A stretch of DNA of 64,000 nt from Treponema sp. (lineage in GTDB: Bacteria > Spirochaetota > Spirochaetia > Treponematales > Treponemataceae): NCBI GenBank assembly GCA_016288205.1, contig JAEEYO010000054.1, positions 62,001 through 126,000 on the forward strand, read 5' to 3'. Position numbers and translations under genes: made by a program. The notes beneath the pieces are model-generated. The model was not told where the DNA came from. It ran no database searches and worked only from the letters and a program-made list of their open reading frames with translations. Each line of letters begins with the position of its first letter. Position 1 is the stretch's first letter. Positions 1 through 64,000 of the stretch are shown one piece after another.

Positions 1-3000
1 TTGTTCGCCTTCAGTCCGGTAAACTTGATTTTCTTTAAGCCGCTCTCACCGAACGAGGGGAAAACCAGAGTCGTCTTTGCCAGGGTCGGATTGTTCGCAT
101 ATCCGTCCGGGTCAGTATTGTAAGGACTACCCTTTACGGTAAAGGTTGTTACGTCGGAGGGGGAGCTGTTCGGGTTGTCCACCAAGACCGCGCTGTAGGT
201 AGCCGAATCACCCTCGAAGCTCAGTGTGCTGAAAGCGTTCTCAGGAGAACGCAAGGCATAGTCCTTCGCTGTTACGGAAATCGTCCTGCTTCCCACGCCT
301 GAGGAAGTTCCTGGTATCTTCACATTGGTGATTGTTACTATGAAGTTTCCTGTCGCACACATGGCCGTGCCCTTTTCGGTGAACAAAATCTTGTTGTCGG
401 TGGTGTTCACGGTATACGGTGCTGTGATGGCCGCGTTTGTCGCCGCGTTTTTCAATGAGACTGTGGATGTGGATGTAAGATATGCGTCGCTACCCAGGCT
501 GAGCTCAAGCAGACCCGCCGCCTCCTGAACCGTGACCTCAAGCGTGGCCTTATATCCGGAGATGCTTGAGTCATACGCGGATGAGGGGAGGAAGTACTTG
601 TAGGTGTCATCATCATCGGGTTCAGAGGCCTTCTCGGCATACTGTTTTGCGTCTTTCACAAGGAGCTTCTGAATGACCGGAGCCGCATTGTCAACGCAGA
701 TTGTTATGGTCTTTTCCGCAGACTCGTTCAGGGCAGCGTCATAGAGCTTCACTTTGATTGTGTAGTTTCCTTCCACAAGGTCTGAGTCACTCGCGGCAAT
801 CTTGAGGTTGTCCAGGTAGATTGCGTTCAAGTATGTATACGATGTGTCCGACTTCAAGGAATAATCCAAAACATCGGTGGCTCCTCCAAGAACCAGATTC
901 TGTGCTGCTCCAGCCGCTGGAGTTGCCGGAGATCTAGTGAAACCACAATCGATATATGTGTTGGAAGTTGCGGAATACTTTCGTCTTATGCTAAAGTCCG
1001 CGGCACTGAAAGCCTGCTTGTATGCAGCTCCACCACCAGGAGGCACTACCTCTACGGAAATCTTTTTGATTCCAGAGAGCGACTCCGTGAACGGAATTGC
1101 GAGCGTGTGATTTCCTATCTTTGCGTATCCGGTGAATCCCACGGGAACGTCGGAGGCGGTAATCCAGCTGAGCGTACCCACCTGAGGAGCCGTGCCGTCG
1201 TACTTAATCGCGTTCACCGCCGCCTTGCTTGAGACGTTGCCCACGTCATCCTTGAACACCGCGTAGATTGTGACATCGCCTTCTGTGATCGTGCTTGTGT
1301 CGAGATCATGTCCGAGCAGGGTTGAAAGCGGCGTTGATGTAGATGAGACTTCCGTCCATTTGCTGCTGTCCCATGCGTTTTCAGGCTGCTGCATATCAGT
1401 GGCCCATGTATCAGCTGCAGTGGAACTTCCCGCAAAGAACGCCCACCAGACCGTATCAGAGTAATACCGCAGATCTGGATCCGTATCTTGATGAACATCT
1501 GGCACACCAGCATCCTTAATTGCCCCTGCGGAAACTTCCTTGAGCTGTATGTGTCCAAGGCCGTTCGAGCCGTACCAGCCATAAGGCGCGTAGGTAAGGT
1601 TCGCGGATGAAATTTTTCCCGCACAGGTCGCGGCAACTGGAGCATCTATATCCCTGATGAACATAATGTACTTGTAGCCGGCATCGTTACCATCCTTGCT
1701 AAGCTTCAGATCGTCGGGGTCTCCCTGATTTCCTACATTGTCCACTCCATAAGCAGTCAGTTTATACAGACCTCCACAGCCACTGTCATACCCTGGCCCT
1801 GGCGCTATTTGTGGCTGTATTTGGAATACAGTTCCCAAAGATGAGCTTGCAACGGCCTTAGGATAAACACCGGGCATGTCGGTAAAGTTGACGGCCGGAG
1901 AATAATTATTTGAATCTGGGTTCAAATATACAGGCGAATAATATCCATTTGATGGACTAATCCCTGAAACCGGAGACGGGAGTGTACGATATACCTCATA
2001 AGTATACCTCCGCAAGTCAAACTTTACCAGGTTGACATTTCCTTCGGATGCAGTCTCACCGCTCTTTGTTTGATCAGCAATATAAGCGCGGACATTGAAA
2101 TTTTTTCCTACACGCGGATAATTATCGCCGGCGTTATTGCTGAGAGATGTTGTTCCAACCTCAAGTCCCATTATAACGGGTTTTATGGTATCCTCATCAT
2201 TTCCGGCACCAAACACAAGCTCATTGTCATCCGGCATAGTATAGCCAAGCTTGTCCTGAACATCCTGGTCTATTGTCACAAGTATGGTTCCGTTTGGCCA
2301 ATAAGCGGTGGAACTTGGAAGTTTTATTGTAAGGGTTTTTCCACTCGTGTTAAGCTCGGCAGGCAGGCGTATTATAGCGTTACCGGCACTGTCAGTACCA
2401 TTGGTAGTTGTATACGAACTGTTGTCTGACTTTCTTAATCTTGTTGTAATGTCGGCATAAAAGGGATGCTCACCGCTGGCCATAATCTGCTCAACGTGCA
2501 CATAGTTGGTGTTAAGGAATTTATCTCCTGTGTAGCCATCTGGAATGGCAGTGCCGTCAGACTTCACCAGCAGGAAGTTAGGATTCATGGCATTGGAGAA
2601 AATCAACTGGATGGTAGTGTTCTTTGTGGCTCCAGTCTGATTCTGGGCAGGCAGGGAGTCCTGCAGGACGGGTCTCTTTACACAAACCGGCATGATGAAA
2701 ACGTCGTCTCTTTCGCTAAGAACGCGCACGGTTGTAGAAGGGCTGTATGGATCTTCAAAAACGACCTCATCCTCACCCAGCATCTCGTCCGCATACTCGG
2801 TATCAAAAGCTTCCTCACTGTCCACCAACTGAACGTTATATCTTCCGTATGAGGTTCTGTAGTTAGTCGTTGAGAAGGCCGCCCATTTATAAAATCCGTA
2901 TTCGTTGTTATCCACGGCGGTTACGGTGAAGGGAATGTCCACCTTTTGGCTTGACCTTCCGTTGGGGCTTGTGCTTCCCCAGGTAGATGTCGGGTAACGC

Positions 3001-3155
3001 ACATAGACGGGAATGACCTCCGCGTTCGCATATTTTACCTCATCCGCGATCGTGTCAAAAAAGTGATCGCCGCTCATCCATGAGTCGCAGCCTGTGAGTC
3101 CGAATCCCGCAATCAGTGCGAGCGCTGCCAAAAATACGCCAAATTTCCTTATCAT
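1..3155 (-). CDS. Ig-like repeat lipoprotein (C-terminus beyond window)
   Basis: From ATG at 3155 the frame stays open for about 1,051 codons and runs off the window edge, so the C-terminus is missing. The N-terminus is a lipoprotein signal peptide with lipobox LTGC at residues 20-23, predicting a lipid anchor on Cys23. The rest looks like a chain of Ig-like beta modules: around residues 160-260 a segment resembling SbsA/Big_5 domains (TIQLIFSNAMNP), later stretches such as DDVGNVS and CVDNAAPV that are typical of Ig-like repeats. I see no catalytic domain. It is the last visible gene of a four-gene operon; its ATG overlaps the TGA of the preceding gene (ATGA), so translation is probably coupled. 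A structural or adhesive surface role is inference. The open frame and lipobox are certain; the domain naming is moderate. Confidence 0.85.
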   Translation of the reverse strand, partial: MIRKFGVFLAALALIAGFGLTGCDSWMSGDHFFDTIADEVKYANAEVIPVYVRYPTSTWGSTSPNGRSSQKVDIPFTVTAVDNNEYGFYKWAAFSTTNYRTSYGRYNVQLVDSEEAFDTEYADEMLGEDEVVFEDPYSPSTTVRVLSERDDVFIMPVCVKRPVLQDSLPAQNQTGATKNTTIQLIFSNAMNPNFLLVKSDGTAIPDGYTGDKFLNTNYVHVEQIMASGEHPFYADITTRLRKSDNSSYTTTNGTDSAGNAIIRLPAELNTSGKTLTIKLPSSTAYWPNGTILVTIDQDVQDKLGYTMPDDNELVFGAGNDEDTIKPVIMGLEVGTTSLSNNAGDNYPRVGKNFNVRAYIADQTKSGETASEGNVNLVKFDLRRYTYEVYRTLPSPVSGISPSNGYYSPVYLNPDSNNYSPAVNFTDMPGVYPKAVASSSLGTVFQIQPQIAPGPGYDSGCGGLYKLTAYGVDNVGNQGDPDDLKLSKDGNDAGYKYIMFIRDIDAPVAATCAGKISSANLTYAPYGWYGSNGLGHIQLKEVSAGAIKDAGVPDVHQDTDPDLRYYSDTVWWAFFAGSSTAADTWATDMQQPENAWDSSKWTEVSSTSTPLSTLLGHDLDTSTITEGDVTIYAVFKDDVGNVSSKAAVNAIKYDGTAPQVGTLSWITASDVPVGFTGYAKIGNHTLAIPFTESLSGIKKISVEVVPPGGGAAYKQAFSAADFSIRRKYSATSNTYIDCGFTRSPATPAAGAAQNLVLGGATDVLDYSLKSDTSYTYLNAIYLDNLKIAASDSDLVEGNYTIKVKLYDAALNESAEKTITICVDNAAPVIQKLLVKDAKQYAEKASEPDDDDTYKYFLPSSAYDSSISGYKATLEVTVQEAAGLLELSLGSDAYLTSTSTVSLKNAATNAAITAPYTVNTTDNKILFTEKGTAMCATGNFIVTITNVKIPGTSSGVGSRTISVTAKDYALRSPENAFSTLSFEGDSATYSAVLVDNPNSSPSDVTTFTVKGSPYNTDPDGYANNPTLAKTTLVFPSFGESGLKKIKFTGLKAN

Positions 3156-6100
3156 ACCGTTACCCCCTTTTTGTCCAAAGAGTCCTTGTTCTCGTCTTCA
3201 TCGTCGTCGTCATCCCTCTTCCAGAACACAATCAGGAAGAAGATGAACAGTCCGAACAGTCCGGTTCCGCCAGCCACATAGGGCCACATTCCGCGACCCT
3301 TCTTTTCCTCGGCTGTGTCCACATCTGAAACCGGTGTTTTTTCTTCTATTATATTGTCATTTCTTACGCTTTCCTGAACCTGTGCGATCGGCTCCACAGC
3401 TTCCTCAATCTGCGGCTCCTCAATCACTTCGGGCTCCGCTTTTTTCACGCTGCTCGCGGCAAGTTTCTGTCTCTTGTCCTCACCCTTGGCAAGCAGGCTC
3501 TTCTTTTTCGCTTTCTCAGCCGCCCTTTCCTCAATGGATCTCTTTCCCTGCTCGCGGATTTTGTCCACTATGCTCACGTGCTGAATCTCCTCCAGTGTGT
3601 CCGCAGAAAGATAGGAGAACAGCGGGCTGGTGGGATCATCATCATTATATTCCATTTTGTTCCAATTTTCCAGTGCATATTGGGCATCTATGCGGTCCTG
3701 CTCCGCTTTTTTCTCCATCTCGATTTCCATCGCTATGGACTCTTCCGTGTCGTCGGAAAGAAGGCCGAGGTTGTCCTCATAAAGATAGGACTTGTCCTTG
3801 CCGTAGCTTTTCATCTCCTCTTCGTAGGTCTTCATTCCCGGAATGATTTTCGCGGTGTAGACTTCCTCAGGCACCCATTCGGACGAGGGAGAGTCGGTGA
3901 AACGAGGCACGTCCCTTTCCACCGTGGGAAGTGCGTTCAGGTAGGCAAGCTCCTCGCCGTACACGTCATCCTCATCATTTTCCTCGCCAGCGTTCAAGGC
4001 AGGTCCCAGGGCGGGTCCGAATGATGCGATGTCCTTTTTGCCCTTGTCTTCGGTAAGCAGGGAGCCGATGGGTGTGTCGGCAAAATCGTCAGTGTCATCG
4101 TCCAGGAGGGCGGCGAACACCTCTTCCTCGTCAAGGCCAAGCTCGGCAAGGAAGTCATCGGTACTTTCAATCACAACCTCGGGCGTGTCAAACTTCGGCA
4201 CGGCGCGGGATTTCAGCTCCTCCGGCTTTTCGGTCTTTTTGCTGGTGTCGGCCACAACTTCATCAATCAGGTCGCTGAAGATGTCGTCCTCTTCCTCATC
4301 ATCCCATGTGCTGCTCACAACAGGCCGTGTAGTCGTGGGCTGGGTGTATGTCGGTGTTGCTCCTGTTGCGGGCTGCTGTGTGGTTGTCGCCACGGTCTGT
4401 GTCGGCTGCGTATATGTGGTTGTGGTTGCAGGTGCGGGCTGCTGTGTTGTGGTCGTCACTGTCTGTGTTGGCTGAGTATATGTGGTTGTAGCCGTTGGTG
4501 CCGGCTGCTGGGTTGTCGTTGCCACTGTCGGTGACGGTTGTGCGTATGTGGTTGTGCTCGCTGGTGCGGGCTGCTGGGTTGTCGCCACTGTCGATGCCGG
4601 CTGAGTATATGTGGTTGTGGTCGCGGGTGCGGGCTGCTGTGTCGTTGCCACCGTCTGTGTTGGCTGAGTGTATGTGCTTACCGGGTCGGGTCGCAAGGTT
4701 GTTGTCGCTGCGGTCTGTGTCGGTTGTGCGTACGTGGTTGTGGCCGATGGTGCGGGCTGCTGGGTTGTGGTCGCCACGGTCTGTGTCGGCTGGGCGTATG
4801 TCGGTGTTGCTACAGTCGTGGGCTGCTGAGTCGTTGCCACGGTTTGAGTAGGCTGGGTATATGTCGGTGTGGCCACTGTCGTGGGCTGCTGTGTCGTTGC
4901 CACTGTCGGTGCCGGCTGGGTGTATGTCGGTGTTGCTACAGTCGTGGGCTGCTGAGTCGTTGCCACGGTTTGAGTCGGCTGAGTATATGTTGTTGTGGTA
5001 GCGGGTGCGGGCTGCTGTGTGGTCGCCACTGTCGGTGCCGGCTGTGTGTATGTCGGTGTTGCTACGGTCGCGGGCTGCTGCGTGGTTGCTACTGTCTGTG
5101 TCGGTTGTGTATATGTGGTTGTAGCCGTAGTTGCGGGCTGCTGGGTCGTTGCTACCGTCGAAGCCGGCTGAGTGTATGTGGTTGCTGGCGTGGGCTGCTG
5201 GATTGTAGTCGCCACGGTCGGTGTTGGCTGCGTATATGTCACTGTGGTTGCAGTCGCGGGCTGCTGTGTGGTTGCCACCGTCTGTGTAGGCTGGGTGTAT
5301 GTGCTTACCGGGTCGGGGCGCAGGGTTGTTGTCGCTGCGGTCTGTGTAGGCTGCGTGTATGTCGGTGTTGCTACAGTTGTGGGCTGCTGGGTCGTGGTCG
5401 CCGCAGTCTGAGTCGGTTGTGTATATGTGGTTGTGGTCACAGTCGCGGGCTGCTGCGTGGTTGCCAATGTCTGTGTCGGTTGTGTATATGTCGGTGTGGC
5501 CACTGTCGCGGGCTGCTGGGTTGTGGTTGCCACGGTCTGTGTAGGCTGCGTGTATGTCGGTGTGGTCGCGGGTGCGATAATGGGTGTGCTTGCGTCGCGG
5601 ATCTCAGTGCCGGTCTGTGCAATTCTCGGTGTGCTGGAATCCGGGGTCTCCACAATCGGCTGTGCAACGGAAACCGGGCTTGAGCTTACAGGCTGTGCTT
5701 CATCTGTAGGCTGTGAGACTTCAATCGTCGGAGCGGCGGGCTCGTGTGTTTCCTCCGTGGGCTGTGCGTTCTGCTCTTCCGGTGCGGAGTCCTCGCTGGA
5801 CTCATCCTTGGGCTGAGCCTCCACAATCTTCGGTGCGGCCGTTACGTTTGTGTCCGTGGGGAGCTGCGCTATCTCAATTTTCGGAGCGCTTACTACAGGT
5901 GTCTCCACGGTGGGCTGGGCTATTTCAACTGTCGGTGTGTTTACCGCGGGTGTGCTTACGGTTGTTGTTTCCTGTCTGGGCTGAGCCTCTTCAATTCTCG
6001 GTGTGCCAGCTACGGTTGTGTCCGTCGGGAGCTGCGCTATCTCAATTCTCGGTGCGCTTACTACAGGTGTTTCCACGCTGGTGGGCTGGGCTATTTCAAC

Positions 6101-9100
6101 TGTCGGTGTGTTTACCGCGGGTGTGCTCACGGGCGCTGTTTCCTGTCTGGGCTGGGCTTCCTCAATTCTCGGAGTGCCAGCTACGGTTGTGTCCGTCGGG
6201 AGCTGCGCTATCTCAATTCTCGGTGCGCTTACTTCATGTGTTTCCACGCTGGGCTGAGTGACTGCGACGGTCGGCGTACTTACGGCAGGCATTTCTGTGA
6301 CGGTCGGGGACTGCGCTATCTCAACTGTCGGTGCGCTTACCACGGGCATCTCAGCAACGGTGGGCTGGCTTATTGCGACTGTCGGTGTGCTTACCACAGG
6401 TGTCTCCACGCTGGTGGGCTGGGCTACCGCGACTGTCGGTGTATTTACGGCAGGAGATTCCGCCACGCTTGGCTCGCTTACCGCGACTGTCGGTGTATTC
6501 ACGGTCGGTGTGCTCACGGCAGGTGATTCTGCCACTGTGGGCTGGGTTGAGGCGGCCGGTGTGCTGGAGCTCTTGCTGCCTGTAGAAGTCGGCTTTGACC
6601 TTGTTACGAGCGATGACAAATCCTTTGACGGATCGCTTTTCTTCGTGGGAACATAGCGTCTCTCTTCCAGGGTCGGAGTGTCTTTGGTCGTGCTGCTCCG
6701 TGCGATCAAGTCATAGTCGCTCGCGATTACAGGCTCTGTGCTGTCGAAGGACATCTCCGGGAGTCTCAGCTGCGCAATCAGGCCGGGAAGCTCCTCCACG
6801 AGATTCTCATAATCATCCATCGCGGCATAGGGATTCGGGGGAAGAACCGCCGTCTTGTCTTCCTCACGGATTACGGCATCAGGACGGAGCATCACCGTGG
6901 GATCGTTCATGTCGGCAAGCTGCTCCAAAAGGGAATCAGCATTCTCGCCGAGGGACGAGCCCGGAACCGATGTGTTCAAATCAGCGATCGAAAATCCGCT
7001 TGAGTCGCTGCTGTCAAATCCGTCGTCATTATCGTCGAAGTCGCTGTCATCACCGTCGTTCGTAATTCCGCTTGAGATATTTCCTGTGTCCCACTTCGTC
7101 ATGGCAATGCGGTCGGCGAGGGAGAAGCTTCGTCCCTTGGTCTGCTCGAACGCACCCAGATAAGTATACTCGGCGGCAAGTGCGGGATTGCTCTGTCTCA
7201 CAATGTCATAGGCGGCATCACACTCGTCGTAATTCTCAAGCTCATAATAGCACCTTGAGATTCCCAGGACCGCAAGCTCGTTGTTCGGATCCTGCTCAAG
7301 AACCTTCCTGTACCACTCAAGCGCAATTGTATATTGCTGTCTCGCGAAATAGACGTTGGCCGTGTTCAGAAGCGACGGCAGATAGCCCTTGCGGCGTGCC
7401 CTCTTGAACTGGTCATCCGCCTCCACGAAAAGACCGTACTGACCGTACAGGATTCCAAGCTCGTTGCGGAGCTCCACCGTGTCATGTGCGGCAAGACGCG
7501 CGTTGTACTGGGCGACCACGGGAGAGATCTCGCGGGCAATCCACTGGTCCATGCTGTGCTGGAAAAGACGCGACACGATTTCCTTTTCGGGCATGGTGAA
7601 ATTCGCGCTCGCACCCGGAACGCTGACAGGCTCATAAATCTTCCAGGAATCCTCCATCGCATAGAAAGCGGCGGTACCGTCCTTGTAAGCCTGGTTCCAT
7701 TCCCTCGCACCCACGCGCCACGCACGGCTGAATCCCTCGTCGGTAAGCGTGATCTCAAGCGGAACCCATGCCTCCCCGTCGTGATTGATCAAGTTGTTGC
7801 TGTTCATGAGCGACTGTGCGGCTTCCTTCATGGTCATGCCGGAGTCAAAGGCAATGAAAATATGTCCCGGAATCGTGATGAACGCGGTCTTGATTCCCAC
7901 CGCCTCAAAAAGCGAGCAGGTCAAAATGGAAAGGTCGTCGCAGTCACCACCACGGTAAGTCAGCGTCTGGTACGGGAACTGGAGGAAGTCGATTGACGTG
8001 GATCCTACGTTGTCAGAGTAGGCCGATGAGGGGTCAATGACGTAGTTGATTCCGAACTGGTCAAGCGTCTCGAAGATTCCCATGGCGTACTGGATGTTCG
8101 GGGAGATTCCCATGCGCACGTTGTCACGCACGATCGAAGTGATGTACTTTGAGAACCAGAGTGCGGCGGGATCCTTGGATGAGACGAAAACGGAGGCGCG
8201 CCTGTCATCGTCCCAGCTCATTGAGTTTCGTCCGTAAACAGGAACCACCATCGCAATCGTCTTTTTCTTCTTCTGACCAAGATATGTGTACTCGATGATT
8301 ACGGAAGCCTCGGTGTTGGTCTTTTCCGTAAGATCAAGCATGCGCTCGTTGAAGAATGCCGTAAGCTCAGCGTCGAAGCTTTCACCCTTGCCGAGTTTTT
8401 CCCTGGTAGCACAGAGATTCGGCTGGCTCATGTACTGGGGCTGATAGAAACTCACCTTCACGTTGTCAATGGCAGAGTCCTCCTCGTTGGTGATTCCCAC
8501 GCTCGCGAAGGCGTTGTCCTTGTACCACGAGTAGAGCACCGGGAAAACAGGGAGCACTTCCTTGGTCTCCATCTTGATGTTGGTGGTGTTCGTAAAAGCC
8601 TGAGTCAGGTTGATTGTAAGTCCAGTTGAAACACCAGCGTCGGTCATAAGGGGATCCGGCTTGGCCACATAATGATTCGCGGCCGCTCCAGCCTCGACGG
8701 ACACCGTTGGGTTGATTCTGTATGTGAGCGAGATGTTGATTCCGCCCGAAAGCCCCGTAAGCACGCCGCCTGATTTTGACGCACGGTATCCTCCGACCTG
8801 CGCGCTCATGTTCAGTCCCCAGCGGTCGTTGATCGGAAGATGATATCCCGCACCGACACCTCCGTTAAGAAGCGTCGCGGAAGAGACGTTGGGCAGCGTG
8901 AGATTCTTATAGTCACCCTCGACGAAGAAGTCCAGGTTGTTTCCCATGCGGTAGGTCAGCTTGGCACCCACGCCGAAATCATACTGTACGCCGGTGGTTG
9001 AGCCGAACGCCTTGGACGCATTCGGGAAAAGGGTCAGAAGCACCTCGTCATCGCTCCATACAGGGAGTGTTCCGAGGCAGACCATCATTCCGGTGGCGAG

Positions 9101-9169
9101 CATTTTCTTTGAGCGAGACTTTCTTGCTTTCTTCTCCAGGTTCCTGGATTTCTTAGACGATCGCTTCAT
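3152..9169 (-). CDS. Giant envelope protein: barrel-like, transglutaminase fold, TPR, Pro/Thr repeats, C-terminal TM
   Basis: A 2,005-residue protein. Order of parts: a long basic signal peptide (1-40); a beta-rich segment resembling an outer-membrane barrel (about 41-195); a transglutaminase-like core with GGDCDD (Cys410), PGH (His436) and a WVPLE strand (Glu472), so the active-site residues look intact; TPR repeats (about 565-680); an Asp-rich linker (about 700-725); two Pro/Thr/Val repeat blocks (about 870-1196 and 1204-1616); acidic, coiled-coil-prone sequence; one membrane helix (about 1960-1981) and a KRDDDDDEDE tail. The C-terminal helix with a KR-led tail suggests an inner-membrane anchor with the repeats crossing the periplasm, rather like a TonB spacer, but that is inference. 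The SD is supplied by the last codons of the upstream gene, 3 nt away. The two upstream genes are shorter relatives. Exact function unknown. Confidence 0.9.
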   Translation of the reverse strand: MKRSSKKSRNLEKKARKSRSKKMLATGMMVCLGTLPVWSDDEVLLTLFPNASKAFGSTTGVQYDFGVGAKLTYRMGNNLDFFVEGDYKNLTLPNVSSATLLNGGVGAGYHLPINDRWGLNMSAQVGGYRASKSGGVLTGLSGGINISLTYRINPTVSVEAGAAANHYVAKPDPLMTDAGVSTGLTINLTQAFTNTTNIKMETKEVLPVFPVLYSWYKDNAFASVGITNEEDSAIDNVKVSFYQPQYMSQPNLCATREKLGKGESFDAELTAFFNERMLDLTEKTNTEASVIIEYTYLGQKKKKTIAMVVPVYGRNSMSWDDDRRASVFVSSKDPAALWFSKYITSIVRDNVRMGISPNIQYAMGIFETLDQFGINYVIDPSSAYSDNVGSTSIDFLQFPYQTLTYRGGDCDDLSILTCSLFEAVGIKTAFITIPGHIFIAFDSGMTMKEAAQSLMNSNNLINHDGEAWVPLEITLTDEGFSRAWRVGAREWNQAYKDGTAAFYAMEDSWKIYEPVSVPGASANFTMPEKEIVSRLFQHSMDQWIAREISPVVAQYNARLAAHDTVELRNELGILYGQYGLFVEADDQFKRARRKGYLPSLLNTANVYFARQQYTIALEWYRKVLEQDPNNELAVLGISRCYYELENYDECDAAYDIVRQSNPALAAEYTYLGAFEQTKGRSFSLADRIAMTKWDTGNISSGITNDGDDSDFDDNDDGFDSSDSSGFSIADLNTSVPGSSLGENADSLLEQLADMNDPTVMLRPDAVIREEDKTAVLPPNPYAAMDDYENLVEELPGLIAQLRLPEMSFDSTEPVIASDYDLIARSSTTKDTPTLEERRYVPTKKSDPSKDLSSLVTRSKPTSTGSKSSSTPAASTQPTVAESPAVSTPTVNTPTVAVSEPSVAESPAVNTPTVAVAQPTSVETPVVSTPTVAISQPTVAEMPVVSAPTVEIAQSPTVTEMPAVSTPTVAVTQPSVETHEVSAPRIEIAQLPTDTTVAGTPRIEEAQPRQETAPVSTPAVNTPTVEIAQPTSVETPVVSAPRIEIAQLPTDTTVAGTPRIEEAQPRQETTTVSTPAVNTPTVEIAQPTVETPVVSAPKIEIAQLPTDTNVTAAPKIVEAQPKDESSEDSAPEEQNAQPTEETHEPAAPTIEVSQPTDEAQPVSSSPVSVAQPIVETPDSSTPRIAQTGTEIRDASTPIIAPATTPTYTQPTQTVATTTQQPATVATPTYTQPTQTLATTQQPATVTTTTYTQPTQTAATTTQQPTTVATPTYTQPTQTAATTTLRPDPVSTYTQPTQTVATTQQPATATTVTYTQPTPTVATTIQQPTPATTYTQPASTVATTQQPATTATTTYTQPTQTVATTQQPATVATPTYTQPAPTVATTQQPAPATTTTYTQPTQTVATTQQPTTVATPTYTQPAPTVATTQQPTTVATPTYTQPTQTVATTQQPTTVATPTYAQPTQTVATTTQQPAPSATTTYAQPTQTAATTTLRPDPVSTYTQPTQTVATTQQPAPATTTTYTQPASTVATTQQPAPASTTTYAQPSPTVATTTQQPAPTATTTYTQPTQTVTTTTQQPAPATTTTYTQPTQTVATTTQQPATGATPTYTQPTTTRPVVSSTWDDEEEDDIFSDLIDEVVADTSKKTEKPEELKSRAVPKFDTPEVVIESTDDFLAELGLDEEEVFAALLDDDTDDFADTPIGSLLTEDKGKKDIASFGPALGPALNAGEENDEDDVYGEELAYLNALPTVERDVPRFTDSPSSEWVPEEVYTAKIIPGMKTYEEEMKSYGKDKSYLYEDNLGLLSDDTEESIAMEIEMEKKAEQDRIDAQYALENWNKMEYNDDDPTSPLFSYLSADTLEEIQHVSIVDKIREQGKRSIEERAAEKAKKKSLLAKGEDKRQKLAASSVKKAEPEVIEEPQIEEAVEPIAQVQESVRNDNIIEEKTPVSDVDTAEEKKGRGMWPYVAGGTGLFGLFIFFLIVFWKRDDDDDEDENKDSLDKKGVTV
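4322..5557 (-). repeat. Tandem repeats, about 60-66 bp, coding TYTQP units
   Basis: Nineteen full units and one partial, each 20-22 residues and beginning TYTQP or TYAQP, followed by variants of TQTVATTQQPATVATP. Two units (4 and 14) share a deviant tail, TTLRPDPVS, which points to block duplication inside the array. All units stay in frame. Arrays of this kind often change length by slippage or recombination and may be collapsed in short-read assemblies. Confidence 0.9.
5600..6560 (-). repeat. Degenerate repeats coding STPTVAVAQP-type units, with a 171-bp near-exact duplication
   Basis: This codes irregular 14-18 residue units such as VVSTPTVAISQP and VSAPRIEIAQLP. A block of 171 bp (57 codons) is repeated almost identically: the sequence starting near 6010 recurs near 6181, and a third diverged copy lies near 5840. 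The block size keeps the frame open. The composition is Pro/Thr/Val/Glu-rich and probably disordered or extended. Confidence 0.8.
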
Positions 9170-9172
9170 ACC

Positions 9173-10297
9173 CTACTCCTCCAGCCTCACCGAAGCATGC
9201 TCCAATCCGCTGAGAGCAGTCCGATTGTCCGGCTCCACGTTAAGAACACGTTCATACCAAATTCTGGCATCCCCAAACCGCTTCTGCAGCATGGCAATGT
9301 TCCCCAGATTGTTCATCGCACTCACGGAACCCATGGCCGCGGCCTGCTCGTACACGGGAATAGCATCCGCATACATTCCCACACGAGAATAAATAAGAGC
9401 GAGCTGATTCAAAAGTCCCACGTCATTTCTGTTTGCCGCAAGCTTTTTTTTCGCCGCATTGATTTTTGGAATAAATTCCACAGCGATATACTCAGACATA
9501 TCCGACTCAACCGCCGCAACAACTGACTCTTCATTGGGTCTGCGGGAACACTCCGCATCATAGCGGAATATTCCGTCATGGGGCGGATAGTCATACCAAG
9601 CGTCATCAATCATGAAGCACTCGTAGCCGGAGCCATTCAGTTTCTTCAGCGCACCGTACCAGCTGCTGATGAATCCCTTGTCAAGACTGGACATGGAAAG
9701 CGGAATCAGGGTTCTGCCCTTCATCACAATCACGTGGTCACAATCATTGAACATGACAGGAATCTCGGACTCCGCAAGACGCAGGTCAAACATCACGATG
9801 AAATCATCTGAAAGCGGCACGAATCCGACGGGAAGCCCAGATGACGCAAGCATGGACATAAAGAGGACTCCGATCTCGTCAACATCCCCCGCTCCAGTCC
9901 TAAGCGTCTGCTCGGGAAACTGCACCGAGTCCATAAGTTCGGAATCAAGGTGGCTCGAAGAATACGGAGATGAGGCATCCGGTCTGCATTTAATGTCCGA
10001 AAGCCTGAGCCCCTCAAAAAGATACATGGCGAACTGCAGGTTGCGGTTCAGTCCAGCCCGCAGATTGTACCTTCCGATTCCCAAAAGATATTTTGTGAGT
10101 TCCAGCACATTCGCGTTATTAGTTGTGACATGAGAGGCGAGCATGGCAGGCTCCGACCAGTACATACCATTTGAAGGCACATCCGGTATGGCCGAAAACT
10201 TTGCGGATGCACGGCCCGTGTTTTTGCTCCATGCCGAAAGAGCCACGAGAAAGATACACATTATGATTGAGATGCATTTCTTCACAGAACGTTTCAT
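9173..10297 (-). CDS. Secreted protein with inactive transglutaminase-like fold and TPRs
   Basis: 374 residues with a signal peptide (about 1-24, basic start then a hydrophobic stretch ending near SAWS). It matches the C-terminal two thirds of the 646-residue protein encoded just upstream but lacks the barrel-like N-terminal part. The transglutaminase-like core reads GAGDVDEIGVLF: the usual active-site Cys position is Val, and no His follows at the expected place, so catalysis is unlikely. Two TPR-like helices pairs follow (GMYADAIPVYEQAAAMG, RFGDARIWYERVLNVEP). It ends LEE-stop, and the GGAGGAG coding those Glu codons is the SD of the giant gene downstream. Its own SD likewise comes from the gene before it, 9 nt away. 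Possibly a scaffold or regulatory paralogue; function unknown. Confidence 0.85.
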   Translation of the reverse strand: MKRSVKKCISIIMCIFLVALSAWSKNTGRASAKFSAIPDVPSNGMYWSEPAMLASHVTTNNANVLELTKYLLGIGRYNLRAGLNRNLQFAMYLFEGLRLSDIKCRPDASSPYSSSHLDSELMDSVQFPEQTLRTGAGDVDEIGVLFMSMLASSGLPVGFVPLSDDFIVMFDLRLAESEIPVMFNDCDHVIVMKGRTLIPLSMSSLDKGFISSWYGALKKLNGSGYECFMIDDAWYDYPPHDGIFRYDAECSRRPNEESVVAAVESDMSEYIAVEFIPKINAAKKKLAANRNDVGLLNQLALIYSRVGMYADAIPVYEQAAAMGSVSAMNNLGNIAMLQKRFGDARIWYERVLNVEPDNRTALSGLEHASVRLEE

Positions 10298-10306
10298 ATC
10301 TTCCTC

Positions 10307-12244
10307 CTACTCCTCCAGTTGTCCAAGGACACGGTTAAGTCCCTTGAGCGCGGTCTTGTTGTTCGGCTCCAGTTGCAGGGCACGCTCATACCAAAGCTTC
10401 GCGTCCTCAAAGCGTCGCTGCACCGTGGCGATGTTTCCAAGATTGTTCATGGCGCTAACGGATCCCATGGCAGCGGATCTCTCGTAAACCGGGATTGCGC
10501 TTGAGTACATTCCGGCGCGGACATAAAGAAGGGCGAGCTTGTTCAGAAGATCCACGGAGATTCCGTTGGTCGCGAGCTGAGTCTGCACGGCCGCAATCTG
10601 TGGTCCGAACTCGGTCGTGATGTACCTTGACATGTCAGTTTCCACGGAAGCGACGAGCGGAGCCTCAAGGGGCTTCTCACCGGCGGCGGCACTTCCGCTT
10701 GAGACAGTCGCGGGAGAATAGGAGGTCCAGGCATCAGTCAGAGAATAGTAGGTCACGTCGGCTTCGCTGTCTGCGGCTTCCATGATCTCCGTAACGGCGT
10801 TGTACCAGCTGTTTACGAATCCCTCCCTCAGGGTGGACATGGAGACAGGAATCATCACCTGTCCGTCCATAACTATAATGCGGTCAGAGCCGTCAAATGC
10901 GGTGGAAATCTTCGACTCATCCATCTTCAGGTCAATCATAACGATGAAGTCCTCGTCAAGCGGAATGAATCCGGTGTCAATACCGGCGGCGGCAAGCATG
11001 TTCATGAAAAGGATTCCGCAGTCATCCACGTCACCGGTCTTGTAGAGTAGGGTCTGGTACGGATACTGGATATAGTCCAAAACGTCATAGTCCACGTGGC
11101 TCGTCGAATACGGTGTGGCGTTGTCAGGCTTGCACTCTATTCCAAGGAGCCTAATTCCCTCGAAAAGATACATGGCGAACTGCAGGTTGCGGTTCAGACC
11201 GGAGCGGAGTTCGTTGCGTCCGATTCCCACGAGATATTTTGAGAGCTCCAGGACTTCCTGTGCTGACGAGGAGATGTAAGCCGCGAGCACGTTGGCATCC
11301 ATCCACCTGACCTGGTTTCTGTTGTAGACAGAGACGACCACGGACTCAACTGCGGTTCTCTTCTGGCTCAGAAGCTCGTATTCCACCACGATCTCACCCG
11401 GAATGTCCCCGGACTCGGTGAACATCATTATGCGCTCGTTGAAATCGGCCACAAGAGGAATCTCCGCCGTACCGCGCTTGGGAATAAGACCGACCTCGCC
11501 GCAGAAAAGATCCGACGCGGTAAAATTCTCCGTGCGGAAGTAAACCTTCACGTTGTGGATCTCCGCCGACTCGTTGTTTTCTATATATATTGTTCCGAAA
11601 GGATTCTCCTTGTAGAGCTTCGACATGAGCGGGAATACACTCTCATCCTGCGTTATGGAGGCGTTGACTTTTCCGGTGAGCTTCTCGGTGTCCAGCTTGA
11701 ACTGAACCGACGCGGAAAGAGACGGCCCCGCAATTCCCGGCTGACCGAAGACGTTGTACGCCTGATACGTGAACACAGATGCCTCAAGTCCCAGAGACCA
11801 CGCCGGATTGATTCTGAACGCACCGCCGATATAGCCCCTTGCCCAGGGAGAGTAGTCCGTGAGCCTGCCGTTCATGGCCATGCCTACGCCGAGGGAAAGT
11901 CCCGCGTTCATCTCCATGCGCGACATCGGGTACCACACACCCTCAACATGAGCTCCGACCGGAACCACGGACACATTTTTTGCCGCACCCTCCGGAAGCT
12001 GGTCCGAATTATCCTTTGGAAGAATGAAAAAGCCGAAATCAAGTCCGACGTTGAGATGGGGCCTGACGTTCACCCCTGTGGAGAAAAAGCCGTTGAATCC
12101 CACGGGAGCAAAGTTCTGCCCCTTCGAAAGGAAAGGCAGCATGACCCCCGGAGTCAACCTGAAGGTCAACTCATAGGAAAAGAGTAAATTGGAACTTACG
12201 GCCATCAGCATCGCCAGGATGCATTTCTTTCTCCGACTAAACAT
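10307..12244 (-). CDS. Outer-membrane-like protein with inactive transglutaminase-like fold and TPRs
   Basis: First gene of the envelope operon. From ATG at 12244 it gives 645 residues starting with a good signal peptide (FSRRKKCILAMLMAVSSN). A TTG 39 nt upstream (12283) is in frame and would add 13 residues; I prefer the ATG because of the signal peptide, though its SD (GGAG) is unusually close. Parts: beta-rich barrel-like N-terminus (to about 190), an Ig/linker-like region, a transglutaminase-like core with TGDVDDCGILF in which the Cys position is Val and the His is absent, then TPRs (GMYSSAIPVYERSAAMG, RFEDAKLWYERALQLEP). It ends LEE-stop, whose codons form the SD for the next gene. It shares its layout with the N-terminal half of the 2,005-residue protein, so the operon arose by duplication. 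Confidence 0.87.
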   Translation of the reverse strand: MFSRRKKCILAMLMAVSSNLLFSYELTFRLTPGVMLPFLSKGQNFAPVGFNGFFSTGVNVRPHLNVGLDFGFFILPKDNSDQLPEGAAKNVSVVPVGAHVEGVWYPMSRMEMNAGLSLGVGMAMNGRLTDYSPWARGYIGGAFRINPAWSLGLEASVFTYQAYNVFGQPGIAGPSLSASVQFKLDTEKLTGKVNASITQDESVFPLMSKLYKENPFGTIYIENNESAEIHNVKVYFRTENFTASDLFCGEVGLIPKRGTAEIPLVADFNERIMMFTESGDIPGEIVVEYELLSQKRTAVESVVVSVYNRNQVRWMDANVLAAYISSSAQEVLELSKYLVGIGRNELRSGLNRNLQFAMYLFEGIRLLGIECKPDNATPYSTSHVDYDVLDYIQYPYQTLLYKTGDVDDCGILFMNMLAAAGIDTGFIPLDEDFIVMIDLKMDESKISTAFDGSDRIIVMDGQVMIPVSMSTLREGFVNSWYNAVTEIMEAADSEADVTYYSLTDAWTSYSPATVSSGSAAAGEKPLEAPLVASVETDMSRYITTEFGPQIAAVQTQLATNGISVDLLNKLALLYVRAGMYSSAIPVYERSAAMGSVSAMNNLGNIATVQRRFEDAKLWYERALQLEPNNKTALKGLNRVLGQLEE

Positions 12245-12297
12245 ACTCCGCCACGTTTTAAAATCAAGAATCACTTTCCACAATGTCTCATCATAAT

Positions 12298-12338
12298 ATT
12301 ATAATACAGTCAAATCATTTTCACCACCCAAATGGGTA
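12298..12338 (-). promoter_or_regulatory. Promoter and palindromic operator of the envelope operon
   Basis: On the minus strand a TATAAT (12303-12298) is preceded by a 17-nt spacer and a weak -35 (TGGTGA, 12326-12321). A near-palindrome TACCCATTTGGGTG (12338-12325) touches the -35. Close copies occur at the chemotaxis receptor (42053) and diguanylate cyclase (62779) promoters. A poor -35 overlapped by an operator fits an activator-dependent promoter, but repression is equally possible. Confidence 0.55.
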
Positions 12339-12507
12339 GTTTTTTTGAGTTTTTTGAGTTTTTTTTCACATTTCCACAAGCCACAACGACCCCATTCTGA
12401 TTATATCGGCAAATTCTTGATTTGTAAACAGATATTTTCCGCATCGCCATATATTATGGAAGAAAATGAGCCTAAACACTCTAAATCCTCATGCCGATAC
12501 TCACTAT

Positions 12508-14901
12508 ATGCGTAAATTTATCCTAAACCTAGCTTTAATTCTTTCAGTTTCATTCACCTTCGCCCAGACCAAGCCTCTCTACAGGCTCCCGGAGCAGATT
12601 CCGGAGAAAGCGGACTCATCCAACGAGCCTTTTTTGGTCGCCACTGAGTCAGGACTTTACCGGCTCACCTCAAAGGGCGGCATAGACGAGCTGTGGACAG
12701 AGGGATCGGTCTCCAAGATGCTCAGGACGGAGGCCAAGGACAAGGCAGGAAAAAAAATCACCAAATGGTATTTCATAAGCTCCAAGGGCATACTCTCCAC
12801 GACTGACCTTGTGACCTTCACCGAATGCAACAAGGGACTTCCCATGCTGACCATGAAGGACTTCGAGGGCGGGAAGAAAAAGCTCACGAAAAAGGCACCC
12901 CTGCTCAAGGGTCTCGCCGCGGATCCCACCGACCAGAACATACTGGTGACTGCTACAAAGGACGCGGTGTATCTTTCGAAGAACGGAGGGGGAAGCTGGT
13001 TCTCTCTCGGCTCCACAAGCATGAGGACGGCGGGAGTAAAAAGCGTCGCGGTCGCACACATGCCAATCTATGAGAAGGGCAAGGACACTGGCAAGAAGGA
13101 GCTCGTTGTCTTCATGTCGCACCCGGTCTACGGATTCGCATACATCTACCCGGACAGGAAAAGCCCGGCGTGGGTCGAGGCAAGAAGAGGATTCGGCTCC
13201 ACACCCGGAATCTACAACCCCGACGAGGTGTCCGACATAATGCCCGTGCTTGAGAAATCAGCCGACGGAAGCGAGCACGTGGAGATTTACTGCGCGCAGA
13301 CCTTCCTTCCCAACCTATACAAATACAACTGGGCGGAAAAAAAGGCCGAGCAGATTTACAAGGGAGAGGGCGGAATCACCACGTATGACAGCCTCTGCAA
13401 GATTTCGGACACGCTTTATTTCACGACCCTCGGTGAGGTGAGCTCTTTCAAGGTCTCAAGCGGAAAGATCGCCGCATTGAACGAGCGTTACCCAATCTGG
13501 AAAAAACTCATGTTCGCGGCCCCCGGACTTCTCAACGCGGTATCAGTTCCTCCAAGGCAGAGCGGACTCCAGGAGCCACTTATCCTTGACGAGCTTTGGC
13601 TTCTTACCCCGGACGAGTGCACGTCACCATACGCGAAGACCACGATGGACAGAAAGGCGCTCTACATCTCGGCCTATCAGGTAAGGCAGATGGCGGGAAT
13701 TGAGAAATACAGGAACATATTGAAGAAAAACAAGCTCAACGCCGTCGTAGTGGACATGAAGGATGACTCGGGACTTCTGCGCTTTGAGCCGAACTCGGAG
13801 CTGCTTAAGGAAAAGGGATATGTGAGCGCATACAAGATTGACGTGGAGCAGTTCGTGGAGGAGTTCAAGAAGGACGACACATACCTCATCGCGCGAATCG
13901 TCGTGTTCAAGGACAAGAACCTAGTGGAGTATGACGAGGGACAGTACGCGATCTGGAACAACACCACCGGAAAGAGATGGCTCGGAATCAGGTCCTACAC
14001 AGCGTCGGGAGCCACATATTATCCCGAGTACTGGGTGGATCCCTACAGCGAGGAAGTCTGGCAGTACAACGTGGAGGTCGCGAACGAGCTTGTTGAGCGC
14101 GGCTTTGACGAGGTTCAGTTCGACTACATACGCTTCCCCACCGACGGAATCAACATGGGGGACGCGGTCTTCAGATGGAAGGACGAGGGCATGGACAAGG
14201 AGAGCGCGCTCATGTCGTTCCTTGCATACGCGAGAAAGAACATCAAGGCTCCGATCGGAATCGACATCTACGGACTCAACGGATGGCACAGGTCGGGAAC
14301 AAGCACCGGTCAGGACGTGGAGATGCTCTCGCAATACGTTGACGTAATCTGCCCCATGTTCTATCCCTCGCACTTCGAGCAGTTCTTCATGGACGTGAGC
14401 CCCTCGGTGGAGCGTCCCTACAGGATTTATTTTTACGGAACATACAGGAACAGCATAATCGGAAGAAACAAGATCATCGTGCGTCCCTGGGTGCAGGCGT
14501 TCTACATGAGCGTGAGCTACGACGAGAAATTCTACGACAAGGATTACGTGAGGCGTGAGGTCTTCGGCGTGAGGGATGCCCTTAACCGAGGATACATGTA
14601 CTGGAACAACTCTGGCGGAAACTACGACGACGTGAGCCCGGATCCGGCACCAGGCGCAAAATCTCCGTGGAGGGATGTGGAGTCGGACAAGCAGTCAAGG
14701 CTGCCCGCGTTCAGCTCAAGGCCGGAGCTGATTCAGGAGAACAACTCGTACCGCAACAAGACCGCACTTGAGACGGAGAGCAAGAGCGACATGATGAGCG
14801 TGCTGGACACAATCCTCTACCCCGAGCCGAATTCATCCGAGGACCTTCTGATGGACATACTCGACTCAGGACGCAGAAAAATAAGCGGCGGAAACCGATG
14901 A
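12508..14901 (+). CDS. Secreted DUF4015-family putative glycoside hydrolase
   Basis: From ATG at 12508 the product has about 797 residues and a signal peptide (RKFILNLALILSVSFTFA). An in-frame ATG at 12466 has a GGAAGA only 2 nt away and would place 14 polar residues before the signal; both starts are possible. The N-terminal 380 residues look like a beta-propeller or sialidase-like region (LLVTATKDAVYLSKNGGGSWFSLG resembles a BNR-type repeat). The C-terminal part carries motifs of the DUF4015 TIM-barrel family: NAVVVDMKDDSG, YWVDPYSEEVWQYN, GFDEVQFDYIRFPTDG and IGIDIYGLNGW, with Asp and Glu candidates for acid/base residues. The family is annotated as putative glycosyl hydrolase but its substrate is not established. 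It overlaps mnmE by 4 nt. Confidence 0.85.
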   Translation: MRKFILNLALILSVSFTFAQTKPLYRLPEQIPEKADSSNEPFLVATESGLYRLTSKGGIDELWTEGSVSKMLRTEAKDKAGKKITKWYFISSKGILSTTDLVTFTECNKGLPMLTMKDFEGGKKKLTKKAPLLKGLAADPTDQNILVTATKDAVYLSKNGGGSWFSLGSTSMRTAGVKSVAVAHMPIYEKGKDTGKKELVVFMSHPVYGFAYIYPDRKSPAWVEARRGFGSTPGIYNPDEVSDIMPVLEKSADGSEHVEIYCAQTFLPNLYKYNWAEKKAEQIYKGEGGITTYDSLCKISDTLYFTTLGEVSSFKVSSGKIAALNERYPIWKKLMFAAPGLLNAVSVPPRQSGLQEPLILDELWLLTPDECTSPYAKTTMDRKALYISAYQVRQMAGIEKYRNILKKNKLNAVVVDMKDDSGLLRFEPNSELLKEKGYVSAYKIDVEQFVEEFKKDDTYLIARIVVFKDKNLVEYDEGQYAIWNNTTGKRWLGIRSYTASGATYYPEYWVDPYSEEVWQYNVEVANELVERGFDEVQFDYIRFPTDGINMGDAVFRWKDEGMDKESALMSFLAYARKNIKAPIGIDIYGLNGWHRSGTSTGQDVEMLSQYVDVICPMFYPSHFEQFFMDVSPSVERPYRIYFYGTYRNSIIGRNKIIVRPWVQAFYMSVSYDEKFYDKDYVRREVFGVRDALNRGYMYWNNSGGNYDDVSPDPAPGAKSPWRDVESDKQSRLPAFSSRPELIQENNSYRNKTALETESKSDMMSVLDTILYPEPNSSEDLLMDILDSGRRKISGGNR

Positions 14902-16289
14902 CGAACCTAGGCTACATCCCCGAAGAACCCATCGCCGCAATAGCAACCCCACTCGCGCCGGGAGCGATCGGAATCGTGAGGACGAGCGGAAAGGGCTGCA
15001 TCAATCTTGTCGCGGAGATTTTTTCACGTCCCAAGTCACTCACTGGGGCGGCGGGCAACACCCTCGTCTACGGATGGATTCTTGACGGAGAGAGCCGGGT
15101 CGATGAGGTCATGCTGGGAGTCTACCGCGCTCCGAAATCTTTCACGGGCGAGGACATGGTGGAGATTTTCTGCCACGGTGGTACGGCTGTGGTCACGGCA
15201 ATCCTGAGCCTGCTTTTAAGGAGCGGATTCCGATGCGCCGAAAAGGGTGAGTTCACGTTCCGATCATACATCAACGGAAAGACAGATTTGACACGCGCCG
15301 AGGCAGTAAGGGAAATCATCGAAAGCAAGACCGACACATCAAGGGGACATGCGGCGGGAAGACTCGCTGGAAATTTGTTTGAGGAAATCAGCGGCATAAA
15401 AAAACTCATCGTGGACACGCTCGCTGCGATCGAGGTTGAGATTGAGTACCCGGAGGACGAGGAGACCATCGCGGATTCCTTTGACCGTGCGGATCTTATC
15501 CAGGCGAAGGAAAGGCTTGCGTCCCTTGTGGCCTCGTGGAAAAGCGAGAAACTCTTTCAGGACGGAGTTCGTGTGGTTCTCTGCGGAAAAACCAACGCGG
15601 GAAAATCCAGCCTCTTCAACGCACTCTTGAAGGAGGACCGAGCCATCGTGAGCGACATCGAGGGAACTACGAGGGACTACCTTGAGTCATGGGCAAGCTT
15701 CGACGGAATCCCCGCGAGGATTTTTGACACGGCGGGACTGAGGCGCACCGACGACGCGATTGAGGCTGAGGGTGTGGAACGCACCAAGGATTTAAGCGGA
15801 GAGGCGGATCTGATTCTTTATCTTTCGGACGCGACCCTTGGACTTCAAAAGGACGACGAGGATTTTCTTTCCATCGCGAGGGACATGCCCGTGGTTCTTG
15901 TCTGGAACAAATGCGACTCGGAGAAAAAAAATCCCCTGCCCTCCCCGGAGCTGCTTGAGAAAATGCACATTTCCGCCGCCGTGGAAATCTCCGCGAAAAA
16001 GGGAAACGGAATCGGAGATCTCTGCAAGAGCGTAAAATCCATACTGATGAAATCAGATGAGGAGAACCGGAACCAGACGGGACTTGGCTCGGACAGACAG
16101 AAAAAATCCGTGGAGGAAGCCCTTGAGCGCGTGAACCATGCTCTTCTTGCCGCCGAAAGTGATTTTGCATTAGACGCCGTGGTTCAGGACCTTGAGGACT
16201 CGCTTGACTCGCTAGGTGAAGTGACAGGCGAGGTTACGCCGGACGATATTCTTGAAAGCATATTCAGCAATTTCTGCGTGGGAAAGTGA
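14898..16289 (+). CDS. mnmE: tRNA uridine-5-carboxymethylaminomethyl modification GTPase MnmE
   Basis: 463 residues, the usual length. With MnmG this GTPase installs the (carboxymethyl)aminomethyl group on wobble U34 of certain tRNAs. Visible parts: the N-terminal tetrahydrofolate-binding domain (IAAIATPLAPGAIGIVRTSG), the helical domain, an inserted G domain with P-loop GKTNAGKSSL (about 229-238), DTAG (G3) and NKCD (G4), and the diagnostic C-terminus IFSNFCVGK, matching the FC(I/V)GK motif whose Cys is catalytic. The start overlaps the stop of the DUF4015 gene (ATGA), an odd pairing of a secreted protein and a tRNA enzyme that probably reflects co-transcription rather than shared function. 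mnmG is not in the window. Confidence 0.97.
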   Translation: MTNLGYIPEEPIAAIATPLAPGAIGIVRTSGKGCINLVAEIFSRPKSLTGAAGNTLVYGWILDGESRVDEVMLGVYRAPKSFTGEDMVEIFCHGGTAVVTAILSLLLRSGFRCAEKGEFTFRSYINGKTDLTRAEAVREIIESKTDTSRGHAAGRLAGNLFEEISGIKKLIVDTLAAIEVEIEYPEDEETIADSFDRADLIQAKERLASLVASWKSEKLFQDGVRVVLCGKTNAGKSSLFNALLKEDRAIVSDIEGTTRDYLESWASFDGIPARIFDTAGLRRTDDAIEAEGVERTKDLSGEADLILYLSDATLGLQKDDEDFLSIARDMPVVLVWNKCDSEKKNPLPSPELLEKMHISAAVEISAKKGNGIGDLCKSVKSILMKSDEENRNQTGLGSDRQKKSVEEALERVNHALLAAESDFALDAVVQDLEDSLDSLGEVTGEVTPDDILESIFSNFCVGK

Positions 16290-16322
16290 CGGAATTTTCA
16301 TGCCGCACAAGGAGGATGATTT

Positions 16323-17012
16323 ATGGACGACCCTAAGCTGATTTTTGACCTGACATTCATCACGGACTGTCTCATAAAATTCGCGCTCAGCGTCATCTGC
16401 GGATTCATTCTGGGCATGGAGAGAAAGAGCCGGAACCAGGCCGTAGGAATACGCACGCTGATTTTAATCTGCATCTCGTCCACAATCCTCTCAATTCTCT
16501 CAATCTACATTCCGGAGCATTCGCCGGTGCAGGGGGATCCCACGAGAATCATCGCGGGTGTCGTAAGCGGCATCGGATTTTTGGGAGGAGGCGCGATCCT
16601 CAGGCAGGGGATGAACATCAAGGGACTCACATCGGCCGCAATCATCTGGACAAGCTCCGCAATCGGATTGTGCATAGGCGCGGGTCTCTACGTGCAGTCC
16701 TTCGTGGTGCTTCTAATATGTGAGACCGTCCTGATTGTGATTGAAAAATTCGAGTCCAAGTTTTTTCCTGCCATCCACAAAAAGACAATGCGCATAGTGA
16801 TTGAGGACGACAGCGCGGATATAAAATCAATCAGCGACACGATCGAAAAATTCGGCCTGATAATCTGCGACCTGAACATGACCCACAAATTTCCTGAGAA
16901 CAAGCTCTTCCTGCACTACTCGGTGAAGACCCCCCAGGAGATGGATTTTTCCACCCTGATTTCCGCCATCCAGACCATGGGCGAGATAAGCGAATTTTCC
17001 GTGGGTGAGTAA
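16323..17012 (+). CDS. MgtC/SapB-family inner-membrane protein
   Basis: 229 residues with a clean SD (AAGGAGG, 8 nt before ATG). Signature of the family: GFILGMERKSRNQAVGIRT (about 33-51), then SGIGFLGGGAILR and a run of four to five membrane helices, followed by a soluble C-terminal domain of ACT-like appearance (from about 155). MgtC-family proteins are tied to low-magnesium growth and in some pathogens to regulation of the F-ATPase; which role applies here cannot be read from the sequence. The gene follows mnmE by 33 nt on the same strand and faces the Rossmann-like gene. Confidence 0.9.
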   Translation: MDDPKLIFDLTFITDCLIKFALSVICGFILGMERKSRNQAVGIRTLILICISSTILSILSIYIPEHSPVQGDPTRIIAGVVSGIGFLGGGAILRQGMNIKGLTSAAIIWTSSAIGLCIGAGLYVQSFVVLLICETVLIVIEKFESKFFPAIHKKTMRIVIEDDSADIKSISDTIEKFGLIICDLNMTHKFPENKLFLHYSVKTPQEMDFSTLISAIQTMGEISEFSVGE

Positions 17013-17060
17013 AAGGCGGGGATGAATCTATCAGTTCCAGGCGGAATGCCTTATAATTTC

Positions 17061-17873
17061 TTACTTCCTCCCCAAAAGCGAGAACCCTGGTTTCTGGAAT
17101 TTGGTTCCCGGTCTTATCCATGCGAGGGATTTTTTTGCCATGCCCTTTGCTTTTTGTTGTGCGAGCGCGTCCACGTAATAGGCGGTCCATTTTGCGAGGG
17201 ATGTCTCGTTGGCCACTATGTCCATTGACTTGTCGCCGCGTACCATAATCACGTTGATGTTCTCAAGGTCTCCGTAAATGGCTACTATGTTTTCAGCAAA
17301 GGCCATGAAAGCAGTCGCTGCTGCCGCCACCACCGGGGATGCTATGGCATAGGCTCCGTTTCTGAGCGAGGGTGCGCGAACCGCATCCGCGGCTGAGGGT
17401 CCCTCCTTCAAAAGGAAGACAAGCGATCCCGGCTCCCTGTCAGTCTTGCGTGCCCGGAATCTTTTAAGAACCTCCAGCGTAAGATACTGATAGGACAAAA
17501 TCATGTCGCTGCAGCCCTGGGAACATTCCTCTATGTCAACCTGATTGGCGCGTGAGGCATAAAGCTCCTCGTCAAAATAAAGCACCACGTCATCGATTCT
17601 CTCAAAAACACTCTCGGCGTTCAAAATCAGCGTACGCGCGGAGATGGCGGATCCACGGCTCCAGGGTACGGTCGCGATTCCGGAAGCCTTGTCCAAAAGT
17701 TTCTTATGACGCTCCTGCACCAGCTGTCCAGCCGCCTCCACATCGAAAGCGTCTTCGGGTTCCGTCACGTCAGGCTCGCATACCACCACCTGCCGACCGC
17801 TTTGAACGAGTCCATCCGCATATTTAGAGCACGCCGGCATATCCTTTCCGGCAACAAGAATTGTCTTAGCCAT
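17061..17873 (-). CDS. Conserved protein of Rossmann-like appearance, function unknown
   Basis: 270 residues. The N-terminus (AKTILVAGKD) followed by alternating strand and helix, and a later VFERIDDVVLYFDEELYAS stretch, look like a short-chain dehydrogenase-type fold, but the Gly-rich nucleotide loop is incomplete and no YxxxK pair is in the expected place. A region with NGAYAIASPVVAAAATAFMAFAENI is Ala-rich and helical. No signal peptide. It is convergent with the MgtC-like gene (49 nt between stops). I do not recognise a specific function; a non-catalytic SDR relative is the best guess. Confidence 0.75.
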   Translation of the reverse strand: MAKTILVAGKDMPACSKYADGLVQSGRQVVVCEPDVTEPEDAFDVEAAGQLVQERHKKLLDKASGIATVPWSRGSAISARTLILNAESVFERIDDVVLYFDEELYASRANQVDIEECSQGCSDMILSYQYLTLEVLKRFRARKTDREPGSLVFLLKEGPSAADAVRAPSLRNGAYAIASPVVAAAATAFMAFAENIVAIYGDLENINVIMVRGDKSMDIVANETSLAKWTAYYVDALAQQKAKGMAKKSLAWIRPGTKFQKPGFSLLGRK

Positions 17874-18029
17874 AGACTCGATTTTAGCACAAAAAAGATT
17901 TTTTGAATAGGGTCTTTTTTTACCGCAACCACGAATCCAAAATCATAAAACATTTCAAACCAGAGTTACATCGAAAGAGTTTTTAGGATTTTTCACCAGA
18001 TTTATAAATTTTTTTTCAAATTTGATTAC
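17874..18029. other. AT-rich intergenic segment
   Basis: Runs of A and T with no open frame of note and no clear terminator. It separates the Rossmann-like gene (start at 17873, minus strand) from the nuclease remnant. The reverse-strand frame at 17955-18200 is antisense to the remnant and is not a gene. Confidence 0.4.
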
Positions 18030-18210
18030 CGTAACGCACTCTTGAAGGGACAGGACTACCCGGACCTTCCTGCAAGCTATATTCTCTTTATTTGCAAGAC
18101 TGACCCATTCGCGGATGAGACTCGGTACTATCGAGCAGATAGCACAGGCAATAAGTCTCCCGTTGGAACAAGTACAAGAGTTCTCTGAAAAACTTTGCAT
18201 AAAGGCATGA
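18030..18210 (+). pseudogene. Remnant of an Rpn-family (PD-(D/E)XK) nuclease/transposase-like gene
   Basis: Two short pieces in different frames match the middle and the end of Rpn-type proteins. From 18030 the frame gives RNALLKGQDYPDLPASYILF followed by ICKTDPFADETR, the conserved strand after the nuclease core. From 18115, in another frame, it gives MRLGTIEQIAQAISLPLEQV and ends EFSEKLCIKA-stop at 18210, typical of the C-terminus of this family. The N-terminal catalytic part and the sequence between the two motifs are gone, so this is a decayed fragment after deletion and frameshift. Confidence 0.7.
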
Positions 18211-18369
18211 AACTTTTAAGGCATCACATACACCCTCGTTGCAAGAAAAGCGGCGGGGGGGATTTTTTTACAAAAAGTCGCATTTTTGGCGACCACACTC
18301 CCTGACATTTTTACTATATTATAGTTATAAGATGAACGAAGCTTATCCGCTCGAATCAAGGGGGCATAT

Positions 18370-20079
18370 ATGTACGGAGCAATTTTAGGTGACATTATAG
18401 GACAGCCGTTTGAGTTTGACAGGGGAAACAAGAGCAAGGACTTTCCCTTGTTCAGCAGCAGACCGCGGTTCACGGACGACACAGTTATGACGATTGCAAT
18501 CTGCGACGGCATTTTAAGGGCAGGTCCTGGTGCCGACGAGAGCACAATGAAAAATGAGATGATAAAAAGCATGCAGCGTTGGGGACACAAATACCCTCAC
18601 GCGAGCTACGGACAGAGGTTCTATCTGTGGCTTGCATCGGAGGACACAAAACCATACGGAAGCTATGGGAACGGATCCGCCATGCGTGTAAGTTCCGTGG
18701 GATGGCTGTTTAAGACTCTGGAGCGCACAAGGGAAGTCGCCAGGTGGTCCGCTGAAATCACGCACAATCACCCTGAGGGAATAAAGGGAGCGGAATCAAG
18801 TGCCGCCGTAATCTGGATGGCAAGGAACGGATATTCCAAAAATCAAATAAAAGAATATGTAATCAAAGAGTTCGGATATGACCTGAGCCGCACCTGCGAT
18901 GAAATCAGGCCGCAATATCACCATGTCGAAAGCTGTCAGGAAACTGTGCCCGAGGCAATCACCGCTTTTCTTGAGGGCAGGGATTTCGAGGACGTAATCA
19001 GGACGGCTGTGAGTCTTGGCGGAGACTGCGACACTCTCACGGACATAGCGGGAGGAATGGCGGAGGCATTTTACGGAATCCCTGAGGAGCTTGAGACAAA
19101 GTGCATTGAGTACACTGCGGACGACATGCACAAGATTTTTGCGGAATTTGAAATGCGGAGAATCCCGGCGAAATTTGAAAAGCACGAGACTGCGACAAAG
19201 AAAATGCAGGCCTCTGACATAAGCGCGATTCTGAAAGGTCTCAGCAAAAAAAGGGTCAAAAAGGAAATCATAAAAATGAGCCAAAGGGAAGTGAACACTC
19301 TGACAATGGACAGCACCCAGGAATTATGCTCAAGCCTGATTTCACTCCGCAAATCCATAGACGACTCCATTAAAAAAGAATATGTCGTTTTTGAGGACGG
19401 AGATTTTTCCGTCGGACCTCTTACGGCGAATGAAAAAATGGAAATCATCGTCTCTGGAAGAAGAACGTTTGAGGCAGCTGAAAACTACAGGGGAAAGAAA
19501 ATCTGCTGCCTTGATTTCGCGAACAATCACAACATGGGAGGCTCGCCATGGACCTCTAACGCGCAGGAGGAAGCCATGTGCAGGATCTCGACCCTGTATC
19601 CGTGCCTTGCCGCAAAGGAGAATGAGTTCTACGAAAAGCACTGGAAGGAATTTGAGGACGGCATGATTGACGACATGGGAAGCGACGACCTCATCTATAT
19701 TCCGGGCGTGACTGTGTTCAAGACTGACGAAGCGATTCCCAAGCTTAAAAAGGAGGAGGACTGGTTTAAAACTGACGTAATCGTCTCGGCGGCCCCAGTT
19801 CTGGATTATGATTATGACAGCGATCAGTACCGCTCCATTATGACAAAGAGGATAAAGCGCATTTTGGATGTGGCGGCAAAGGAAAAAGTTGAGGTGCTGA
19901 TTTTGGGCGCGTTCGGCTGCGGAGCATTCCGTAATCCCCCGGAGATTGTCGCTGATATTTTTGCATCGCTCATACGCGGCTATGATTTTGAGACCGTGGA
20001 GTTCGCGGTATTTTGCAGGGACGACAAGACGAACTTTGAGGCCTTTGAGTCAAGATTTTCCCACCGGCACAACCCTTGA
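18370..20079 (+). CDS. Fusion: ADP-ribosylglycohydrolase + TIGR02452/PARG-like domain
   Basis: 569 residues that join two different ADP-ribose hydrolase folds. Residues 1-265 are a DraG/ADPRH-type domain: MYGAILGDIIGQPFE, TDDT (35-38) and GGDCDT (217-222), which supply the metal-binding Asp residues. After a basic helical linker (about 270-310), residues 315-569 match the TIGR02452/DUF2263 family related to bacterial PARG and macrodomains: FANNHNMGG (383-391), NAQEE (397-401, catalytic Glu pair) and LILGAFGCGAFRNPP. ADPRH enzymes remove ADP-ribose from amino-acid side chains, PARGs cleave poly(ADP-ribose) or ADP-ribose esters, so one chain may clear two kinds of linkage. SD is GGGGG before ATG. 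No ADP-ribosyltransferase or toxin is adjacent. Cytoplasmic: no signal peptide. Confidence 0.92.
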   Translation: MYGAILGDIIGQPFEFDRGNKSKDFPLFSSRPRFTDDTVMTIAICDGILRAGPGADESTMKNEMIKSMQRWGHKYPHASYGQRFYLWLASEDTKPYGSYGNGSAMRVSSVGWLFKTLERTREVARWSAEITHNHPEGIKGAESSAAVIWMARNGYSKNQIKEYVIKEFGYDLSRTCDEIRPQYHHVESCQETVPEAITAFLEGRDFEDVIRTAVSLGGDCDTLTDIAGGMAEAFYGIPEELETKCIEYTADDMHKIFAEFEMRRIPAKFEKHETATKKMQASDISAILKGLSKKRVKKEIIKMSQREVNTLTMDSTQELCSSLISLRKSIDDSIKKEYVVFEDGDFSVGPLTANEKMEIIVSGRRTFEAAENYRGKKICCLDFANNHNMGGSPWTSNAQEEAMCRISTLYPCLAAKENEFYEKHWKEFEDGMIDDMGSDDLIYIPGVTVFKTDEAIPKLKKEEDWFKTDVIVSAAPVLDYDYDSDQYRSIMTKRIKRILDVAAKEKVEVLILGAFGCGAFRNPPEIVADIFASLIRGYDFETVEFAVFCRDDKTNFEAFESRFSHRHNP

Positions 20080-20104
20080 ACTGACGGTCCAAAACTGATA
20101 TAAT
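20076..20104 (+). promoter_or_regulatory. Sigma70-type promoter, probably giving a leaderless symporter mRNA
   Basis: TTGAAC (20076-20081), 17 nt, TATAAT (20099-20104). The -10 ends 7 nt before the ATG at 20112, so transcription should begin at or next to the start codon. No SD is present (ATCCCCC precedes ATG). The -35 overlaps the end of the ADP-ribose hydrolase gene. Confidence 0.7.
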
Positions 20105-20111
20105 ATCCCCC

Positions 20112-21341
20112 ATGAAACTTTGGATGAAATATGTAATCGGTATTGCTATCGGTTTGGTTGCCGCACTGATTCTGCCCGTCAACAGTCCGCACGGACAGGA
20201 AGTGCTTGATTTTATATTGAACATTGTCATACGCTTCGGACGCTTCATTCTGCTTCCCCTGCTCTTTTTCTCCGTCGCCACCGCCTGCTACAAGCTCAAG
20301 GAAGAGAAGCGGATTTTCAAGATCGGAGCATGGACCGTTGCCGTGATTGTGGTGACATCCGTGATTCTCGTGGTGCTCGGCGTGCTCTCCGCGCTGATTG
20401 TAAAGCTTCCGCCAATCCCGATATCCGTAGAGAAAGTGAGCGACATCCCGACCCTGGACATAAAATCCCTGATAACGCGCATCTTCCCCTACTCAGGATT
20501 CCAGGCCCTGCTTGAGGGAGCCTATCTCCTGCCGTGTTTCATCATCGCGGGACTCATGGGCGCGGGTGCGTCAAGCGAAAAGATGTACGGAAAGCCAGGT
20601 ATCAATCTCTTTGACTCAATGAGCCACATCTGCTACAACGTGATGAGTTTTTTCGCCGAGATTCTTTCAGTCGGAATGATCGCCATAATGTGCAAATGGT
20701 CCCTTGAATTTTTCGCGCTTCAGAAGGCAAAGGTCTTCATGCCTCTTATCATTCTCCTCACGGTTGATCTCCTGATTGTCGCGCTCGTGATCTATCCTCT
20801 TCTCACCGGACTCATCTGCCATGAGAAAAAGCCGTACAAGATTCTCTACGCGAGCATCTGTCCCTTCCTCGTGGGATTTTTCAGCGGAGACACGAACCTG
20901 ACCCTGCCCCTTCTGATGAAGCACGGAAAGGAGAGCCTCGGAATAAAGAGACGCGCAAATGCAGCTGTGTTCCCGCTTTTCTCAATCTTCGGACGCGGAG
21001 GAGCAGCATTGGTTCAGGCAATCTGTTTCGTGCAGATTTTCCGCTCATACTCACTCCTTGACATAGACGGAAAGGTCGCGCTCTGGATCGGCGGAATGTC
21101 GTTCCTTCTCTCTTTCGTCCTCGCAGACCACTCAAGCAGCGGCCCGTTCTTCGCCGTCACCCTCATGTGCATCGCATACGGTCCCAGCTTTGAGGCAGGA
21201 TATCTCCTTCTGAAAGGAGCCTCCCCCATTCTCTGTGCCTTCGCCGCAGGATTCGACGCCATCACCGCAATGTACGGAAGCTACGTCGTCGCCCACAAGT
21301 CAGACTACATCCAGCCGGTAGAGACGAAGAAATTTATCTAG
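20112..21341 (+). CDS. Dicarboxylate/amino acid:cation symporter (DAACS/SDF family)
   Basis: 409 residues, the usual size for the family, with about eight membrane helices and two re-entrant hairpins. Family marks: the start MKYVIGIAIGLVAAL, LNIVIRFGRFILLPLLFFSV in the second/third helix region, and the C-terminal FGRGGAALVQAI and SFVLADHSSSGPFF segments that take the place of the hairpin and substrate-binding helices. The family imports glutamate, aspartate or C4-dicarboxylates with sodium or protons; the substrate here cannot be fixed by eye, and the canonical NMDG motif is not obvious. It has its own promoter inside the end of the upstream gene and a hairpin terminator at 21383, so it is monocistronic. 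Confidence 0.85.
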   Translation: MKLWMKYVIGIAIGLVAALILPVNSPHGQEVLDFILNIVIRFGRFILLPLLFFSVATACYKLKEEKRIFKIGAWTVAVIVVTSVILVVLGVLSALIVKLPPIPISVEKVSDIPTLDIKSLITRIFPYSGFQALLEGAYLLPCFIIAGLMGAGASSEKMYGKPGINLFDSMSHICYNVMSFFAEILSVGMIAIMCKWSLEFFALQKAKVFMPLIILLTVDLLIVALVIYPLLTGLICHEKKPYKILYASICPFLVGFFSGDTNLTLPLLMKHGKESLGIKRRANAAVFPLFSIFGRGGAALVQAICFVQIFRSYSLLDIDGKVALWIGGMSFLLSFVLADHSSSGPFFAVTLMCIAYGPSFEAGYLLLKGASPILCAFAAGFDAITAMYGSYVVAHKSDYIQPVETKKFI

Positions 21342-21382
21342 AAAGCTCACGACTTCCGCAGTCTCAAGGTTTAAAATAAATT

Positions 21383-21420
21383 AGGTCCCGCAGTGAACGA
21401 CATTGCAGGACCTTTTTTTT
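21383..21420 (+). terminator. Rho-independent terminator after the symporter gene
   Basis: AGGTCC (21383-21388) pairs with GGACCT (21408-21413), extended inside by GCA/TGC, and a run of eight T follows. It ends 12 nt short of the convergent aminopeptidase gene. Confidence 0.85.
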
Positions 21421-21431
21421 CGGTTCGGGTC

Positions 21432-22823
21432 TCAGTCAGCTGTCAAAAAAAACTTGTACGCGGCGAATGCCTGTCTCAAATCCTCCACCGCCGTAATCTC
21501 CCAGGGCGCATGCATGCTCATCACGGGAACTCCGGCATCAAGCACGTACATTCCGTACTTTGCGGCAAGATATGCGATGGTTCCTCCGCCTCCCTGATCC
21601 ACCTTTCCAAGCTCGGCCATCTGATATGTGACCCCCGCATCGGAAAGCAGTCCTCGGATTTTCGCTATGAACTCAGGACTCGCATCCGAAGCGCCGGACT
21701 TGCCGCGGGAGCCCGTGTATTTGTTGAAGACGATTCCCCCGTTCAAAAATGACGAGTTGGGCTTGTCGTAAAGGTCGGAATGCTGGGGATCAAACGCGGA
21801 GTTCACGTCGGAGGAAAGCATATAGCTTGAATTCAGGCAGCGCCGGAGGGTAAGTTCGGAGTAATTTCCAAGACGCGCAAGAAGCTCGGCGACCGCATTC
21901 TCAAAAAAATGCGATGCCATTCCAGTCGCGCCCACGGAGCCGATTTCCTCCTTGTCCACACAGAGACAGCATGTGGTACGTTTTTCAGCCGCGGTCTCAA
22001 GCATAGCCATTGCCGAAGTGTATGCGCATGATCGGTCGTCCTGTCCGTAAGAGAGAACAAGCGAGCGGTCAAATCCCATGTAACGGGCCTTTCCGGCGGG
22101 GACAATCTCAAGCTCGGCGGAACCGAAATCCTCCTCCTCAATTCCGTAGCTATCCCTCAGGATTTTAAGGATATTCTTCTTCGCTTTCTCTCCGCTCTTC
22201 AAGGATTTTTCCTCATCTGATTTGGACTCGTCCTTGGAATCTGAGTCGGTCTCATCCTTGAAGCGGGCCGGGGGAATCTCGCTTCCCAAAATCAGATCAA
22301 GGCTTTCACCAGGGATAAAATCGGAGGCGGTCTCCTTCATCTGTTTCTGCGCGAGATGGGGCAGGATGTCGGAAATGCAGAAGACCGGATCGGAGTCCTT
22401 TTCACCAACGCAGACCTGCACTGTGCTTCCGTCCTTTTTGCACACCACGCCGTGAATCGCAAGCGGCATTGTGACCCACTGATATTTTTTGATTCCGCCG
22501 TAATAGTGCGTGTTCAGATAAACCAGACAGTCGCTTTCATAAAGGGGATTCTGCTTCACGTCGAGCCTCGGTGAGTCAATGTGCGCACCGAGTATGTTCA
22601 TCCCGTCCTCAATGCTTCCGCTTCCTATCTGAAAAAGAGCGACGGCCTTTCCCCACTTGGAGACGTAAACTTTGTCACCAGGTTTGAGGCTCTCTGTCTC
22701 AAGGAGATTTTTGAATCCGTGTTCCTTTGCCATAGATACAATCCGGGCGCAACATTCCCTCTCGGTCTTTCCGGCATCAAGGAATTTCATGTAGCCGTCA
22801 ATCAGTGAGTCTTTTTCTTCCAT
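21432..22823 (-). CDS. M18-family metalloaminopeptidase (aspartyl aminopeptidase type)
   Basis: 463 residues. M18 enzymes are dinuclear-zinc cytosolic peptidases that remove N-terminal, often acidic, residues. Motifs: AHIDSPRLDVKQNP (first metal His and catalytic Asp), YGGIKKYQW, GQDDRSCAY (bridging Asp), DKEEIGSVGATGM (general-base Glu pair), DVNSAFDP, and VMSMHAPWEI near the end with the last His. An Asp/Glu/Lys/Ser-rich insert (about 190-215) is unlike typical members and probably a surface loop. SD AAGGAT lies before ATG. The acyltransferase gene upstream ends 27 nt away on the same strand, so the two may be co-transcribed. Confidence 0.92.
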   Translation of the reverse strand: MEEKDSLIDGYMKFLDAGKTERECCARIVSMAKEHGFKNLLETESLKPGDKVYVSKWGKAVALFQIGSGSIEDGMNILGAHIDSPRLDVKQNPLYESDCLVYLNTHYYGGIKKYQWVTMPLAIHGVVCKKDGSTVQVCVGEKDSDPVFCISDILPHLAQKQMKETASDFIPGESLDLILGSEIPPARFKDETDSDSKDESKSDEEKSLKSGEKAKKNILKILRDSYGIEEEDFGSAELEIVPAGKARYMGFDRSLVLSYGQDDRSCAYTSAMAMLETAAEKRTTCCLCVDKEEIGSVGATGMASHFFENAVAELLARLGNYSELTLRRCLNSSYMLSSDVNSAFDPQHSDLYDKPNSSFLNGGIVFNKYTGSRGKSGASDASPEFIAKIRGLLSDAGVTYQMAELGKVDQGGGGTIAYLAAKYGMYVLDAGVPVMSMHAPWEITAVEDLRQAFAAYKFFLTAD

Positions 22824-22850
22824 TTTAATTCATCCTTGCAAGATTAGTTT

Positions 22851-23741
22851 TTACAGCTGCTTTTCGAAAATATCGTGTTGCTCGTCAAGAAGCTCCATCA
22901 CGTGGTCAATCATCTTCTGCTTCGGATCCTCCTCATCGGCGGGGAGAGTGGCAAGATAGTTCTGTCTGAAGGGCTTGCACTCAATCACTTTGCTTGCGGA
23001 GAAAATCTGCTTGGCAGGCTCGATCAGGTCGTTGAGCATGTCGTCGTCCTGAATCTCAAGCGGGCATCCGTTAATCGTCACGAGAATCATTATGTCGAAA
23101 AGCCTCAGGTAGCTGTCAATCTCCCTCAGCCCGCGTTTTGTCTCTGGCTTTCCCGGACGGTATCTTGTTCCCGAGGGGAATACCAGAATCACTTCTCCGC
23201 GTCTCTTGCACTCGTCCATCGCCCTCATGGCAGCGAAGTTGATTTTGCGTGCCTTCTGTTCCTCAGCCTGAATCTCCTCCTCGCTTACGGCCTGCTCCTC
23301 CTTTTTGTTGAGAGAGCGCGTCGGATAGATTACGACCCTGGTGAAACTCTCGGCAAAGGCCCTGACAACGGGATTCTCCTCGTTCAGCTTCATTCCCGCC
23401 ACGGCCACGATTTTTTTGGAAAGGTCGGAAAGCTCCTTTTTCTCAGAACGCTCAAGCAGATAGCAGAGTCCCGGAAGGTCGGTGTTTGAATAATGCTCCA
23501 TCAGAATGAGGCCGCGTTTTCCCGCCTGCACCTGATTGTAAAAATCAAGGAAATTTTCCTCGGCTCCAAGATGACTGTCGGGAAGCATGTTGTCCGTAAC
23601 CAGTTTGTCCATGAATTTACGTGTGACCGGATTCGCCACCTGATAAACATTCGTCTCGTCTATTTTTGCGGCGACAGTAGAATGTTTGGCCACTTCCTTA
23701 AAAAAATCAGCATATCTTTCACGAAGACTTGGTTTGCTCAT
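22851..23741 (-). CDS. PlsC-like glycerolipid acyltransferase
   Basis: 296 residues. Motifs of the glycerophosphate acyltransferase superfamily: HYSNTD (H-x4-D, about residue 82) for acyl transfer, and FPSGTRYRPG (about 205), which corresponds to the FPEGTRS block that binds glycerol phosphate. No clear membrane helix, so probably membrane-associated. It likely acylates a glycerolipid or lysolipid during phospholipid synthesis, but a sugar or ornithine acceptor cannot be excluded. SD GAGGAG before ATG. A strong promoter lies about 90 nt upstream. The M18 peptidase follows on the same strand. Confidence 0.82.
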   Translation of the reverse strand: MSKPSLRERYADFFKEVAKHSTVAAKIDETNVYQVANPVTRKFMDKLVTDNMLPDSHLGAEENFLDFYNQVQAGKRGLILMEHYSNTDLPGLCYLLERSEKKELSDLSKKIVAVAGMKLNEENPVVRAFAESFTRVVIYPTRSLNKKEEQAVSEEEIQAEEQKARKINFAAMRAMDECKRRGEVILVFPSGTRYRPGKPETKRGLREIDSYLRLFDIMILVTINGCPLEIQDDDMLNDLIEPAKQIFSASKVIECKPFRQNYLATLPADEEDPKQKMIDHVMELLDEQHDIFEKQL

Positions 23742-23829
23742 TGATTTCTCCTCGCACGCTCAAAAACTTAAAGCTCTCTCCAGAACTTCACTTTCACTGT
23801 GCAGTGACATTTTTCACACACTAAATGAT

Positions 23830-23869
23830 ATTTTAAATACAAATCGAACGGATGTCAACCATTTGGGAG
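23830..23869 (-). promoter_or_regulatory. Promoter of acyltransferase gene with weak copy of the shared palindrome
   Basis: On the minus strand TTGACA (23858-23853), 17 nt, TAAAAT (23835-23830). A CTCCCAAATGGTTG segment (23869-23856) overlaps the -35 and matches the palindrome found at 12325, 42053 and 62779 at 10 of 14 positions. The promoter is well supported, the operator weakly. Confidence 0.5.
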
Positions 23870-23870
23870 C

Positions 23871-25463
23871 TTATTGCAAGTTGTTAAGACCTTTAACAAA
23901 TCGCTCTATCTTGCATTCGTGATTTTTCGAATCTTCGTCGTAATTTATACCAACAAAAAGCAAATCACCAGAATAATGGGAAAGGGAATCAAAATATCTC
24001 TTATCCTTTATTTGGTTTATGGCAGAATCAGCACAGGCATTTCTTTTAAGTTCAATTATCATTGCAGGAAGATTTTGGACAAAGGGTATAAATACGACAT
24101 CCGCAAAGCCCTTGCCGCTTGTCAGCTCTTTTATGACGGTATATTTGTTCAATGCGTATATAAAGGCAAGATAAATTGCTGATTGCAAAGCATCTTCATT
24201 ATTATACGAACGATTGCTTGTTACATGTATGTGGCTTACATCCAACGCTTTTGCAACGGCAGATTCGTTTCCATTTAGGGTTTCTGCCAATAATGCCTTT
24301 GACTGCTGGATAATGGCATTAGTGACGGCGTAATCAGAATTGGCTTCAATTGCGTTATACCATTGCTGCCTGATTTCTTTATTGGGGATTTTGCAAGTTC
24401 CCTCTGTGGCATTATATGCAAGATATCCAATATGAATCAGATAGGTAAAAACATCGCTCTTTGATGAAAATGAATCCATTGTATTCATAAAACGCGTTAC
24501 ATTAACATCTATGCTTTCTCCAGCCAACATTTTTATGACATCTTCTTTTGTACCGTCAAAATTCATCCTTATGCGTTCCTCTATTGCAGCATAAGTTGAA
24601 GTCCGGCTCCAGTAATCGGAAAATGTTTTGGACCTCATGCACATAACGACTGACTCAGGATTATAAATTTCAAAGCCATGCTGATTATATCCGTCATACC
24701 ATCGCTTGCATTCCTCATAATCAACATTATATCTTTTGCAAAGTTCCTGCACCTCGTCCGAAGTAAAGCCCACGAATTCCGCAAGTTCATGCGCATCCAA
24801 AATTGTAAGCTCGTCAAAATTGTTCAGTTTTGATTGAATTCGATCCCGCACAACTGGAAGGATTCCAGTAAGATAGGCAAAAGAAATTGCTGGCCTGAGT
24901 GTATTGCTTTTAAAAAGTCCGTTCAAAAAACCCAAGTATTCAGAAAAAAGCTTGTCGCTAACTTTTTCACGCACCAGGACATCATATTCATCCATGAAAA
25001 TGACGAATGTTTCTTTTGTTGCGGTATAGATTTTTTGAATGCATTCACCAAGAGTATCGCTTTCTTCAAAAACAACAGAAGTAAAAACTTCCTTCAACTC
25101 ATTGCGAATAAGGCCTGTAAGCTTCTTTAAAAGATTATCCTTATCTGCAATATTCTGATACTCGCTGTTCATGTCGATTTGAATCACATTAAATTTATTC
25201 AGGTTGCTTTCAAAATCAGGGGCGGATGCAATTTTGTACGGTGCAAAAAGATCTTTCGAATCACAACCCTTTGAATAATATGCCGCAAGCATATTCGTTG
25301 TAATAGTCTTTCCAAATCGACGTGGACGGGAAACACACACATACTTGTTGTCAGTCGCCATAAACTGATTTATAACCGAAATCATTCCCGTTTTATCCAC
25401 ATAAATAGGTCGAGTAAGAGTCGCCTTGAAATTTACATTATCAGGATTAAGATATATGCCCAT
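23871..25463 (-). CDS. AAA-ATPase-like protein with C-terminal PD-(D/E)XK nuclease domain
   Basis: 530 residues of the AAA-ATPase_like (PF09820) plus PDDEXK_9 (PF08011) family, which is expanded in spirochetes and gut bacteria. N-terminal Walker A-like RPRRFGKT (about 43-50), Walker B FVIFMDEYD (about 153-161), and near the C-terminus FADVVF followed by MIIELK and a Gln/Lys helix, the D...ExK nuclease signature. Role unknown; links to mobile elements or defence have been proposed for the family. The gene has no SD; a TATAGT box (25476-25471) ends 7 nt before the ATG, so its mRNA may be leaderless. The sequence is AT-rich compared with the genes to its right on the map, suggesting acquisition. 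Confidence 0.87.
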   Translation of the reverse strand: MGIYLNPDNVNFKATLTRPIYVDKTGMISVINQFMATDNKYVCVSRPRRFGKTITTNMLAAYYSKGCDSKDLFAPYKIASAPDFESNLNKFNVIQIDMNSEYQNIADKDNLLKKLTGLIRNELKEVFTSVVFEESDTLGECIQKIYTATKETFVIFMDEYDVLVREKVSDKLFSEYLGFLNGLFKSNTLRPAISFAYLTGILPVVRDRIQSKLNNFDELTILDAHELAEFVGFTSDEVQELCKRYNVDYEECKRWYDGYNQHGFEIYNPESVVMCMRSKTFSDYWSRTSTYAAIEERIRMNFDGTKEDVIKMLAGESIDVNVTRFMNTMDSFSSKSDVFTYLIHIGYLAYNATEGTCKIPNKEIRQQWYNAIEANSDYAVTNAIIQQSKALLAETLNGNESAVAKALDVSHIHVTSNRSYNNEDALQSAIYLAFIYALNKYTVIKELTSGKGFADVVFIPFVQNLPAMIIELKRNACADSAINQIKDKRYFDSLSHYSGDLLFVGINYDEDSKNHECKIERFVKGLNNLQ

Positions 25464-25512
25464 GTGTATTACTATAGCACAGAAGTCGGAAAAATGCTAC
25501 AAACTGCCCCCA

Positions 25513-25848
25513 TCAATTTTCATGCGTAAGATCTTTTAAAAAGGAAATCATATATTCAGACTGGTGCGGCGTAAGACGGTGGAAAATTCGCAATAAATCC
25601 CTATCCGTTAAAATTGTATTATTGATTTCTGGGTTGAAAAAATATTCAGGCGAAACATTCAGATATTCACAAATTTTCAGAAAACTCGCTATAGTCGTGG
25701 AGCATTTTCCAGTTTCAATCTTATTTATATAAGTTTCATTCTGTCCAAGAGCAAGACTCATTTCTCTTGCAGAAACTTTTCGCTCATTTCTCAAAAAGCG
25801 AAGGCGGTCTCTGAAAAACTCTTCTGTAATAATGCTATATTCTTCCAT
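25513..25848 (-). CDS. XRE-family helix-turn-helix regulator
   Basis: 111 residues. Residues 12-66 form a Cro/CI-type HTH: RFLRNERKVSAREMSLALGQ, then NETYINKIETGKCS as recognition helix, then the last helix LKICEYLNVSPEYFF. The C-terminal 45 residues are helical with no known domain and may dimerise. It is divergent from the small gene at 25955, and the space between holds a perfect palindrome and repeated TTGCTT half sites that are good candidates for its own binding. Its neighbour downstream is the AAA-ATPase/nuclease gene (49 nt away), so it may control that gene too. Confidence 0.9.
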   Translation of the reverse strand: MEEYSIITEEFFRDRLRFLRNERKVSAREMSLALGQNETYINKIETGKCSTTIASFLKICEYLNVSPEYFFNPEINNTILTDRDLLRIFHRLTPHQSEYMISFLKDLTHEN

Positions 25849-25914
25849 TTTTATAGCATTATAAGCTATATTTTGCTTGAAAAATTGCTTTTTATACTTT
25901 ATAATATACTATAT

Positions 25915-25931
25915 ATTGCTTTAAAAGCAAT
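25915..25931. promoter_or_regulatory. 17-nt palindrome, candidate XRE operator
   Basis: ATTGCTTTAAAAGCAAT is a perfect palindrome around one central A. Two more TTGCTT half sites lie at 25873 and 25885. All fall in the 106-bp divergent gap between the XRE gene and the 54-residue gene, which also contains TATAAT-like boxes on both strands. Confidence 0.5.
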
Positions 25932-25954
25932 AACTTACAAAACAAGGAGTTTTT

Positions 25955-26119
25955 ATGGCACCACAGAAAAAGTTTATCATCACCTATCAGATTCCCGGGA
26001 GCAACGTAATTCATAAAACCAACTCCATCAACGCATCCTCGATAATCGAAGCCAAAAACAAATTCAAGGCAAGCAATCCCACAAAAAAGATTATCGCCTG
26101 TGTCAAAGTTCTGGGGTGA
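25955..26119 (+). CDS. Small protein of 54 residues, unknown function
   Basis: Begins MAPQKKFIITYQIPGSNV and ends KKIIACVKVLG. The SD AAGGAG lies 6 nt before the ATG, which strongly supports translation. The pattern KFIITYQ...INASSIIEAKNKFKASNP looks like a compact alpha/beta protein, and I have the impression of similar small conserved proteins in treponemes, but I cannot name a family. It is the first gene to the right of the XRE palindrome and may be under its control. Confidence 0.7.
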   Translation: MAPQKKFIITYQIPGSNVIHKTNSINASSIIEAKNKFKASNPTKKIIACVKVLG

Positions 26120-26180
26120 GGATGATAAAAACTGATTTGGAGTTTAATTTATTATGACGGAGAAAAAATAGGTTTACGGA

Positions 26181-26480
26181 ATGATTGAAGAATTTACAAA
26201 GAATAACATTGAAGATATTCCTAAATTTGGAGTAGGCAGGTCATTCAGTGTTGAGGTCTACGAAGCAGAAACAGGAAAAAAACTTGGTTCCTATAAGGCT
26301 TGCTGTACTAAAAAGAATTCATTTGCCTTAGAACTTGAAAATGAGGATAAAGACACTGATTCTACAATAAAAGGCTTTCATATCGAAGAATATATGATAG
26401 ATGAAGAAAAGTCTACAGATACTGAACTTGTATTCAGAGACATTAGCAAAGCTTCATTGTTCATAGTGAGACATTGTTAG
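26181..26480 (+). CDS. Hypothetical protein, 99 residues
   Basis: Starts MIEEFTKNNIEDIPKFGVGR. Acidic, soluble, no signal peptide or membrane helix, and rich in short beta strands (SFSVEVYEAETGKKLGSYKA), like a small beta-barrel or immunity-type protein. The SD is weak. It sits in the AT-rich island between the 54-residue gene and a 475-residue unknown. I recognise no family. Confidence 0.6.
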   Translation: MIEEFTKNNIEDIPKFGVGRSFSVEVYEAETGKKLGSYKACCTKKNSFALELENEDKDTDSTIKGFHIEEYMIDEEKSTDTELVFRDISKASLFIVRHC

Positions 26481-26540
26481 AAAAAGAATTATTTGGTTTG
26501 AAGAATATGATTTTTTGAACTATTGATGGAGGAAATGAAG

Positions 26541-27965
26541 ATGGGATTTTTAGGAGATTTATTAGCGAAAGGATTCTCAATGCTTGAGGGAGAAGAAACA
26601 GGAGAAGTGTTTATAGGAAATGGAACGGGTGAAAAAAGAGAACTTTTTGAAAAAATACTTGCAAGGTGGAATGAAATTTTTAGAAGAAATGATTTTCTTA
26701 CGAATTCGACAGCCTACATATTGCAAGAAACTGTAAAACTTCCTGTGTACTTTCAACTTTTACTTATAGGAATTCCTGACCATGATAATGGTGGTGCTTA
26801 TGAAAAAGCACTGAGAAATGCTGAAAAAAGAATTATACAAATAAAATCGGGAGAAGAAACAATTGATTTTGCTTATTTGAATGAACTGGCCACTTGTTCT
26901 GAACACATATCATCAATAGATTATACGACATCATGTAATACAGGTGTTATGCACAGGCCGTTCTATTATTTTCGATACAAAAGGGATAAAGAGGTATTTA
27001 CCTTTCTTTATAAACCTTATATGGATCAACGAGGAGAAGGAATTAAGGTATGTCTCAAAGAAACTGAACAGGATGAGTTGACGTTAGGTACTCAAATAGG
27101 AAAAGAATTTGTTGAAACATCTATTCGGTGGCAACCTGAGCCTACGTGGGATCATGTAGGAAGTACTCCAGAAGGATTCTTCAAGAAGCTTGATAGAAGT
27201 GATGTCTATAAAAATTTGAAACATTTTATTGATAATTTAAAATCGTTTGAATCGAAAGCACGAAAACTGAATTATGATCAAACATGGCTATCTAAAAACA
27301 AAGAGAAATATATTCAAGTCAAAACTGAAGCGGATAAAAGCTTGTTTTATGATTTGCTTGATAAATGGAATGATATTTTTCAGAAAAAATGGGAATTGGA
27401 AAAATATGACGAAAATGGAAAAACCGTTTTTTATAAAGCGGATAAGTCTTATATTAAGTTTAATGCTGATGTAAGATTCTTTCAAAATCCAGAAAAGATT
27501 GTAAAAAAACGAAATATTAACTCTCTTGAAAAAGATTTCATATACTATCCTGATAAAGAATCAAATTCAGAAAAATTTTTAAGATTTTATTTAAATGGAA
27601 AAGACAACTCATTTGTTTTAGCAGTTAAGTCTGAATCCATTTCAAATGAGTTGAAAACCGATTCCAAACTGGGGTATTCTGATACACCTTATTTTATAAA
27701 CTTTGAAGAAGCGTGCAGAGAAATTTTTCAAAGACCTCAATTAAATAAGAATATGACTGAATGTACTTTGGAATTTGCAAAAATGATGCTGAATGAGTGG
27801 TCTAGATTGAACCAGGAGAAGAAAGAACGAAAGGAAAAAATTCGGCAAGAGGAGAAGGCTAGACAACAAAAATTGGAACAAGAGGAAAAAGAAAGAAAGT
27901 TAAAATTTGAACAAGAAGAAATAAAGAAAACCCAAGAGGCAAGAAGTGAAATTGCTGATTGGTAA
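26541..27965 (+). CDS. Hypothetical protein with C-terminal Glu/Lys coiled coil
   Basis: 474 residues from ATG at 26541, chosen because GGAGG (26528-26532) lies 8 nt before it; ATGs at 26526 and 26535 and a TTG at 26523 are in frame but badly spaced. Two similar halves can be seen: each has an ARWNEIF or DKWNDIF motif, followed by a beta-rich region with aromatic residues (RNDFLTNSTAYIL versus KKWELEKYDENGKTVFY), suggesting internal duplication. The last 50 residues (from about 425) are a continuous charged coiled coil (EKIRQEEKARQQKLEQEEKE). No signal peptide or membrane helix. Very AT-rich and codon use differs from the flanking chromosome. Function unknown. Confidence 0.75.
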   Translation: MGFLGDLLAKGFSMLEGEETGEVFIGNGTGEKRELFEKILARWNEIFRRNDFLTNSTAYILQETVKLPVYFQLLLIGIPDHDNGGAYEKALRNAEKRIIQIKSGEETIDFAYLNELATCSEHISSIDYTTSCNTGVMHRPFYYFRYKRDKEVFTFLYKPYMDQRGEGIKVCLKETEQDELTLGTQIGKEFVETSIRWQPEPTWDHVGSTPEGFFKKLDRSDVYKNLKHFIDNLKSFESKARKLNYDQTWLSKNKEKYIQVKTEADKSLFYDLLDKWNDIFQKKWELEKYDENGKTVFYKADKSYIKFNADVRFFQNPEKIVKKRNINSLEKDFIYYPDKESNSEKFLRFYLNGKDNSFVLAVKSESISNELKTDSKLGYSDTPYFINFEEACREIFQRPQLNKNMTECTLEFAKMMLNEWSRLNQEKKERKEKIRQEEKARQQKLEQEEKERKLKFEQEEIKKTQEARSEIADW

Positions 27966-27978
27966 GATGAGGTGATTT

Positions 27979-28416
27979 ATGGATGAAAATATTGACGAAG
28001 CAGCTGAATATGAAGCAGAAATTCCTTCCGAAACAAAAAAAGTTTCCGAAGAGGAATTGGTTGAAAAATATCAAGAGCACTTTGACAAAAACATTGCTTT
28101 TAAACTTTTGAAAAAACTACGAAAAGCTACTCGTAATAAACCAAAGGCAATAGCTGGTACAGCAGGTGCGATTGTTTCTGTTTTGGGAAAACTTCTTTCG
28201 GCATTGGATAATCCGGCAACTCCAGCTCATACCAAGGCATTGATTATTGGCGCGATTGGCTACATTCTTTTACCCCTTGATCTTATTCCAGATTTTACAC
28301 CGATAATCGGTTATGGGGATGATCTTGCAAGTGCGGCAAGAGTTGTAGCAGGGGTAGCAGCATACAGCACATTCTCTTTGGAAGAGTTGGATAAAATAAT
28401 CGACATGGAAAAATAA
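27979..28416 (+). CDS. YkvA/DUF1232-family membrane protein
   Basis: 145 residues. The C-terminal half has the DUF1232 signature LIIGAIGYILLPLDLIPDF (about 89-107) followed by GYGDDLASAARVV, a short hydrophobic hairpin next to an Asp-rich turn. The N-terminal half is charged and helical. Members are small membrane-associated proteins of unknown biochemical role, sometimes next to stress or defence genes. SD GAGGTG lies 5 nt before ATG; the upstream coiled-coil gene ends 13 nt away, so they form an operon. Confidence 0.85.
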   Translation: MDENIDEAAEYEAEIPSETKKVSEEELVEKYQEHFDKNIAFKLLKKLRKATRNKPKAIAGTAGAIVSVLGKLLSALDNPATPAHTKALIIGAIGYILLPLDLIPDFTPIIGYGDDLASAARVVAGVAAYSTFSLEELDKIIDMEK

Positions 28417-28463
28417 ATCAGCCCCACACAAAATCATGGTGCATCCATCCTCGTAGATAAAAA

Positions 28464-28497
28464 AAAATCCGCGCAGGAAAAAACCCACACGGATTTT
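28464..28497 (-). terminator. Terminator hairpin after the substrate-binding lipoprotein gene
   Basis: AAAATCCG (28464-28471) pairs with CGGATTTT (28490-28497), with extra partial pairing inside. Read on the minus strand it is followed by a run of nine T, so it mainly ends the minus-strand gene; on the plus strand the tail is shorter and it may also slow transcripts from the YkvA gene. Confidence 0.65.
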
Positions 28498-28525
28498 AGT
28501 CTGACACTTATTCGACGTCAGCCAG

Positions 28526-29473
28526 TTATTTAAGCAGATAGCTCGGAATTGTTATGCCAAGTGTCTCGGCCACGCTCTCGTTGTAAGAGAAATCATATTT
28601 GGAGAGATACTGGATCGGCATTTCCGCGGGGTCGCTTCCGTTTTTCAGGATGTCCACGGCCATGGCGGCTGTCTGTTTTCCAAGCTCGTAGTAGTTGAGT
28701 CCGTAAGTCGCAAGACCACCGTTCTTCACGAGTGCATCCTCACCGCAGATTATGGGAAGTCCGTTTTCAGTCGCAACCATGGCAACCGTCGCCATAGCGT
28801 TTGCAATCATGTTGTCTGTCGGAGCGTAGATTGCGTCAACCTTTCCGGCCATGCTCTGAACAACCTGCTGCACTTCGTTCGTGTTGGAGACGGTGAACTC
28901 AAGATATGAGAGACCGATTTTGTCACACTGCTTTTCGGCAAGCTCCACCTGAAAGCGTGAGTTCTCCTCGGCTGAGCAGAAAAGAATGCCGACGGTCCTT
29001 GCCTCGGGGAGAATCTGCTTGAGAAGATCAATCTGTGCGGCGCATGGATTCAGGTCGGAAGTACCCGTAACGTTGTGTCCGGGATGCTCGTTGGAGTCAG
29101 CAAGCTCGGCAGAGACAGGGTCGGTCACGGATGAGATCACGATCGGGATGGAGGATGTCTTTCCTGCCACAGCCTGTGCCGCCGGAGTCGCGATGGCAAA
29201 AATCAGGTCCTTGCGGTCGCTCACGAATTTGTCGGCGATTGTGCTGCAGTTTGCCTGCTCACCCTGCGCGTTCTGAAAATCAATGACGATGTTCTCTCCG
29301 TCAACATATCCCGCTGCCGCGAGACCGTCAATGAATCCCTGACGGTTGGCATCAAGCGCATCATGCTCCACAAGCTGTATAATGCCAATCTGCAGGCGGG
29401 AATCCTTTTTTGCACAGCCAACCAGGGACAATGCAAGAACCATAGCCGCAAAAATAAGCGTAATTTTTTTCAT
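28526..29473 (-). CDS. ABC-transporter substrate-binding lipoprotein (TrpX-like, PF04392)
   Basis: 315 residues. Lipobox LVGC at about 17-20, so a lipid-anchored periplasmic protein. The body matches the ABC_sub_bind family: IGIIQLVEHDALDANRQGF, GENIVIDFQNAQGEQANC, IFAIATPAAQAV, PIVISSVTDPVSA, DAIYAPTDNMI and TYGLNYYELGKQTA. Members such as streptococcal TrpX bind tryptophan or tyrosine and normally sit next to a permease and an ATPase. No such genes are near here, so it is an orphan that may serve a transporter elsewhere. SD GAGGTTT before ATG. A hairpin terminator follows. Confidence 0.93.
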   Translation of the reverse strand: MKKITLIFAAMVLALSLVGCAKKDSRLQIGIIQLVEHDALDANRQGFIDGLAAAGYVDGENIVIDFQNAQGEQANCSTIADKFVSDRKDLIFAIATPAAQAVAGKTSSIPIVISSVTDPVSAELADSNEHPGHNVTGTSDLNPCAAQIDLLKQILPEARTVGILFCSAEENSRFQVELAEKQCDKIGLSYLEFTVSNTNEVQQVVQSMAGKVDAIYAPTDNMIANAMATVAMVATENGLPIICGEDALVKNGGLATYGLNYYELGKQTAAMAVDILKNGSDPAEMPIQYLSKYDFSYNESVAETLGITIPSYLLK

Positions 29474-29563
29474 AATAAACCTCTATAATTTAGCGGCAAT
29501 TTCTCACCGCCAGAATTCAATTTATGAGCACAAGCTCAAATATATCAGATTTTGAAGATTGTC

Positions 29564-31831
29564 TCAATATTCCTCGCCGCCGGACTTCTTGTACAAAGCC
29601 GCGCTTCCACGTGAGGATCTCTGGGTTGATGCATGGACATTGTTGCGTGTGTGACTTCCGCCCTTTGCCTTTGAGCGGTCCCTTCTGTCACCGTCGCCGA
29701 ATCTGTCCCTGTCCCTTGAACCAAATTTGTCGCTGCCAAATCTGTCACCGCCGAAACGTCCTCCACCGAAACGGCCCCTGCCATGACCGCCTCCACGACG
29801 ACCGCCCCTGTCACGCCTTGACTCGAAATCTCCGCGCGCAGATACTGACTCACCGCTGGACACTGACTTTGAGTCCACGTGCATGTGCGGGATGCTCTGG
29901 TCCGTCTTTGAAAGAAGCAATGCCCTCTCACCCGCTTCCTTCGGCAAACTCAGGAGGCAGAATTTATCGGCCATGTCGATCGCGTCAACGTCCTTTCCAC
30001 GGATATGGAGAAGGTCAGAGAAGAAATCGGCTATCACGCGGGGATTGTATCCGTCCTTCCATCCCATCTGGACATAGAGACGAATCTGGTTGACTCCTGC
30101 TGAAGAGCCTCTGTCACGCTCCCGCTCCCGTCCGCGTCCTTCTTTTTTACCGCCCACCGGATTGATTTTTCCATAGCGGTTTTTGCTGAGCTCCTTTCCG
30201 TAGGTCGCTGCAAGCAGTGAGGCCACCACTTCCTGAGGATTCTGTCCCTCGCAAAGCTCCTCGGCAAGACGGTCAAAAATGGGGTCTCCCTTTCTCAAGT
30301 GAGGAACTTTCTTTTCAGGTGCGGCATCCATCGCTTCCTGAGTTTCAGCATCATCATTTTCAGAAACGGACTCCGTGGTCTGTGCGTCAGCGGAATCAGC
30401 GGGTGTGCCGTAAGAGTCATGGACTTTTTTGAGCAACTCTTCCCCGGATTTTACGACGTTCTCACTCTCGTCATCTGTTTCGTCAGAGTCGTCCGTCTGG
30501 TTCAGTCCCAGCTTTTCCTTTACGTGGGCAAAAAGGCGGGTCTTCTTTACGGCAAGGACCTCATCAACGGAAGGAACTTCTCCCTCGGTCATCTCGCCCT
30601 TGGCTGATTTTTTTATCGCGTTTCGGAGGAATCCCAGTCTGCGGCGGGCTTCTTCCGGCCGGACAAAAGTGACTGCCATACCCGCGGCTCCCGCACGTCC
30701 CGTCCTTCCTATGCGGTGAACGTAAGTGGGTCCGTCAAAGGGAAGCTCGTAGTTAACGACGTGGGTAAGTCCCTCAATGTCAATTCCACGCGCGGCAACA
30801 TCGGTAGCGACAAGAATGCGTGTCTTTTTTGAGCGGAAGCGTGCAAGAATCTTCTCTCTCTGGCTCTGCGGGATGTCTCCGTGCAATGCGGCGACCTGGT
30901 ATCCCTTTTCGTCAAGGGACTTGCTCACCATGTCCGCGTCGGATTTTTTCTGCACGAACACAAGGCCGTAGAAATCCGGGGAGATGTCAACAAGGCGCAC
31001 AAGGGCCTCAAGCTTTTCGCTCTCACGCACCACCCAGTATTTCTGTTCTATTAAAAGAGGCTCCTCGTGGACTTCCTCCTCCACAATCTCGTAGTCGCCC
31101 ATGAACTTTCCGGCAATCTTCAGGATGGGAGCCGGGATGGTCGCACTGAAAAGCAGAACGCGGCAGTCGGGGTTGGCGCAGGAGAAAATGTTCTCGATGT
31201 CCTCCACGAATCCCATGTCCAGCATCTCGTCGCCTTCGTCAAGGATAAAGTACTCAATCTTGCTGATGTCAAGCGCACCACGGTCAATCAGGTCCTGAAC
31301 ACGTCCCGGAGTACCCACGACAATCTCAACACCACGCTTGAGGGAGCGAATCTGCTCGCTGTAGGATGAGCCTCCGTAAACCGTCATGCTCCTCGGAAAG
31401 CGTCCCGTAGTGAAAGACTCCATCTCGGTGGATGTCTGCATGGCAAGCTCGCGTGTGGGCTCAAGGATAATCGCACGCACATGGCCAGTGTCTTCCCTGA
31501 GTCTCTGAACCAAGGGAAGTCCGAACGCGGCGGTCTTTCCTGTACCTGTCCTTGCACGGGCAACAACATTCGCCTCTCCGTTCAAAAGACGCGGTATGGC
31601 CAGAACCTGAATTGGAGAAGGAACCTCAAATCCCTTCTTTTTGATTGCGTCCAAAACGATTTCATCCAGTCCCAGATCCTCAAAGGAAATCTGTCCCGAA
31701 TCCTCGTCGCCATCCATCCCTTCATTTTCCGATTGATTTTCAACCGCACCAATGCTGTCCGTGTAATCGGCATCCAAATCCAATGCCGCCACTTTGTCCT
31801 CAGCACGCTCTTGAGAAAAATTTTCTTCCAT
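29564..31831 (-). CDS. DEAD-box RNA helicase with DbpA-like domain and RGG tail
   Basis: 755 residues. An acidic N-terminal extension (1-48), then the helicase core: Q motif near 50-75, motif I RTGTGKT (94-100), Ia PTRELA, motif II DEGD (198-201) instead of the usual DEAD, SAT, then RGID and HRIGRTGRAG in the second RecA domain. Residues about 560-650 match the DbpA/CsdA RNA-binding domain (RLYVQMGWKDGYNPRVIADF), and the tail is rich in RGG, GRFGG and RDR repeats. Such enzymes unwind structured RNA in ribosome assembly, cold adaptation and mRNA decay. SD AGGGGA before ATG. A deaD/csdA homologue by architecture; the Ala to Gly change in motif II is unusual. Confidence 0.93.
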   Translation of the reverse strand: MEENFSQERAEDKVAALDLDADYTDSIGAVENQSENEGMDGDEDSGQISFEDLGLDEIVLDAIKKKGFEVPSPIQVLAIPRLLNGEANVVARARTGTGKTAAFGLPLVQRLREDTGHVRAIILEPTRELAMQTSTEMESFTTGRFPRSMTVYGGSSYSEQIRSLKRGVEIVVGTPGRVQDLIDRGALDISKIEYFILDEGDEMLDMGFVEDIENIFSCANPDCRVLLFSATIPAPILKIAGKFMGDYEIVEEEVHEEPLLIEQKYWVVRESEKLEALVRLVDISPDFYGLVFVQKKSDADMVSKSLDEKGYQVAALHGDIPQSQREKILARFRSKKTRILVATDVAARGIDIEGLTHVVNYELPFDGPTYVHRIGRTGRAGAAGMAVTFVRPEEARRRLGFLRNAIKKSAKGEMTEGEVPSVDEVLAVKKTRLFAHVKEKLGLNQTDDSDETDDESENVVKSGEELLKKVHDSYGTPADSADAQTTESVSENDDAETQEAMDAAPEKKVPHLRKGDPIFDRLAEELCEGQNPQEVVASLLAATYGKELSKNRYGKINPVGGKKEGRGRERERDRGSSAGVNQIRLYVQMGWKDGYNPRVIADFFSDLLHIRGKDVDAIDMADKFCLLSLPKEAGERALLLSKTDQSIPHMHVDSKSVSSGESVSARGDFESRRDRGGRRGGGHGRGRFGGGRFGGDRFGSDKFGSRDRDRFGDGDRRDRSKAKGGSHTRNNVHASTQRSSRGSAALYKKSGGEEY

Positions 31832-32209
31832 TATGTCCCCTGCGCCAACGCGCCTACATGAAGAATTAACCGCATAATGGAATATTGTTTCATAAATGAT
31901 TTTCTATTACCCGACCCAAGGAAGCCTGAGCCTCCCGACCTCAATGCGATTCAGTCTGTCATGTTTTCTTTTCTGGTGCCGATTTACTTGAACCTTGCGT
32001 TACAAAACGGCACACTTTTCCATCACCTGCAAATTCTTCAAGGATTTTACAAATGATTTCATGTGCCTTAGTCTATTATGTTTGCGAAATAAAATCAATA
32101 GGGAAAATGCAAATATTGGAGATTTTTAAAATTTTACGGTGTCATGCGGGTCTCTATTGAGAATTTATCCAAAATCGGAAAAAATTCTCAATAGCATTGC
32201 GAATTTTGA
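31832..32209. other. 378-bp intergenic region with one long hairpin
   Basis: It carries the leader of the helicase gene and sequence downstream of the UMP kinase gene. CTATTGAGAATTT (32154-32166) and AAATTCTCAATAG (32182-32194) form a perfect 13-bp stem with a 15-nt loop, 16 nt past the kinase stop; there is no T run, so it is not a standard terminator. A 30-codon minus-strand frame near 31907-32000 lacks a start and is not called. I see nothing else. Confidence 0.4.
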
Positions 32210-32947
32210 TTATCCCGCGATGGTGGTTCCCACGTAATCCGCTCCGTCAAGGATCGCACGGATGTTCGGGATGTTTTTTCCGCCGGCACAGATTACAGAG
32301 AGTTTGAGCTCGGAGGCCTTTTTGCTCGCAATGGGATCGAAGGGGCAGTTTTTTCCCGGCACCCACTCGTCACCGACCATCTTGCGGAAATCAGCCCAGG
32401 AGATTTTGTCCAGCGGCTTCGCGTCGGGATTCTTTTTGGGATCGTCGGTGTAGACTTTCGCGATGTTGGAGAGGTTCACCACGGTGTCGGCCTTGTATTT
32501 TTCGGCAAGCAGCACGGCATCGTTGTCGGTGGAGAATCCGGGCTTCCATCCTGCGGCAACCATCACGCGTCCCTCAAAGACATCGGGAGCCTTGGTTGGG
32601 TCAGTCACTACGTCGGAAGGACAGAGGGGACCGAAGCAGGTCTTGAGAATCTGCGCGTTGATTCTGGTGGCCATGATTCCAATCCAGTCACAGGCATAGT
32701 TCGCGGCATTCTCGTCGGCGAAGGAACAAGCCTTTTTCTGATCGCCCTCAAAAGACGCTGCGACTTCCCTGTACGCATTCTGATAGACCCTCGCTGGAGC
32801 ACCGCCACCGGCCACAAGCACGAGCCTTGTCTCAGGATTCTTCAAGAGATAGTCGGAGGTCATTTTCGTAAAGTCGCTGAGAAAAGCAACGTCGGGTTTA
32901 TCCGGGGCAATTATGGAGCCGCCCACGCTAAGCACTTTGGTAATCAT
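32210..32947 (-). CDS. pyrH: UMP kinase, archaeal-like type
   Basis: 245 residues of the amino-acid kinase superfamily. It phosphorylates UMP to UDP. Start VLSVGGSIIAPDKPDVAF carries the Gly-rich phosphate loop, LVLVAGGGAPARVYQ the substrate loop, and DTVVNLSNIAKVYTDDPKKN the nucleotide-binding segment. Several details (VGGSI start, short spacing) resemble the archaeal-type UMP kinases (TIGR02076) rather than the usual bacterial PyrH; that assignment is by eye. The other pyrimidine genes are 14 kb away. SD GGAG lies 10 nt before ATG. Confidence 0.88.
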   Translation of the reverse strand: MITKVLSVGGSIIAPDKPDVAFLSDFTKMTSDYLLKNPETRLVLVAGGGAPARVYQNAYREVAASFEGDQKKACSFADENAANYACDWIGIMATRINAQILKTCFGPLCPSDVVTDPTKAPDVFEGRVMVAAGWKPGFSTDNDAVLLAEKYKADTVVNLSNIAKVYTDDPKKNPDAKPLDKISWADFRKMVGDEWVPGKNCPFDPIASKKASELKLSVICAGGKNIPNIRAILDGADYVGTTIAG

Positions 32948-33036
32948 AGTTCAGTTTCTCCTTGTAATCAATGTAACCAATTATAGAAGATTTTTCCCCA
33001 TGATTCAAGCCTAAAATCCTCCGGGGACACAGACCA

Positions 33037-33645
33037 TTATACCACACTCTTCTTTTTTACGGCAGACACTATCATCCCATAAATCACTCGGAGTATGCAG
33101 CATATCATCAACAGAGATACAGCGGAACACAGGATAATCGCACCCACAGAAAGCAATGACACTCTCAGAGCATCGTATTCCGCGCCATCATGACTGTAGA
33201 CACGGAAAGTCTTTTTGCTGCCTACCTTGCGCAGACAGATGAAAGGCTTCTTTGTAACCAGCTCATGCTTTTCCCCGTCTATATAATACTCCCATTCAAG
33301 ACGATACATCCGTTCTTTTTCGGTTCTTTTAAAACGCGGACTATCCTTGTTAAAAGCGTTTCCACCCGACTTCTTCCATTCCTTGCTGTCAAAACGCTCC
33401 CTCTCCTGCACATATTTTGTCTTGTTTACAAGAGTGGCCTCCACCGTCTGCTTGTAGTCAGCCTTAAAATATGAGTTATAATAAGCGATGCACGCCCAGT
33501 CAATAAATGCAGCGATTGCCAGAACTATGACAAATATTACTATTGTTGCAATGGAATTAGCCAGTCCATCGGTTCCAAGATCTTTCCAGATAGATTTCCA
33601 TGTTACATTTTCCGTTTTGACCGTATTCGGTTTTCGCTCGCCCAT
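33037..33645 (-). CDS. Two-helix membrane protein, DUF3592-like
   Basis: 202 residues. One membrane helix at about 31-58 (IATIVIFVIVLAIAAFIDW) and another at about 162-190 (VGAIILCSAVSLLMICCIL) flank an extracytoplasmic domain of about 100 residues with the pattern LEWEYYIDGEKHELVTKKPF, then VGSKKTFRVYS, which resembles DUF3592 proteins. Function unknown. SD GAGGT before ATG. It lies between the ECF sigma operon and the UMP kinase gene on the same strand but with gaps of 56 and 89 nt. Confidence 0.72.
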   Translation of the reverse strand: MGERKPNTVKTENVTWKSIWKDLGTDGLANSIATIVIFVIVLAIAAFIDWACIAYYNSYFKADYKQTVEATLVNKTKYVQERERFDSKEWKKSGGNAFNKDSPRFKRTEKERMYRLEWEYYIDGEKHELVTKKPFICLRKVGSKKTFRVYSHDGAEYDALRVSLLSVGAIILCSAVSLLMICCILRVIYGMIVSAVKKKSVV

Positions 33646-33701
33646 AAAAAAATACCTCTCGTATACATATTATTATACCATATTCTAAGGAGGATCTGCC
33701 A

Positions 33702-35399
33702 CTAATAAATCCCAACGACGACAGGGTCGTTCCAGAGGGAGCTATAGTTTGACTTCGCGTTGCTCACTTCTTCCCAAATTGATTGCAATGCGTAGGTTCT
33801 TGGTCTGAACACTGTGCGGCTGTTAATCAGGGACTGCTTGAGTCCGTTCCACTTGCGGCTGAACGCGATGTGCTGGCTGTCCATGTTTCCGAAATAATAC
33901 TCCTCGGTATTCTCAATCTCGGAGAACGCCTTGTAGTTCAAACCGGCTGCCAGGGCAACGTCTACCGGGAACCATCCGTAACGCTCGAAATAGATTTCGC
34001 ACCACCAGTGGTTTCTCGTCGTGGAATTGTTCTCAATCAGGACTCCGCTGACAGGAATCGCAGGAATTCCGATCGCACGGCACAGGGCTGTGAAAATCAT
34101 TGCGAAGTCATAGGCATCTCCGGATCCGCGCTCCAAAAGATCAAGCACGGAAACATCTCCGCTGCGCACCGTATTCAGAATCTTGAAATTGCTTATCATA
34201 TAGTTGTAAATCAACTTGGCCTGGGCATACGGATTAGTCGTTTTCCCCACAATCTTTAAGGCAAGCTCTATTATGTCGGGATCAGAGGACGGAACGCATG
34301 TGTCCGAAGTTGTGTAAGCGGAATACAGCAGACGGCTCCTGTCAGAAAAGCGCGAAACCTTGTCCTCGTTCACTCCGTTGCTCACGGAAAGCGTGGTGAT
34401 TATGAAAGTCTGATTGAAGCGCAGACGGTTGGTGTTGTCGGCTGTCAGCTGCACCTGATGAATCACATTGCTTGAGTCATCCTGAATCAGGGGAATGGGG
34501 TTCACCTCGCTAAGGACTGCTGAAGGCTGTGACGCTGATACGGCGGGGCGTGGAACATAAAGGGTCACGCGCGCATCGTCGGTGGTTCGGTTCTGGATGT
34601 CGGCGCTGATTTGTATGACGTAAGTCCTGCGCGTGGAAAATGATTTTTGTCCGACCGGAAAATTCACCGCCAGATTCAGCCTGTAGGAATTTCCCTTGTC
34701 CGTGGAGACATAGACAGGTCCGCTCGCAGCACCGTCCGGCACACGCACGTGAATCTCATTGTCGCTCCAGTACTCAAAGTCGTAGTCAGCCTCGCTCGCA
34801 CAGATGAAGTCGGCATTGTAACCGGAGTCGTCAACCGAGGATGGGGCGGATGAGGATTCCCTGTTGGCCGCAAAATAGACCGTGGAATTTCCCCTTACCG
34901 CGCCGAAGTTGGATCCGACTATGGTAACGACATCACCCACACGTGCCGAAAGAGGCGAGATTGAGTCCATGACCGGTACGGTCGTCCTGAAATCGGTACG
35001 GACCGCCACCGGAATCGTAGACTCATTCGCGAAAAACACAGGCTCGGAACGTCCCTCGGAAGTCTGCACGATAACAAGCCCGTCCTGCACGTTGACAGGG
35101 ACAGTCAGCTCAACCTCGGTGTCCGACCATTTTTTGTATCCGCTCGCAGTCACCCTGGAGCCGGCTATCTCAACGAAGGAGCTTTCCTTTGTCCTTCCGA
35201 AATTCTTTCCGCTTATAACGACAGTGTCCCCCGGTGAACCTATCGGGGGATCAATAGAAGAGATTTCAGGTTTTCCAATCTTAGTCCGCCCCGAAAGCGA
35301 CGTGACAAGGGCAATCACCCCGATCACCGTCAGCAGAAGCAGGATCCGGACGAGCGGCGAACTCTTCAGAAGAGTTTTGAATGTGCTTAGGACTTTCAC
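33702..35399 (-). CDS. Membrane-anchored IPT/TIG protein with transglutaminase-like domain lacking Cys
   Basis: 565 residues. One N-terminal membrane helix (about 17-36) without a cleavage site, then at least two IPT/TIG domains (ISSIDPPIGSPGDTVVISGKNFG and a second SISPLSARVGDVVTIVGSNFG-type copy), a beta domain, and a transglutaminase-like core from about 400. That core reads GSGDAYDFAMIFTALCRA: the normal Cys position is Ala. The His (NHWWCEIYF) and Asp (WFPVDVAL) are kept. It therefore probably binds rather than cuts peptides, or uses another nucleophile. It starts inside the stop of the anti-sigma gene (ATGA overlap), so it belongs to the sigma/anti-sigma operon and may be the sensor or the main output in the envelope. 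Confidence 0.88.
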   Translation of the reverse strand: MKVLSTFKTLLKSSPLVRILLLLTVIGVIALVTSLSGRTKIGKPEISSIDPPIGSPGDTVVISGKNFGRTKESSFVEIAGSRVTASGYKKWSDTEVELTVPVNVQDGLVIVQTSEGRSEPVFFANESTIPVAVRTDFRTTVPVMDSISPLSARVGDVVTIVGSNFGAVRGNSTVYFAANRESSSAPSSVDDSGYNADFICASEADYDFEYWSDNEIHVRVPDGAASGPVYVSTDKGNSYRLNLAVNFPVGQKSFSTRRTYVIQISADIQNRTTDDARVTLYVPRPAVSASQPSAVLSEVNPIPLIQDDSSNVIHQVQLTADNTNRLRFNQTFIITTLSVSNGVNEDKVSRFSDRSRLLYSAYTTSDTCVPSSDPDIIELALKIVGKTTNPYAQAKLIYNYMISNFKILNTVRSGDVSVLDLLERGSGDAYDFAMIFTALCRAIGIPAIPVSGVLIENNSTTRNHWWCEIYFERYGWFPVDVALAAGLNYKAFSEIENTEEYYFGNMDSQHIAFSRKWNGLKQSLINSRTVFRPRTYALQSIWEEVSNAKSNYSSLWNDPVVVGIY

Positions 35400-36163
35400 T
35401 TTCCGCTTCCCTGCGCCTTAAAATGGAAACTGCCCAGGGAGAATTCCACGGAGAATGTGCTGTTCTCACCGGATGAAGTCACCGGAATATTCTGCGTCGG
35501 AACCTGAGTGAACACGTCATAGCTTGCGAGCGAAGAAACCGTCCTGTCCGCAAGGGTCGGAGAAGATGCCTGTCTTCCAATCTGGGAGCCGTAAGACACC
35601 GTGCTGAGTCCCGCGGGGAATGCGCTGAGAGACGGGGACACGCCCACATCCACATCCATCACGGCATTCTCGTCCGCAAAAAGATTTACAAGAGTCGCAG
35701 CCGACACCTCTCCGTCCAAAGGAATGGCGGCATCGGCAGGAGAATAGAGAACCGTCCTTGCCACAGGCTGGAAAGACGCTGACTGAGCCATCACGTCCCC
35801 TGAGCTTCCAGCAGATTTCGTAGCCTTTGACGGAAGAATAACCAGAGCAAGGGCAGCCGCGGCACCGATCGCCACATAGGACAGCGGCCTCAAGTTCAGG
35901 ACGAAGGTCTTCTTTTTCTGAACGTTGCTGCTGTAAGACATCTTGGCCTGCAATCTGGCGAAACTGTCGTCCAAATCCTTCTTGGAAAAATCCAGGGATT
36001 TGCTGTCAGTCTCAAACGCGGCCCTCATGGATTTCAGCGACTCGAGTTCCCGGCGGCATTTCTCGCATGACGCAATGTGATTCTCGTAATCCGCAATATA
36101 AGTCTGGGGTAACTCGTTATCAATATAGAGCGAATGAATGTCTTTCTCAGGGCATGTATACAT
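35396..36163 (-). CDS. Membrane-bound zinc-finger anti-sigma factor
   Basis: 255 residues. The N-terminal 60 residues have the ZAS pattern HIASCEKC (H-x3-C-x2-C) plus an early Cys (MYTC), which chelate zinc and clamp the sigma factor. One membrane helix at about 102-120 (YVAIGAAAALALVILPS) is followed by a periplasmic region of 130 residues rich in Ser/Thr/Val with no known fold. The gene overlaps the sigma gene by 17 nt and is overlapped by the next gene by 4 nt, so the three are translated as a unit. Release of the sigma factor probably needs proteolysis or a signal through the periplasmic part; which signal is not visible. Confidence 0.9.
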   Translation of the reverse strand: MYTCPEKDIHSLYIDNELPQTYIADYENHIASCEKCRRELESLKSMRAAFETDSKSLDFSKKDLDDSFARLQAKMSYSSNVQKKKTFVLNLRPLSYVAIGAAAALALVILPSKATKSAGSSGDVMAQSASFQPVARTVLYSPADAAIPLDGEVSAATLVNLFADENAVMDVDVGVSPSLSAFPAGLSTVSYGSQIGRQASSPTLADRTVSSLASYDVFTQVPTQNIPVTSSGENSTFSVEFSLGSFHFKAQGSGK

Positions 36164-36698
36164 CGTCTTCTCCTATTAATTTTGTCAGCTGCTCACGGGC
36201 GCGGAACACACGGACCTTCACGTTTCCTTCCGTAATTCCCAGCGTCTCACCGATTTCTTTATAATTCAGGCCGCCATACTCCCTGAGCACAAGCACCTCC
36301 TTCATTTTCGGAGGAAGCATGTCCAGGGCCGCCTTTACTTTTTCAACAGTCTCGTTCTTCAGCAAAACGGACTCTCCGCCTTCAATCTGCTGCCTTGACT
36401 CATACAGCGCCTTGTGATAGGCATTCGCCTCCCGGATTTTGCGCTTGGCATAATTCAGGGACGCATTCTTAACCACACGTATAAGCCAGAATTTCGCGTC
36501 ATCCATGGACGGAAAGGTCAGCTTCTTCTCGTTGGCCTTGATAAACGAGTCATGCACTAAATCTTCGGCAGCTTCCTCGTCGTTCACTACACGGTAGGAA
36601 ACCTTGAACAAAAGCTGCATGGTGGCATCATACAATTTTCTGAAGTCCTGGGGATCATCGCAATGAATTTCTCCAGTCCCTTTATTATCAGTAAACAC
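36147..36698 (-). CDS. ECF-type RNA polymerase sigma factor
   Basis: 183 residues from a GTG at 36698 with SD GAGGAAG about 6 nt before. Region 2 is seen as LLFKVSYRVVNDEEAAEDLVHDSFIKA with the DAKFWLIRVVKNASLNYAKRK core that melts the -10, and region 4 as LPPKMKEVLVLREYGGLNYKEIGETLGITEGNVKVRVFRA, the -35 binding HTH. It is followed by its anti-sigma factor with 17 nt of overlap. Upstream lie two large palindromes (36722-36791) that are likely to affect its expression. Target promoters are not known; autoregulation is usual for the family. Confidence 0.94.
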   Translation of the reverse strand: MFTDNKGTGEIHCDDPQDFRKLYDATMQLLFKVSYRVVNDEEAAEDLVHDSFIKANEKKLTFPSMDDAKFWLIRVVKNASLNYAKRKIREANAYHKALYESRQQIEGGESVLLKNETVEKVKAALDMLPPKMKEVLVLREYGGLNYKEIGETLGITEGNVKVRVFRAREQLTKLIGEDDVYMP

Positions 36699-36721
36699 AG
36701 CACTTCCTCTTTGGTTACAGC

Positions 36722-36791
36722 GATATGATAAAAATCATTACATGATTTTTATCATATCAACGAGTTTCAAAATCTGAATTTCAGATTTTGA
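36722..36791. promoter_or_regulatory. Two perfect palindromes before the ECF sigma gene
   Basis: GATATGATAAAAATCAT (36722-36738) and its exact complement (36742-36758) are separated by 3 nt; TCAAAATCTGAA (36767-36778) and its complement (36780-36791) are separated by 1 nt. Both lie between the cysS stop and the sigma GTG. They are AT-rich and lack a T tract, so they are poor terminators; operator sites or mRNA hairpins are more likely. Confidence 0.6.
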
Positions 36792-36814
36792 GACATCGGC
36801 GATACAATCCAAAA

Positions 36815-38350
36815 CTACTTTCTTTCCCAGACGGGACCGTTCGGGGTGTCCGTCACGACAATTCCGCGGGCCGTAAGCTCATCCCTTATTTTATCAGCCT
36901 TCGCAAAGTCACGGCTCTTCTTTGCCTCGGTCCTTGCGGCGACAAGAGCATCAATCTCCTGAGCCTCGGGGTCTCCCTCGTGAGAAGAAAGGGCGGCCGA
37001 TTTTTCCTCGCTCATTCCGGCAAGAACATCCACCGCGCTTTCAAGAAGGTTCAGTCCAAGGACATAGTCCATTCTTCCGACGAGCGAAAGGGCTTCCTTC
37101 GGATCAAGGGAAGAATCCTTCACGGACTTCTGCAAAAGGCTCAGTGCCTTCGGAGTCGCAAGGTCAGCTTCCATCGCCGATTTAAAATCTTCCATATAAT
37201 TGCGAGCCTTGTCACTCAGCCCCGCAAAATCAGAGGCACGCTCACCGGACTCAGCCACGGCGTTCTTAAGGGCATCCTTTCCCCCCGCGTTCTGTGCGAG
37301 CTTCGCGATTCTCTGCAAAAGTGCCGCGCGTGAGTTTTTAGCTCCGTCCATCGCATCATAGCTGAAATAGACCTGCTTGCGGTAGTGGCTTCCCAAAAGG
37401 AAGAGCCGGTAGTCCAGCGGATTGTATCCCGCGTCAATCAGGGTCTGGAGACGGAGGAAGTTTCCGGTGGACTTTGACATCTTGTTTCCGCCCTCGATTA
37501 CAAGGAACTCGTTGTGGAGCCAGTAATTGACCCAAGGCCCCTTGGCACGCTCAGCCTCGTCAAAACTTCCTTCGCTCTGGGCAATCTCATTGGTATGATG
37601 GACAGGCACGTGGTCAATTCCGCCTGTGTGGATGTCAAAATGCTTTCCGAGATACTTCATGCTCATTGCCGAGCACTCGATGTGCCATCCCGGATATCCG
37701 CGTCCCCAGGGACTGTCCCAAGTCATGGCCTGATCCTCAAACTTTGACTTAGTAAACCAGAGGACAAAGTCACCCGGGTTGCGCTTATTCTCGTCAACCA
37801 CGACGACCTTCCTTCGTCCGGCCCCCGCCTTAAGCTCATCCATGTTAAGGTTGGCAAGCTTCGCATAATCCGGGTAAGTGGTGATATCGTAGTAAAGGTT
37901 TCCGCCCGCCATGTAAGTATGTCCGTTCGCCTCAATCTTCTTGATGAGCTCAATCATCTCGGGAATATGCTCCGTCGCCTTGCAAATGACATCCGGGTGG
38001 CGGATATTGAGAGCGTCGATGTCACTCATAAACGCGTCGGTATAGAATTTCGCGACTTCCAGAACACTCTGATGGCGCTCCTCGGCAGATTTCTTCATCT
38101 TGTCCTCGCCGTCATCACCGTCGCCCGTAAGATGTCCCACGTCCGTAATGTTCATGACATGCTTTATCTTGTAGCCCAAAAAGGTCAGCGTGCGGTCAAG
38201 GGTGTCCAAAAAAATGTAGGCACGCAGATTTCCTATGTGCGCGTAATTGTAGACCGTCGGACCGCATCCGTAAAAGCCCACGAAACCAGGTGTAATCGGC
38301 ACGAAATCCTGCATCTCACGTCCCATCGTATTGTATAAGCGCAATCCCAT
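36815..38350 (-). CDS. cysS: Cysteinyl-tRNA synthetase
   Basis: 511 residues from ATG at 38350, chosen because GGAGG lies 4-5 nt upstream; an upstream in-frame start at 38428 would add 26 residues that are not part of the family. It charges tRNA-Cys with cysteine. Visible: the HIGH motif in [16 protein letters not shown], the zinc-site Cys and His residues ([23 protein letters not shown]), and KMSKSTGNF near 290. The C-terminal anticodon-binding domain with the sequence [20 protein letters not shown] and [10 protein letters not shown] end is complete. It is divergent from murB, with starts 99 bp apart. Confidence 0.97.
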
Positions 38351-38449
38351 ATATCCTCCAAAGAAGAAAACCCGCGTTTTTTTATGTCCTGCGGCGATTT
38401 CCCCATTTACCACTCGCTTTTTTTTCAAAAGTGTGCAATAATATCTATT

Positions 38450-39538
38450 ATGGTTTCTAGCATACGTGAAATAGGCGAAAATATCAAGAACTCACCGCTT
38501 TTTATTGGCGACATTAATTACGATGTGCCCATGTCCGAGCACACCACAATGAAGGTCGGAGGATCCGCGCCCATTTTCATAGAGCCGGAAAATGAAATCT
38601 CCCTCGCACAGGCTGTCTCCACGCTGAAATCGCAGGGCATACAGGTTTTTGTCCTTGGCGGAGGAAGCAACACGGTCGTGAGGGACGGTGAGATGCAGAG
38701 GGCCGTAATCTCCATGTCGCGCCTGAACGCAATCAGCATAGAGTCAAAGAACGCGGCACCATTCGAGATTGAGGACTTTCCCGAGGTAAAGGAGGCGGCT
38801 GAAATCACACTGACGGCCGGAGCGGGGGTCACGATCGAGGCTCTGAACGCCTGGTGCGTGAAATACGGCATCCTCGGATTCGAGACTTTCGCGGGACTTC
38901 CGGGCACGGTGGGAGGAGCAACTTTCATGAACGCGAGGTGCTACGGAACCGACTTTTCCACGAACATCACGGAGATAAAATACCTTGACCTTGACAGGAT
39001 TCCCGCAAGCCTTGAGAAATACAGCGAGTACGACCTGAAATACAGCCTTGACGACCGCAGCTTCATCTCCGTCTATACAAAGGACGAGTCCAACAGCGGG
39101 ACGGACTGGGGATACAAGCAGTCTCCCATGCAGAAAAAGAACGCCGTGATTCTCAGTGTGAAATTCGCGCTCAGGGGAATCGACCTCTACGTTACGGCCG
39201 GACAAAGCGCAAGTCCCAGAATCAGCGACTATATATGGAAGAAAAACGCCGAAAAGATTGCTGACAGGACCGAGAAAGGCCAGTTCAAGGCACCGAGCGC
39301 GGGAAGCGTCTTCAAGAACAACAGGGACTACGGAAAACCGAGCGGCGCGATAATCGACGAGCTGGGCATGAAAGGGACGAAGATCGGCGGGGCACAGGTA
39401 GCTCCCTGGCACGGAAATTTCATAATCAACATGGGAAACGCCACGGCGGACGACGTTGAGAAGCTCGTGAACTTCGTAATGGAGAAAGTCTCGGAGAACA
39501 CAGGGTACAATCTGGAGCCGGAGATAATTTTTGTTTAA
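38450..39538 (+). CDS. murB: UDP-N-acetylenolpyruvoylglucosamine reductase
   Basis: 362 residues from ATG at 38450 (an earlier in-frame ATG at 38384 lies inside the cysS leader and is unlikely). MurB reduces the enolpyruvyl group with NADPH and FAD to give UDP-MurNAc in the cytosol. Motifs: TTMKVGG, VLGGGSNTVVRD (FAD pyrophosphate), GLPGTVGGATFMNARCYG, PSAGSVFKN (catalytic Ser) and the final LEPEIIFV (catalytic Glu). No SD; an AATAAT box ends 7 nt before the ATG, so the mRNA may be leaderless, though no good -35 is seen. Confidence 0.96.
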   Translation: MVSSIREIGENIKNSPLFIGDINYDVPMSEHTTMKVGGSAPIFIEPENEISLAQAVSTLKSQGIQVFVLGGGSNTVVRDGEMQRAVISMSRLNAISIESKNAAPFEIEDFPEVKEAAEITLTAGAGVTIEALNAWCVKYGILGFETFAGLPGTVGGATFMNARCYGTDFSTNITEIKYLDLDRIPASLEKYSEYDLKYSLDDRSFISVYTKDESNSGTDWGYKQSPMQKKNAVILSVKFALRGIDLYVTAGQSASPRISDYIWKKNAEKIADRTEKGQFKAPSAGSVFKNNRDYGKPSGAIIDELGMKGTKIGGAQVAPWHGNFIINMGNATADDVEKLVNFVMEKVSENTGYNLEPEIIFV

Positions 39539-39607
39539 ATGCAAGATTATTTTCTATGATTTTGGAGATTTTTTTCCGATAATTGAAGAGTGGATTCCCG
39601 ATTCCTA

Positions 39608-39636
39608 TTGAGTTTTTGGAGTCCGCTTGCTATAAT
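39608..39636 (+). promoter_or_regulatory. Promoter of the cyclic-nucleotide-binding protein gene
   Basis: TTGAGT (39608-39613), 17 nt, TATAAT (39631-39636). It gives a leader of about 55 nt before the ATG at 39699, which has the SD GAGGG. Confidence 0.7.
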
Positions 39637-39698
39637 TTGTACAATGAGATGTTTCAATCCGCCTAAAAACGGCTTGAGGCTCGATAGAGGGATAGATA

Positions 39699-40895
39699 AT
39701 GCTGCAGTTAGCGTTTGTAAATTTTAAGCCGAACTCATACATCTTGGTGGAAGGCACACCGGGAATCGATCGATTTTTCATCATCCAGAGCGGAAAAGTG
39801 AGCTGTTACCATGAGACCCCCATTCCCGGAAGCGTACCTACAACCTACGGTCCCGGAGATTTCGTCGGGGTTATTCCCTGCATGTCGGGTCACAGCCAGA
39901 CCGAGAACGTTATGGCCGTTACACCCGTTGTGGCAATCATGGTGCGCAAGGACCAGTATCCTGAGCTGATTGTAAGGAACAGACCGGTCGCCATGAAGAT
40001 TGTACGCGCGTTCACCAGGGAAATGCGCATGCTCAACGACAACCTCACAAAGCTCACGCTTAAAAAGACAGCGGCGGAGTCCCCAGAGATGATTTTCAGC
40101 GTGGCACAGTACTACGAGCAGGGAGGATTCTCCAACATCGCGGTTTACGCATACTATCAGTACATAAAGGCCTGTCCCCAGGGCGAGAACATAGAGATAG
40201 CAAAGAAAAAATTCGTGCAGCTTAAGGGAAGAACCCATGCGGTATACTTTGAGCCGAACAACGACATGATCCGTGACTATCCCGCGGACACGATGATTTT
40301 CTCAGACTACCAGAAGGGCGGTGACATGTTCATCATTCAGGAAGGCTCCGTGAAAATCTCAAAGGTCGTCGGCGGAGAAGAGGTCACTTTCGCTGTGCTT
40401 AAAAAAGGCGACATGTTCGGAGAGATGGCCCTTCTTGAGGACAAACCGAGATCAGCGTCGGCCATCGCACACGGTCCATGCCGTCTCATGGTGGTAAACC
40501 AGGAGAACTTCGACCAGATGGTAGCGACCCAGCCCCAGCTGATTGCACGACTCACAACCATGCTCGCGGACCGACTCTGGTCCATGTACCGTCAGCTCGC
40601 CAACACAGCCCTGCAGCAGCCGCGTGAGAAGATGATCGACATGCTCGCCCTCCAGATTGAGAAGCAAAAAATCGTACAGGGCAAGGGAATCCCCTATCAG
40701 ACGGACTATGTCCCGGTGGACCTCGTGCGCATGTGCGGAATCTCCCAGCATGATCAGGCGCAGGCAATCTCCGAGCTTTACAACGACCCGAACATCAAGC
40801 TGGTGGGCGGAAAGATTTCCATCCCAGACGTGCAGGAGCTGATCAAGCAGGCCAACTTCTACCGCAAGCAGAACAACAAGAACAAGAACAAATAG
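39699..40895 (+). CDS. Protein with two cyclic-nucleotide-binding domains
   Basis: 398 residues. A first cNMP-type barrel (about 8-105: FFIIQSGKVSCYHETPIPG, VTPVVAIMVRKDQYPEL), a helical link, and a second, more canonical one (about 180-290: MFIIQEGSVKISKVVGGEEV, GDMFGEMALLEDKPRSASA), where FGEMALLEDKPRSA is the phosphate-binding cassette. The last 100 residues contain VDLVRMCGISQHDQAQAIS, which could be a degenerate winged helix as in CRP/FNR proteins. No signal peptide or membrane part. It probably senses cAMP, c-di-GMP or another small ligand and acts as a regulator or scaffold; DNA binding is not certain. SD GAGGG before ATG. Confidence 0.85.
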   Translation: MLQLAFVNFKPNSYILVEGTPGIDRFFIIQSGKVSCYHETPIPGSVPTTYGPGDFVGVIPCMSGHSQTENVMAVTPVVAIMVRKDQYPELIVRNRPVAMKIVRAFTREMRMLNDNLTKLTLKKTAAESPEMIFSVAQYYEQGGFSNIAVYAYYQYIKACPQGENIEIAKKKFVQLKGRTHAVYFEPNNDMIRDYPADTMIFSDYQKGGDMFIIQEGSVKISKVVGGEEVTFAVLKKGDMFGEMALLEDKPRSASAIAHGPCRLMVVNQENFDQMVATQPQLIARLTTMLADRLWSMYRQLANTALQQPREKMIDMLALQIEKQKIVQGKGIPYQTDYVPVDLVRMCGISQHDQAQAISELYNDPNIKLVGGKISIPDVQELIKQANFYRKQNNKNKNK

Positions 40896-40923
40896 TTTTG
40901 CGGACACCTCATGGAGGCAGAAT

Positions 40924-41466
40924 ATGAAAAAAATATGTCTATTGATTATATGCATGATGCTGCCTTTGATTTCCCTCGCAGCCCAGAGCTCACTTCCGAA
41001 CGGATATGCGGGAATCAAACTGGGAATGTCGATTGATGCCGTAAAAGAGGCGCTGCAGAAGGACGGACAGTTCGGCTACCGTGGTGAAAGGGACGTTTCG
41101 TTGCTCCCCGGAGAGAACCGCGAGCTGATTGAGACGGACACATCACGCACGGCTCCCTACTCATTTTTGGACCGCTGCTATTTCCAGTTCAACGACGGAA
41201 AGCTCTACATCATCACAATCAACATCAAGACGGAGAAAATGGACCACTATTCCGTGTTCAGCAAGCTCTGTGAAAAATACGGACTCCCCACGTCGCTGAA
41301 TCCCTCAAAGTCAGAGTGGGTCAACGGCTCCGTTATTATGACCCTTGAGCGTCCCCTCACAATCAAGTACACGGACAAGCAGGTTTTCGACAAGCTGCAG
41401 GAAAAATCCCTTGCCGACAAGGCCGTAATCGAAAAATCCCAGGATCACTTTCTGGAAGGACTCTGA
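40924..41466 (+). CDS. Exported protein of unknown function
   Basis: 180 residues with a signal peptide (KKICLLIICMMLPLISLAA, cut after AAQ). The mature part begins LPNGYAGIKLGMSIDAVKEA, the opening of many periplasmic proteins with a BamE/SmpA-like or PepSY-like beta-alpha-alpha-beta fold, followed by YCFQ-like strands (RCYFQFNDGKLYIITINI) and SVFSKLCEKYGLPTSLNPSK. Similar sequences are common in treponemes as hypothetical proteins. SD GGAGG before ATG; it follows the cNMP-binding gene by 28 nt and precedes the DUF192 gene by 3 nt, so a three-gene operon is likely. Confidence 0.82.
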   Translation: MKKICLLIICMMLPLISLAAQSSLPNGYAGIKLGMSIDAVKEALQKDGQFGYRGERDVSLLPGENRELIETDTSRTAPYSFLDRCYFQFNDGKLYIITINIKTEKMDHYSVFSKLCEKYGLPTSLNPSKSEWVNGSVIMTLERPLTIKYTDKQVFDKLQEKSLADKAVIEKSQDHFLEGL

Positions 41467-41469
41467 TCA

Positions 41470-41991
41470 ATGCGCCCCAGACTTTCATTCTCCATTCTCC
41501 TCGCTCTTCTGCTGATTTCGGCATCCCTCGCATCATGCAAGGACAAGAATCAGCGTAAGTTCAATCTTCCGGTTCAGGAACTCGTAATCACAACCAAAAG
41601 CGGGGACGTGAGCGTAAAGGCAGAGCTCGCCGTAAAAGCCGAGGAACGCAACTACGGATTCATGAACCGCACGGACATTCCCGACGGAACAGGCATGCTC
41701 TTTGTCTTTGAGAAGGACCGTATGCTCACATTCTGGATGAAGAACACGCCCCACCCTCTTTCCATCGCCTACATTGACTCTTCCGGCATCATCGCGGACA
41801 TACTCGACATGACACCTTTCAGCGAGGCATCGGTTCCAAGCAGCCGCCACGTCCGCTACGCACTTGAGGTACCACAGGGATGGTTCAAGGCAAATGGAAT
41901 CTCCACGGGCGACACTGTACAATGGAAGGGAAATGACTCCGCGAAACACGAGCTCAGGACCCTGCCGGTCAGAGGGGAAGTGGAAAGTTGA
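41470..41991 (+). CDS. DUF192 lipoprotein
   Basis: 173 residues. Lipobox-like LASC at about 20-23 predicts a lipid anchor. The body is a DUF192 domain: VKAEERNYGFMNRTDIPDGTG, MLFVFEKDRMLTFWMKNTPHPLSIAYID and ALEVPQGWFKANGISTGD. DUF192 proteins are small, usually exported beta proteins of unknown function, sometimes near cell-envelope genes. The last codons (GEVES-stop) are written by a GTGGAAAGTTGAGAGTGGAAAG low-complexity stretch that recurs after the chemotaxis receptor gene. SD AAGGA before ATG. Confidence 0.88.
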   Translation: MRPRLSFSILLALLLISASLASCKDKNQRKFNLPVQELVITTKSGDVSVKAELAVKAEERNYGFMNRTDIPDGTGMLFVFEKDRMLTFWMKNTPHPLSIAYIDSSGIIADILDMTPFSEASVPSSRHVRYALEVPQGWFKANGISTGDTVQWKGNDSAKHELRTLPVRGEVES

Positions 41992-42052
41992 GAGTGGAAA
42001 GCTGGAGAATTCATTCATAAAACCAGAGAATTTCAGCACGATACTTAAAATT

Positions 42053-42095
42053 TATCCATTTGGGTAGTTGCTTTTTCGGAATCTTGCATTATAAT
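42053..42095 (+). promoter_or_regulatory. Promoter and palindromic operator of the chemotaxis receptor
   Basis: TATCCATTTGGGTA (42053-42066) lies directly before a -35 TTGCTT (42068-42073); after 16 nt comes TATAAT (42090-42095). The box matches those at 12325 and 62779. The leader before the ATG at 42172 is about 70 nt. Confidence 0.6.
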
Positions 42096-42171
42096 AGAGA
42101 TAATAGACAAATTGGGCAGTCTCAAGATTTTTTTTGGGGCTATAGTTATATAAAAACCGGAGAAGATATCT

Positions 42172-44250
42172 ATGAAAATTCGTCGTCAACTCATGTTCAG
42201 CCAGGCAGCACTCACGCTGTTCGCCATTTTAGTATTGATAATCCCCATCTTCATCTCACAGAAAGCATCCCTTAAAAAACAGATATCCACGGTCTCCGAG
42301 CTTGAGGTCGAGAATGTGAACGGGCAGCTGGCGAACTTCCTTGAGAAACCCCAGCGCACCATCGATGTCGTAGTCTCATACATGGAGAACCTTGACGAGT
42401 ACAACAGGGAGCCGGTGGAGGACTTCCTGATCGCACAGGCAGCGGGCATCCCCGAATACTCCATGATTTATGTCTCAAGCGCGACCCCGACCTGCAAGGG
42501 AGGATTCACCTACACGAACATCCACTGGATCGCACCCTCCGATTTTGACGAGTCAAGCCGCTCATGGTACATCAACGCGAAAAACAACATGGGAACCACG
42601 GTGTTCTCCAACCCCTATGTGGACGAGCAGTCAAAGGGCATAGTCGTAACTCTCTCAAGGACCTTCAAGAACAAGCGCGGTGAATTCGCGGGTCTCGTCG
42701 GTGTTGACCTGATTCTGGACGAGGTTGTGGACCTTGTGAACGGAGTGCAGCTGACCAAAAGCGGACAGGCCTTCATGATTGACTCAAACGGCATTTATGT
42801 GACGAACCCGGACACGGAGAAAGTGGCGAACGGAAATTTCTACAGCGAGCACGGATTCTCTGAGCTTTCCTCACAGATTCCACCCGACGCGCCTTACCTG
42901 AACCTGGACGACTCAAAGCAGTATTTCGCCGCAAGAAAAATGCCCACTCTCTGCGGATGGACCCTCGTGACATACGGCCCCCTGAACGAGCTTTACGCTG
43001 AGATCAACCACAACCTGACCATGCTCGTGCTTCTCTCGCTCGGAGTGCTTGTCGTCACCATAGGATGCTCTTTCTTCGTCGCAATCAGAATCTCGCATCC
43101 ATTAAAACTCATCGCAAAGGCCATGACTGAAATCTCCGGTGGAAACGCTGATTTGTCCAACCGCCTTGACTACGACCTGAACGACGAGATAGGAGAAATC
43201 TCAAGAGGATTCAACCGCTTCACGGAAAAGCTCAGGGACATCATGGTGGAGCTCAAAAATTCCAAGGACGCGCTTACCGTCGCGGGAGAGGACCTTGGGG
43301 CAAGCACCGAGGACACGTCGGACGCCATCAGACAGATTCTGGACAACATCTCAAGCGTCACCTCTCAGATTGTCAATCAGGGCAACGGAGTCGAGGAGAC
43401 AGCCGGGGCCGTAAACGAGATCGCGGCAAACATACGCTCCCTTGAGAAGATGATTGAGGGACAGGCAGCAGGAGTAACGGAGGCAAGCGCGGCCGTTGAG
43501 CAGATGATCGGAAACATCACGTCGGTGACAACGAGCGTGGAAAAAATGGCGAAGTCCTTCGAAATCCTGCAAAGCGACGCACTGACCGGAGCCGAAAAGC
43601 AGCAGGCAGTAAATGACAGGATCAGCCAGATTGAGACCCAGTCCCAGCTCCTTCAGGAAGCGAACGCCGCCATTTCCGCAATCGCAGAGCAGACGAACCT
43701 CCTTGCCATGAACGCCGCAATCGAGGCAGCACACGCGGGAGAGGCCGGAAAGGGATTCTCCGTCGTCGCAGATGAAATCCGAAAGCTCAGTGAGACATCA
43801 AGCGAGCAGTCCAAGACCATCGGAAACCAGCTCATCAACATACAGGAGTCCATCGAGGCGGTGGTGTCAGCATCCCTTGAGTCAAGCGACGCATTCAACT
43901 CCGTCTCTTCAAAAATCAAGGAGACCGACCAGCTCGTGCGCCAGATTAAATCCGCAATGGAGGAGCAGAAGACAGGCTCAAAGCAGATAATCACATCGCT
44001 CCACGACATGAACGACACCACAAGCGAGGTAAGAAGCTCGTCCGGCGAGATGCGAAACGGAAACCAGATGATTCTCCAGGCAGTGCATCAGCTTCAGGAA
44101 TCCTCAGTGACCATGAACCGGAGCATGGACGACATGGCAGACGGAGCACAGAAAATCAACGAGACCGGAAAGGCCCTTGTCACAATCTCCTCAAAGCTCA
44201 AGGAAGCCATAGACGGAATCGGCGAGCAGATAAACCAGTTCCAGGTTTAG
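42172..44250 (+). CDS. Methyl-accepting chemotaxis protein (Cache sensor)
   Basis: 692 residues. Membrane helix 1 (about 10-32), a large extracytoplasmic dCache-type ligand domain (about 35-280, with [20 protein letters not shown] and [13 protein letters not shown]), membrane helix 2 (about 284-306), HAMP (about 306-360) and a cytoplasmic coiled coil ending in the conserved hairpin [20 protein letters not shown] (from 504). It ends without the NWETF pentapeptide. It relays a small-molecule signal to CheA/CheW; the ligand is unknown, though dCache domains commonly bind amino acids or organic acids. The promoter carries the palindrome shared with the envelope operon. SD GGAGAAG. No che genes are in the window. 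Confidence 0.95.
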
Positions 44251-44304
44251 TTAAGTGGAGAGTGGAAAGCTCTGGGACTCACTTTCATGCGTAATTTGAA
44301 GGCG

Positions 44305-44336
44305 GGGACGGGATTTTTCCTGTCCCTGTTTTTTTT
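44305..44336 (+). terminator. Rho-independent terminator after the chemotaxis receptor gene
   Basis: GGGACGGGA (44305-44313) pairs with TCCTGTCCC (44318-44326) with one G-T pair, followed by eight T (44329-44336). Confidence 0.88.
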
Positions 44337-44340
44337 GCAG

Positions 44341-44440
44341 AATCCTTTGAAAAATGACAAAAAATACCGAAGAAATCCTCTTAAAAATGACAAAATTTCA
44401 TGCTAAAATCCTTTGAAAAATGACAACATTGTTGTATACT
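44341..44440 (+). promoter_or_regulatory. Three 20-bp direct repeats at exact 33-bp spacing, running into a promoter
   Basis: AATCCTTTGAAAAATGACAA at 44341-44360 and 44407-44426 is identical; the middle copy (44374-44393) differs at two bases. Starts are 33 bp apart, close to three helical turns. The TTGAAA of the third copy (44413-44418), 16 nt, then TATACT (44435-44440) makes a plausible promoter for the DUF4143 ATPase gene. Confidence 0.75.
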
Positions 44441-44457
44441 ATGGTCAGGAGTCTTTT

Positions 44458-45855
44458 ATGCTTAAAAGAGATATTTTTCAGGAACTGATTGAATGGAAAA
44501 ATCGAAAACACCATCCTCTTGTGATACGCGGATTAAGGCAGATCGGCAAAACCTTTATCACGAAGGAATTCGGCAGACAGTTTTATGACAGCGTAATCTA
44601 CCTTGATTTAAGGCTCAACACCTCCGTCCACCGGGCATTCGCGGGAGATTTTGATGTGAACGCGATGATTCTTTCCATAAGCTCCATTGAAACCACGGCC
44701 AGATTCATTCCCGGAAAAACTCTCCTCATACTTGATGAAATACAGGATTGCCCGAACGCACGGAGCTCGCTGAAATACTGGGACATAGACGGACGCTTTG
44801 ACGTAATCTGCACGGGAAGCTTTCTTGGGGTCAAGGGGTTCAGGAATCCGTATATCCGGGGCGTGTCCGTCGGTTACGAGGAGCAGATGACGATGTACCC
44901 TTTGACTTTCAGGGAATTCCTTCTGAACACAGGAATGGACGAGAAAGTTCTTGAGTATGTGAAAAAATCCATCGGGCAAAAGACCGTGGTGGAGCAGACA
45001 ATCCACCAAAGCATGCGATCATTGTATTTGCAATATCTGATCGTGGGGGGTATGCCGGAGGCAATGAACGTCTTTTTCGCGACACATGACCTTAACGGAG
45101 TCCGAGAGATTCAAAGACAAATCCTAAGCTCAATAAAAGATGATTTCGGACGCTACAAGGATTCAAACGGAAATGATAAAATAAACGAGGTGCTTAAGCT
45201 CAGGGCCGAGGCATGTCTGAATTCCCTGCCTGCACAGCTTTCCAAAGAGTACAAGAAATTCCAGTACAGCCTTGTTGACGCGAAAGGTCATTCACCTGAA
45301 AAAGCAGACGGACTTCAATATCTGGAGGATGTGGGGCTTGTGGTGCGAGCCTACAACACGAGGTCTCTTTCCTACCCGCTGGACGCAGAAAAAATCCCTG
45401 GTGAGTTCAAGGTGTTTTTCATAGACACGGGTCTTTTGGTTTCACAGCTCGGAGATGATGTGCCCTCAAAAATACTCACCGGAGATTTGGGAGCGTACAA
45501 GGGTGCCGTCGCAGAAAATATGGTCGCCTCCGCATTTGCAAAAGACGGAAGGTCTTTGTTTTATTTCCACGCACCGAGCGGATCACCAGAATTGGATTTT
45601 CTTTTTGAAAGGGACGGTGAGACCGTGATAATAGAATGCAAGGCTTCAAACAACCGTGCCACCAGCATGAAATTCGTGCTCGCGAATCAAAAAAAATACG
45701 GAGAGCATCCCGCCGTAAAATTCGCCGACTCAAACATAGGAACCACAAACGGCTTTACGACATTACCTCTGTATGCCCTGGGATTCATGAAGCAGGAGCC
45801 GAAGAAAAACATAGTAAACGCAGTTGATGTCAAGAGTCTAAAAGTACCGGAGTAA
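44458..45855 (+). CDS. AAA+ ATPase with DUF4143 and C-terminal nuclease-like domain
   Basis: 465 residues from ATG at 44458, which has the SD AGGAGT. A TTG at 44413 is in frame but lies in the promoter. Walker A GLRQIGKT (about 23-30), Walker B LLILDEIQDC (about 82-91), then a DUF4143 winged-helix and C-terminal part with ELDFLFERDGETVIIECKA, the D...ExK pattern of PD-(D/E)XK proteins. This family is common in spirochetes, gut Bacteroidetes and archaea, usually in many copies, and its function is not established. It is preceded by three regularly spaced repeats that may bind a regulator, which is unusual for the family. Confidence 0.9.
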   Translation: MLKRDIFQELIEWKNRKHHPLVIRGLRQIGKTFITKEFGRQFYDSVIYLDLRLNTSVHRAFAGDFDVNAMILSISSIETTARFIPGKTLLILDEIQDCPNARSSLKYWDIDGRFDVICTGSFLGVKGFRNPYIRGVSVGYEEQMTMYPLTFREFLLNTGMDEKVLEYVKKSIGQKTVVEQTIHQSMRSLYLQYLIVGGMPEAMNVFFATHDLNGVREIQRQILSSIKDDFGRYKDSNGNDKINEVLKLRAEACLNSLPAQLSKEYKKFQYSLVDAKGHSPEKADGLQYLEDVGLVVRAYNTRSLSYPLDAEKIPGEFKVFFIDTGLLVSQLGDDVPSKILTGDLGAYKGAVAENMVASAFAKDGRSLFYFHAPSGSPELDFLFERDGETVIIECKASNNRATSMKFVLANQKKYGEHPAVKFADSNIGTTNGFTTLPLYALGFMKQEPKKNIVNAVDVKSLKVPE

Positions 45856-45873
45856 GGACGGCCAATGCCACAG

Positions 45874-46410
45874 TCACTCGCTTCTCGCCCCGTACAAATC
45901 TCTGTACAAGTCATCCGTATACTCAGTCTCATGCTTACCGTCCGAACTGAGATTCAAAAAATGGCTTTCCTTTCCGTCAAAGACAATCTGCTTTTGCACC
46001 CAGGAAGGTTTCCCTGTTTCCACAAAAACATTTGATATATCCTCATAGCAGAAAGTTCTAATCACAAAACTGGCATTCCCATCTTCCATCACATTTCCAG
46101 CACATTCAAACCTGCTTTTCTTATCTTCCAAGGAATACGAGTAGAGATGCTCGGGAGAAGCGTTCATCCGGCAGCAAATATTCTCGTCGTTCTCAATCGA
46201 AAGTGAATAATCGTCACCGTCCTCGCTGTAGCCCACTTGGATCAGGCTGTTTCCGTTCATGATTTTCATGCCCAAAACCTTTTTTCCATCAGGCGCAAGC
46301 ACATACTCAATCTTGCAGTCCTTGCCCAAAGTCGCGGTCTGAATCCTGTTTTTTTTGAAACCCACGAAAATCACGCAGGATAAAATCAGGAGCACAAGTA
46401 TTTTTTTCAT
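45874..46410 (-). CDS. Exported or membrane-anchored protein of unknown function
   Basis: 178 residues from ATG at 46410, where GGAGGG is well placed; an upstream in-frame ATG at 46422 overlaps that SD. An N-terminal hydrophobic segment (KKILVLLILSCVIFVGF) acts as a signal or anchor; there is a Cys at about residue 12 but no good lipobox. The mature part is beta-rich and acidic (EYVLAPDGKKVLGMKIMNGN, VGYSEDGDDYSLSIENDENI). No known domain. It converges with the DUF4143 gene with 18 nt between stops and is divergent from pyrB. Confidence 0.72.
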   Translation of the reverse strand: MKKILVLLILSCVIFVGFKKNRIQTATLGKDCKIEYVLAPDGKKVLGMKIMNGNSLIQVGYSEDGDDYSLSIENDENICCRMNASPEHLYSYSLEDKKSRFECAGNVMEDGNASFVIRTFCYEDISNVFVETGKPSWVQKQIVFDGKESHFLNLSSDGKHETEYTDDLYRDLYGARSE

Positions 46411-46483
46411 TTTTCCCTCCATCAGAAAATATTATAACAATTCTCATGGAAACTCAATATCCATTTTCCGTGAAATCTCCCTC

Positions 46484-46512
46484 TTGAAATCAGAGGCGAA
46501 ATGCCTTATAAT
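46484..46512 (+). promoter_or_regulatory. Promoter of the pyrB-pyrI-pyrC operon
   Basis: TTGAAA (46484-46489), 17 nt, TATAAT (46507-46512). The leader to ATG 46557 is about 38 nt, too short for a PyrR attenuator, so control by leader attenuation is unlikely. Confidence 0.75.
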
Positions 46513-46556
46513 GGAAAAAATCGAATAGTTGTGAGAGAATAAAACAGGGGGTTTCC

Positions 46557-47480
46557 ATGTTGACAGGCAGGCACTTAATAGAGCCAGGGGATTTGACCAC
46601 CGCAGAAATCGAAGAGATTTGCGCTTTGGCCGAAAAAATGATTGTTAATCCAGTTTCTTATCAGGATGTGTGTCGTGGGAAAATTCTTGCGACACTTTTT
46701 TTTGAGCCAAGCACCAGAACCAGGCTTTCTTTCGAGGCTGCCATGCTCCATTTAGGGGGTACGGTCGAAGGATTCGCGGACGCAAGCTACACATCATCGA
46801 CCAAGGGTGAGACGCTCGCCGACACAATCCGTGTGGTAAGCTCCTATGTGGACGTAATCGCCATGAGGACCCCGAAGGAAGGAGCCGCCCTTCTCGCATC
46901 AAAGTTCAGCGCATGTCCCGTAATCAACGCAGGTGACGGAGGACACTATCATCCCACCCAGACGCTGACCGACCTTCTGACCATACGCGCCCTGCAGGGA
47001 GGATTCGAGGGACACACAATAGGATTCTGCGGAGACTTAAAGTTCGGACGCACCGTTCACTCCCTTGCCAAGGCGATGAGCCGCTACCCGAGGAACAAGT
47101 TCGTCTTCATCAGCCCGCCCGAGTTGCAGCTCCCGGAATATTACGTGAAGACAGTCCTCCAGCCCACCGGTGTGGAATACATCTGCGCCGAAAGACTTGA
47201 GCAGGTGATCGGGGACCTTGACATACTCTACATGACCCGCGTACAAAAGGAAAGGTTCTTCAACGAGCAGGACTACATCCGCCTGAAGGACAGCTACATT
47301 CTTGACACCGAAAAAATGAAAAGGGCACGCAAGGACATGATTGTCCTCCATCCGCTCCCACGCGTGAACGAGATTGCACCCGAAGTGGACGATGACCCCA
47401 GGGCCGCATATTTCAAGCAGGTAAAATACGGAATGTATGCGCGCATGGCTCTTATGAGCAAGCTGACCGGATGCCTTTGA
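46557..47480 (+). CDS. pyrB: Aspartate carbamoyltransferase, catalytic chain
   Basis: 307 residues, the usual size. It joins carbamoyl phosphate and aspartate to give carbamoyl aspartate in pyrimidine synthesis. Motifs: [15 protein letters not shown] (carbamoyl phosphate site, about 44-58), the SxxxKGE loop (TSSTKGE, about 81-87), [12 protein letters not shown], and HPLPRVNEI near the end. The adjacent pyrI shows that it works in a holoenzyme of catalytic and regulatory chains, as in E. coli. The pyrI gene starts 24 nt downstream. Confidence 0.97.
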
Positions 47481-47504
47481 TTGTAGTAGTGACGGAGGAA
47501 AAAG

Positions 47505-47951
47505 ATGATTAACATAGCGGAAATAAAAAACGGACTCGTGATTGACCACATCCACGCGGGAACTGGCTGGAAAGTTTTCAGATGGCTCGGACTCGACAAG
47601 GCGAAATTCACCTGCGCCCTGATTGTAAATGCCGTCTCGCAAAAGACCGGGACAAAGGACATAATCAAGATAGACAACATCATCAACATTGACTACAGCG
47701 TGCTCGGATTCATCGACTCGAACATCACCGTGAACGTAATCCAGGACTCCAAGATTGTCAGAAAAATCAAGATGGAGCTGCCCGAGAAAGTTGAGAACGT
47801 CATGCAGTGCAAGAACCCGAGGTGCATCACAATCACCGAGCATTACGTCCCTCAGGAATTCCGTCTCGTGGACAGGGAGAAAAAACAATACCGCTGCGTA
47901 TACTGCGACGCCATGTACAAAGCCGGGAGCCTTGGAGAAGGAGAAGACTGA
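47505..47951 (+). CDS. pyrI: Aspartate carbamoyltransferase, regulatory chain
   Basis: 148 residues. It binds nucleotides and, through a zinc domain, holds the catalytic trimers together for allosteric feedback. The N-terminal nucleotide-binding part reads KNGLVIDHIHAGTGWKVFRW; the C-terminal zinc site is CKNPRC (about 104-109) and CVYC (about 128-131), the expected four Cys. SD GGAGG before ATG. The stop overlaps the first base of the pyrC start (TGATG), so translation is coupled. Confidence 0.96.
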   Translation: MINIAEIKNGLVIDHIHAGTGWKVFRWLGLDKAKFTCALIVNAVSQKTGTKDIIKIDNIINIDYSVLGFIDSNITVNVIQDSKIVRKIKMELPEKVENVMQCKNPRCITITEHYVPQEFRLVDREKKQYRCVYCDAMYKAGSLGEGED

Positions 47952-49285
47952 TGAAGGATCTGCTCTTGATTTACAACGCCCGCCTGGTGGACAAAAACAA
48001 GGAAATAAAGAAAGGCGCCATTCTGATTGAGGGAGAAAAAATCTCAGGATTCCCCACTGCATCCGCGGTAAAGGAAATGCTTGCCGATGAGAATGTCTCC
48101 AAGTTCGACGCGAGGGGATGCACGGTGCTTCCTTCCTTCGTCGACATGCACGTTCACATGAGGGACCCGGGACAGACCCAAAAGGAAGATATCCGCACGG
48201 GTTGCATGGCCGCCGCCGCCGGTGGATTCGGAACCGTCGTCCTTATGCCGAACACAGTCCCCGTAATCAGCTCCGAGGAAATGGCTGAGTTCAATGACAA
48301 AAGGGGAGATGAGCTCGGCTACTGTCAGGTGATTCAGTCCGTGAGCATAACGGAAAACTTCGGGGGAAAATCCACGGAGCATCTGAAAAACCTGAGCCGG
48401 AAGATTGTCCCCCTGATTACCGAGGACGGGCACGAGGTAGCGTCATCCGCCGTAATGCTTGAGGGCATGAAGATTGCGGCAAAGAAAAACATCATCGTAA
48501 GCTGCCACTGCGAGGACCCGGACCTGGCTTCGGAGGCAAGACCCCTGCGCAAAAAAGCCCTGGACCTCCTGAACAAAAAGAATCCCACGGCACAGGACAA
48601 AAAAGAGGCCGCCGCATATTTGAAGGAAGCGCACGAATTGCTCTCGGTCGCCGAGGATACCGCCACATTCAGGAACATCCGCCTTGCCGAGCATGCAGGA
48701 GTCCACCTTCATCTCTGCCACGTGAGCACGGCCGAATGCATTGACGCACTCAGGGAAGCAAAAAAACGCGGCATAAACGTAACGGCGGAAATCACACCGC
48801 ACCACATCGCCCTGAACTCGGAGAAAGCGGACACCAAATTCCAGATTGTGAACCCGCCCCTGCGCCCCGAAAGCGACAGACAGGCCGTAATCAAGGCTCT
48901 CATGGACGGAACAGCCGACGTAATCGCCACTGACCACGCCCCGCACACAGCCGAGGACAAGGCATCCGGAGCCCCCGGATTCAGCGGACTTGAGACAGCC
49001 TTCGCCGCATGTTACACCACTCTCTGCCTTGAGAACGGAATGAACCTGAAGGCTCTTTCCGACAAGATGAGCGCGAGACCTGCGGAAATCCTTGGCTTGA
49101 GTGACCGAGGACTTCTTGACGAGGGACTTCTTGCAAACCTCACCATAGTTGACACAGAAAAAGTGTGGACCGTACGCGGCGAGGAATTCGCAAGCAAGGG
49201 AAAATATACCCCGCTCGAAGGCAAAAAGCTGACGGGAGAAATCCAGGCTACCTTCTACAGGGGCAAAATCGTGTTCCAGGCTTAG
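47951..49285 (+). CDS. pyrC: Dihydroorotase
   Basis: 444 residues from ATG at 47951; longer in-frame reading upstream lies within pyrI and is not used. It closes carbamoyl aspartate to dihydroorotate. Metal-binding DMHVHMRDPG (HxH, about 56-65), later CHCEDPD, HLHLCHVST and the ATDHAPHT block with the last Asp and His. The length and motif style match class I (multifunctional type) dihydroorotases. Third gene of the operon; carAB, pyrD, pyrE and pyrF are absent from the window. Its TAG overlaps the stop of the convergent S41 gene with no terminator visible. Confidence 0.96.
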   Translation: MKDLLLIYNARLVDKNKEIKKGAILIEGEKISGFPTASAVKEMLADENVSKFDARGCTVLPSFVDMHVHMRDPGQTQKEDIRTGCMAAAAGGFGTVVLMPNTVPVISSEEMAEFNDKRGDELGYCQVIQSVSITENFGGKSTEHLKNLSRKIVPLITEDGHEVASSAVMLEGMKIAAKKNIIVSCHCEDPDLASEARPLRKKALDLLNKKNPTAQDKKEAAAYLKEAHELLSVAEDTATFRNIRLAEHAGVHLHLCHVSTAECIDALREAKKRGINVTAEITPHHIALNSEKADTKFQIVNPPLRPESDRQAVIKALMDGTADVIATDHAPHTAEDKASGAPGFSGLETAFAACYTTLCLENGMNLKALSDKMSARPAEILGLSDRGLLDEGLLANLTIVDTEKVWTVRGEEFASKGKYTPLEGKKLTGEIQATFYRGKIVFQA

Positions 49286-50328
49286 AGTCCTGCAAGATCC
49301 AGGGCCCGCTCCATCTGCAGGTCATTGCTTGCGGATGGATTCAAAATCAGATTTCCTGAGCCGGGGACAATTCCAGTGCCCTCGGGAGTGGAGCCGTCCG
49401 GGGATGTGACTCTCTGGACCGAGACCGAATACCTCCATCCGTTCGCAAGGCAGCGCTCAAGCGAAAGTGAAAAGACTCCGCATGTGTGGTTGCCGACCTG
49501 GGTTACGTGTGGCTGCGAGCACATGGCCATCGTGAACTCCTCCCCCGCGCTCATCGTCTGTGCGTTCGTCAAAAGATAAATCGGATTTGTGTACTGCCAG
49601 CTTCCGTTCTTTTTTATCTCCAGATCAACTCCGCCGCCAAAATCATTTCTGCCCGATCCGTTCTTTGTCCTTGAGACAGCATAAGTCTTATTCTCCGCGC
49701 AGAATCTTCCAGAAATCCTTGAGACATTTCCCGTAAGACCTCCCCTGTTCCCACGCACGTCAAGAATCATGCACCGTGTGTCGCTCAAATCATCCAGAGC
49801 AAGGTCTATGTCCGAAGCCCAGTCCTGTCTCTGGTTTATTCCGGTCTGTCCGCTGGAGAAAGCCGCAATGTGAATGTAGCCCACGGTAGAGTCATCCTTG
49901 AGCCGTCCGTAGGTTATGACATCGTTGCCGCATTTTCTGGGTGAGTCCACGTACTGCGAGCAGACTTCCTCAAGGGAAAATTTATCCGGCGTAACATTGT
50001 CCTCTCCTGAGTTGAGGCTTCCGATCGGAGTCTTTACATAAACATGGGCGTCAGAAAGCGGATAAAGCAGGCTCTTGAGCACGTCCAGAAATTCATTGTC
50101 CGTCATGCCGTCGTGAATCTGTGGCCGGCACAAATCATACTGAGCGTCCCAGTCCACTCCACGCACCTCAAAAAGCGCGTAGGTCTGGTCGTAGTCATCC
50201 CACAGAGCGTCGAACATAGCCTCATAGGAAAGCTCGGCGTTCTGCCCGAAAAAGAAAGTGCAGGACTCAAGCGGAAAAAAACAAAGCACCAGAAAAATCA
50301 CCACGAAAATATTTTTAAGTTTTCTCAT
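49282..50328 (-). CDS. S41-family peptidase-like lipoprotein
   Basis: 348 residues from ATG at 50328, 7 nt after the SD GGAGG; a GTG 6 nt upstream is also in frame. A hydrophobic start ending in LESC (about 19-23) suggests a lipid anchor. The body has the S41 core: MILDVRGNRGGLTGNVSR and TNAQTMSAGEEFTMAM with the nucleophile Ser. The Lys seen in CtpA-type enzymes is Val here (HTCGVFS where GKG is usual), so it may belong to the tricorn-like S41 branch or be weakly active. No PDZ domain is visible. It follows the outer-membrane protein gene by 14 nt. Confidence 0.87.
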   Translation of the reverse strand: MRKLKNIFVVIFLVLCFFPLESCTFFFGQNAELSYEAMFDALWDDYDQTYALFEVRGVDWDAQYDLCRPQIHDGMTDNEFLDVLKSLLYPLSDAHVYVKTPIGSLNSGEDNVTPDKFSLEEVCSQYVDSPRKCGNDVITYGRLKDDSTVGYIHIAAFSSGQTGINQRQDWASDIDLALDDLSDTRCMILDVRGNRGGLTGNVSRISGRFCAENKTYAVSRTKNGSGRNDFGGGVDLEIKKNGSWQYTNPIYLLTNAQTMSAGEEFTMAMCSQPHVTQVGNHTCGVFSLSLERCLANGWRYSVSVQRVTSPDGSTPEGTGIVPGSGNLILNPSASNDLQMERALDLAGL

Positions 50329-50342
50329 ATTCACCCTCCGAA

Positions 50343-51194
50343 TTAGAAATTAAAAGAAATGAAAGTCCTCAGGTTGCCGTCCACATAATAAAGCGGCCGG
50401 TCCTTCGGCACTGCAATCCTGGCGTATTCAAAATCAAGGCCAAGGCCGGTGGAAAGCCAGTTCGTCGCCTTAAGCTTGTAATCGCAGCTCAGCAAAAGGG
50501 ACTGGTAATTGTGGACGCTCAAAAAATTGCCCAGGGTCAGAATCTTGAGGAAATCCTCCTCGGCATATTTCATCAGCTCTGCGTCGCACCCGGCATACGG
50601 AGGTCTCACCCCATAACCGAGAAGGGGAAATCCACCGGAGACAAAGATTGAGTTGCGGTCGTTTATCTTGTAGCTCATCGCGCACGTGGGACCTATGCAA
50701 AGAATCCCGGTAATGGAAGGATAATGCTCGAACTGAAGGAATGCTTTGCACATGAAATTCCCGCCGACGGAAAAATCAAGGTTGCCATTTTTTATAATTG
50801 TATAATTCAAGTCATACTTCAGGCTGATTTTATGGAAGGAAAGCGGGCTGGACGAAGCCTCATAATAAGTCTCGCCGGAAACCGGATCGTAGTTTTTATA
50901 TACCACGGCCGTCTCAGTCATCGCGGACGATGGCTTGGTGAAAAAATAATCCGCCGTAATCGTGTGCAGGAAATTTCCCGACTTGATTTTTGCCTCAAGA
51001 CCATAGTGCGGTGAGACAATCGACTGCGTGATGTTCGAGAAAGTAGTTTCCTTATAAGCTCCGATCGTCCATCCCAGCGACAGATTAATTTCAAACGTCG
51101 TTTTCTTGGCGGATGAAGATATGTCCTCCGCGCCAAGGGATAAGGTTCCTGCCAGAATCAGCGCAAGGAATGTCAAAATGTTTTTTCGTTTCAT
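50343..51194 (-). CDS. Outer-membrane beta-barrel-like protein
   Basis: 283 residues with a signal peptide (about 1-22, ending SLGAED). The mature part alternates short amphipathic strands with Tyr/Phe/Asn (LKYDLNYTIIKNGNLDFSVG, YQSLLLSCDYKLKATNWLS) and ends TFISFNF, a typical C-terminal aromatic barrel strand for BAM insertion. About ten to twelve strands seem likely. SD GGAGG before ATG. It lies between a membrane LuxR regulator upstream and an S41 lipoprotein downstream, so the three may form one unit. No specific function recognised. Confidence 0.82.
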   Translation of the reverse strand: MKRKNILTFLALILAGTLSLGAEDISSSAKKTTFEINLSLGWTIGAYKETTFSNITQSIVSPHYGLEAKIKSGNFLHTITADYFFTKPSSAMTETAVVYKNYDPVSGETYYEASSSPLSFHKISLKYDLNYTIIKNGNLDFSVGGNFMCKAFLQFEHYPSITGILCIGPTCAMSYKINDRNSIFVSGGFPLLGYGVRPPYAGCDAELMKYAEEDFLKILTLGNFLSVHNYQSLLLSCDYKLKATNWLSTGLGLDFEYARIAVPKDRPLYYVDGNLRTFISFNF

Positions 51195-51291
51195 AAGACC
51201 TCCAAAGTGAAATTGTCTGATTAAATGATAGGCTCTTTGGAGATGAAAAGATATTGGGGAAAGTACCAGTTTTTCGCGGTTTTGCAGAATT

Positions 51292-51303
51292 AGGGTAAAC
51301 CCT
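51292..51303. promoter_or_regulatory. Short inverted repeat upstream of the outer-membrane protein gene
   Basis: AGGGTAAACCCT: arms AGGGT and ACCCT around AA. It lies 11 nt beyond the LuxR stop and about 100 nt before the outer-membrane protein ATG. It may be a regulator site or part of a weak hairpin; support is limited. Confidence 0.3.
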
Positions 51304-51313
51304 TAGGGCACCC

Positions 51314-52147
51314 CTAGTTGTTTTTCAGGCGGGAAAAAAGCTCCAGACGGTTCTTGACCCCGATTTTCCGGTAGATGTTCGCGAGATGTGCCTCAATGGT
51401 TTTCTGGGTCACGAAAAAAGTCTCCGCAAGCTCCTTGTTGGATTTTCCGTCCAAAAGCGCGAGTATGATTTCCTGCTCCCGTTTGGTGATTGAAAAATCC
51501 CTGATGAAATCCGGCGAGAGGCTTCTTTCGGTTTTCGCGATCGGGGAGGAAAAATAGAAGCGGTAGAAAATATGATAAATCAGGATGGAGACGGAGATTA
51601 TAAAGACAAAGGGAACCTCATGCAGGACAAAAGTGAGCACAAGATTTGCAAGCGAAAGAATTATGATGAGCCACTTTTCCTTTTTGAAAACGCCCGTGTT
51701 TATCCTCTTGAAAAATAAAATGCCGAGCAGAACTGAGACTGCGGTCGGAACCCAGATGCCCAGAATGTTCAGGACAAACGAGGGATGCTCCATCGCTTTT
51801 ATAAAAATCAGCGACAGGGAAAAAACAAAGACTGCGGCGGAATACGCGAGGACAATCTTACGGATTCGCGACGCGGGGCTCACATGGATAAAATCCAGCG
51901 AGAAACTGACTATGCCGTAGGAAAAAATCAGCGAGAGAAGACCTCCGAAAACGCAGATAAAAATCCTGCTCGTAATTGCCCCGTGCACGGCCACATAAAA
52001 GGAGTTGCCGCTTATCAGAAAAAAGGCGGAGGTGATTAAAAAGACATGGAAGAAAAAAGGCTTTTTGAACCTCAAGAAAAAAAGAAGCGAAATCAAAGCC
52101 GCCGAAAAAGAAAAAAGGCAGGCAGCGAACAAAATAAGCTCGTCCAA
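51314..52147 (-). CDS. Membrane-bound LuxR-family transcription regulator
   Basis: 277 residues from a TTG at 52147, supported by GGAGG 8 nt upstream; no ATG or GTG fits better. Six or seven hydrophobic helices fill residues 1-205 (FAACLFSFSAALISLLFF, YAAVFVFSLSLIFI and others). The C-terminal 60 residues are a GerE-type HTH: ITKREQEIILALLDGKSNKE, then ETFFVTQKTIEAHLANIYRK. DNA-binding domains tethered to a polytopic membrane part suggest that it senses a membrane or lipophilic signal. The outer-membrane protein and S41 genes lie directly downstream and are the likeliest targets. Confidence 0.88.
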   Translation of the reverse strand: MDELILFAACLFSFSAALISLLFFLRFKKPFFFHVFLITSAFFLISGNSFYVAVHGAITSRIFICVFGGLLSLIFSYGIVSFSLDFIHVSPASRIRKIVLAYSAAVFVFSLSLIFIKAMEHPSFVLNILGIWVPTAVSVLLGILFFKRINTGVFKKEKWLIIILSLANLVLTFVLHEVPFVFIISVSILIYHIFYRFYFSSPIAKTERSLSPDFIRDFSITKREQEIILALLDGKSNKELAETFFVTQKTIEAHLANIYRKIGVKNRLELFSRLKNN

Positions 52148-52212
52148 AATTAGTCCTCCATGAAAACTCTAGCACAAAAACCGCCCTCAATGCAAGAACT
52201 TCCACCAGGACG

Positions 52213-52241
52213 TTACAGAAATCCAAAAAATGTGTTATATT
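52213..52241 (+). promoter_or_regulatory. Promoter of the Ste24-like protease gene, probably leaderless
   Basis: TTACAG (52213-52218), 17 nt, TATATT (52236-52241), and the -10 ends 7 nt before the ATG at 52249. No SD is present. Confidence 0.65.
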
Positions 52242-52248
52242 ATATAGT

Positions 52249-53562
52249 ATGGATTTTACGAACATTTTCTTCCTATTATATTTGATTGGAACTCTCTCGG
52301 ATTTTCTCCTCGACCAGATTCTGGAGGCGGGGAATTTCATCCACAGGAACAAGCACGGCAGGGAGATTCCACCTGAGCTTGAGGGGCACATCGACGAGGC
52401 GACTCTCTGCAAAACCGTGGCGTACAAAAATGCGTCCTACAAACTCTGGGTCCCGCGTCACATCCTGAGCACGGCACTGAACCTTGTCCTCGTCCTCTGC
52501 GGATTTTATCCCATGATTTTCAACGCAATCTGGAAATGGACAGGAAACGTCTACCTTGCGTCCCTTCTCTTCATGCTCCTCGCGAGTCTTCCCGACACAA
52601 TCCTTGACCTGCCCTTCTCCCTTGTCCGTGAGTTCAAGATTGAAAAGGATTTCGGTTTTTCAAAGATGACCTTCCGCATGTGGATTTCAGACGCAATCAA
52701 GTCGGCAGTCCTTAGCGCGGTAATTTCCATCCCACTCATCTGCATCGCGCTCGTCCTTCTTTCTCACGCAGCCGCATGGTGGTGGATTCTGCTCGGTGCG
52801 GTCTATGTTGCGTTCAGTTTCCTCCTTTCCTATCTCTATCCCGTACTGATTGCCCCCATCTTCAACAAGTTCACGCCCCTTGAGGAAGGTGAGCTTAAAG
52901 AAAGACTTGAGTCGCTCATGGAAAAAACGGGCTTCCACGCGAAGAGCATTTTCATCATGGACGCTTCAAAAAGGAGCGGTCACAGCAACGCGTATTTCAC
53001 GGGGCTCGGCAAAAACAAGCGCATAGTCCTTTACGACACTCTGGTAAATCAGCTTTCCACCGACGAAATTGAGGCAGTCCTTGCACATGAGCTCGGTCAT
53101 TACAAGCACAAGCACATAATCAAAAGACAGTGCGTGACCATCCCTCTGATTTTCGCAGCCCTTTTCGCAATCTCCCTGCTGATTAAAAGACCAGAACTTT
53201 ACTCGGCATTCGGCTTCCTTGAAAAAGCGGATGTCTCCCGGATCGGCGTGGAGTTACAGTTCATCGGGCTGTTTCTTATTTTCCTCGCTTTCGGTTCCTT
53301 CCTCTGGATTGCATCCCTCATCGGTAACGCAGCGAGCCGACGCGACGAATTTCAGGCCGACGCATTCAGCGGAAAAATCTGTGGCGGTGGAAAAAATCTC
53401 ATCACGGCACTGATAAAGCTCAACAAGGAAAATCTCAGCGAAATCTGTCCGCCCAAAATCTACTGCGTCTTCAACTACAGCCATCCGCCGCTCACAGAAA
53501 GAATCAAGGCTATATCCGCAGCCACAAATAATACAGCGAAAAATTTTCAGGAGGAAACATGA
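52249..53562 (+). CDS. M48 (Ste24/CAAX protease-like) membrane metallopeptidase
   Basis: 437 residues. Seven or so membrane helices, an N-terminal helix bundle typical of the Ste24 branch, the zinc motif VLAHELGHYKHKH (HExxH, about 281-293), a downstream Glu in RRDEFQADAFS, and HPPLTERIKAI near the end. Eukaryotic Ste24 trims prenylated CAAX proteins; bacterial relatives probably act in membrane-protein quality control. The last 4 nt overlap the start of the transglutaminase-like gene (ATGA). No SD is present, so initiation is probably on a leaderless mRNA. Confidence 0.92.
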   Translation: MDFTNIFFLLYLIGTLSDFLLDQILEAGNFIHRNKHGREIPPELEGHIDEATLCKTVAYKNASYKLWVPRHILSTALNLVLVLCGFYPMIFNAIWKWTGNVYLASLLFMLLASLPDTILDLPFSLVREFKIEKDFGFSKMTFRMWISDAIKSAVLSAVISIPLICIALVLLSHAAAWWWILLGAVYVAFSFLLSYLYPVLIAPIFNKFTPLEEGELKERLESLMEKTGFHAKSIFIMDASKRSGHSNAYFTGLGKNKRIVLYDTLVNQLSTDEIEAVLAHELGHYKHKHIIKRQCVTIPLIFAALFAISLLIKRPELYSAFGFLEKADVSRIGVELQFIGLFLIFLAFGSFLWIASLIGNAASRRDEFQADAFSGKICGGGKNLITALIKLNKENLSEICPPKIYCVFNYSHPPLTERIKAISAATNNTAKNFQEET

Positions 53563-55001
53563 GAAAATTATTTTCAGCCGTCATCACCATGCTGATTTTT
53601 TTGAGCCCAGTTTTTGCTTCCCCCGCGTCAGCAGATTTCCCGTCCCTTGAGCCCTATGTCATCGCAAGGATGAGCGACAATCCCACGCCGGAGGAAATCA
53701 TGAGGACGGCACTCACGCTCTCGGAATATCCCGCCGTAAACGTGGAGCCCTACATGGAAAAATACCGCGAGATTGAAAAGCAACTCAGGACCAAGGATTT
53801 TCTGTCGCTTTCCGAGGAGGAGCGCGCGGACTACATACTCAAAATCATGTACGACTATGTGCTTCTCTCATACTACAAACCGCAGACCCGGCTAACGGCG
53901 GCATTCGACACCGGAGTATACAACTGCGTCTCTTCCGCAATCCTTTACTATTGTCTTGCAAAATCCGCGGGAATTGAAGTCTACGCAAACCGGGTGCCCG
54001 ACCATTGTTTTTGCACGGTGATAATCAACGGAAAGCACATTGACGTGGAGACGACGAATCCGATGGGCTTCAATCCGGGACAGAAAAAGCAGATTTCATC
54101 AAGCAAATCCGGCACGAAATATGCGATCATGCCGAAAAAGATTTACAACGGCCGGCAGACAATCAGCGCAAGGATGCTCGTGAGCCTCGTACCGCAGAAC
54201 ATAATCAGCTACAATATCTCCACTAATGACTACGCGACCTTTGTTCCCGTGGCGGCCACACGTCGGGCGTTTCTTTACGGAGGAAACGAGAGTGAGTCAA
54301 GCGACGGAGTGCAGGTCTTTGAGGTTGTTGCGACAAATTACAACGCTCTTCTGATTCGGTCCAAACGCTATACCGACTCCATGCACTGGATGGATGCCGT
54401 GGTTGAGCGATGGGGCATGAGCGAGGGTCTCAAATCGGATTATGAGGACGCCGTTTTCAATGCCGTTCTTTCCTCATGTGAGCGGGATGATTTTGACAAG
54501 GCCGAATCTGATTTTAACGCCAGAAAATCAAATCTCAGCACAAAAGGCCAGAAAGAGATTGAGAATGTGATTTTCCTCTACGAAACGAACGCAAAGTCAA
54601 TGAGCCTTGGAAGCGATGAAAAGGCAGTGGCCTATCTGAAGGAACAGATGAAAAATCCTCTGGCACAGGACGCGCAGATTAAAAAGCAGCTCACCGGTCT
54701 TCTGGAAAACGCATGGATCCGGCGGCTCAACGCAGAGTCAAAGAAATCGGGATTCCTTGAATGTGCCATGCTTTCCAAAAAAGCCCTGGAGGATTTGCCC
54801 CAGAGCCAGAAAATCAAGCATTACCACCAGCAGTCCCTGAACAACTATGCCGTGGATGTGCACAATGAGTATGCGAAACTTGCGAACAGCGGTCAGTACG
54901 AAAAAGCGATGGAGGTCCTGAAGAAGGGGCTCGAGACAGTGCCCGGAAACCAGAGGCTTCAAAGCGACATGACGCAGCTCAAGAAAATCATGAAGCAATA
55001 G
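53559..55001 (+). CDS. Exported transglutaminase-like protein with TPR-like C-terminus
   Basis: 480 residues with a signal peptide (RKLFSAVITMLIFLSPVFAS). The transglutaminase-like core reads GVYNCVSSAILYYCLAKSAG (active Cys, about 130), VPDHCFCTVIING (His) and HIDVETTNP (Asp), so all three residues are in place. The C-terminal half is a series of helical pairs, the last one TPR-like (GQYEKAMEVLKKGLETVPGN). It is coupled to the M48 protease gene by an ATGA overlap, suggesting joint work on envelope proteins. Substrate unknown; cysteine protease, crosslinking or simple binding are all possible. Confidence 0.9.
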   Translation: MRKLFSAVITMLIFLSPVFASPASADFPSLEPYVIARMSDNPTPEEIMRTALTLSEYPAVNVEPYMEKYREIEKQLRTKDFLSLSEEERADYILKIMYDYVLLSYYKPQTRLTAAFDTGVYNCVSSAILYYCLAKSAGIEVYANRVPDHCFCTVIINGKHIDVETTNPMGFNPGQKKQISSSKSGTKYAIMPKKIYNGRQTISARMLVSLVPQNIISYNISTNDYATFVPVAATRRAFLYGGNESESSDGVQVFEVVATNYNALLIRSKRYTDSMHWMDAVVERWGMSEGLKSDYEDAVFNAVLSSCERDDFDKAESDFNARKSNLSTKGQKEIENVIFLYETNAKSMSLGSDEKAVAYLKEQMKNPLAQDAQIKKQLTGLLENAWIRRLNAESKKSGFLECAMLSKKALEDLPQSQKIKHYHQQSLNNYAVDVHNEYAKLANSGQYEKAMEVLKKGLETVPGNQRLQSDMTQLKKIMKQ

Positions 55002-55125
55002 ACGGCCCGGCAAAGAAAAAGGAATTTTTTTTGAAAAGCCTGTAACTATTGCCCCCTGAGTTGGTTCCCTTTATAGAACAAGAGCAAACCAGCATTGCCT
55101 ATTGATTCATAGAACTCCTTATTTA

Positions 55126-55159
55126 TCAGGTCCTGCCAGTCACAGGGCCTGATTTTTTT
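55126..55159 (+). terminator. Rho-independent terminator before the tRNA cluster
   Basis: TCAGGTCCTG (55126-55135) pairs with CAGGGCCTGA (55143-55152), with one T-G pair, and seven T follow. It ends the protease/transglutaminase operon. Confidence 0.85.
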
Positions 55160-55195
55160 ATCCGGACGTTTTCATCATTTTTTTTCCCAATCCGC

Positions 55196-55225
55196 TTGAC
55201 AAGATTTTGAATTTCGTTATATAAT
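55196..55225 (+). promoter_or_regulatory. Strong promoter of the tRNA cluster
   Basis: TTGACA (55196-55201), 18 nt, TATAAT (55220-55225). Transcription would begin about 10 nt before the first tRNA. Confidence 0.82.
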
Positions 55226-55241
55226 CTACATACATTTGAAA

Positions 55242-55328
55242 GGAGCGATGGCAGAGTGGTCGAACGCGGCGGTCTTGAAAACCGTTATACTCTTACGGGT
55301 ATCGGGGGTTCAAATCCCTCTCGCTCCG
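55242..55328 (+). tRNA. tRNA-Ser (anticodon TGA)
   Basis: 87 nt with long variable arm. Acceptor GGAGCGA/TCGCTCC, discriminator G, anticodon loop CTTGAAA (TGA, reads UCA), T arm GGGGGTTCAAATCCC. No encoded CCA. Confidence 0.95.
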
Positions 55329-55360
55329 TACTTTTGAGCCTCCGGGCTTCGAAAGGCTTT

Positions 55361-55445
55361 GGAGGCGTCGTATAGCGGTATTACAACGGTTTGCTAAACC
55401 GTCGGTGCAGCAATGCCCGGGCAGGTTCGACTCCTGTCGCCTCCG
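55361..55445 (+). tRNA. tRNA-Ser (anticodon GCT)
   Basis: 85 nt, class II. Acceptor GGAGGCG/CGCCTCC, discriminator G, anticodon loop TTGCTAA (GCT, reads AGC/AGU), long variable arm. No encoded CCA. Confidence 0.93.
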
Positions 55446-55454
55446 CTTAATTTT

Positions 55455-55529
55455 GAGACTGTAGCTCAGCTGGATTAGAGCATCACCCTGCGGAGGTGAG
55501 GGTCGCACGTTCGAATCGTGTCAGTCTCG
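55455..55529 (+). tRNA. tRNA-Arg (anticodon GCG)
   Basis: 75 nt, class I. Acceptor GAGACTG/CAGTCTC, D stem GCTC/GAGC, anticodon stem TCACC/GGTGA with loop CTGCGGA (GCG, reads CGC), T arm GCACGTTCGAATCGTGT. Most bacteria read CGN with an ACG anticodon edited to inosine, so GCG is unusual. Confidence 0.9.
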
Positions 55530-55564
55530 TAACATTACAGGTTTTTTGTTATAATTTGATTTTT

Positions 55565-55652
55565 GGAAAGATGCGAGAGCGGTCGATTCGGACGGTCTCG
55601 AAAACCGTTATACCATTTTTTGGTATCGGGGGTTCGAATCCCCCTCTTTCCG
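55565..55652 (+). tRNA. tRNA-Ser (anticodon CGA)
   Basis: 88 nt, class II. Acceptor GGAAAGA/TCTTTCC, discriminator G, anticodon loop CTCGAAA (CGA, reads UCG), long variable arm. A TATAAT at 55550-55555 may be a second promoter. Confidence 0.93.
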
Positions 55653-55806
55653 GATCCTTCCAAAACAAAGCATTTTCGTCCAGTCTTTTGATGCAAGCGG
55701 TTTCAGTCCTACTCTGGTGCGAAGGCAAGCGAAAATCCCTGTACTGAAAGACCTCTAAAGACTTCTGTCATTCTATGATCGCTGTTTTTAGGGGCGAAAA
55801 TTTATT
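55653..55806 (+). other. Spacer between the last two tRNA-Ser genes
   Basis: 154 nt without a tRNA or an open frame. Nothing recognised. Confidence 0.4.
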
Positions 55807-55893
55807 GGAAAGATGTCCGAGTGGTTTAAGGTCCACGCTTGGAAGGCGTGCATAGGCGAAAGTCTATCGGGGGTTCGAATCCCCCTCTTTCCG
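55807..55893 (+). tRNA. tRNA-Ser (anticodon GGA)
   Basis: 87 nt, class II. Acceptor GGAAAGA/TCTTTCC identical to that of the CGA tRNA, anticodon loop TTGGAAG (GGA, reads UCC/UCU), T arm CGGGGGTTCGAATCCCCC. No encoded CCA. Confidence 0.95.
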
Positions 55894-55919
55894 GATTGTA
55901 ATAGAAAGCTATGGATGAT

Positions 55920-55950
55920 GCCTGTGTAACAACACAGGCATTTTTATTTT
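55920..55950 (+). terminator. Terminator of the tRNA cluster
   Basis: GCCTGTGT (55920-55927), loop AACA, ACACAGGC (55932-55939), then ATTTTTATTTT. Confidence 0.9.
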
Positions 55951-56124
55951 AAAGTGATAGTAAAACACCAAGAGTAAGGGGGATTCGAAGCGCAGAGAGC
56001 GCACGCCAAGTGGCGTGAAAAGTGCACAGGGATGTGCACGTCAGCGAACGAAGCCGGCCTGGAGGTGAAAAACACGGACGTTTTTAACCGGAGGGCAAAT
56101 CACATAAACACTGCCATCACTTTA
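55950..56124. repeat. 175-bp hairpin-rich element bounded by 9-bp inverted repeats
   Basis: TAAAGTGAT (55950-55958) and its complement ATCACTTTA (56116-56124) flank a G-rich block with three hairpins in a row: GCGC-AGAGA-GCGC (55990-56002), CACGCC-AAGT-GGCGTG (56002-56017) and GTGCAC-AGGGAT-GTGCAC (56022-56039). It begins GGGGGATTCGAA, like a tRNA T arm. The right end includes the stop codon of the following minus-strand gene. It could be a small non-autonomous element, a repeat family near tRNAs, or an RNA; no coding frame is evident. Confidence 0.45.
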
Positions 56125-56685
56125 CATGCCATACTTCGGATGCGGCTGTATGTCGGTCGTCACATTCGGATTCCTTCTTTTCACCACCGCCAGGAATTTC
56201 CGTGTCTCATCATCAAGCATACCATACTTACCTTGCGGAAACGACACTTTAACCTGCTCATCATGATCCGCGTCCACCGTAAAAAGACTCCAGCAACAGA
56301 TGTAGGACTTTCCGTGTCTCGCATGGATTACACTCCACTTTCTTTCAATACGCAGGATGTCCTTAAAAGAAATCTCCTGCTCTTTTCTCCAGCCCTTAAT
56401 ATAAATCTTGTTGCTGTCATAGGACACTGAGCGCAGAAAATGGTCAAGCACCGCGAACAACATAAATCCACAGAAAAGAATCAGAAGGCACAAATACACA
56501 ATCAGCTTAAGATCAAATCCGTCCCTAAAGCCCCAATACACAAAAAGGACAATCATTGCCGTGAAAAAAATCAAAAGCAGAAAGCGTGGGAGCAAGGAGG
56601 ATTTTTTCATTACATGTATTTCACCGTCCGGCAAACCATCACCAAAATCAGACGGAGCAAAGTTTTCCTCCTGAGAGTCACTCAT
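56122..56685 (-). CDS. Two-helix membrane protein of unknown function
   Basis: 187 residues. An acidic cytoplasmic N-terminus (1-30), two close membrane helices at about 34-55 and 61-83, and a C-terminal beta-rich domain of 100 residues (SNKIYIKGWRKEQEISFKDI, EQVKVSFPQGKYGMLDDETR) that looks like a bacterial PH-like domain as in DUF304/YdbT or DUF6141-type proteins. Not recognised further. It follows the EAL gene by 14 nt on the same strand, so co-transcription is likely. Its stop lies in the right repeat of the hairpin-rich element. Confidence 0.75.
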   Translation of the reverse strand: MSDSQEENFAPSDFGDGLPDGEIHVMKKSSLLPRFLLLIFFTAMIVLFVYWGFRDGFDLKLIVYLCLLILFCGFMLFAVLDHFLRSVSYDSNKIYIKGWRKEQEISFKDILRIERKWSVIHARHGKSYICCWSLFTVDADHDEQVKVSFPQGKYGMLDDETRKFLAVVKRRNPNVTTDIQPHPKYGM

Positions 56686-56699
56686 CTTTCAAAAACCCC

Positions 56700-58850
56700 T
56701 TACCGCTTTCCGAGGATTACGACGATTATGGCGGTGACTTTTTTGATGGGGTTTGAGGCAATCTTCCTGAGGTAAAGATGGTGCAGAGTGCCGTCTATCA
56801 GGCTCTCGTCAATGATAATCGGGGAGGGGGATTCCTTGCATTTCTGGATGGCATCCATAAAAGCCTGTCCCCTGCTCTTCAACGCAGCCTTAAAATCAAC
56901 CTCGTTATTCTTTTCCCACATGCTGAAATTTTTCCTGAGGAATTCCTTGTAGGATTTGTTTCCGCGGAGGAACATGATGTCCATGTCCTTTTCCTCAAAG
57001 ATGGCCATGGGAAGCGTGTTGAAATAGTCGCTGAAGGATTCTTTCGCGCCGTCCGTTATGACAGAAAGGTCGTATAGGTTCAGTTTTCCGATGCGCTCGT
57101 AATAGTCTGACTCACAAGGATTCTCAAAACCAATCTGTATGCCCTTGTCATAGCGCGCAAAAACATCATCCTTGGAAATGGGCTTGCAGAAATAATATCC
57201 CTGCATCTTGGTACATCCGATCTCCTTCAGGAACTCAATCTGCTCAGGGGTCTCTACTCCCTCGCACACAGTCTCAATGCCAAGGCCTCCCGCCATCTTT
57301 ATGAGCCCGGAAAGGATGATTTTCGTCTTGTCGCTCTTATAGAACTGCTGCATGAATTTCATGTCAAGCTTGATAAGGTCGAAGTTGAAGGTCTGGAGAA
57401 CATTCAGGGAAGAATATCCCGAGCCGAAATCATCCATCCAGACTTTAAATCCGAGCTTCTGGAATCTCTCAACCTGGGACTGCATGTATTCGTAGCTGCT
57501 TCCGATCACGCTCTCCGTAATCTCAATCGTAATTTTTTCAGGCGGGACCCCGGAGGCATCAAGGCGTTTTTTGATCTCGCTCACGATGTCGCAGGTGTCA
57601 AAATCCGAGCGGGAGAGATTTATGGAAATCGGCACGACATAAAGGCCTTTTTCCGCCTGGGCCTTCATTTTCTCAAGAACCTGCTCCGTCACGTAGAGGT
57701 CCAGCTTATAAATCAGGTTGGCCTCCTCAAGAACGGGAATAAAATCAGCGGGGCTCAGCATTCCTTTTTCGGGGTCAAACCAGCGGGCAAGCGCCTCCTC
57801 ATCGCAGACGTTTCCATTTGCCGAGCGGACTATGGGCTGATAGAAAACCTGAATCCACTTTTCCTTCAAGGCGCGATCAAAGTTGTCAATGATGTACTGC
57901 CTGTTTTCCGAGAGCCTTATCATGCGCTCATCAAAGTAGGTGAAATGCGAGAGATAGATATTTTTTCCAGCGTCACAGGCCATCTTCGCACGCTCACAGG
58001 CATTGCTCGGCCCGATGACCCCAAGCTTCGATGAATAGATTCCGACGCGCACGGGGAGTGACTTGCCGCCGTTCATGTCCTCACACTTCGCAAAAAAGGT
58101 CCAGAGCCGCTCCTCAAGATTCTCGTCGTTGGTGTAAACACAAAATCGGTCCATGCCGAACCTGCAGCAATGGTCGTTTCCGAAGAAGTCCACTAGCTCG
58201 CGTGCGAATGCTCGGATTAGGGCATCACCTGCGGAAAAACCATACTTCATGTTGAAATATTTCATTCCGTTCAGGTCACAGAAAAGCATGACGGGTCTTT
58301 CGTTCCTTCCAAGCATAATCTTGAGGTTTGTATCCACAAGCTCGAAAAAGTAGGACATGCTCGGAAGTCCGGTCAAAAAATCATACTGGATTTTCTGAGT
58401 CGCGGAGGTTTCCTTAAGGACTTTCGAATAAAGATAATTCAGGGAGAAATTTTCGTCACCGATCTTCTCAATAAAATCTCCCTCGTCGAAATAGCAGACA
58501 AAGGCAAGGCGGGCTCCCTTCTCATAAATATGCTCACCCTTGGCATGAATGACCCGGTAAGAGCCGTGGGATTTAAGGCGGAAAATCACGTCATAAGTTT
58601 TTTCTTCTGTCGCAAATCTTAAGGCCGCGTCGGAAATGCGGGCGACATCATCAGGATGCACATCCCGGTACATGTTGTTGTCCAAGAGCTCGTAGACGGA
58701 TTTCATGTCATCGTTGTTAAAAAGCTTGCACAAACCTGCTGTAACGGCAACGGTCAGAATTTTGTTCTCGCAGTACTGGAAAACGGCAAAGGGAATGGTA
58801 CTGTTCTCTATGAAACGCAATTCATTTTCTTCATATTCAAACTTTCCCAT
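56700..58850 (-). CDS. c-di-GMP phosphodiesterase: PAS-like, degenerate GGDEF, EAL
   Basis: 716 residues from ATG at 58850, supported by GAGGAG 7 nt upstream. A PAS-like sensor (about 10-120), a GGDEF domain whose signature reads RFGMDRFC instead of GGDEF (so no cyclase activity is expected), an EAL domain with EALARW, SINLSRSDF, EITESV, DDFGSGYSSL, KLDMKF and CEGVET, all the residues needed for metal-dependent hydrolysis of c-di-GMP, and a second PAS-like segment at the C-terminus (about 600-716). No membrane helix. The degenerate GGDEF may bind GTP and control the EAL domain. A diguanylate cyclase is 3.5 kb away. Confidence 0.93.
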   Translation of the reverse strand: MGKFEYEENELRFIENSTIPFAVFQYCENKILTVAVTAGLCKLFNNDDMKSVYELLDNNMYRDVHPDDVARISDAALRFATEEKTYDVIFRLKSHGSYRVIHAKGEHIYEKGARLAFVCYFDEGDFIEKIGDENFSLNYLYSKVLKETSATQKIQYDFLTGLPSMSYFFELVDTNLKIMLGRNERPVMLFCDLNGMKYFNMKYGFSAGDALIRAFARELVDFFGNDHCCRFGMDRFCVYTNDENLEERLWTFFAKCEDMNGGKSLPVRVGIYSSKLGVIGPSNACERAKMACDAGKNIYLSHFTYFDERMIRLSENRQYIIDNFDRALKEKWIQVFYQPIVRSANGNVCDEEALARWFDPEKGMLSPADFIPVLEEANLIYKLDLYVTEQVLEKMKAQAEKGLYVVPISINLSRSDFDTCDIVSEIKKRLDASGVPPEKITIEITESVIGSSYEYMQSQVERFQKLGFKVWMDDFGSGYSSLNVLQTFNFDLIKLDMKFMQQFYKSDKTKIILSGLIKMAGGLGIETVCEGVETPEQIEFLKEIGCTKMQGYYFCKPISKDDVFARYDKGIQIGFENPCESDYYERIGKLNLYDLSVITDGAKESFSDYFNTLPMAIFEEKDMDIMFLRGNKSYKEFLRKNFSMWEKNNEVDFKAALKSRGQAFMDAIQKCKESPSPIIIDESLIDGTLHHLYLRKIASNPIKKVTAIIVVILGKR

Positions 58851-58996
58851 ATTTTTTCTCCTCAAACCATTTTATATCACCTACTTTAAAACCATATAAT
58901 TTAATGATAGCACAGTTTTCAAATAATGCAATTAAAAATTTCAGCAATCGGAAAATTTATTTGAGAGCAGACCCATGACCGCAATTTCCAAAATCA

Positions 58997-60256
58997 TCAG
59001 GGCTTTTTACCGGAAAGGAAATTCTCTGGATTCACGCGGAGCATACGGTCGGTAAAATCCGAATCCAGGCCGCTTTCCGCAAATCCATGCCAGTACTGGA
59101 GGACGCTCGGAATCTTCACGAGGTTAAGGGGCCAGTCGGTTCCGAAAAGTATGCGCGACTCATAAATCTTACGCTCATCGTCAGACGCACGGTCAAGCAC
59201 GGACTTCAAGTTCACCCAACATTCCTTGTCCGAGCCCCCGAAAGACATGTCCGAATACACGTTGGGATACTCCCGCATTAGCCGCAGGATCTCAATCTGC
59301 CATTCGTACTGCCGGTATTCCTTCATCTCACGGAATGCCTCGAAGGGATTCTTTGACTTTCCGCCGAAGAGCCGTTCCACGAGTCCACCGGAGCTTGAGC
59401 GGTTCTTGTTGTACTGCTGACCGAAATGCGCGAAATCGATGCGAAGCTCAGGATGCCTTTTCAAGACAGGTCCCCATCTTTCGGGGCTGGTATACTTGAA
59501 GGACTCCTCCAACGGCAGAACCCGGAAGCCCTGGTCATCGCAATGTGTCACAATGGGGATTTTATGCTCCTCGCAGAAAGTAAAAAGCAATTCGTTTTTC
59601 TCACGCAGCTTCAAATCATCTGGATTGGGGTCGAATCCGAGCGGAGGATAAACTTTGATCCCGGAGAACTTTGCCTTCTTTCCAAAGAGCAGGTGCTTTT
59701 TCGGGAAATTCCTGTTGAGAAAATCTTCTATATAAGTAAGCCCGTAGTTCAGCGGATTGATTCCTATGAAGGGACGGATCTCAAGAAGTCCGTCGGGGCG
59801 TTTTTTCCTGTACTCATCAATTCCCGAAAGAATCTCCTCCGCCTGCTCCATTATGTCATGCCGTGGCGCGTCGCTGTAGTATGTGCTGAGCTTTTTCGGA
59901 AGATTGAAATCCATGACCTGAGGACAGAGAACAAGCCGGTCGTAATGCAGATTTTTGTCAGCACCCTTTACGCTGATTCCCCCGCCGTTGATTACGGGAT
60001 CAAGTTTTCCGTCATACGTAGCACGGAGGTCATCCTCATAAAGAGCGAGCACATCAAACGGACGTCTCTCGAACACGTTCACAAGATTCAGCGCGTCCCC
60101 CTTTTTCTTGAGGATTCCGTCCACCACATAATTCTGCGTGGTAAACTGGGCGAACGCCTCCTCCTTTCCGTTGGAGAGGGCAAAATCAAGATAAGCAGAA
60201 AGCGGGATATGGCTCAAAGGAAGAATGTGCATGTGGCAGTCATAAGCGTAAGTCAT
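58997..60256 (-). CDS. Amidohydrolase-2 family metal-dependent hydrolase
   Basis: 419 residues with the TIM-barrel metal motifs: DCHMHILPL (HxH, residues 7-9 region), VTHCDDQGF (His, about 235), RIDFAHFGQQY (His, about 280) and ILFGTDWPLN (Asp, about 385). The family (PF04909) includes decarboxylases and hydrolases of cyclic or aromatic compounds. A 40-residue insertion with RSSSGGLVERLFGGKSKNP before the last barrel strands is not typical. No neighbours suggest a pathway. Starts next to the SRP RNA promoter region, divergent. Substrate unknown. Confidence 0.85.
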   Translation of the reverse strand: MTYAYDCHMHILPLSHIPLSAYLDFALSNGKEEAFAQFTTQNYVVDGILKKKGDALNLVNVFERRPFDVLALYEDDLRATYDGKLDPVINGGGISVKGADKNLHYDRLVLCPQVMDFNLPKKLSTYYSDAPRHDIMEQAEEILSGIDEYRKKRPDGLLEIRPFIGINPLNYGLTYIEDFLNRNFPKKHLLFGKKAKFSGIKVYPPLGFDPNPDDLKLREKNELLFTFCEEHKIPIVTHCDDQGFRVLPLEESFKYTSPERWGPVLKRHPELRIDFAHFGQQYNKNRSSSGGLVERLFGGKSKNPFEAFREMKEYRQYEWQIEILRLMREYPNVYSDMSFGGSDKECWVNLKSVLDRASDDERKIYESRILFGTDWPLNLVKIPSVLQYWHGFAESGLDSDFTDRMLRVNPENFLSGKKP

Positions 60257-60370
60257 TTTAACCTCCAGTTTCAGTATATCCGACTAAACTGATTTTGTAC
60301 ATAGATTTACATCCCACGTAAGAAAAACGCCCTTTACAAAGATTGGTAAATGTGGTAGTATAATTGTATT

Positions 60371-60470
60371 GAGCCTAGATGCTTTGCACATTTCAGCCAG
60401 AAAACCCCGCCAGATCCGGAAGGAAGCAACGGTATTTGGATTGGAGTGGTGCCGAAGATTATCTAGGCTC
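60371..60470 (+). ncRNA. ffs: Signal recognition particle RNA, small bacterial type
   Basis: About 100 nt. The ends GAGCCTAGAT and ATCTAGGCTC pair. The core GCCAGATCCGGAAGGAAGCA (60409-60428) carries the conserved domain IV sequence with the GGAA tetraloop, and the symmetric-loop side CAACGGT follows. Seven T after 60470 end transcription. A TATAAT (60359-60364) lies 6 nt before the start. It binds Ffh for co-translational targeting. Confidence 0.93.
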
Positions 60471-60565
60471 TTTTTTTCAGGGACAGTCCTGCCGTAACTT
60501 TTTCCGCACAGCAACATTTTAAAGATGGAGACAAATCCGGTCAGAGCAAACTTTAAGGAGAGACT

Positions 60566-61582
60566 ATGAGATTTCCAAGGTTCATCATTTCATTTTTTTT
60601 ACTCGCAATCGGAACATCATGCAAAGGCGAGAACATAGGGCTGTGTCTTTCGGGCGGAGGGGCAAAAGGTGCCTACGAGATCGGAGTGATGAAGGCCATT
60701 GAGGAAAAGAATCTCTCCCCGAACATAAAGTCCATCTCCGGGACTTCCGTCGGCGCGTTGAACGGAACCCTTTTCGCTTCGGTCGGTGCGGAAGAGGCGG
60801 AAAAATTGTGGAAGGAAAGAATATCCTTCTATGAGGTCCTTACTCCGGATGAAAAAAAGGACGAGGAGACGGACGGATTTTTCAGGAATCTCCTGAACTC
60901 AATCATACCGGGTGACGGTCAGGAGGAGGCGTTCCAGACCACAATCAACACGATTGACTCCACGCTTTTCGGCACGGCACCGATCAAGGGCATGTACTCA
61001 AGGAAGCAGCTCAAATCGCTCATTGACGAAACGGTGGATTTTGAAAAGCTCAAAAAGTCGCCGGTAAAACTCTATGCGACCGCACTGAGAAAGGAGGGGC
61101 TCGTCAATCAGTTCCTGGCATCAGGTCAAGCGGATTTCAGCCACACATTCTATCTGAACGAGCAGACCACAAAAGAGGCGGTCTCATCCATACTGCTGGC
61201 GTCCTCCGCAATTCCATTCGTCTTTGATTCCGTCCGGCTTCCTCCAGAGACCCTTGAAAACGGACAGTTCGTAGATTTTCATTACACATATTTTGACGGA
61301 GGAACATATTTTCTCGGAGGACAGAACACGCCCATATATCCTCTTCTCAAGGACAAGACACTCGACACAATCATCATAATCTACGTGGACAGCTCGCAGG
61401 AACTCAACGGAGTGAACCGGTCTTTCAGAAAACTTGTGGAAGATTCGGGCAAAAAACTGATTGAGATCATTCCAAGCAAAAGCCTCGGAGATTTTCTGAC
61501 CGGCTCCATGAATTTCTCGGACAAACACATTGAAAAACTTATCCAGCTTGGATACAACGATGCGATGAGCGTCCTGAAATGA
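60566..61582 (+). CDS. Patatin-like phospholipase, exported
   Basis: 338 residues. A hydrophobic start ending GTSC (about 14-18) suggests a signal peptide or a loose spirochetal lipobox. Patatin motifs: CLSGGGAKGAYEIGVM (oxyanion loop), GTSVG (nucleophile Ser in GxSxG, about 58-62) and the DGG of FDGGTYFLGG (catalytic Asp, about 248). Patatins cleave acyl groups from phospholipids with a Ser-Asp dyad. The envelope location points to lipid turnover or a secreted activity. SD AAGGAGAG before ATG. It follows the SRP RNA and converges with the diguanylate cyclase gene. Confidence 0.92.
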   Translation: MRFPRFIISFFLLAIGTSCKGENIGLCLSGGGAKGAYEIGVMKAIEEKNLSPNIKSISGTSVGALNGTLFASVGAEEAEKLWKERISFYEVLTPDEKKDEETDGFFRNLLNSIIPGDGQEEAFQTTINTIDSTLFGTAPIKGMYSRKQLKSLIDETVDFEKLKKSPVKLYATALRKEGLVNQFLASGQADFSHTFYLNEQTTKEAVSSILLASSAIPFVFDSVRLPPETLENGQFVDFHYTYFDGGTYFLGGQNTPIYPLLKDKTLDTIIIIYVDSSQELNGVNRSFRKLVEDSGKKLIEIIPSKSLGDFLTGSMNFSDKHIEKLIQLGYNDAMSVLK

Positions 61583-61605
61583 GATATGGAATCAATTTGA
61601 AAGAT

Positions 61606-62706
61606 TTACTGAGCACTCACGGCACAGTTGCGTCCGGCTTCCTTCGCCTTGTACAATGCAATGTCCGCGAGCTTGATGAGTTTTTCGGGCGCGACTCCCG
61701 GAGTAATCTCGGTGGTGGAATATCCCGCGCTGATTGAGATGGAGCCGTTGAGTCCGTTTTCAAAAGGAATGCTCATCCTGTGGACTTCCTCCCTGAGCTC
61801 ATCTACCATGGAAGCAAAATCCTCCTTGCTGATTCCGGTTCCCACGCCGGTAAATTCCTCACCTCCATACCGGCAGAAAAGCAGGTCCTTCTTTTTTCCG
61901 AAATCAGTCAGCAGGGCACCGAGGGAGATAAGGCATGCGTCACCGGCCTGATGTCCGTAAGTGTCGTTGTACCTCTTGAAAAAATCTATGTCAATCATAA
62001 CGATGTTGATAATGGTTCCCGGCTCCTGCTGCAACTGCTCCATGCGGCTGAAAAGAACACGGCGGTTTGAGAGTCCGGTCAAAAAATCAGTGTCGCGCTG
62101 CATAATCAGTATGCGGTCCTTCTTGAAGCTTTCCATGCGTATGTAACGGAAATATCCTCCGAGAATCACACCGAACACAAGGAACACTCCAGTGTCCAGC
62201 AAATCCATGACGACGAGATCAGTTGATTTGAAAATGAAAATCAGAACCGAGTGGACGGCGAAGAAAAAGGTGCTGAACAGATTGATTCTGACGCTGTGAT
62301 CCAAAAACAGCATGGGGAGGACAATCAGCAGGCAGGGGAAAGTCACGCTCGCATGGGCAAGTCCCTTCGGCGAATAGATGCTGGTGAATATGCCAAGGGT
62401 ATAAAAGATGGCCGTTGTGAAATATATCAGTGGAAGCGAAATTTTTCTAACCTTCGGAGATTTCAGGCGGAAAATGAAAAAGAGGGCCGCCGTGGCAAAA
62501 GTATTGCTGAAATAATAGGTCACGTAAAGCAGTCCGTAATGCGTAAAGATGCCCAAAATGCTTGTGATAAGAAGAACAAAGGCTATTGAAATAGTAAGAT
62601 AATGAAAGTTGCCGGTGTTTGACTCCCGCACGGCTTCCTTATTTTCTTCATAGGCGGCCTTTTCTTTACTGATGTTCATCCAAGCAAAAATAGTTGGTAA
62701 CGTCAT
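61606..62706 (-). CDS. Membrane diguanylate cyclase (GGDEF)
   Basis: 366 residues. Six membrane helices between about 32 and 190, then a GGDEF domain: MIDIDFFKRYNDTYGHQAGD (metal and guanine contacts) and RYGGEEF at 281-285, a canonical active signature. It should make c-di-GMP from two GTP. No inhibitory RxxD is clear at the usual distance. The membrane part resembles 6TM sensor modules of unknown ligand. The promoter is close: -10 ends 6 nt before ATG 62706, with no SD, so the mRNA may be leaderless; a downstream ATG at 62679 is a possible alternative. The promoter region carries the shared palindrome. Confidence 0.94.
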   Translation of the reverse strand: MTLPTIFAWMNISKEKAAYEENKEAVRESNTGNFHYLTISIAFVLLITSILGIFTHYGLLYVTYYFSNTFATAALFFIFRLKSPKVRKISLPLIYFTTAIFYTLGIFTSIYSPKGLAHASVTFPCLLIVLPMLFLDHSVRINLFSTFFFAVHSVLIFIFKSTDLVVMDLLDTGVFLVFGVILGGYFRYIRMESFKKDRILIMQRDTDFLTGLSNRRVLFSRMEQLQQEPGTIINIVMIDIDFFKRYNDTYGHQAGDACLISLGALLTDFGKKKDLLFCRYGGEEFTGVGTGISKEDFASMVDELREEVHRMSIPFENGLNGSISISAGYSTTEITPGVAPEKLIKLADIALYKAKEAGRNCAVSAQ

Positions 62707-62712
62707 GGCTTA

Positions 62713-62792
62713 ATTATATACCACCGGGGAAATTTTGGCAATGATAAAATGAACGAAATCGACCAAATAGCTCAAAACTACCCAAACGGGTA
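62713..62792 (-). promoter_or_regulatory. Promoter and palindromic operator of the diguanylate cyclase
   Basis: On the minus strand TTGCCA (62741-62736), 17 nt, TATAAT (62718-62713). The box TACCCGTTTGGGTA (62792-62779), a palindrome apart from its central 4 nt, is centred about 47 nt upstream of the -35. It matches the boxes at 12325 and 42053, but lies farther from the -35 than they do. Confidence 0.6.
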
Positions 62793-62876
62793 ATCACTGT
62801 TTCCTTGGAAAGTCATCCAGGAAAACCACCGACGCGGCTTCCCCGGATTTGACTCTTTGAATTCTGCGAGCCCGGC

Positions 62877-63791
62877 TTATTCGGCTTTCAGAGGAACGAC
62901 CGCACCTGTACCCGGCACTACATAGGCAGCCTCAGGAACTTCCTTTCCGTTCCATCTCTTTGCCCTCTCCAGCTGAACCTCATAATCCCACTGGGCACGC
63001 ATCACGTTGTAGTTCTCGGCAATCTTCTGGTTGGTGTAGGCCTGTGCGTCAGCCTTGATCTTCTCGGCATCAGCCTCTCCCTGTGCCCTTGCAACCGCAG
63101 CCTGTGCGTCAAGTTCAGCAGCCTGCTTCTTTGCCTCCGCTTCCTTAACGAGCTTCTGTGCCTGAGCCGCGGCGATGTTTGCCTCCTGCTCCGCCTGTCT
63201 TACCTGCTGGGTTCTGTTGGCGGTCTCCTTGATCTGACGGTCAAAGTCATCGGACCAGTCCCAGTTCGTGATCGTCGTCTGGCTGATTGCGATGGGGTAA
63301 TCGGCCATGCGTGCGAGCATTGCAGCCGCCACCTCGCTGGTGATTTTGTTCTGCTGCTCGACAAGCTCATAAATGCTGTATTTACCTGTGGTCTCCTTAA
63401 GGGATGCCTTTACGTTGTCCTTCATCGCGCTCTGGATGATGTTGTCGCTGTAGTAACGGGTAACGATGTCCATGATTCTGGTCTCGTCGTACATGTAGCG
63501 GACGGCAACCGTAGCACCGACAGTCTGCATGTCCTTTGTGATGGCTCCGTCGCTTCCCACGGAAAACGCCACCTCATAAGTCTTTGGCTCAAGGCGGAAC
63601 TTGCGCACCTGGGAAATGAATGGAACGTGCATTTTCACTCCGGGCTGGATTACTCCTTCCTTGACCTGTCCAAGCTCAACAATCACTCCGCGCTCATTCG
63701 GGGCTACCACGGTGAAGGAAGCCGCGAACAAAACAATCGCAACAACAGCAATCACGGCCGTAACAATCAGTGGCTTAGCATAACTTTTCAT
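62877..63791 (-). CDS. SPFH/prohibitin-family membrane protein (HflC-like)
   Basis: 304 residues from ATG at 63791, 8 nt after the SD GAGG; a GTG 9 nt earlier is also in frame. One N-terminal membrane helix (about 7-28), then the Band 7 domain (VAPNERGVIVELGQVKEG, TVGATVAVRYMYDETRIMDI), then a long Ala/Glu/Gln coiled coil (about 195-260) for ring assembly. Family members form membrane microdomain cages and, as HflKC, restrain FtsH. It stands alone here without hflK. A TTGACA promoter lies just upstream. Confidence 0.92.
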   Translation of the reverse strand: MKSYAKPLIVTAVIAVVAIVLFAASFTVVAPNERGVIVELGQVKEGVIQPGVKMHVPFISQVRKFRLEPKTYEVAFSVGSDGAITKDMQTVGATVAVRYMYDETRIMDIVTRYYSDNIIQSAMKDNVKASLKETTGKYSIYELVEQQNKITSEVAAAMLARMADYPIAISQTTITNWDWSDDFDRQIKETANRTQQVRQAEQEANIAAAQAQKLVKEAEAKKQAAELDAQAAVARAQGEADAEKIKADAQAYTNQKIAENYNVMRAQWDYEVQLERAKRWNGKEVPEAAYVVPGTGAVVPLKAE

Positions 63792-63835
63792 ATCTGACAC
63801 CTCACAAAATTATTGGGGATTTAACTTTATAAAAA

Positions 63836-63864
63836 AAGATAATAAAATTTTCAGGAAGTGTCAA
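63836..63864 (-). promoter_or_regulatory. Promoter of the SPFH protein gene
   Basis: On the minus strand TTGACA (63864-63859), 17 nt, TATCTT (63841-63836). The -35 is perfect and the -10 is weak. Confidence 0.55.
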
Positions 63865-63887
63865 CAAAAAAAACAAATTCATCACAC

Positions 63888-64000
63888 TTACAAAATCTGA
63901 TACATAAAAATGCAGCCCTCGTCATATTTAGGCTTCACATGGAACTGAACAAATTGTTCCTGCTCGGGAGGAAGACGGACAAAACCCATTTTATTATAGT
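63888..64000 (-). CDS. C-terminal end of an unidentified gene, possibly an acetyltransferase
   Basis: The frame enters from the window edge and stops with TAA at 63890-63888. The 36 readable residues begin YNKMGFVRLPPEQEQF and end GCIFMYQIL. YNKMGFV is the kind of sequence found near the end of GNAT acetyltransferases (usually YEKMGF), but that is a guess. The gene lies just upstream of the SPFH gene on the same strand. Confidence 0.5.
   Translation of the reverse strand, partial: YNKMGFVRLPPEQEQFVQFHVKPKYDEGCIFMYQIL

Follow-up and report, generated by a model that had tools for sequence, protein, structure and literature searches.

In a 64,000-nt stretch of a gut Treponema genome (the window), we find that an AT-rich island is a composite of an AAA-ATPase/PD-(D/E)XK gene and an adjoining core that carries a divergent repressor and an operon of small, large and membrane proteins (Table 1). 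Judged by sequence comparison, the core represents one version of an accessory module exchanged as a unit among Treponema species. We infer, tentatively, that it is best read as an inducible conflict or defence module acting beneath the membrane.

Table 1. Features of the AT-rich island, in window coordinates
Feature	Coordinates	Strand	Remarks
AAA-ATPase_like/PDDEXK_9 gene (P0001)	23871..25463	-	In the island, probably outside the module
Core	25513..28416		Divergent HTH repressor, p54, p99, p474, YkvA/DUF1232 membrane protein
HTH (XRE/Cro-CI type) repressor gene	25513..25848	-	Divergent from the operon; PF12844 9.7e-11, PF01381 2.7e-9
Operator-like palindrome O1 (GCNTWWWANGC)	25856..25866	.	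Exact match; overlaps the repressor gene's -10 box
Promoter-like site TTGAAA-17-TATAAT for the p54 operon	25877..25905	+	11/12 consensus matches; promoter-like sites of the region not clearly above shuffles
Operator-like palindrome O2	25887..25897	.	One mismatch; sits between the -35 and -10 boxes of the p54 promoter
Operator-like palindrome O3	25918..25928	.	Exact match; just downstream of the p54 -10 box
p54, 54-aa beta-beta-alpha-beta protein	25955..26119	+	AlphaFold2 mean pLDDT 87.6
p99, 99-aa protein without known family	26181..26480	+	L035 has a 48% identical copy, also in this gene order
p474	26541..27965	+	MGFLG amphipathic-looking N-terminus, two weakly similar W-[DN]-E-I-F domains, coiled coil, tail EIADW
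YkvA/DUF1232 membrane protein (P0006)	27979..28416	+	PF06803 E 2.8e-13

The island has a GC content of 0.348, against 0.495 for the window. The lowest-GC stretch of 4546 bp lies at 23601-28146 (0.346), the next non-overlapping stretch being at 0.464, and GC drops from about 0.48-0.53 to 0.33-0.40 around 23.6-23.9 kb before returning to at least 0.46 past 28.4 kb. GC3 of the four island genes of at least 100 aa is 0.25-0.35, the four lowest values among 44 called genes (median 0.62). The shift in composition and codon use near 23.9 and 28.4 kb that the initial annotation had reported is thus confirmed by sliding GC, GC3 and codon divergence, and all six of its island genes are present. Direct repeats within the island look like chance and were discarded.

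A minority of Treponema genomes have relatives of the module, which are shuffled versions of it. The layout pointed out earlier, of a divergent regulator, small unknown genes and a membrane protein, does recur. Their presence is sporadic and horizontally variable, and the island is not kept in all relatives: counting the source genome, 2 of 97 relatives have p474, 2 of 196 genus genomes have p99, and p54 reaches E<=0.01 in 17 of 200. The p54 matches L074 and L075 were discarded as spurious, and L072, whose p54 frame lacks a usable start, was left out of the p54 counts. Copies can be incomplete, L061 being without an adjoining HTH gene and L079, L084 and L088 without p54.

The clearest view of exchange comes from L059, where a module with GC 0.358 (positions 5798-8917) encodes YkvA, a 619-aa protein, p54 and an HTH protein. 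L181 holds a near-exact empty site, with about 98 bp in place of these genes and flanks that are 90% and 94% identical; it shows gain or loss of this 3.1-kb version as a unit. The same site in L180 and L182 carries another divergent-HTH module (a TM protein and a TM+SHOCT protein) together with an AAA_14/DUF4143 gene. No target-site duplication is visible between L059 and L181, and insertion of a mobile element with target duplication was therefore rejected. The PlsC-flank genes of the window were not neighbours in relatives in a synteny search, so no empty site can be defined for the window's own module. The Trk protein of L059 is a common protein according to a plasmid search.

The repressor gene, labelled an XRE regulator in the initial annotation and matching HTH_19 accordingly, has a 75% identical copy at the same place in L035. 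Its gap to p54 contains two of the three exact palindrome matches of the whole window, and the inexact O2 lies 31 bp from both O1 and O3. This 62-bp O1-O3 spacing is kept in 5/5 copies with this type-1 repressor, though their downstream genes differ; type-2 repressor copies likewise have three palindromes of their own type, 27-32 bp apart, in 4/4 tested. By sequence, an operator-like array is thus shown to be conserved across module copies. Three sites on one DNA face may let the HTH protein repress the p54 operon along with its own gene, in the manner of phage CI/Cro, which would keep the operon silent until a signal lifts repression.

Searches of Pfam, NCBIfam, PADLOC and PHROG, including the profile searches proposed earlier for the 99- and 474-residue proteins, gave no convincing family match for p54, p99 or p474 and no housekeeping family among the island proteins. 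PDB sequence searches led nowhere, as did scanning genome contigs with p474. The predicted structure of p54 superposes on two RNA-polymerase-binding proteins, T7 Gp2 (4lk0; Z 7.4, 1.3 A for 48 residues) and YkzG/RpoY (4njc; Z 6.8, 1.4 A for 46 residues), and has no sequence match to either. Unrelated beta-beta-alpha-beta folds, ribosomal protein chains and PaaB among them, score within 1 Z of the Gp2 match.

The two similar halves described for p474 do exist, but their resemblance is faint: a stretch of 28 residues around W-N-[ED]-I-F recurs, was matched by 1 of 500 shuffles, and both halves were matched in profile searches. A model of the C-terminal half was of low confidence (pLDDT 64.6); its best structural matches were mostly coiled coils, the structure search gave no clear fold match, and a fold call was dropped because the model was too poor. 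An acidic-hydrophobic C-terminal tail is found in 13/13 otherwise dissimilar large proteins against 3/398 other ORFs, counted with a motif defined on the same 13 proteins; two of these three ORFs are orthologues of the large proteins. L140/L141 is a member of the repeat family without the tail. Should the tail serve as a docking signal, it would reveal one partner shared by many proteins that are otherwise unrelated.

Among the late genes of the module, YkvA is the most conserved, with copies 68-75% identical. No function for YkvA/DUF1232 is described in the literature searched, including PMC10924467, and the module would give the family a defined genetic context.

In the mechanism that we propose, the variable large protein, here p474, would lie under the inner membrane via its amphipathic N-terminus, PH-like N-termini placing it there in other module versions. 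It may oligomerise through the coiled coil, and its conserved C-terminal tail could dock it to a shared partner, which may be YkvA or a host protein. The membrane component would be YkvA, and p54, constant and small, would be its companion as an adaptor or else an RNA-polymerase-type binder. A defence or conflict response centred on the membrane is the likely outcome, ahead of envelope-stress protection. A bolder form, which we regard as a long shot, is a so far undescribed modular immunity chassis in which a constant back end (W-D-E-I-F, coiled coil, docking tail) and swappable membrane-sensing front ends (MGFLG helix, PH-like and others) would feed a common YkvA membrane effector under three-operator CI-like silencing, while a Gp2/RpoY-like p54 would act on host or phage RNA polymerase.

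The conflict or defence role suggested by the initial annotation is plausible and unproven, and the hints come from other copies of the module. PADLOC 2.0 gave no match for 5/6 island proteins, the HTH protein matching only generic regulator models, and 8/10 other proteins scanned were without a clear match. An ORF6N gene beside the L059 module is the PADLOC defence candidate PDC-S05 (E 1.1e-118); since an ORF6N gene stands without the module in L181, this nearness need not mean joint function. In L115, residues 14-103 of a 756-aa tail protein match BnzA (E 7.1e-9). A literature search on DUF1232/YkvA, SHOCT, YkzG/Gp2 and Bunzi found no paper describing the module, and Spirochaete accessory immunity or stress modules appear little described. 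The parts list, exchange unit, operator-like sites and shared C-terminal tail are concrete enough for tests in a laboratory host.

It is possible, though unlikely, that the core is instead an envelope-stress module, with p474 as a submembrane scaffold that together with YkvA would protect or repair the inner membrane upon damage, following a PSP-like logic. Such a role would suit the YkvA, PH-like, TM, SHOCT, TM2-like, J-domain and Zn-ribbon proteins that module versions carry, and a survey of PSP systems (PMC11237479) puts forward SHOCT-like domains as inner-leaflet anchors for disparate proteins. However, no PspA, Toastrack or LiaF family match was found in the proteins scanned, gene content varies beyond expectation for a housekeeping stress response, and most genomes lack the module.

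A toxin-antitoxin or addiction unit, with the HTH protein as antitoxin and p54 or YkvA as a membrane or transcription toxin, would account for a divergent HTH gene adjoining small proteins and for the small, hydrophobic YkvA. We consider it improbable, because the HTH gene is divergent rather than co-operonic with a toxin, HTH types interchange between modules carrying the same p54, and the only matches to toxin-antitoxin models are generic HTH ones far below cut-off; the co-directional operon with a family match expected of a type II system is absent from the island. The CI-like operator array and low GC would also fit the remnant of a prophage or conjugative element in which a repressor region and accessory genes persist. 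This origin is decidedly improbable: the island contains no integrase, transposase or structural gene, the L059/L181 site shows no duplication, tblastn of p474 against phages and plasmids found no relative, and viral contigs scanned with p474, YkvA, p99 and p54 singly and with alignments A6 and A7 held no relatives at the tool's sensitivity.

The nuclease-ATPase label of the initial annotation is borne out by matches to PF09820 (E 1.1e-28) and PF08011 (E 2.9e-9), at 100.9 and 37.3 bits against cut-offs of 26.1 and 25.5, which P0001 alone among island proteins passes; its membership in the module is not. The gene (GC 0.374, codon divergence 0.24) differs in codon use from the tested core genes (GC 0.32-0.39, divergence 0.46-0.49), is one of seven dispersed PF09820 paralogues in the source genome and is absent from the other cassettes read, so it is joined to the core by position only. 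For the same reasons a restriction-like or nuclease defence driven by this protein, with the other genes as accessories, is already disfavoured and very remote, though the nuclease shares the AT-rich stretch.

Returning to the submembrane conflict or defence module, its parts can be set beside known systems. P0006 belongs to YkvA/DUF1232 (PF06803; 49.8 bits against a cut-off of 23), as its earlier YkvA-like label had it, and is set apart from the family at large as a Treponema subfamily whose N-terminal part is charged and conserved (around K-Y-Q-x-H-F-D-K-N) and whose genetic company recurs. Similarity to Bunzi, in which BnzA and BnzB are encoded together, lies in the BnzA-like N-terminus in L115 alone, whereas the window proteins match neither BnzA, BnzB nor PDC-S05. 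Like PSP-type systems with SHOCT-like anchors, the module combines a membrane protein with a cytosolic scaffold, and sister modules share SHOCT and Zn-ribbon partners with them; it differs in being horizontally variable and in that Pfam scans of island and module proteins found no PSP family. A lambda-like CI/Cro switch consists of a small HTH protein and divergent overlapping promoters. While the module controls an accessory operon without lysogeny genes through putative operators, it resembles such a switch in both these features and in its three operator-like palindromes, set on one helical face in 31-bp steps.

The initial annotation had singled out an AT-rich, codon-shifted island, and base composition bears this out. 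The island has a GC content of 0.348, compared with 0.495 computed over the window; the lowest-GC stretch of 4546 bp in the window is 23601-28146, with the next non-overlapping one at 0.464, and the four lowest GC3 values among the 44 called genes all belong to the island, to its four genes that reach 100 aa. Every gene named in that annotation was found in the island, and Pfam upheld three identities: the nuclease-ATPase through PF09820 and PF08011, YkvA through PF06803, and the HTH protein. Profile searches of Pfam, NCBIfam, PADLOC and PHROGs gave no convincing match for p54, p99 or p474, the proteins of 54, 99 and 474 residues. The two similar halves claimed for p474 are supported as far as a short W-N-[ED]-I-F stretch, whose half-to-half likeness was equalled by 1 of 500 shuffles, and by profile matches to either half, the E-values of one such search referring to a small ORF set. 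Elsewhere in the window, a single chain combines two kinds of ADP-ribose removal, and four of five clustered tRNA genes are serine tRNAs with differing anticodons.

Features of the window, including the operator-like palindromes O1-O3
Feature	Position	Strand	Remark
ADP-ribosylglycohydrolase (PF03747) + microbial PARG catalytic domain (PF10021) protein	18370-20079
Island	23871-28416
Nuclease-ATPase gene	23871-25463	-
HTH repressor gene	25513-25848	-
O1	25856		exact palindrome; pattern search of 64 kb
TTGAAA-17-TATAAT	25877-25905		best promoter-like site; O2 inside
O2	25887		one mismatch; exactly midway between O1 and O3 (31-bp steps)
O3	25918		exact palindrome; pattern search of 64 kb
p54 gene	25955-26119	+
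p99 gene	26181-26480	+
p474 gene	26541-27965	+
Five-tRNA-gene cluster	55242-55894
Small SRP RNA	60373-60471

Among relatives, p474 was found by BLAST in 2 of 97 (own genome counted), and its two-row profile matched the own genome only among 392 genomes of the phylum. Matches to p99 occurred in 2/196 genus genomes and to the p54 profile in 17/200 (E<=0.01), while a wider p54 profile matched 5/296 phylum genomes, including one from another genus of the family (G264). With the YkvA profile, 24/200 genus genomes passed E<=1e-10, and ten of these had matches stronger than 1e-55; a W-D-E-I-F profile matched 14/200. These low counts indicate that module parts are sporadic and not vertically universal. 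Named contigs among the matches are titled Treponema, Spirochaetaceae, Spirochaetales or similar, and several come from rumen, colon or faeces.

The anatomy of the module is well supported. A divergent HTH gene directly adjoins p54 in 12 of 18 readable p54 loci (window, L035, L058-L071, L073 and L149; L072, L074 and L075 left out); none lies directly at p54 in L060, L061, L070, L073 or L149, and L062 has p54 after YkvA in the same module. Of the close YkvA subfamily, 15 distinct loci were compared (13 named, the window and L115, leaving out a weak Kangiellaceae match); YkvA adjoins a conserved-tail large protein in 10, and p54 is present in 6. At least two repressor types occur, MEEYS (window, L035, L079, L084, L088) and MFRDN (L058, L059, L062-L065); each is found with p54, so module parts are exchanged. 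Locus L035 keeps the HTH-p54-p99-p474 start (75, 83, 48 and 48% identity to the window, respectively), and beyond its HTH gene lies an ABC permease in place of the nuclease-ATPase. The window's genome has seven PF09820 genes, the nuclease-ATPase gene included. ATPases of a distinct family, AAA_14/DUF4143, lie near some modules (L062, L180). Directly after YkvA, four loci (L079, L084, L085, L088) encode a 75-aa protein in which two cysteine motifs resemble zinc ribbons, and L067 encodes a similar one. Small proteins of different modules (L036, 758-1003; L079, 4825-5022) share the ending G-F-T-x-F-G-x-D-E-F-G-I-[ND]-D-I-Q.

Large proteins of these loci share a C-terminal tail, [FLIM][DAN][DSN][WLF], which ends 13/13 complete ones, the very proteins from which the motif was derived (L069 entered in this count only). 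Among 398 other ORFs that reach 100 aa, it ends three: two orthologues of the set and one SHOCT-type protein at a p54 locus. A W-[DN]-E-I-F-like stretch, read directly and with profile support for part of the proteins, occurs in p474 and at L061, L062, L082/L114, L058, L059, L085, L086, L115 and L137-L139; L140/L141 have the stretch and no tail. N-termini vary, with an MG[FIL]-type amphipathic-looking start, segments that we read as possibly PH-like, which had no Pfam match, or others. The longer YkvA relatives of L116-L121 (219-277 aa) are a sister system with a conserved tail of its own, D-M-W-[DN]-A-I-x-x-[LI], several being accompanied by a 380-460-aa protein with a C-terminal zinc ribbon.

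Exchange of whole units is visible where L059 (genome G373) and L181 (G035) share flanking DNA of 90% and 94% identity. Between the flanks, 3120 bp of L059 (YkvA, a 619-aa protein, p54 and HTH; GC 0.358) stand against about 98 unrelated bases in L181. At the same place in L180 and L182, between the same two genes, which we take to be Trk and ACT-type, the p54/YkvA module is replaced by another divergent-HTH operon, which encodes one TM protein and one TM+SHOCT protein and is joined by an AAA_14/DUF4143 gene. The site is a hotspot where modules of this kind replace each other; neither target duplication nor recombinase is visible. An ORF6N gene adjoining the L059 module matches the PADLOC model of defence candidate PDC-S05 (E 1.1e-118), though this gene also stands alone in L181.

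The AlphaFold2 model of p54 is beta-beta-alpha-beta (mean pLDDT 87.6). T7 Gp2 (Z 7.4, 1.3 A, 48 residues) and YkzG (Z 6.8, 1.4 A, 46 residues) tie with ribosomal protein chains as its top structural alignments; viral models gave weak matches to many tiny phage proteins, two of those listed being named RNA polymerase inhibitor. Since the top alignments are tied, the viral matches weak and the sequence profiles gave nothing firm, polymerase binding by p54 is a lead only.

A role in conflict or defence is the best, if tentative, fit for the module because of unit exchange, the hotspot with its defence candidate, the repressor switch, the membrane protein and the scaffold-like proteins. An envelope-stress module is the second-best fit. 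PADLOC gave no direct defence-family evidence among the window proteins.

The switch attributed to this possible conflict or defence module lies between repressor gene and p54, where two of the three exact matches to the palindrome GCNTWWWANGC in 64 kb fall. The repressor gene's TATAAT is overlapped by O1. The outer pair is spaced 62 bp in 5/5 MEEYS-type copies, some sites being accepted with one mismatch, and this spacing is constant despite variation in the genes behind the array; the copies represent fewer than five independent events, as L079 and L088 are near relatives. The MFRDN type has a separate palindrome near ACCGAWATWTCGGT, in three copies at 27-32-bp steps, found in 4/4 loci tested (L058, L059, L062, L063) with up to three mismatches. 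In its arrangement, the repressor-p54 array presumably resembles lambda OR.
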